Assembly (NCBI GenBank): GCA_946885755.1 | Contig: CAMPHB010000027.1 | Coordinates: 1 to 10,136 of the forward strand | DNA: 10,136 bases | Reading direction: 5' to 3' | Source of the DNA: an uncultured Methylophaga sp. | GTDB taxonomy: Bacteria > Pseudomonadota > Gammaproteobacteria > Nitrosococcales > Methylophagaceae | Part shown: positions 1-10,136 of the stretch, one piece after another | Layout: each line of letters begins with the position of its first letter | How positions within the stretch are numbered: position 1 is the stretch's first letter | The notes under the pieces: generated by a model | What the model saw: only the letters and a program-made list of their open reading frames with translations | What the model was told of the DNA's origin: nothing | The model's database searches: none | Program-made: the position numbers and the translations under genes

Positions 1-179
1 GCCGGCCCGACAAAAATGGTTTTGCTGTCACCGTGGTCAGGCAATCTTAGCCAGAGGCCTGCGCGCGCTGACTTTAGCGCCAATGAGGAAAACCAGCATA
101 GGTTAATCAGGCAAATATTCCTTTGTTTTCTGCTAAATGTTCTGTTTATAAAGTCTGATTTTTTTCGTAATGATGCATC

Positions 180-194
180 TAGGGTAAACCCCTA
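180..194. promoter_or_regulatory. Candidate operator, TAGGG-N5-CCCTA inverted repeat (box 1)
   Basis: The sequence TAGGGTAAACCCCTA is an inverted repeat of two 5-base arms, centred on base 187, 115 bases before the response-regulator start. Its reverse complement, TAGGGGTTTACCCTA, differs by one base from the perfect palindrome at 2606-2620 upstream of epsD. Two near-identical symmetric boxes at the heads of the two transcription units suggest one dimeric DNA-binding protein. NarL/FixJ-type regulators bind such inverted repeats, so the regulator encoded at 302-955 is the natural candidate, which would make this an autoregulatory site. The binder is inferred; the repeat is seen directly. Confidence 0.6.
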
Positions 195-245
195 AAAACG
201 CTCAATTAAGTCATCTTCATCAAATAATAAGATACAGTTCACATT

Positions 246-260
246 TCGATTATTGATCGA
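246..260. repeat. Inverted repeat TCGAT-N5-ATCGA
   Basis: A perfect 5-5-5 inverted repeat (TCGAT, spacer TATTG, ATCGA) lies 42 bases before the regulator start codon, downstream of the likely promoter. It could be a second operator or a small 5' UTR hairpin. The repeat is short enough to be chance. Confidence 0.35.
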
Positions 261-301
261 GTGATAGCTTGTAGCTCCTTTTTGGTTGCAGAGGTAAATG
301 C

Positions 302-955
302 ATGGCTCAAGAGCTCATCAGTATCATGTTAGTAGAAGATCACCAGCTGGTAAGCCAAGGTATGTCGATGCTTATTAACGCGCAGGACGACATGAATGTT
401 GTCTATCAATGTGCCAGCGTCAATCATGCCAAGCAATTTCTGCAAGCCAATGCTGACAAAGTGGATGTCGTGATTGCCGATATTTCACTGGATGGCGTTT
501 CAGGATTTGAGTTAATCAAGTGGGCGCGTATTCATCACAAAGACTTACCGACACTGGCGATATCCATGCACGATGAGCTTTTATATGCTGAGCGTGCTAT
601 CCAGACCGGTGCCAGCGGTTACATCATGAAGCAGGAGGCTTCAGATAAAGTGATTCATGGCATCCGTGCCGTGCATAACGGTGAGACGGTGCTGAGTGAA
701 GCCATGCGATCCAAGATTGACAGCCCTGATGACAGCGGCAAAAACTCCCTGATAGATACCCTGACTTACTGTGAATATGAGGTTTTTCAGCTACTGGCGC
801 AAGGTAAGTCCACCAGTGAAATCGCCAGTTTGAATAGCCGGAGTGTGAAGACCATTGAGGCGCACCGAGCCAATATCCGCAAGAAACTGGGTCTGCCTGA
901 TGGTAATGCGCTAATGCGGTATGCCATAAAAATGCACAGTGAAGGTGCCGCCTGA
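302..955 (+). CDS. NarL/FixJ-family response regulator (receiver + LuxR-type HTH)
   Basis: This 217-residue protein has the two-domain layout of NarL/FixJ regulators. The receiver domain spans about residues 6-120, with the acidic pair Glu12-Asp13, the probable phospho-acceptor Asp60 in VVIADISLDGVSGFE, Ser88 in place of the switch Thr/Ser, and the conserved Lys110 in GYIMK. After a short linker, residues about 152-217 form a LuxR-type helix-turn-helix with the signature EIASLNSRSVKTIEAHRANI and KKLGL. The usual Arg of the LTxRE motif is Cys here (LTYCEYEV). The ATG at 302 is chosen because AGAGG lies 7 bases upstream; the ATG at 298 is out of frame. It lies 26 bases before the phosphotransferase gene, so the two are probably co-transcribed. 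No histidine kinase is present in the window. Its likely targets are the palindromes at 180-194 and 2606-2620 (inference). It is not EpsA of the Methylobacillus cluster as far as I can tell. Confidence 0.93.
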   Translation: MAQELISIMLVEDHQLVSQGMSMLINAQDDMNVVYQCASVNHAKQFLQANADKVDVVIADISLDGVSGFELIKWARIHHKDLPTLAISMHDELLYAERAIQTGASGYIMKQEASDKVIHGIRAVHNGETVLSEAMRSKIDSPDDSGKNSLIDTLTYCEYEVFQLLAQGKSTSEIASLNSRSVKTIEAHRANIRKKLGLPDGNALMRYAIKMHSEGAA

Positions 956-981
956 TTAATCTGACCAGAAGGAATGCATGA

Positions 982-2364
<1,383 letters not shown>

Positions 2365-2400
2365 CCTGAAATGTAGCCAAATACTGTTACCGGCATGTTC

Positions 2401-2435
2401 GTTGTCAATCCCGGCGCTGTTCCGGGGTGCACAAC
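2401..2435 (+). terminator. Strong hairpin after the phosphotransferase gene, possible terminator
   Basis: The 35-base element folds as GTTGT pairing with ACAAC (2401-2405 / 2431-2435), a two-base mismatch on each side, then ATCCCGG pairing with CCGGGGT (2408-2414 / 2422-2428, one G-U pair), and a 7-base loop. It lies 36 bases after the stop codon. There is no T-run after it, so it is not a classical intrinsic terminator. It may act as a 3'-end stabilising hairpin or a weak or Rho-assisted stop that separates the first unit from the epsD operon. Confidence 0.4.
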
Positions 2436-2605
2436 ATCCCATTAAAATCCGTTCCCCAGTGCTTTACTGACAGGCAGCGACAGTCATTCTGAGCTGCTAT
2501 ATCTTAACTTGGTTATCCGACGAAGAATGCTCTGATTACTTGCGGTGATCGCTGATGCTGCGGGCGGATGAAAAGTCTTTTTCAAACGCTGGCCCAACCT
2601 ATATT

Positions 2606-2620
2606 TAGGGGTTTCCCCTA
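2606..2620. promoter_or_regulatory. Candidate operator, perfect palindrome TAGGGGTTTCCCCTA (box 2)
   Basis: Two 6-base arms, TAGGGG and CCCCTA, flank a TTT centre at base 2613, 155 bases before the epsD start. The same box, one base different, is upstream of the response-regulator gene (180-194). A candidate -10 (CATCAT, 2644-2649) would place the box near -43, a position typical of activators that contact RNA polymerase at the -35 region. I infer control by the locally encoded NarL/FixJ-type regulator; the palindrome itself is directly seen. Confidence 0.65.
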
Positions 2621-2636
2621 TATCCATTTTCAGGGC

Positions 2637-2656
2637 CATCTCTCATCATAGCCCTC
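2637..2656 (+). promoter_or_regulatory. Possible core promoter element for the epsD operon
   Basis: CATCTCTCATCAT (2637-2649) includes CATCAT, a 4-of-6 match to the sigma70 -10 consensus, 31-36 bases past the palindrome centre. No -35 match stands out, as is common at activator-dependent promoters. A related element, CATCTTCATCAA (212-223), occupies the same distance from box 1. The start point near 2656 is a guess from spacing. An alternative -10 in the first promoter is TAAGAT at 228-233. Confidence 0.25.
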
Positions 2657-2767
2657 ATTCAGACATCAATTATTTTCGAAGTCATCCCATCTCTTAGATT
2701 CAATACTGTTTTGTTGATACCCCAATCAACAGGCTTCGAATCAGGAATTCATAAAGGAAAAAAGCTG

Positions 2768-3694
2768 ATGGACACGACACAATTTTATCGATTGTTTTCG
2801 GCCTTATTCATAACTTTACTGGTCGGCTGTGATGATGCGGCACCCAAAGCCAACACCCAGGTCGCCGCCACAGTAAATAATGAGGAAATCACCGTACATC
2901 AGCTCAATCAGGCTATTGGCGCAATGGGCGAAAAAGCCGTTAACGCAGATCAGCAGGCGCTGAGAGCGTCTGTTTTGCAGAATATGATCGTCCAGACACT
3001 GCTGGAGCAGGAAGCAGAAAAATCAGATCTGGATCGCGAGCCGTATGTGATGCAGTCAGTCGAGGCCGCCAAGCGCCAGGTGCTGGCGTCAGCCTATATG
3101 CAGCAACTCGCCACCACCCAGTCTTCAATCTCAGATGCAGACGTTGAAAACTATTATTCGGCCAATACCGATTTGTTTGCGAACCGAAAGCTGTTTGTCT
3201 ATGAGCAGGTTACGGTGCAGTCTGATATCTCAAAGTTTAAAAATGCTCAGGAGAAGTTACAGCAAATCGAACAACTGACAGACTTTACTGAATGGCTTGA
3301 GAAAAACGCGATTCCGTTCAAAGCGATAACCAAAGCCAAAACCTCAGAAAACATCCCCCAGAATCTTAGACAAGCATTATCGACGCTGGATATCGGTCAG
3401 GTAGGGTTTCTGAACCTTGCTGATGGACTGGTGGTGTTCGAAATCAAAGACAAACAATTGCAACCTGTTGAACTAGAGATGGTTTCGACGGCTATCAGAG
3501 AACATTTACGCAGCCAGAAACGTAAAGCGCAAATTGAGCAAACGGTGCAGTCGCTGAAAAAAGCTGCTGTTATCCAATACAGCGAAGACTTTAAACCCAG
3601 CGCAACAACTGCCGATGCCAACCCTTCTGATGCAACGCAAACAGAGATAGATCAGCAGTCATATATCGAAAAAGGCCTGGCCGGAATCGAGTAA
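2768..3694 (+). CDS. epsD: EpsD-family peptidyl-prolyl cis-trans isomerase-like lipoprotein
   Basis: EpsD is a SurA/parvulin-related periplasmic factor found in XrtB-type EPS operons. From the ATG at 2768 it has 308 residues and a lipoprotein signal ending in the lipobox LVGC, with Cys21 as lipidation site. The following residues are Asp-Asp; Asp at +2 is the classic Lol-avoidance signal, so the protein is probably held on the outer face of the inner membrane. Residues about 32-130 resemble the SurA N-terminal chaperone region (VAATVNNEEITVHQLNQAI), and about 140-245 the PpiC-like part, which is divergent, so catalytic activity is uncertain. Residues from about 272 form a polar, probably disordered tail. 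The ATG is preferred over the upstream TTG (2711) because of the AAAGGAAAAA region before it and the correct signal peptide. It is 14 bases before epsL, suggesting it may assist assembly of that barrel (inference). Confidence 0.88.
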   Translation: MDTTQFYRLFSALFITLLVGCDDAAPKANTQVAATVNNEEITVHQLNQAIGAMGEKAVNADQQALRASVLQNMIVQTLLEQEAEKSDLDREPYVMQSVEAAKRQVLASAYMQQLATTQSSISDADVENYYSANTDLFANRKLFVYEQVTVQSDISKFKNAQEKLQQIEQLTDFTEWLEKNAIPFKAITKAKTSENIPQNLRQALSTLDIGQVGFLNLADGLVVFEIKDKQLQPVELEMVSTAIREHLRSQKRKAQIEQTVQSLKKAAVIQYSEDFKPSATTADANPSDATQTEIDQQSYIEKGLAGIE

Positions 3695-3708
3695 GCAAAG
3701 CTATCTGC

Positions 3709-4920
3709 ATGAAGCGCTTATCAGTAAAAATGCCGATCATCATTGTTGGCTTATCACAGATTCCACTGGCTTCGTCCTTAGCTGCTGAGGGAGATACCTT
3801 TACGCCGTATTTCAGTAGCGGCCTGGTATATGACTCTAATCTGCTGAGGATCGATGACGACAATCCCTCTCGGGTGGGCGCTGTCAGCGGTCGTTCGGAC
3901 ACACTGAAGAAAAACCTGCTGGGTCTCAATGTTGACTGGCAGTATTCGAGGCAAGAACTGCTGGTCAGGGCCGCGATAAGCGAGAATGATTTTCAACGCT
4001 TTGACACGCTCGATTATCAGGGCCGCTATTTAAAAACCCAGTGGAACTGGCAGCTTGGTAACTATCTGAGTGGTAATGCCGGGCAGACTTTCAACCGGGC
4101 GCTGGCCAGTTTTAATGATATTCGCGGCCTGTCCGGTAACTTAAGAGATCAGCAAAACCAGTTCTTTAAAATGAACTGGTTGTTGCACCCACGGTGGCAC
4201 ACAAAGTTTTCCTATCTCGGCAGAGAGCTTGAATATCAGGAAGACATTCAACGGATCGGTGATTTTAAAAGTGATACGGTTGGTCTCGGTCTTGATTATA
4301 TGACGCCCAAAGGCAGTCGGGTCGGCTTCACCGTTTCACAGGAAGATGGCAGTTATCCGAACCGTTCAGTCACCGACATCAGTACGATTGACGATGGTTA
4401 CAATCAGCATAGTGCTGAACTGGTTGTTGACTGGCAATACAGCGTCAAAACCAGTTTTCAACTGCAAACGGCTTATGTCACAAGAGACTACGACAATGTG
4501 CCGGAGCGGGATTATAACGCTGTTGATAAACGTGTCACGGCGACCTACAAGCCCACCGTCAAAACCCGGGTACAGATTTCTGTGTTTGACGAAACCTACC
4601 CACGCGATGATTTACAGGCCAGCGTCAGTGAAAACTTTGGCCAGAGTCTTAAGTTGTCGTGGCTGCCAACCTCTAAATTAACGGTTGCTGCCAATTACCG
4701 CCGGGAATCCCGCGAAGATATTGATGATCCCGGCTTTATCACAGGTCCGGTGGACCAACGGCAGGATGACAATAACAACTTCTCTTTCAGCCTCAATTAC
4801 GAACCGCATCGCAGTCTTGATTTTACGGCGGGTTATCAACGGGTAGAGCGTGATTCGACCATCCCGTTTGGTGACTTTGATGCCGATATTTTCAGCTTGA
4901 CTGCAACACTCCGAATGTAA
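3709..4920 (+). CDS. epsL: EpsL-type outer-membrane beta-barrel protein
   Basis: This 403-residue protein has a Sec signal peptide (1-26, cleavage after SSLAA) and then a body almost entirely of alternating polar/hydrophobic strands with many aromatic girdle residues, short turns rich in Asp/Asn/Gly, and no membrane helices. That is the pattern of an outer-membrane beta-barrel, and it matches the EpsL family tied to XrtB/PEP-CTERM EPS operons. The strand motif VDWQYS occurs twice (75-80 and 240-245), as expected for repeated hairpins. The chain ends LTATLRM, a strand ending in Met instead of the usual Phe. It starts 14 bases after epsD with no clear ribosome binding site, so translation is probably coupled. 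It likely forms, or contributes to, the exit pore for the polysaccharide together with EpsE; this is inference from family and context. Confidence 0.87.
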   Translation: MKRLSVKMPIIIVGLSQIPLASSLAAEGDTFTPYFSSGLVYDSNLLRIDDDNPSRVGAVSGRSDTLKKNLLGLNVDWQYSRQELLVRAAISENDFQRFDTLDYQGRYLKTQWNWQLGNYLSGNAGQTFNRALASFNDIRGLSGNLRDQQNQFFKMNWLLHPRWHTKFSYLGRELEYQEDIQRIGDFKSDTVGLGLDYMTPKGSRVGFTVSQEDGSYPNRSVTDISTIDDGYNQHSAELVVDWQYSVKTSFQLQTAYVTRDYDNVPERDYNAVDKRVTATYKPTVKTRVQISVFDETYPRDDLQASVSENFGQSLKLSWLPTSKLTVAANYRRESREDIDDPGFITGPVDQRQDDNNNFSFSLNYEPHRSLDFTAGYQRVERDSTIPFGDFDADIFSLTATLRM

Positions 4921-4953
4921 TCTCACCTCCCATTGAAAAAAGATGAGTCCGAC

Positions 4954-5979
4954 ATGAAAAAACTACTATTCATTCTATTATTAAGCCTGTCGACGTTACT
5001 TTCAGCGGCAGACAATCCGCTTGGTGCGGGAGATATGCTCCGCATCACCGTTTATGACAACCCCGATCTGACCACCGAAACACGGGTAACAAGCGATAAC
5101 ACCATTAATTTTCCGCTCATCGGTGAAGTTGATATCACCGGTCAGTCTGTGCCCGAGGTTGAGAAACTGATAGCCAGTGAGTTGGAAAGTCAGGGTTTTT
5201 TACGGCAACCACAAGTCAATATTCTGGTGACGGAATTTCTCAGCCAGCAGGTGTCGATTCTGGGAAATGTCACCGAGCCTAAACGTATCCCGCTGCACAG
5301 AAATGTCACGCTGACCGATGTGCTGGCAATGGCCGGCGGCATTACCCAGCTTGGTTCAGACACGGTGTCGATTATTTCCAATAACAAAACCAATCCAGGC
5401 AAAGAGAAGCTGAGCCTGACCGAGAGCCTCAATGGTCAACGCGCTGATGTCATGGTCTCGCCGGGCGATATTATTTACGTGCATGGCCTGCAGGTATCGG
5501 TTTTGGGCGCGGTTAACAGCCCCGGTAAGTTTCCGATCACCGATGAGTCGAGCACGGTCGCTGACTTTATTGCGCTGGCCGGCGGTATTTCATCCATCGG
5601 CAGTGATGAAGTGACAGTGACCCGCAGCGGTATCGATCAACAAGAACAGCACACCGTTATTAATATCAATGAGATGTTCACCGGTGAAAACGCATCGCAG
5701 AACATGGCCTTACAAGAGGGCGATGTGATCTATGTGCCGCGTGAACCCAAGTTCTACATTTATGGCGAAGTCAATGAGAGCGGTGCCTACCGTTATGAAA
5801 AAAACATGACGGTATTTCAGGCGCTGGCGATTGGTGGCGGATTGTCGCCTCGCGGTACTGAGAATGGCCTCACGCTGAAAAGAAAAAATGCGCAGGGTGA
5901 ATTTGAAACCCATGAGGTGACCGGCACAACGGCCATCCAAAAAGACGACGTTATTTACGTTAAAGAAGCCCTCTTTTAA
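4954..5979 (+). CDS. epsE: Polysaccharide export (OPX/Wza-family) protein EpsE
   Basis: This 341-residue periplasmic export protein has a Sec signal (MKKLLFILLLSLSTLLSAA, cleavage before Asp20). The polysaccharide export domain covers about 24-95 (GAGDMLRITVYDNPDL, then FPLIGEVDITGQS). Three SLBB domains follow at about 99-166, 170-251 and 257-336. Each carries the same signature, a LAxxGG core (AMAGGI, ALAGGI, AIGGGL) and a closing GDIIYV, GDVIYV or DDVIYV. There is no lipobox Cys and the chain stops right after the third SLBB, so the outer-membrane helix of Wza is absent. I chose ATG 4954 over the in-frame TTG at 4933 because only the former gives a normal signal peptide; GATGAG six bases upstream is a weak ribosome site. 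Stop overlaps the AAGGA used by epsF. It should form the periplasmic channel between EpsF and the outer membrane. Confidence 0.93.
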   Translation: MKKLLFILLLSLSTLLSAADNPLGAGDMLRITVYDNPDLTTETRVTSDNTINFPLIGEVDITGQSVPEVEKLIASELESQGFLRQPQVNILVTEFLSQQVSILGNVTEPKRIPLHRNVTLTDVLAMAGGITQLGSDTVSIISNNKTNPGKEKLSLTESLNGQRADVMVSPGDIIYVHGLQVSVLGAVNSPGKFPITDESSTVADFIALAGGISSIGSDEVTVTRSGIDQQEQHTVININEMFTGENASQNMALQEGDVIYVPREPKFYIYGEVNESGAYRYEKNMTVFQALAIGGGLSPRGTENGLTLKRKNAQGEFETHEVTGTTAIQKDDVIYVKEALF

Positions 5980-5989
5980 GGACTGCTAA

Positions 5990-7393
5990 ATGAGCTTAAA
6001 TCAGCTGATAAGAATACTGTTTGCCCGCAGAGTCATGATCATCTTGGTTTTTGGTCTGACGGTTCTGGCCGCGGCTGTTGTCACCATGATGTTGCCGAGG
6101 ACCTATCAGGCCAATTCGACTTTGCTTATTAATTATCAGGGCGCAGATCCGGTGACCGGGACCAGTATGCCGCCGCAGTTATCGGCCAGCTATATGGCAA
6201 CCCAGGTCGATGTGATTTCCAGCAAAAATGTTGCATTGAAAGTCGTTGAAAAGTTGAAGCTTGATGAAACCCGCTATGCCATTGAAGCTTTCAAAGAAGT
6301 GACCAGTGCCGAGGAAAATGCCGGTAAACAAATGGATATCAAAGATTGGCTGGCCGGCGTTTTGCAAAACAAGCTGGTGGTACAGCCATCCCGTGAGAGC
6401 AACGTCATTAAGGTTGGCTATACCGGCACTGATCCTAAATTTGTGGCGGCTGTCGCTAATGCTTTTGCCGATGCTTATATTGAGACGAATCTGCGCTTGA
6501 AGGTTGAGCCATCGCTGCAAGCGGCTGACTGGTTCAGTGACCGCTTGGCTTCTTACAGAAATGATCTGATTGAAGCCGAAAAAAGGTTGTCAGATTACCA
6601 GTCTGAAAAAGGCATTGTTGCTTTGGAAGAACGCTGGGATGTCGAGAATGCCAAGCTGGCACAACTTTCTGAAGAACTGGTGAGAGCGCAGGCAGATGCA
6701 CTTGAATCCAATTCGCGAAGTCAGGAAGCAACAACCGCAACCATCATCGAAGAGAATCCCGACATTCTGGATAACTCGCTTATTCAACAAATGAAAGCGG
6801 ATCTTAACGCTGCTGAGGCCAATCTTGCCAAGCTTCTGCAACGAATGAATGTGAACCACCCCAGATATCAGGCGGCGCTGGCTGAAGTTAGTAAGCTCAA
6901 AGCCGAACTGCAACGAGAAGTCGCTAATGTCACGGGCGGCTTGTCGAACTCGGCAGCACTCTCCGATGAACGGGTCAGTGAACTTGAGGTGGCGGTACAG
7001 CAGCAAAAACAACGGATCCTCGAACTCAATCAGCAACGCGATGAGTTGGCAGTGATGCAGCTTGATGTTGAAAGCGCCCAGCAGACCCTTGATACGGCCC
7101 TGGAAAGATTCAGTCAGACCTCCATGGCAGGGGAGATTAATCAGGCAGATGTGGCGGTGCTGACGCAAGCGGTGCCACCGATTTATCCGAGTTCTCCTGA
7201 TGTGAAACGTAATCTGTTTCTGGCTTTTGTTTTAGGTTTCATGCTCGCGCTGGGGGTAGCACTGCTGCTGGAGCTGTTAAGTCCGCGGGTGCGGTCAGCC
7301 GAAGATATTGATCTGCCGGTATTAGGTACCTTGAAGAAACGGAAATATCAGCACAAAGCCTTGCCCAACACTGAGCTATTGCCACAAAAATGA
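5990..7393 (+). CDS. epsF: Chain-length determinant / polysaccharide co-polymerase EpsF
   Basis: EpsF is a 467-residue Wzz/GumC-like inner-membrane protein. It has a membrane helix at about 14-36, a Wzz-type N-terminal domain (TYQANSTLLINYQG, then ATQVDVISSKNVALKVVEKL), a long periplasmic coiled-coil region at about 170-380 rich in Glu/Gln/Ala/Leu, a Pro-rich junction (PPIYPSSPDVKRN, about 396-408) and a second membrane helix at about 409-429. A cytoplasmic tail of about 38 residues follows. This is the standard topology of a chain-length regulator that bridges the polymerase and the OPX channel. The kinase domain is not fused; it is replaced by the separate epsG. AAGGA (5978-5982) overlaps the epsE stop and lies 7 bases before the ATG, so the two genes are translationally linked. 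Confidence 0.93.
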   Translation: MSLNQLIRILFARRVMIILVFGLTVLAAAVVTMMLPRTYQANSTLLINYQGADPVTGTSMPPQLSASYMATQVDVISSKNVALKVVEKLKLDETRYAIEAFKEVTSAEENAGKQMDIKDWLAGVLQNKLVVQPSRESNVIKVGYTGTDPKFVAAVANAFADAYIETNLRLKVEPSLQAADWFSDRLASYRNDLIEAEKRLSDYQSEKGIVALEERWDVENAKLAQLSEELVRAQADALESNSRSQEATTATIIEENPDILDNSLIQQMKADLNAAEANLAKLLQRMNVNHPRYQAALAEVSKLKAELQREVANVTGGLSNSAALSDERVSELEVAVQQQKQRILELNQQRDELAVMQLDVESAQQTLDTALERFSQTSMAGEINQADVAVLTQAVPPIYPSSPDVKRNLFLAFVLGFMLALGVALLLELLSPRVRSAEDIDLPVLGTLKKRKYQHKALPNTELLPQK

Positions 7394-7432
7394 TGGTTTT
7401 AATGTATCAGCCAGCTCGGCCCAAAAAACCAC

Positions 7433-7452
7433 TGGCCGGTGTTGACCGGTTA
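7433..7452 (+). repeat. Hairpin in the epsF-epsG gap
   Basis: TGGCCGGT (7433-7440) pairs with ACCGGTTA (7445-7452), including two G-U pairs, around the tetraloop GTTG. It lies 39 bases after epsF and has no T-run, so I read it as a possible mRNA-processing or expression-tuning hairpin and not a terminator. Confidence 0.3.
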
Positions 7453-7505
7453 CAAAACCTATTGAGTCTAATGCTATGAAGCAATCACGAACAGATGAGG
7501 ATTAC

Positions 7506-8174
7506 ATGAAGGCAGATTCAAAGCAGCTCACCTACAGAATCCTGCCGCAAGACAGTGCGGCGATCGATCCGGAAGTGTTTGTCGCTTTCACGCTGGATGG
7601 TGAAGAAGTAGAGGAATACAGAGCCTTACGAACACAATTGTCGCTTCGGTGGTTTGTGGATAACAAGTCATTACTGTTTACCTCGACGCGCGATGGTCAT
7701 GGTGCCAGTCATGCCGTTGCCAATCTGGCGATTTTGTTTTCCCAGATGGGGCATAAAACCATTTTGATTGATGCCAATATCCGTAATCCGGCACAGCATG
7801 ATTTATTCCGCTTGGATAACAGTCAGGGGCTTTCTGATCTGCTGGCCAGCAGATCCAATGAAAATCACATTCAAAAAGTCAGAGGCTTTGATCGCTTACA
7901 TGTGCTGACGGCAGGCACAAAGCTGCCTAACCCACTGGAATTACTGTCTATCAAGAACTTCTGGACAGCGGTTGAGAAAGCCTACGACATCGTGCTGATA
8001 GATGCACCGCCTGCGCTTCAATTTTCAGATGCACAGCTACTGGCTTCACAGGTTGGCGGTGGCGTTATTGTTGCCCGAAAGAACGAAACCAGAAAGGCGG
8101 ATCTGAAAAAAATAGAAGCGCAATTTGCTATCGCCAAGGCCACTACCGTAGGGGTGGTGCTGAAAGAATTTTAG
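7506..8174 (+). CDS. epsG: EpsG-type BY-kinase-like ATPase with degenerate Walker A
   Basis: This 222-residue cytoplasmic protein belongs to the MinD/BY-kinase fold used as the partner of Wzz-like co-polymerases. It has the helix EEYRALRTQLSLRWF (about 35-50) that mediates oligomer contacts in CpsD/Wzc relatives, a Walker A region at 60-69 reading STRDGHGASH, a Walker A' TILIDANIRNP (85-95) and a Walker B DIVLIDAPP (161-169). The Walker A lysine expected in GEGKS is Ala67, the preceding Glu is His65, and the second Asp of A' is Asn91. No tyrosine cluster is present at the C terminus (GVVLKEF). Strong ATP hydrolysis or autophosphorylation is therefore doubtful. I prefer the ATG at 7506, which has GATGAGG 5 bases upstream; an alternative in-frame ATG at 7476 adds 10 residues but has a poor ribosome site. 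Many EpsG relatives are longer at the N terminus, as I recall. Confidence 0.85.
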   Translation: MKADSKQLTYRILPQDSAAIDPEVFVAFTLDGEEVEEYRALRTQLSLRWFVDNKSLLFTSTRDGHGASHAVANLAILFSQMGHKTILIDANIRNPAQHDLFRLDNSQGLSDLLASRSNENHIQKVRGFDRLHVLTAGTKLPNPLELLSIKNFWTAVEKAYDIVLIDAPPALQFSDAQLLASQVGGGVIVARKNETRKADLKKIEAQFAIAKATTVGVVLKEF

Positions 8175-8180
8175 GGGTTT
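8170..8180. promoter_or_regulatory. Half-site resembling the palindrome upstream of epsD
   Basis: TTTAGGGGTTT overlaps the epsG stop codon and repeats one arm plus the centre of the palindrome at 2606-2620, but the second arm (CCCCTA) is missing. It lies 70-80 bases before the PEP-CTERM gene start. Similar half-sites also occur inside coding sequence, for example near 8702, so it may be chance. Confidence 0.2.
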
Positions 8181-8207
8181 GGAGCATATATCTGCGGGGA
8201 TGGCTCC
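8181..8207. repeat. Inverted repeat GGAGC / GCTCC upstream of the PEP-CTERM gene
   Basis: GGAGC (8181-8185) and GCTCC (8203-8207) are complementary arms with a 17-base spacer, within the 75-base gap between epsG and the PEP-CTERM gene. It could be a weak hairpin or an operator; nothing else in the gap looks like a strong promoter. Confidence 0.2.
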
Positions 8208-8249
8208 ATTATCATCACAACTGTACATAACACCTTAAAGGAGATAGCT

Positions 8250-8750
8250 ATGAAGAAATACTGCGTATTGAGCCTGTTTCTGTTAGCGAGTCCGTTTGCG
8301 AATGCAGCGGTTGAATTTGATGGCACTTCTGAATTTAACACGGAAGAAACGGCCTATGCTTTCCCGAACGATCCGGTAGAAGTGAATTTTGATACAGCGG
8401 GTGATTACACCAACTTTTATTCATTTTCACTGGCTGAAACTCAGGATGTAACTTTTAACTTTGACTCGTATCGCATGGATGGTAATGAGGGTGTGCTGAA
8501 CCTGACGGTCAGCGGACCGGATGGTGTATCACAAACTTTTGGCAGTGGTACCGGTAATGGTTCGGTGACATTCAATGACCTGCAACCAGATACCTATCTG
8601 CTGCAAGTTGACACCATGACCATGGATAACGGTTCTTACACTTTGTCATCTTCTGTTTCTCCGGTACCCGAGCCCAGCACAATGGCGCTGATGATGGCGG
8701 GTTTAGGGTTAGTGGGTTTTATGAGCAACCGTCGCCGTCAGTTTGTTTGA
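8250..8750 (+). CDS. Small secreted PEP-CTERM protein, likely exosortase substrate
   Basis: This 166-residue exported protein has an N-terminal signal peptide (1-19 or 20, cut near FANA-AVEF), a beta-rich body (about 45-135) of alternating polar and hydrophobic residues, and a C-terminal PEP-CTERM sorting signal. The sorting signal is VPEPST (Pro-Glu-Pro at 140-142), a hydrophobic helix at about 144-158 and the basic tail RRRQ (161-164). The body, with NFYSFSLAETQDVTFNF and LQPDTYLLQV, resembles the pre-peptidase C-terminal (PPC-like) beta-sandwich fold, but I do not recognise a specific function. Translation should be strong: AAAGGAGAT is 4 bases before the ATG. It is followed by an intrinsic terminator and precedes xrtB, so it is probably cut by XrtB at the PEP motif, released or attached to the cell surface, and associated with EPS secretion or matrix structure (inference). 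Confidence 0.9.
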   Translation: MKKYCVLSLFLLASPFANAAVEFDGTSEFNTEETAYAFPNDPVEVNFDTAGDYTNFYSFSLAETQDVTFNFDSYRMDGNEGVLNLTVSGPDGVSQTFGSGTGNGSVTFNDLQPDTYLLQVDTMTMDNGSYTLSSSVSPVPEPSTMALMMAGLGLVGFMSNRRRQFV

Positions 8751-8779
8751 TGCGAACCTTTATCGAACAAGCATGAATC

Positions 8780-8811
8780 AAGAAAAAGGCGATTCTATCG
8801 CCTTTTTTCTT
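8780..8811 (+). terminator. Intrinsic terminator after the PEP-CTERM gene
   Basis: AAAAAGGCGA (8783-8792) pairs perfectly with TCGCCTTTTT (8798-8807) around the loop TTCTA, followed by further T residues (TTTTTTCTT in all). The A-run on the 5' side means it may also work in reverse. It ends 61 bases past the stop codon and should separate the PEP-CTERM message from xrtB. Confidence 0.9.
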
Positions 8812-8818
8812 GGCGCCA

Positions 8819-8842
8819 GGTCAATCAATAGCCGGATTGACC
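8819..8842. repeat. Inverted repeat GGTCAATC-N8-GATTGACC upstream of xrtB
   Basis: Two perfectly complementary 8-base arms (8819-8826 and 8835-8842) flank AATAGCCG. It lies just after the intrinsic terminator and 50 bases before xrtB. With no T-run after it, it is more likely an operator or a 5' UTR hairpin for xrtB than a terminator. It is directly followed by AAACCCTAA (8844-8852), which resembles an arm of the TAGGG/CCCTA boxes. Confidence 0.5.
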
Positions 8843-8892
8843 CAAACCCTAACAAAGCACAGTAACGATTCATAAAAGGCAACTTCAGGAAA

Positions 8893-9756
8893 ATGGCAAC
8901 CAGCCAGACCTATCCGGGGCTTTACGGTAATGACTATCTAAAATGGCTATTTATCGTCGTTGGCCTTTTTGCCATGTATTTGCCGACTTTTTATAACTTG
9001 TCGGGCAGGCTCTGGCAGTCGGATGACCATGCGCACGGGCCATTTGTGTTGCTGATAGCACTGTTTTTATTTTGGCAAAAACGCGCAGTGTTGCTCACCA
9101 ACAAGGAGGTAGAAAACCAACCATTACTCGGCGGACTGTTTTTTATATTCGGTTTGCTGCTTTACCTGCTGGGCCGGTCACAAGACATTCTGGTGTTTGA
9201 TGTGGGCTCTCTGGTGCCGGTGGTGATGGGGCTGATCTTAATGACCCGGGGCTATAAAACCCTGATGGCAGTGTGGTTCCCGGTATTTTTTCTTTTATTT
9301 TTGCTGCCGATACCGGGGTTCATTATTGACGCCGTTACGTTACCGATGAAGATCGCGGTGTCTTATGTAGCGGAATCAATCCTCTACTGGTTTGACTATC
9401 CGGTAGCCCGCAATGGGGTGGTGTTGTTTGTCGGGCCGTATCAGCTGTTAGTGGCAGATGCCTGTGCCGGCCTGCAAACGCTGATTTCACTGGAAGCAAT
9501 GGGTTTGCTGTATCTGCATCTGGTGAAGCATGACTCATTTTTACGTAACTGCTTATTGGCATTAGCCATTATTCCGATTTCATTTACGGCGAATGTGACC
9601 CGTGTTTTGACATTAATTCTGGTGACCTATTATTTCGGAGACGATGTGGGACAGTCCTATTTACATGATTTTGCCGGGTTATTTCTGTTCATGGTGGCGT
9701 TGGTGCTGATCATATCGGTCGATACCGTGCTGTCTAAATTTTTAAAAGATGCCTGA
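8893..9756 (+). CDS. xrtB: Exosortase B (EpsH/XrtB)
   Basis: Exosortases are multi-span inner-membrane cysteine transpeptidases that process proteins with a C-terminal PEP-CTERM signal. This 287-residue protein has about eight hydrophobic segments spread from residue 17 to 275. The three conserved active-site residues are seen: Cys191 in ADACAGLQ, Arg237 in ANVTRVL and His258 in YLHDFAGL. The usual N-terminal DHAHGP (45-50, commonly YSHG/HAHG in the family) is also present. EpsI is not fused to the C terminus as it is in some exosortases; it is encoded separately 20 bases downstream. AGGA at 8887-8890 is only 2 bases from the ATG; AAAAGG at 8874-8879 may be an alternative, so the start is slightly uncertain. 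The EPS neighbours epsD, L, E, F, G fit subtype XrtB. The nearest substrate is the PEP-CTERM protein just upstream. Confidence 0.92.
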   Translation: MATSQTYPGLYGNDYLKWLFIVVGLFAMYLPTFYNLSGRLWQSDDHAHGPFVLLIALFLFWQKRAVLLTNKEVENQPLLGGLFFIFGLLLYLLGRSQDILVFDVGSLVPVVMGLILMTRGYKTLMAVWFPVFFLLFLLPIPGFIIDAVTLPMKIAVSYVAESILYWFDYPVARNGVVLFVGPYQLLVADACAGLQTLISLEAMGLLYLHLVKHDSFLRNCLLALAIIPISFTANVTRVLTLILVTYYFGDDVGQSYLHDFAGLFLFMVALVLIISVDTVLSKFLKDA

Positions 9757-9776
9757 CAGGGCGCTGAGAAACAGCC

Positions 9777-10136
9777 ATGACCTGGTTAAAAGTAAGCATT
9801 GTTTCGCTACTGATGTTGTTGACGGCAACACTGGCTGTCTGGGCAACACCAAGTGATTATCTGGTGGATATCAAACCGCGTAAGCCTTTGCAAAGCTTTG
9901 CAAAGCCGGTGATTGGCAGCTGGCATTTAGACAAGTCCAGCCGGGTGTTAATTACCAACGCAGCATTAGATGACAAGCTGCAGCAGGCTTATACCGATCT
10001 AATCAGTGAGACCTATCTCAACGCGGACGACCAGAAAGTGATGTTGTCCGTCGCTTACTCAGATAACCAGCGTGATGGTTTAGCGGTGCATTTACCGGAG
10101 GCCTGCTATCCGGCGCAAGGGTTTGAGATTTTACAA
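9777..10136 (+). CDS. epsI: EpsI family protein (N-terminal part, cut by window end)
   Basis: The open frame covers 120 codons with no stop before the window edge. The product starts with one membrane segment (about residues 5-24, MTWLKVSIVSLLMLLTATL), followed by a soluble periplasmic part. Near the end, PEACYPAQGF (about 107-116) matches the signature typical of EpsI proteins, which accompany exosortases either as separate proteins or as fusions. Their exact role is unknown; they are linked to methanolan-type EPS production. The ATG at 9777 lies 20 bases after the xrtB stop, with GAGAAA upstream, so the two genes are co-transcribed. The ORF is not listed as complete; its end lies beyond the window. 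Confidence 0.85.
   Translation, partial: MTWLKVSIVSLLMLLTATLAVWATPSDYLVDIKPRKPLQSFAKPVIGSWHLDKSSRVLITNAALDDKLQQAYTDLISETYLNADDQKVMLSVAYSDNQRDGLAVHLPEACYPAQGFEILQ

Follow-up and report, generated by a model that had tools for sequence, protein, structure and literature searches.

Judged from its sequence, the window (the whole stretch of 10,136 nucleotides that was analyzed) is a Methylophaga XrtB/eps locus in which the gene for a response regulator (RR) comes after a sensor-kinase gene. NCBIfam and Pfam models give the gene order RR, undecaprenyl-phosphate glucose phosphotransferase, EpsD, EpsL, EpsE, EpsF, an EpsG-like kinase, a PEP-CTERM protein, XrtB and an EpsI fragment. The phosphotransferase gene (EpsB-like; 982–2364, + strand; TIGR03023, 518 bits, cut-off 410.75) begins 26 bp after the RR gene. 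EpsD (2768–3694, + strand; TIGR02925, 176.3 bits, cut-off 108.9) and the exosortase XrtB (8893–9756, + strand; TIGR03113, 378.5 bits, cut-off 275), which marks the locus type, exceed their NCBIfam cut-offs, as do EpsL, EpsE and EpsF; this combination identifies an XrtB-type eps locus. EpsG scores below its cut-off (211.2 vs 313.8). The closest exosortases bearing organism names are from Methylophaga.

The RR gene (302–955, + strand) encodes a receiver domain (PF00072, 73.6 bits) and a GerE/LuxR-type helix-turn-helix (HTH) domain (PF00196, 42.8 bits), both over cut-off. These domains make it a NarL/FixJ-type RR, as the preliminary description had said, and it is the proposed binder of the two boxes described below. 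Against NCBIfam it fell under the cut-off of every model among the best 25 of the 65 matched. Only the 3′ end of the sensor histidine kinase gene lies in the window (3–50, + strand; assigned by likeness of its last residues). A gene of ∼795–798 codons precedes RR in the Methylophaga genomes G001–G003; in G001 and G003 it encodes PAS, HisKA_3 and HATPase_c domains (loci L133 and L134 scanned), which places a cognate HisKA_3-type kinase next to RR in both loci. Of these two complete homologues, only that of L133 (G003) has MASE1 over cut-off. Among the matches listed, the best NCBIfam models are MctS for the L133 kinase (98.8 bits) and MctR for RR (134.2 bits), both far under their cut-offs (700 and 300), and RR is therefore not assigned to MctR (NF052445).

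Box 2 (2606–2620, + strand), a candidate operator dyad upstream of epsD, the first gene after it, has the sequence TAGGGGTTTCCCCTA, that is, TAGGGG-TTT-CCCCTA. Box 1 (180–194, − strand) reads TAGGGTAAACCCCTA on the + strand and TAGGGGTTTACCCTA on the − strand, and lies 107 bp upstream of the start codon of RR. The reverse complement, TAGGGGTTTACCCTA, matches box 2 at 14/15 bases. These positions and the single difference on the opposite strand, first reported in the preliminary description, are borne out by the sequence. Box 2 had also been called a perfect 15-bp palindrome; it is an inverted repeat with 6-bp arms around TTT, so the term fits the arms and not the 3-nt center. As had been claimed, the window holds no third full copy, even at up to two mismatches of TARGGGTTTCCCYTA. 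A 16-mer pattern (up to three mismatches) gave four matches, since each of two places is counted twice; shuffles averaged 0.38, and 0/200 of them reached four. The looser TAGGGN5CCCTA (up to two mismatches) is found at two places, both exact, where 2.06 are expected at that looseness, so this pattern is not itself unusual. By arithmetic, ∼0.0009 second 14/15 matches are expected on either strand of 10 kb, and the pair is unlikely to be due to chance. Copying of a promoter between the two boxes is not favored; the similarity of their flanks is weak (p 0.034).

The boxes had been taken to head both transcription units of the locus. This was partly right: the sensor-kinase gene ends upstream of box 1, at 48–50, and a terminator-like hairpin separates the PEP-CTERM gene from xrtB. 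This hairpin (8788–8808) was found by eye as GGCGAT-TCT-ATCGCC followed by six T, and is missing from the list of the terminator scan. Because it precedes xrtB, transcription of xrtB–epsI may start at a separate promoter or depend on read-through. In the epsD leader, TTCGAAG (2675–2681) is complementary to CTTCGAA (2734–2740) and could form a stem; the relative L001 has TTTCGA and TCGAAA at similar positions. The consensus fold left the two window segments unpaired, and a structured leader RNA was rejected, given a weak consensus from only three sequences.

Conservation was followed through a scan for xrtB, in which 80/93 loci were kept; three are from Methylophaga (L001–L003) and the other 77 are L004–L080. 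At their epsD promoters, L001 and L003 have an identical box 2, so that two of the three other Methylophaga eps loci share it. Across the window, L001 and L003, all 16 columns at 2605–2620 are invariant, against 41/116 in the rest of the leader; counted through 2651, 37/47 columns are invariant. L002 has no box anywhere in its 20.9-kb locus and yet keeps RR (75%), with a recognition helix that is identical in the window and L001–L003. No other result speaks as strongly against a strict pairing of RR and box. A VanZ-family reading frame in L002 (3201–3653; PF04892, 35.7 bits, cut-off 30.1) occupies most of the epsB–epsD gap. Box 1 has no counterpart upstream of RR in L001, L002 or L003. The orthologous promoters on which the preliminary description had staked its proposal thus split, with box 2 retained in two of three relatives and box 1 in none.

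Genome-wide, exact box 2 occurs once each in G001 and G003 and is absent from the other 22 of the 24 genus genomes, some of which are small or incomplete. At up to two mismatches, 35 places were found in the genus against 84 for a reversed control, so near-matches are not enriched. epsD is present in three of the 24 genomes, and an RR orthologue (E 1e-40) in the same three among 63 genomes of the order. An occurrence of AAAGGGTTTCCCCTA in G002 was rejected as a candidate; it is flanked by genes that by eye resemble those for a cytochrome oxidase and an acylphosphatase, and matches of this kind are expected by chance.

Downstream of box 2, a putative −10 element (CATAGC at 2647–2652, + strand; CATAGT in L001 and L003) lies at the same distance from the box in all three loci. 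The sigma-70 scan listed no promoter-like site at box 2 or 2647–2652. A putative downstream half-site, TCAGGG (2630–2635, + strand), matches at 5/6 positions (offset +24, counted from the first base of box 2). Twenty sites were aligned on the dyad and oriented with the downstream gene. TARGGG at 5/6 or better occurs at offset +23 in 9/20 sites (L001, L176, L184 and six orthologous L187-type loci), and six Nitrosomonas sites have CCCYTA (5/6) at offset +32, where the right arm of a dyad begun at +23 would fall. Neither a half-site at +23/+24 nor a dyad half at +32 is present in box 1, L003, L148 or L180. The second half-site or dyad in part of the sites suggests two RR dimers spaced about two helical turns apart.

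The search for RR homologues covered the family of a Methylotenera genome (present in 4/100 genomes), a class sample (6/274, one being Methylophaga G002), the family of genome G311 (11/54, G311 included) and other xrtB genomes (11/50). The homologues occur in Nitrosomonas and other beta- and gammaproteobacteria at 39–47% identity; plasmids carry two (41–43%), and a search of viral contigs for relatives found none. Much closer to RR are the proteins P0001 (98%) and P0002 (87%). An initial scan of 12 homologue loci for TAGGGN4-5CCCTA (up to one mismatch) gave one place against 2.7 in shuffles. That place, in G311, is an exact match, TAGGGAAAACCCCTA, and the only exact TAGGGN5CCCTA in the 2.6-Mb genome; it precedes an Hsp20-like gene (below NCBIfam cut-offs), RR and the histidine kinase gene. 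In L144 (922–936; G311), TAGGGAAAACCCCTA lies between a glycine-zipper-like gene and the divergent Hsp20-like/RR/kinase cluster. Among 12 loci of the G311 family, an AGGG/CCCT dyad is found in L148 (G311) and in L187, L188, L190, L191, L192 and L195, and is absent from L185, L186, L189, L193 and L194. The six besides L148 carry AGGG(G)ATTCCCT directly upstream of the kinase gene, 1.33–1.39 kb before RR. In a 4-mer count made without regard to these dyads, AGGG/CCCT occurred in 6/22 loci, and several AT-rich 4-mers were as frequent or more so.

Nitrosomonas loci L196 and L201 have TAAGGGTTTCCCTTA in the gap between RR and the next gene, and in L198, L199, L200 and L203 this gap holds a variant that differs by one or two mismatches; L197, L202 and L204–L210 lack such a site. 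From each perfect copy (L196, 2281–2295; L201, 1454–1468) it is 58 bp to the longest frame of a small gene that by eye looks lipoprotein-like and in L196 has no Pfam match, and in both loci an imperfect second dyad follows TAAGGGTTTCCCTTA by 23 bp.

The association between site and regulator was then quantified with TARGGGTTTCCCYTA at up to two mismatches. Across 40 loci, 19 places were found (17 noncoding and two coding), the noncoding ones in 16 loci; 24 loci have no noncoding site, although L190, L191 and L195 among them have a three-mismatch form. For the statistical test, loci that defined the motif and their orthologues (the window, L001–L003, L196 and L201) were set aside, leaving 34 loci with 34,297 noncoding bases by our own ORF calls. 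Sites beside kinase–RR genes in these loci comprise 11 noncoding places in 11 loci and two coding places, and the other 23 loci have no noncoding site. None of 400 permuted palindromes reached 11 noncoding places in the same loci (mean 0.22, maximum 7), and the two highest are near-variants of the true motif. Eight of the 11 sites were already known when the motif was fixed, only L176, L180 and L184 being unseen, and several are orthologous, so they do not represent 11 independent events. The same search in the 77 xrtB loci outside Methylophaga (148,794 noncoding bases) returned no noncoding place and two coding ones. By both controls, co-occurrence of the site with RR homologues (11/34 loci) exceeds chance. 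A tree of RR sequences with 43 rows groups the Methylophaga clade with P0022, L176 and the rows of the Nitrosomonas group; this set is supported (98/87) and comprises 21 rows, of which 10 have a box. The box label clusters weakly on this tree (11 changes against a shuffled mean of 14.4; 26/500 shuffles were as low).

The scan of related eps loci that the preliminary description had proposed therefore bears it out within Methylophaga, at two of three epsD promoters, and not in the 77 other xrtB loci. On these sequence comparisons, outside Methylophaga the box tracks the regulator and not xrtB. A general xrtB/eps operator was rejected on the absence of noncoding sites in L004–L080 and on the genomes of 28 of these 77 loci, which contain no exact copy and three one-mismatch places. 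An operator common to gammaproteobacteria was likewise rejected, the exact box being present in 2/369 sampled genomes and one of these copies lying inside a tRNA-Ser gene. TAGGGGTTTNCCCTA occurs at nine places in 8/369 genomes, against three for the reversed control, and none of the six places inspected has an RR relative (3-kb loci; ORF lists and tblastn with RR). In all, 11 loci were selected solely for a box or near-box in the genome scans, and none of them encodes an RR relative by tblastn. A tRNA-Ser gene contains a near-copy of the box in L083 (1501–1515) and an exact copy in L129 (1501–1515), and TAGGGTAATCCCCTA in G003 is also within tRNA-Ser; such copies are a source of false matches for the motif. 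A dispersed repeat was rejected from the genus-genome scan.

Two described systems resemble the arrangement in part. The NreC operator consensus is TAGGG-N4-CCCTA; both boxes here have a spacer of 5 between the TAGGG and CCCTA arms, and so differ from that consensus. Searches of open-licence PMC literature did not find this consensus in print, and NreC with TAGGG retrieved unrelated papers only. NreC is also not among the NCBIfam matches listed for RR, and the genes regulated are different. The likeness consists of a NarL-family RR and a GC-rich inverted repeat: in passages of the two papers concerned, phosphorylated NreC is described as binding a GC-rich palindrome at staphylococcal nitrate/nitrite genes (PMC5694512, PMC8139620). 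PrsK/PrsR is similar in being a two-component system that controls exosortase/PEP-CTERM-linked genes by way of a conserved sigma-54 DNA motif upstream of them (PMC1569441). PrsR, however, is described there as a sigma-54-interacting regulator, whereas the only Pfam domains that RR matches are the receiver and the HTH, so it does not fit a PrsR/sigma-54 PEP-CTERM regulon. The motif described in that paper is the sigma-54/PrsR one at PEP-CTERM genes; box 2, unlike it, lies before epsD. Within open-licence PMC, searches for the box strings gave nothing relevant, and those for exosortase with operator and palindrome and for Methylophaga with exosortase found none.

We consider that the boxes are operators of the kinase–RR two-component system encoded beside them, with box 2 activating epsD, and would put the probability of this reading at about 0.7. 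Several findings have to be weighed against it. Box 2 could instead be the operator of a regulator encoded elsewhere, RR being a neighbor with other targets; the boxless L002, the poor conservation of box 1 and the 23/34 homologue loci without a site would all fit this. One exact box per genome in G001 and G003 suits a local regulator better, and similar boxes stand beside some distant RR homologues while the noncoding DNA of the 77 other xrtB loci has none. We therefore regard a remote regulator as rather improbable. An RNA hairpin or intrinsic terminator closing the RR–epsB transcript is very improbable. The terminator scan does list box 2 (six pairs, loop of 3), but the tail, TATCCATTTT, is not a T-run, terminator-like sites in the scan barely exceed shuffles (3 vs a mean of 2.7) and no Rfam family matches at gathering thresholds, and the terminator and RNA-family readings were rejected on these grounds. 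Conservation that reaches downstream sequence at a fixed distance, and sites that in most homologues lie upstream of genes, also argue against a terminator.

A narrower doubt concerns box 1, which might be a chance match, leaving only box 2 functional. It is absent from L001–L003, has no downstream half-site at +23 or +24, and its flanks barely resemble those of box 2. Such a close match is nevertheless rarely expected in a window of this size, the box is noncoding and adjoins the RR gene, and some homologue systems also have sites at their own kinase/RR operon. On balance, we think chance unlikely to account for box 1.

Returning to operators of the adjacent system, the proposal that a NarL/FixJ-type regulator binds the boxes gains from the retention of box 2 and from similar noncoding boxes beside some distant RR homologues, the latter making the adjacent regulator the most likely ligand; L002, with its identical recognition helix, counts against it. 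A phosphorylated RR dimer would use its GerE-type HTH to bind the TARGGG-TTT-CCCYTA dyad. The box 2 dyad lies just upstream of a putative weak promoter, its center ∼43–47 bp before the predicted start, so RR would activate in class-II fashion; the genes concerned would be epsD-epsL-epsE-epsF-epsG, and perhaps those beyond. A second RR dimer may occupy the half-site about two helical turns downstream, a feature of several homologues' sites as well. At epsD, box 2 thus probably serves activation. Box 1 is a lineage-specific and perhaps autoregulatory site, through which RR would act both on its own gene and on epsB, in this lineage alone. The single regulon for sugar priming and export that had been envisaged is not general, since box 1 is missing upstream of RR in all three relatives and L002 keeps RR with no box at all.

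More tentatively, and at somewhat less than even odds, the system may represent a widespread, undescribed beta-/gammaproteobacterial two-component module, in which a TARGGGTTTCCCYTA-like dyad, followed after 23 bp by the start of a second half-site or dyad, would be the single operator code for switching envelope and matrix genes. The module would have been recruited to XrtB/eps in Methylophaga; it would serve a lipoprotein-like gene in Nitrosomonas, and in other lineages an Hsp20-like gene or the operon of its own kinase. For this regulator clade, for which no published operator was found, the boxes provide a concrete candidate, and they may help to show when XrtB/PEP-CTERM exopolysaccharide loci switch on. 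The motif would allow regulon prediction in Methylophaga, Nitrosomonas and their relatives.
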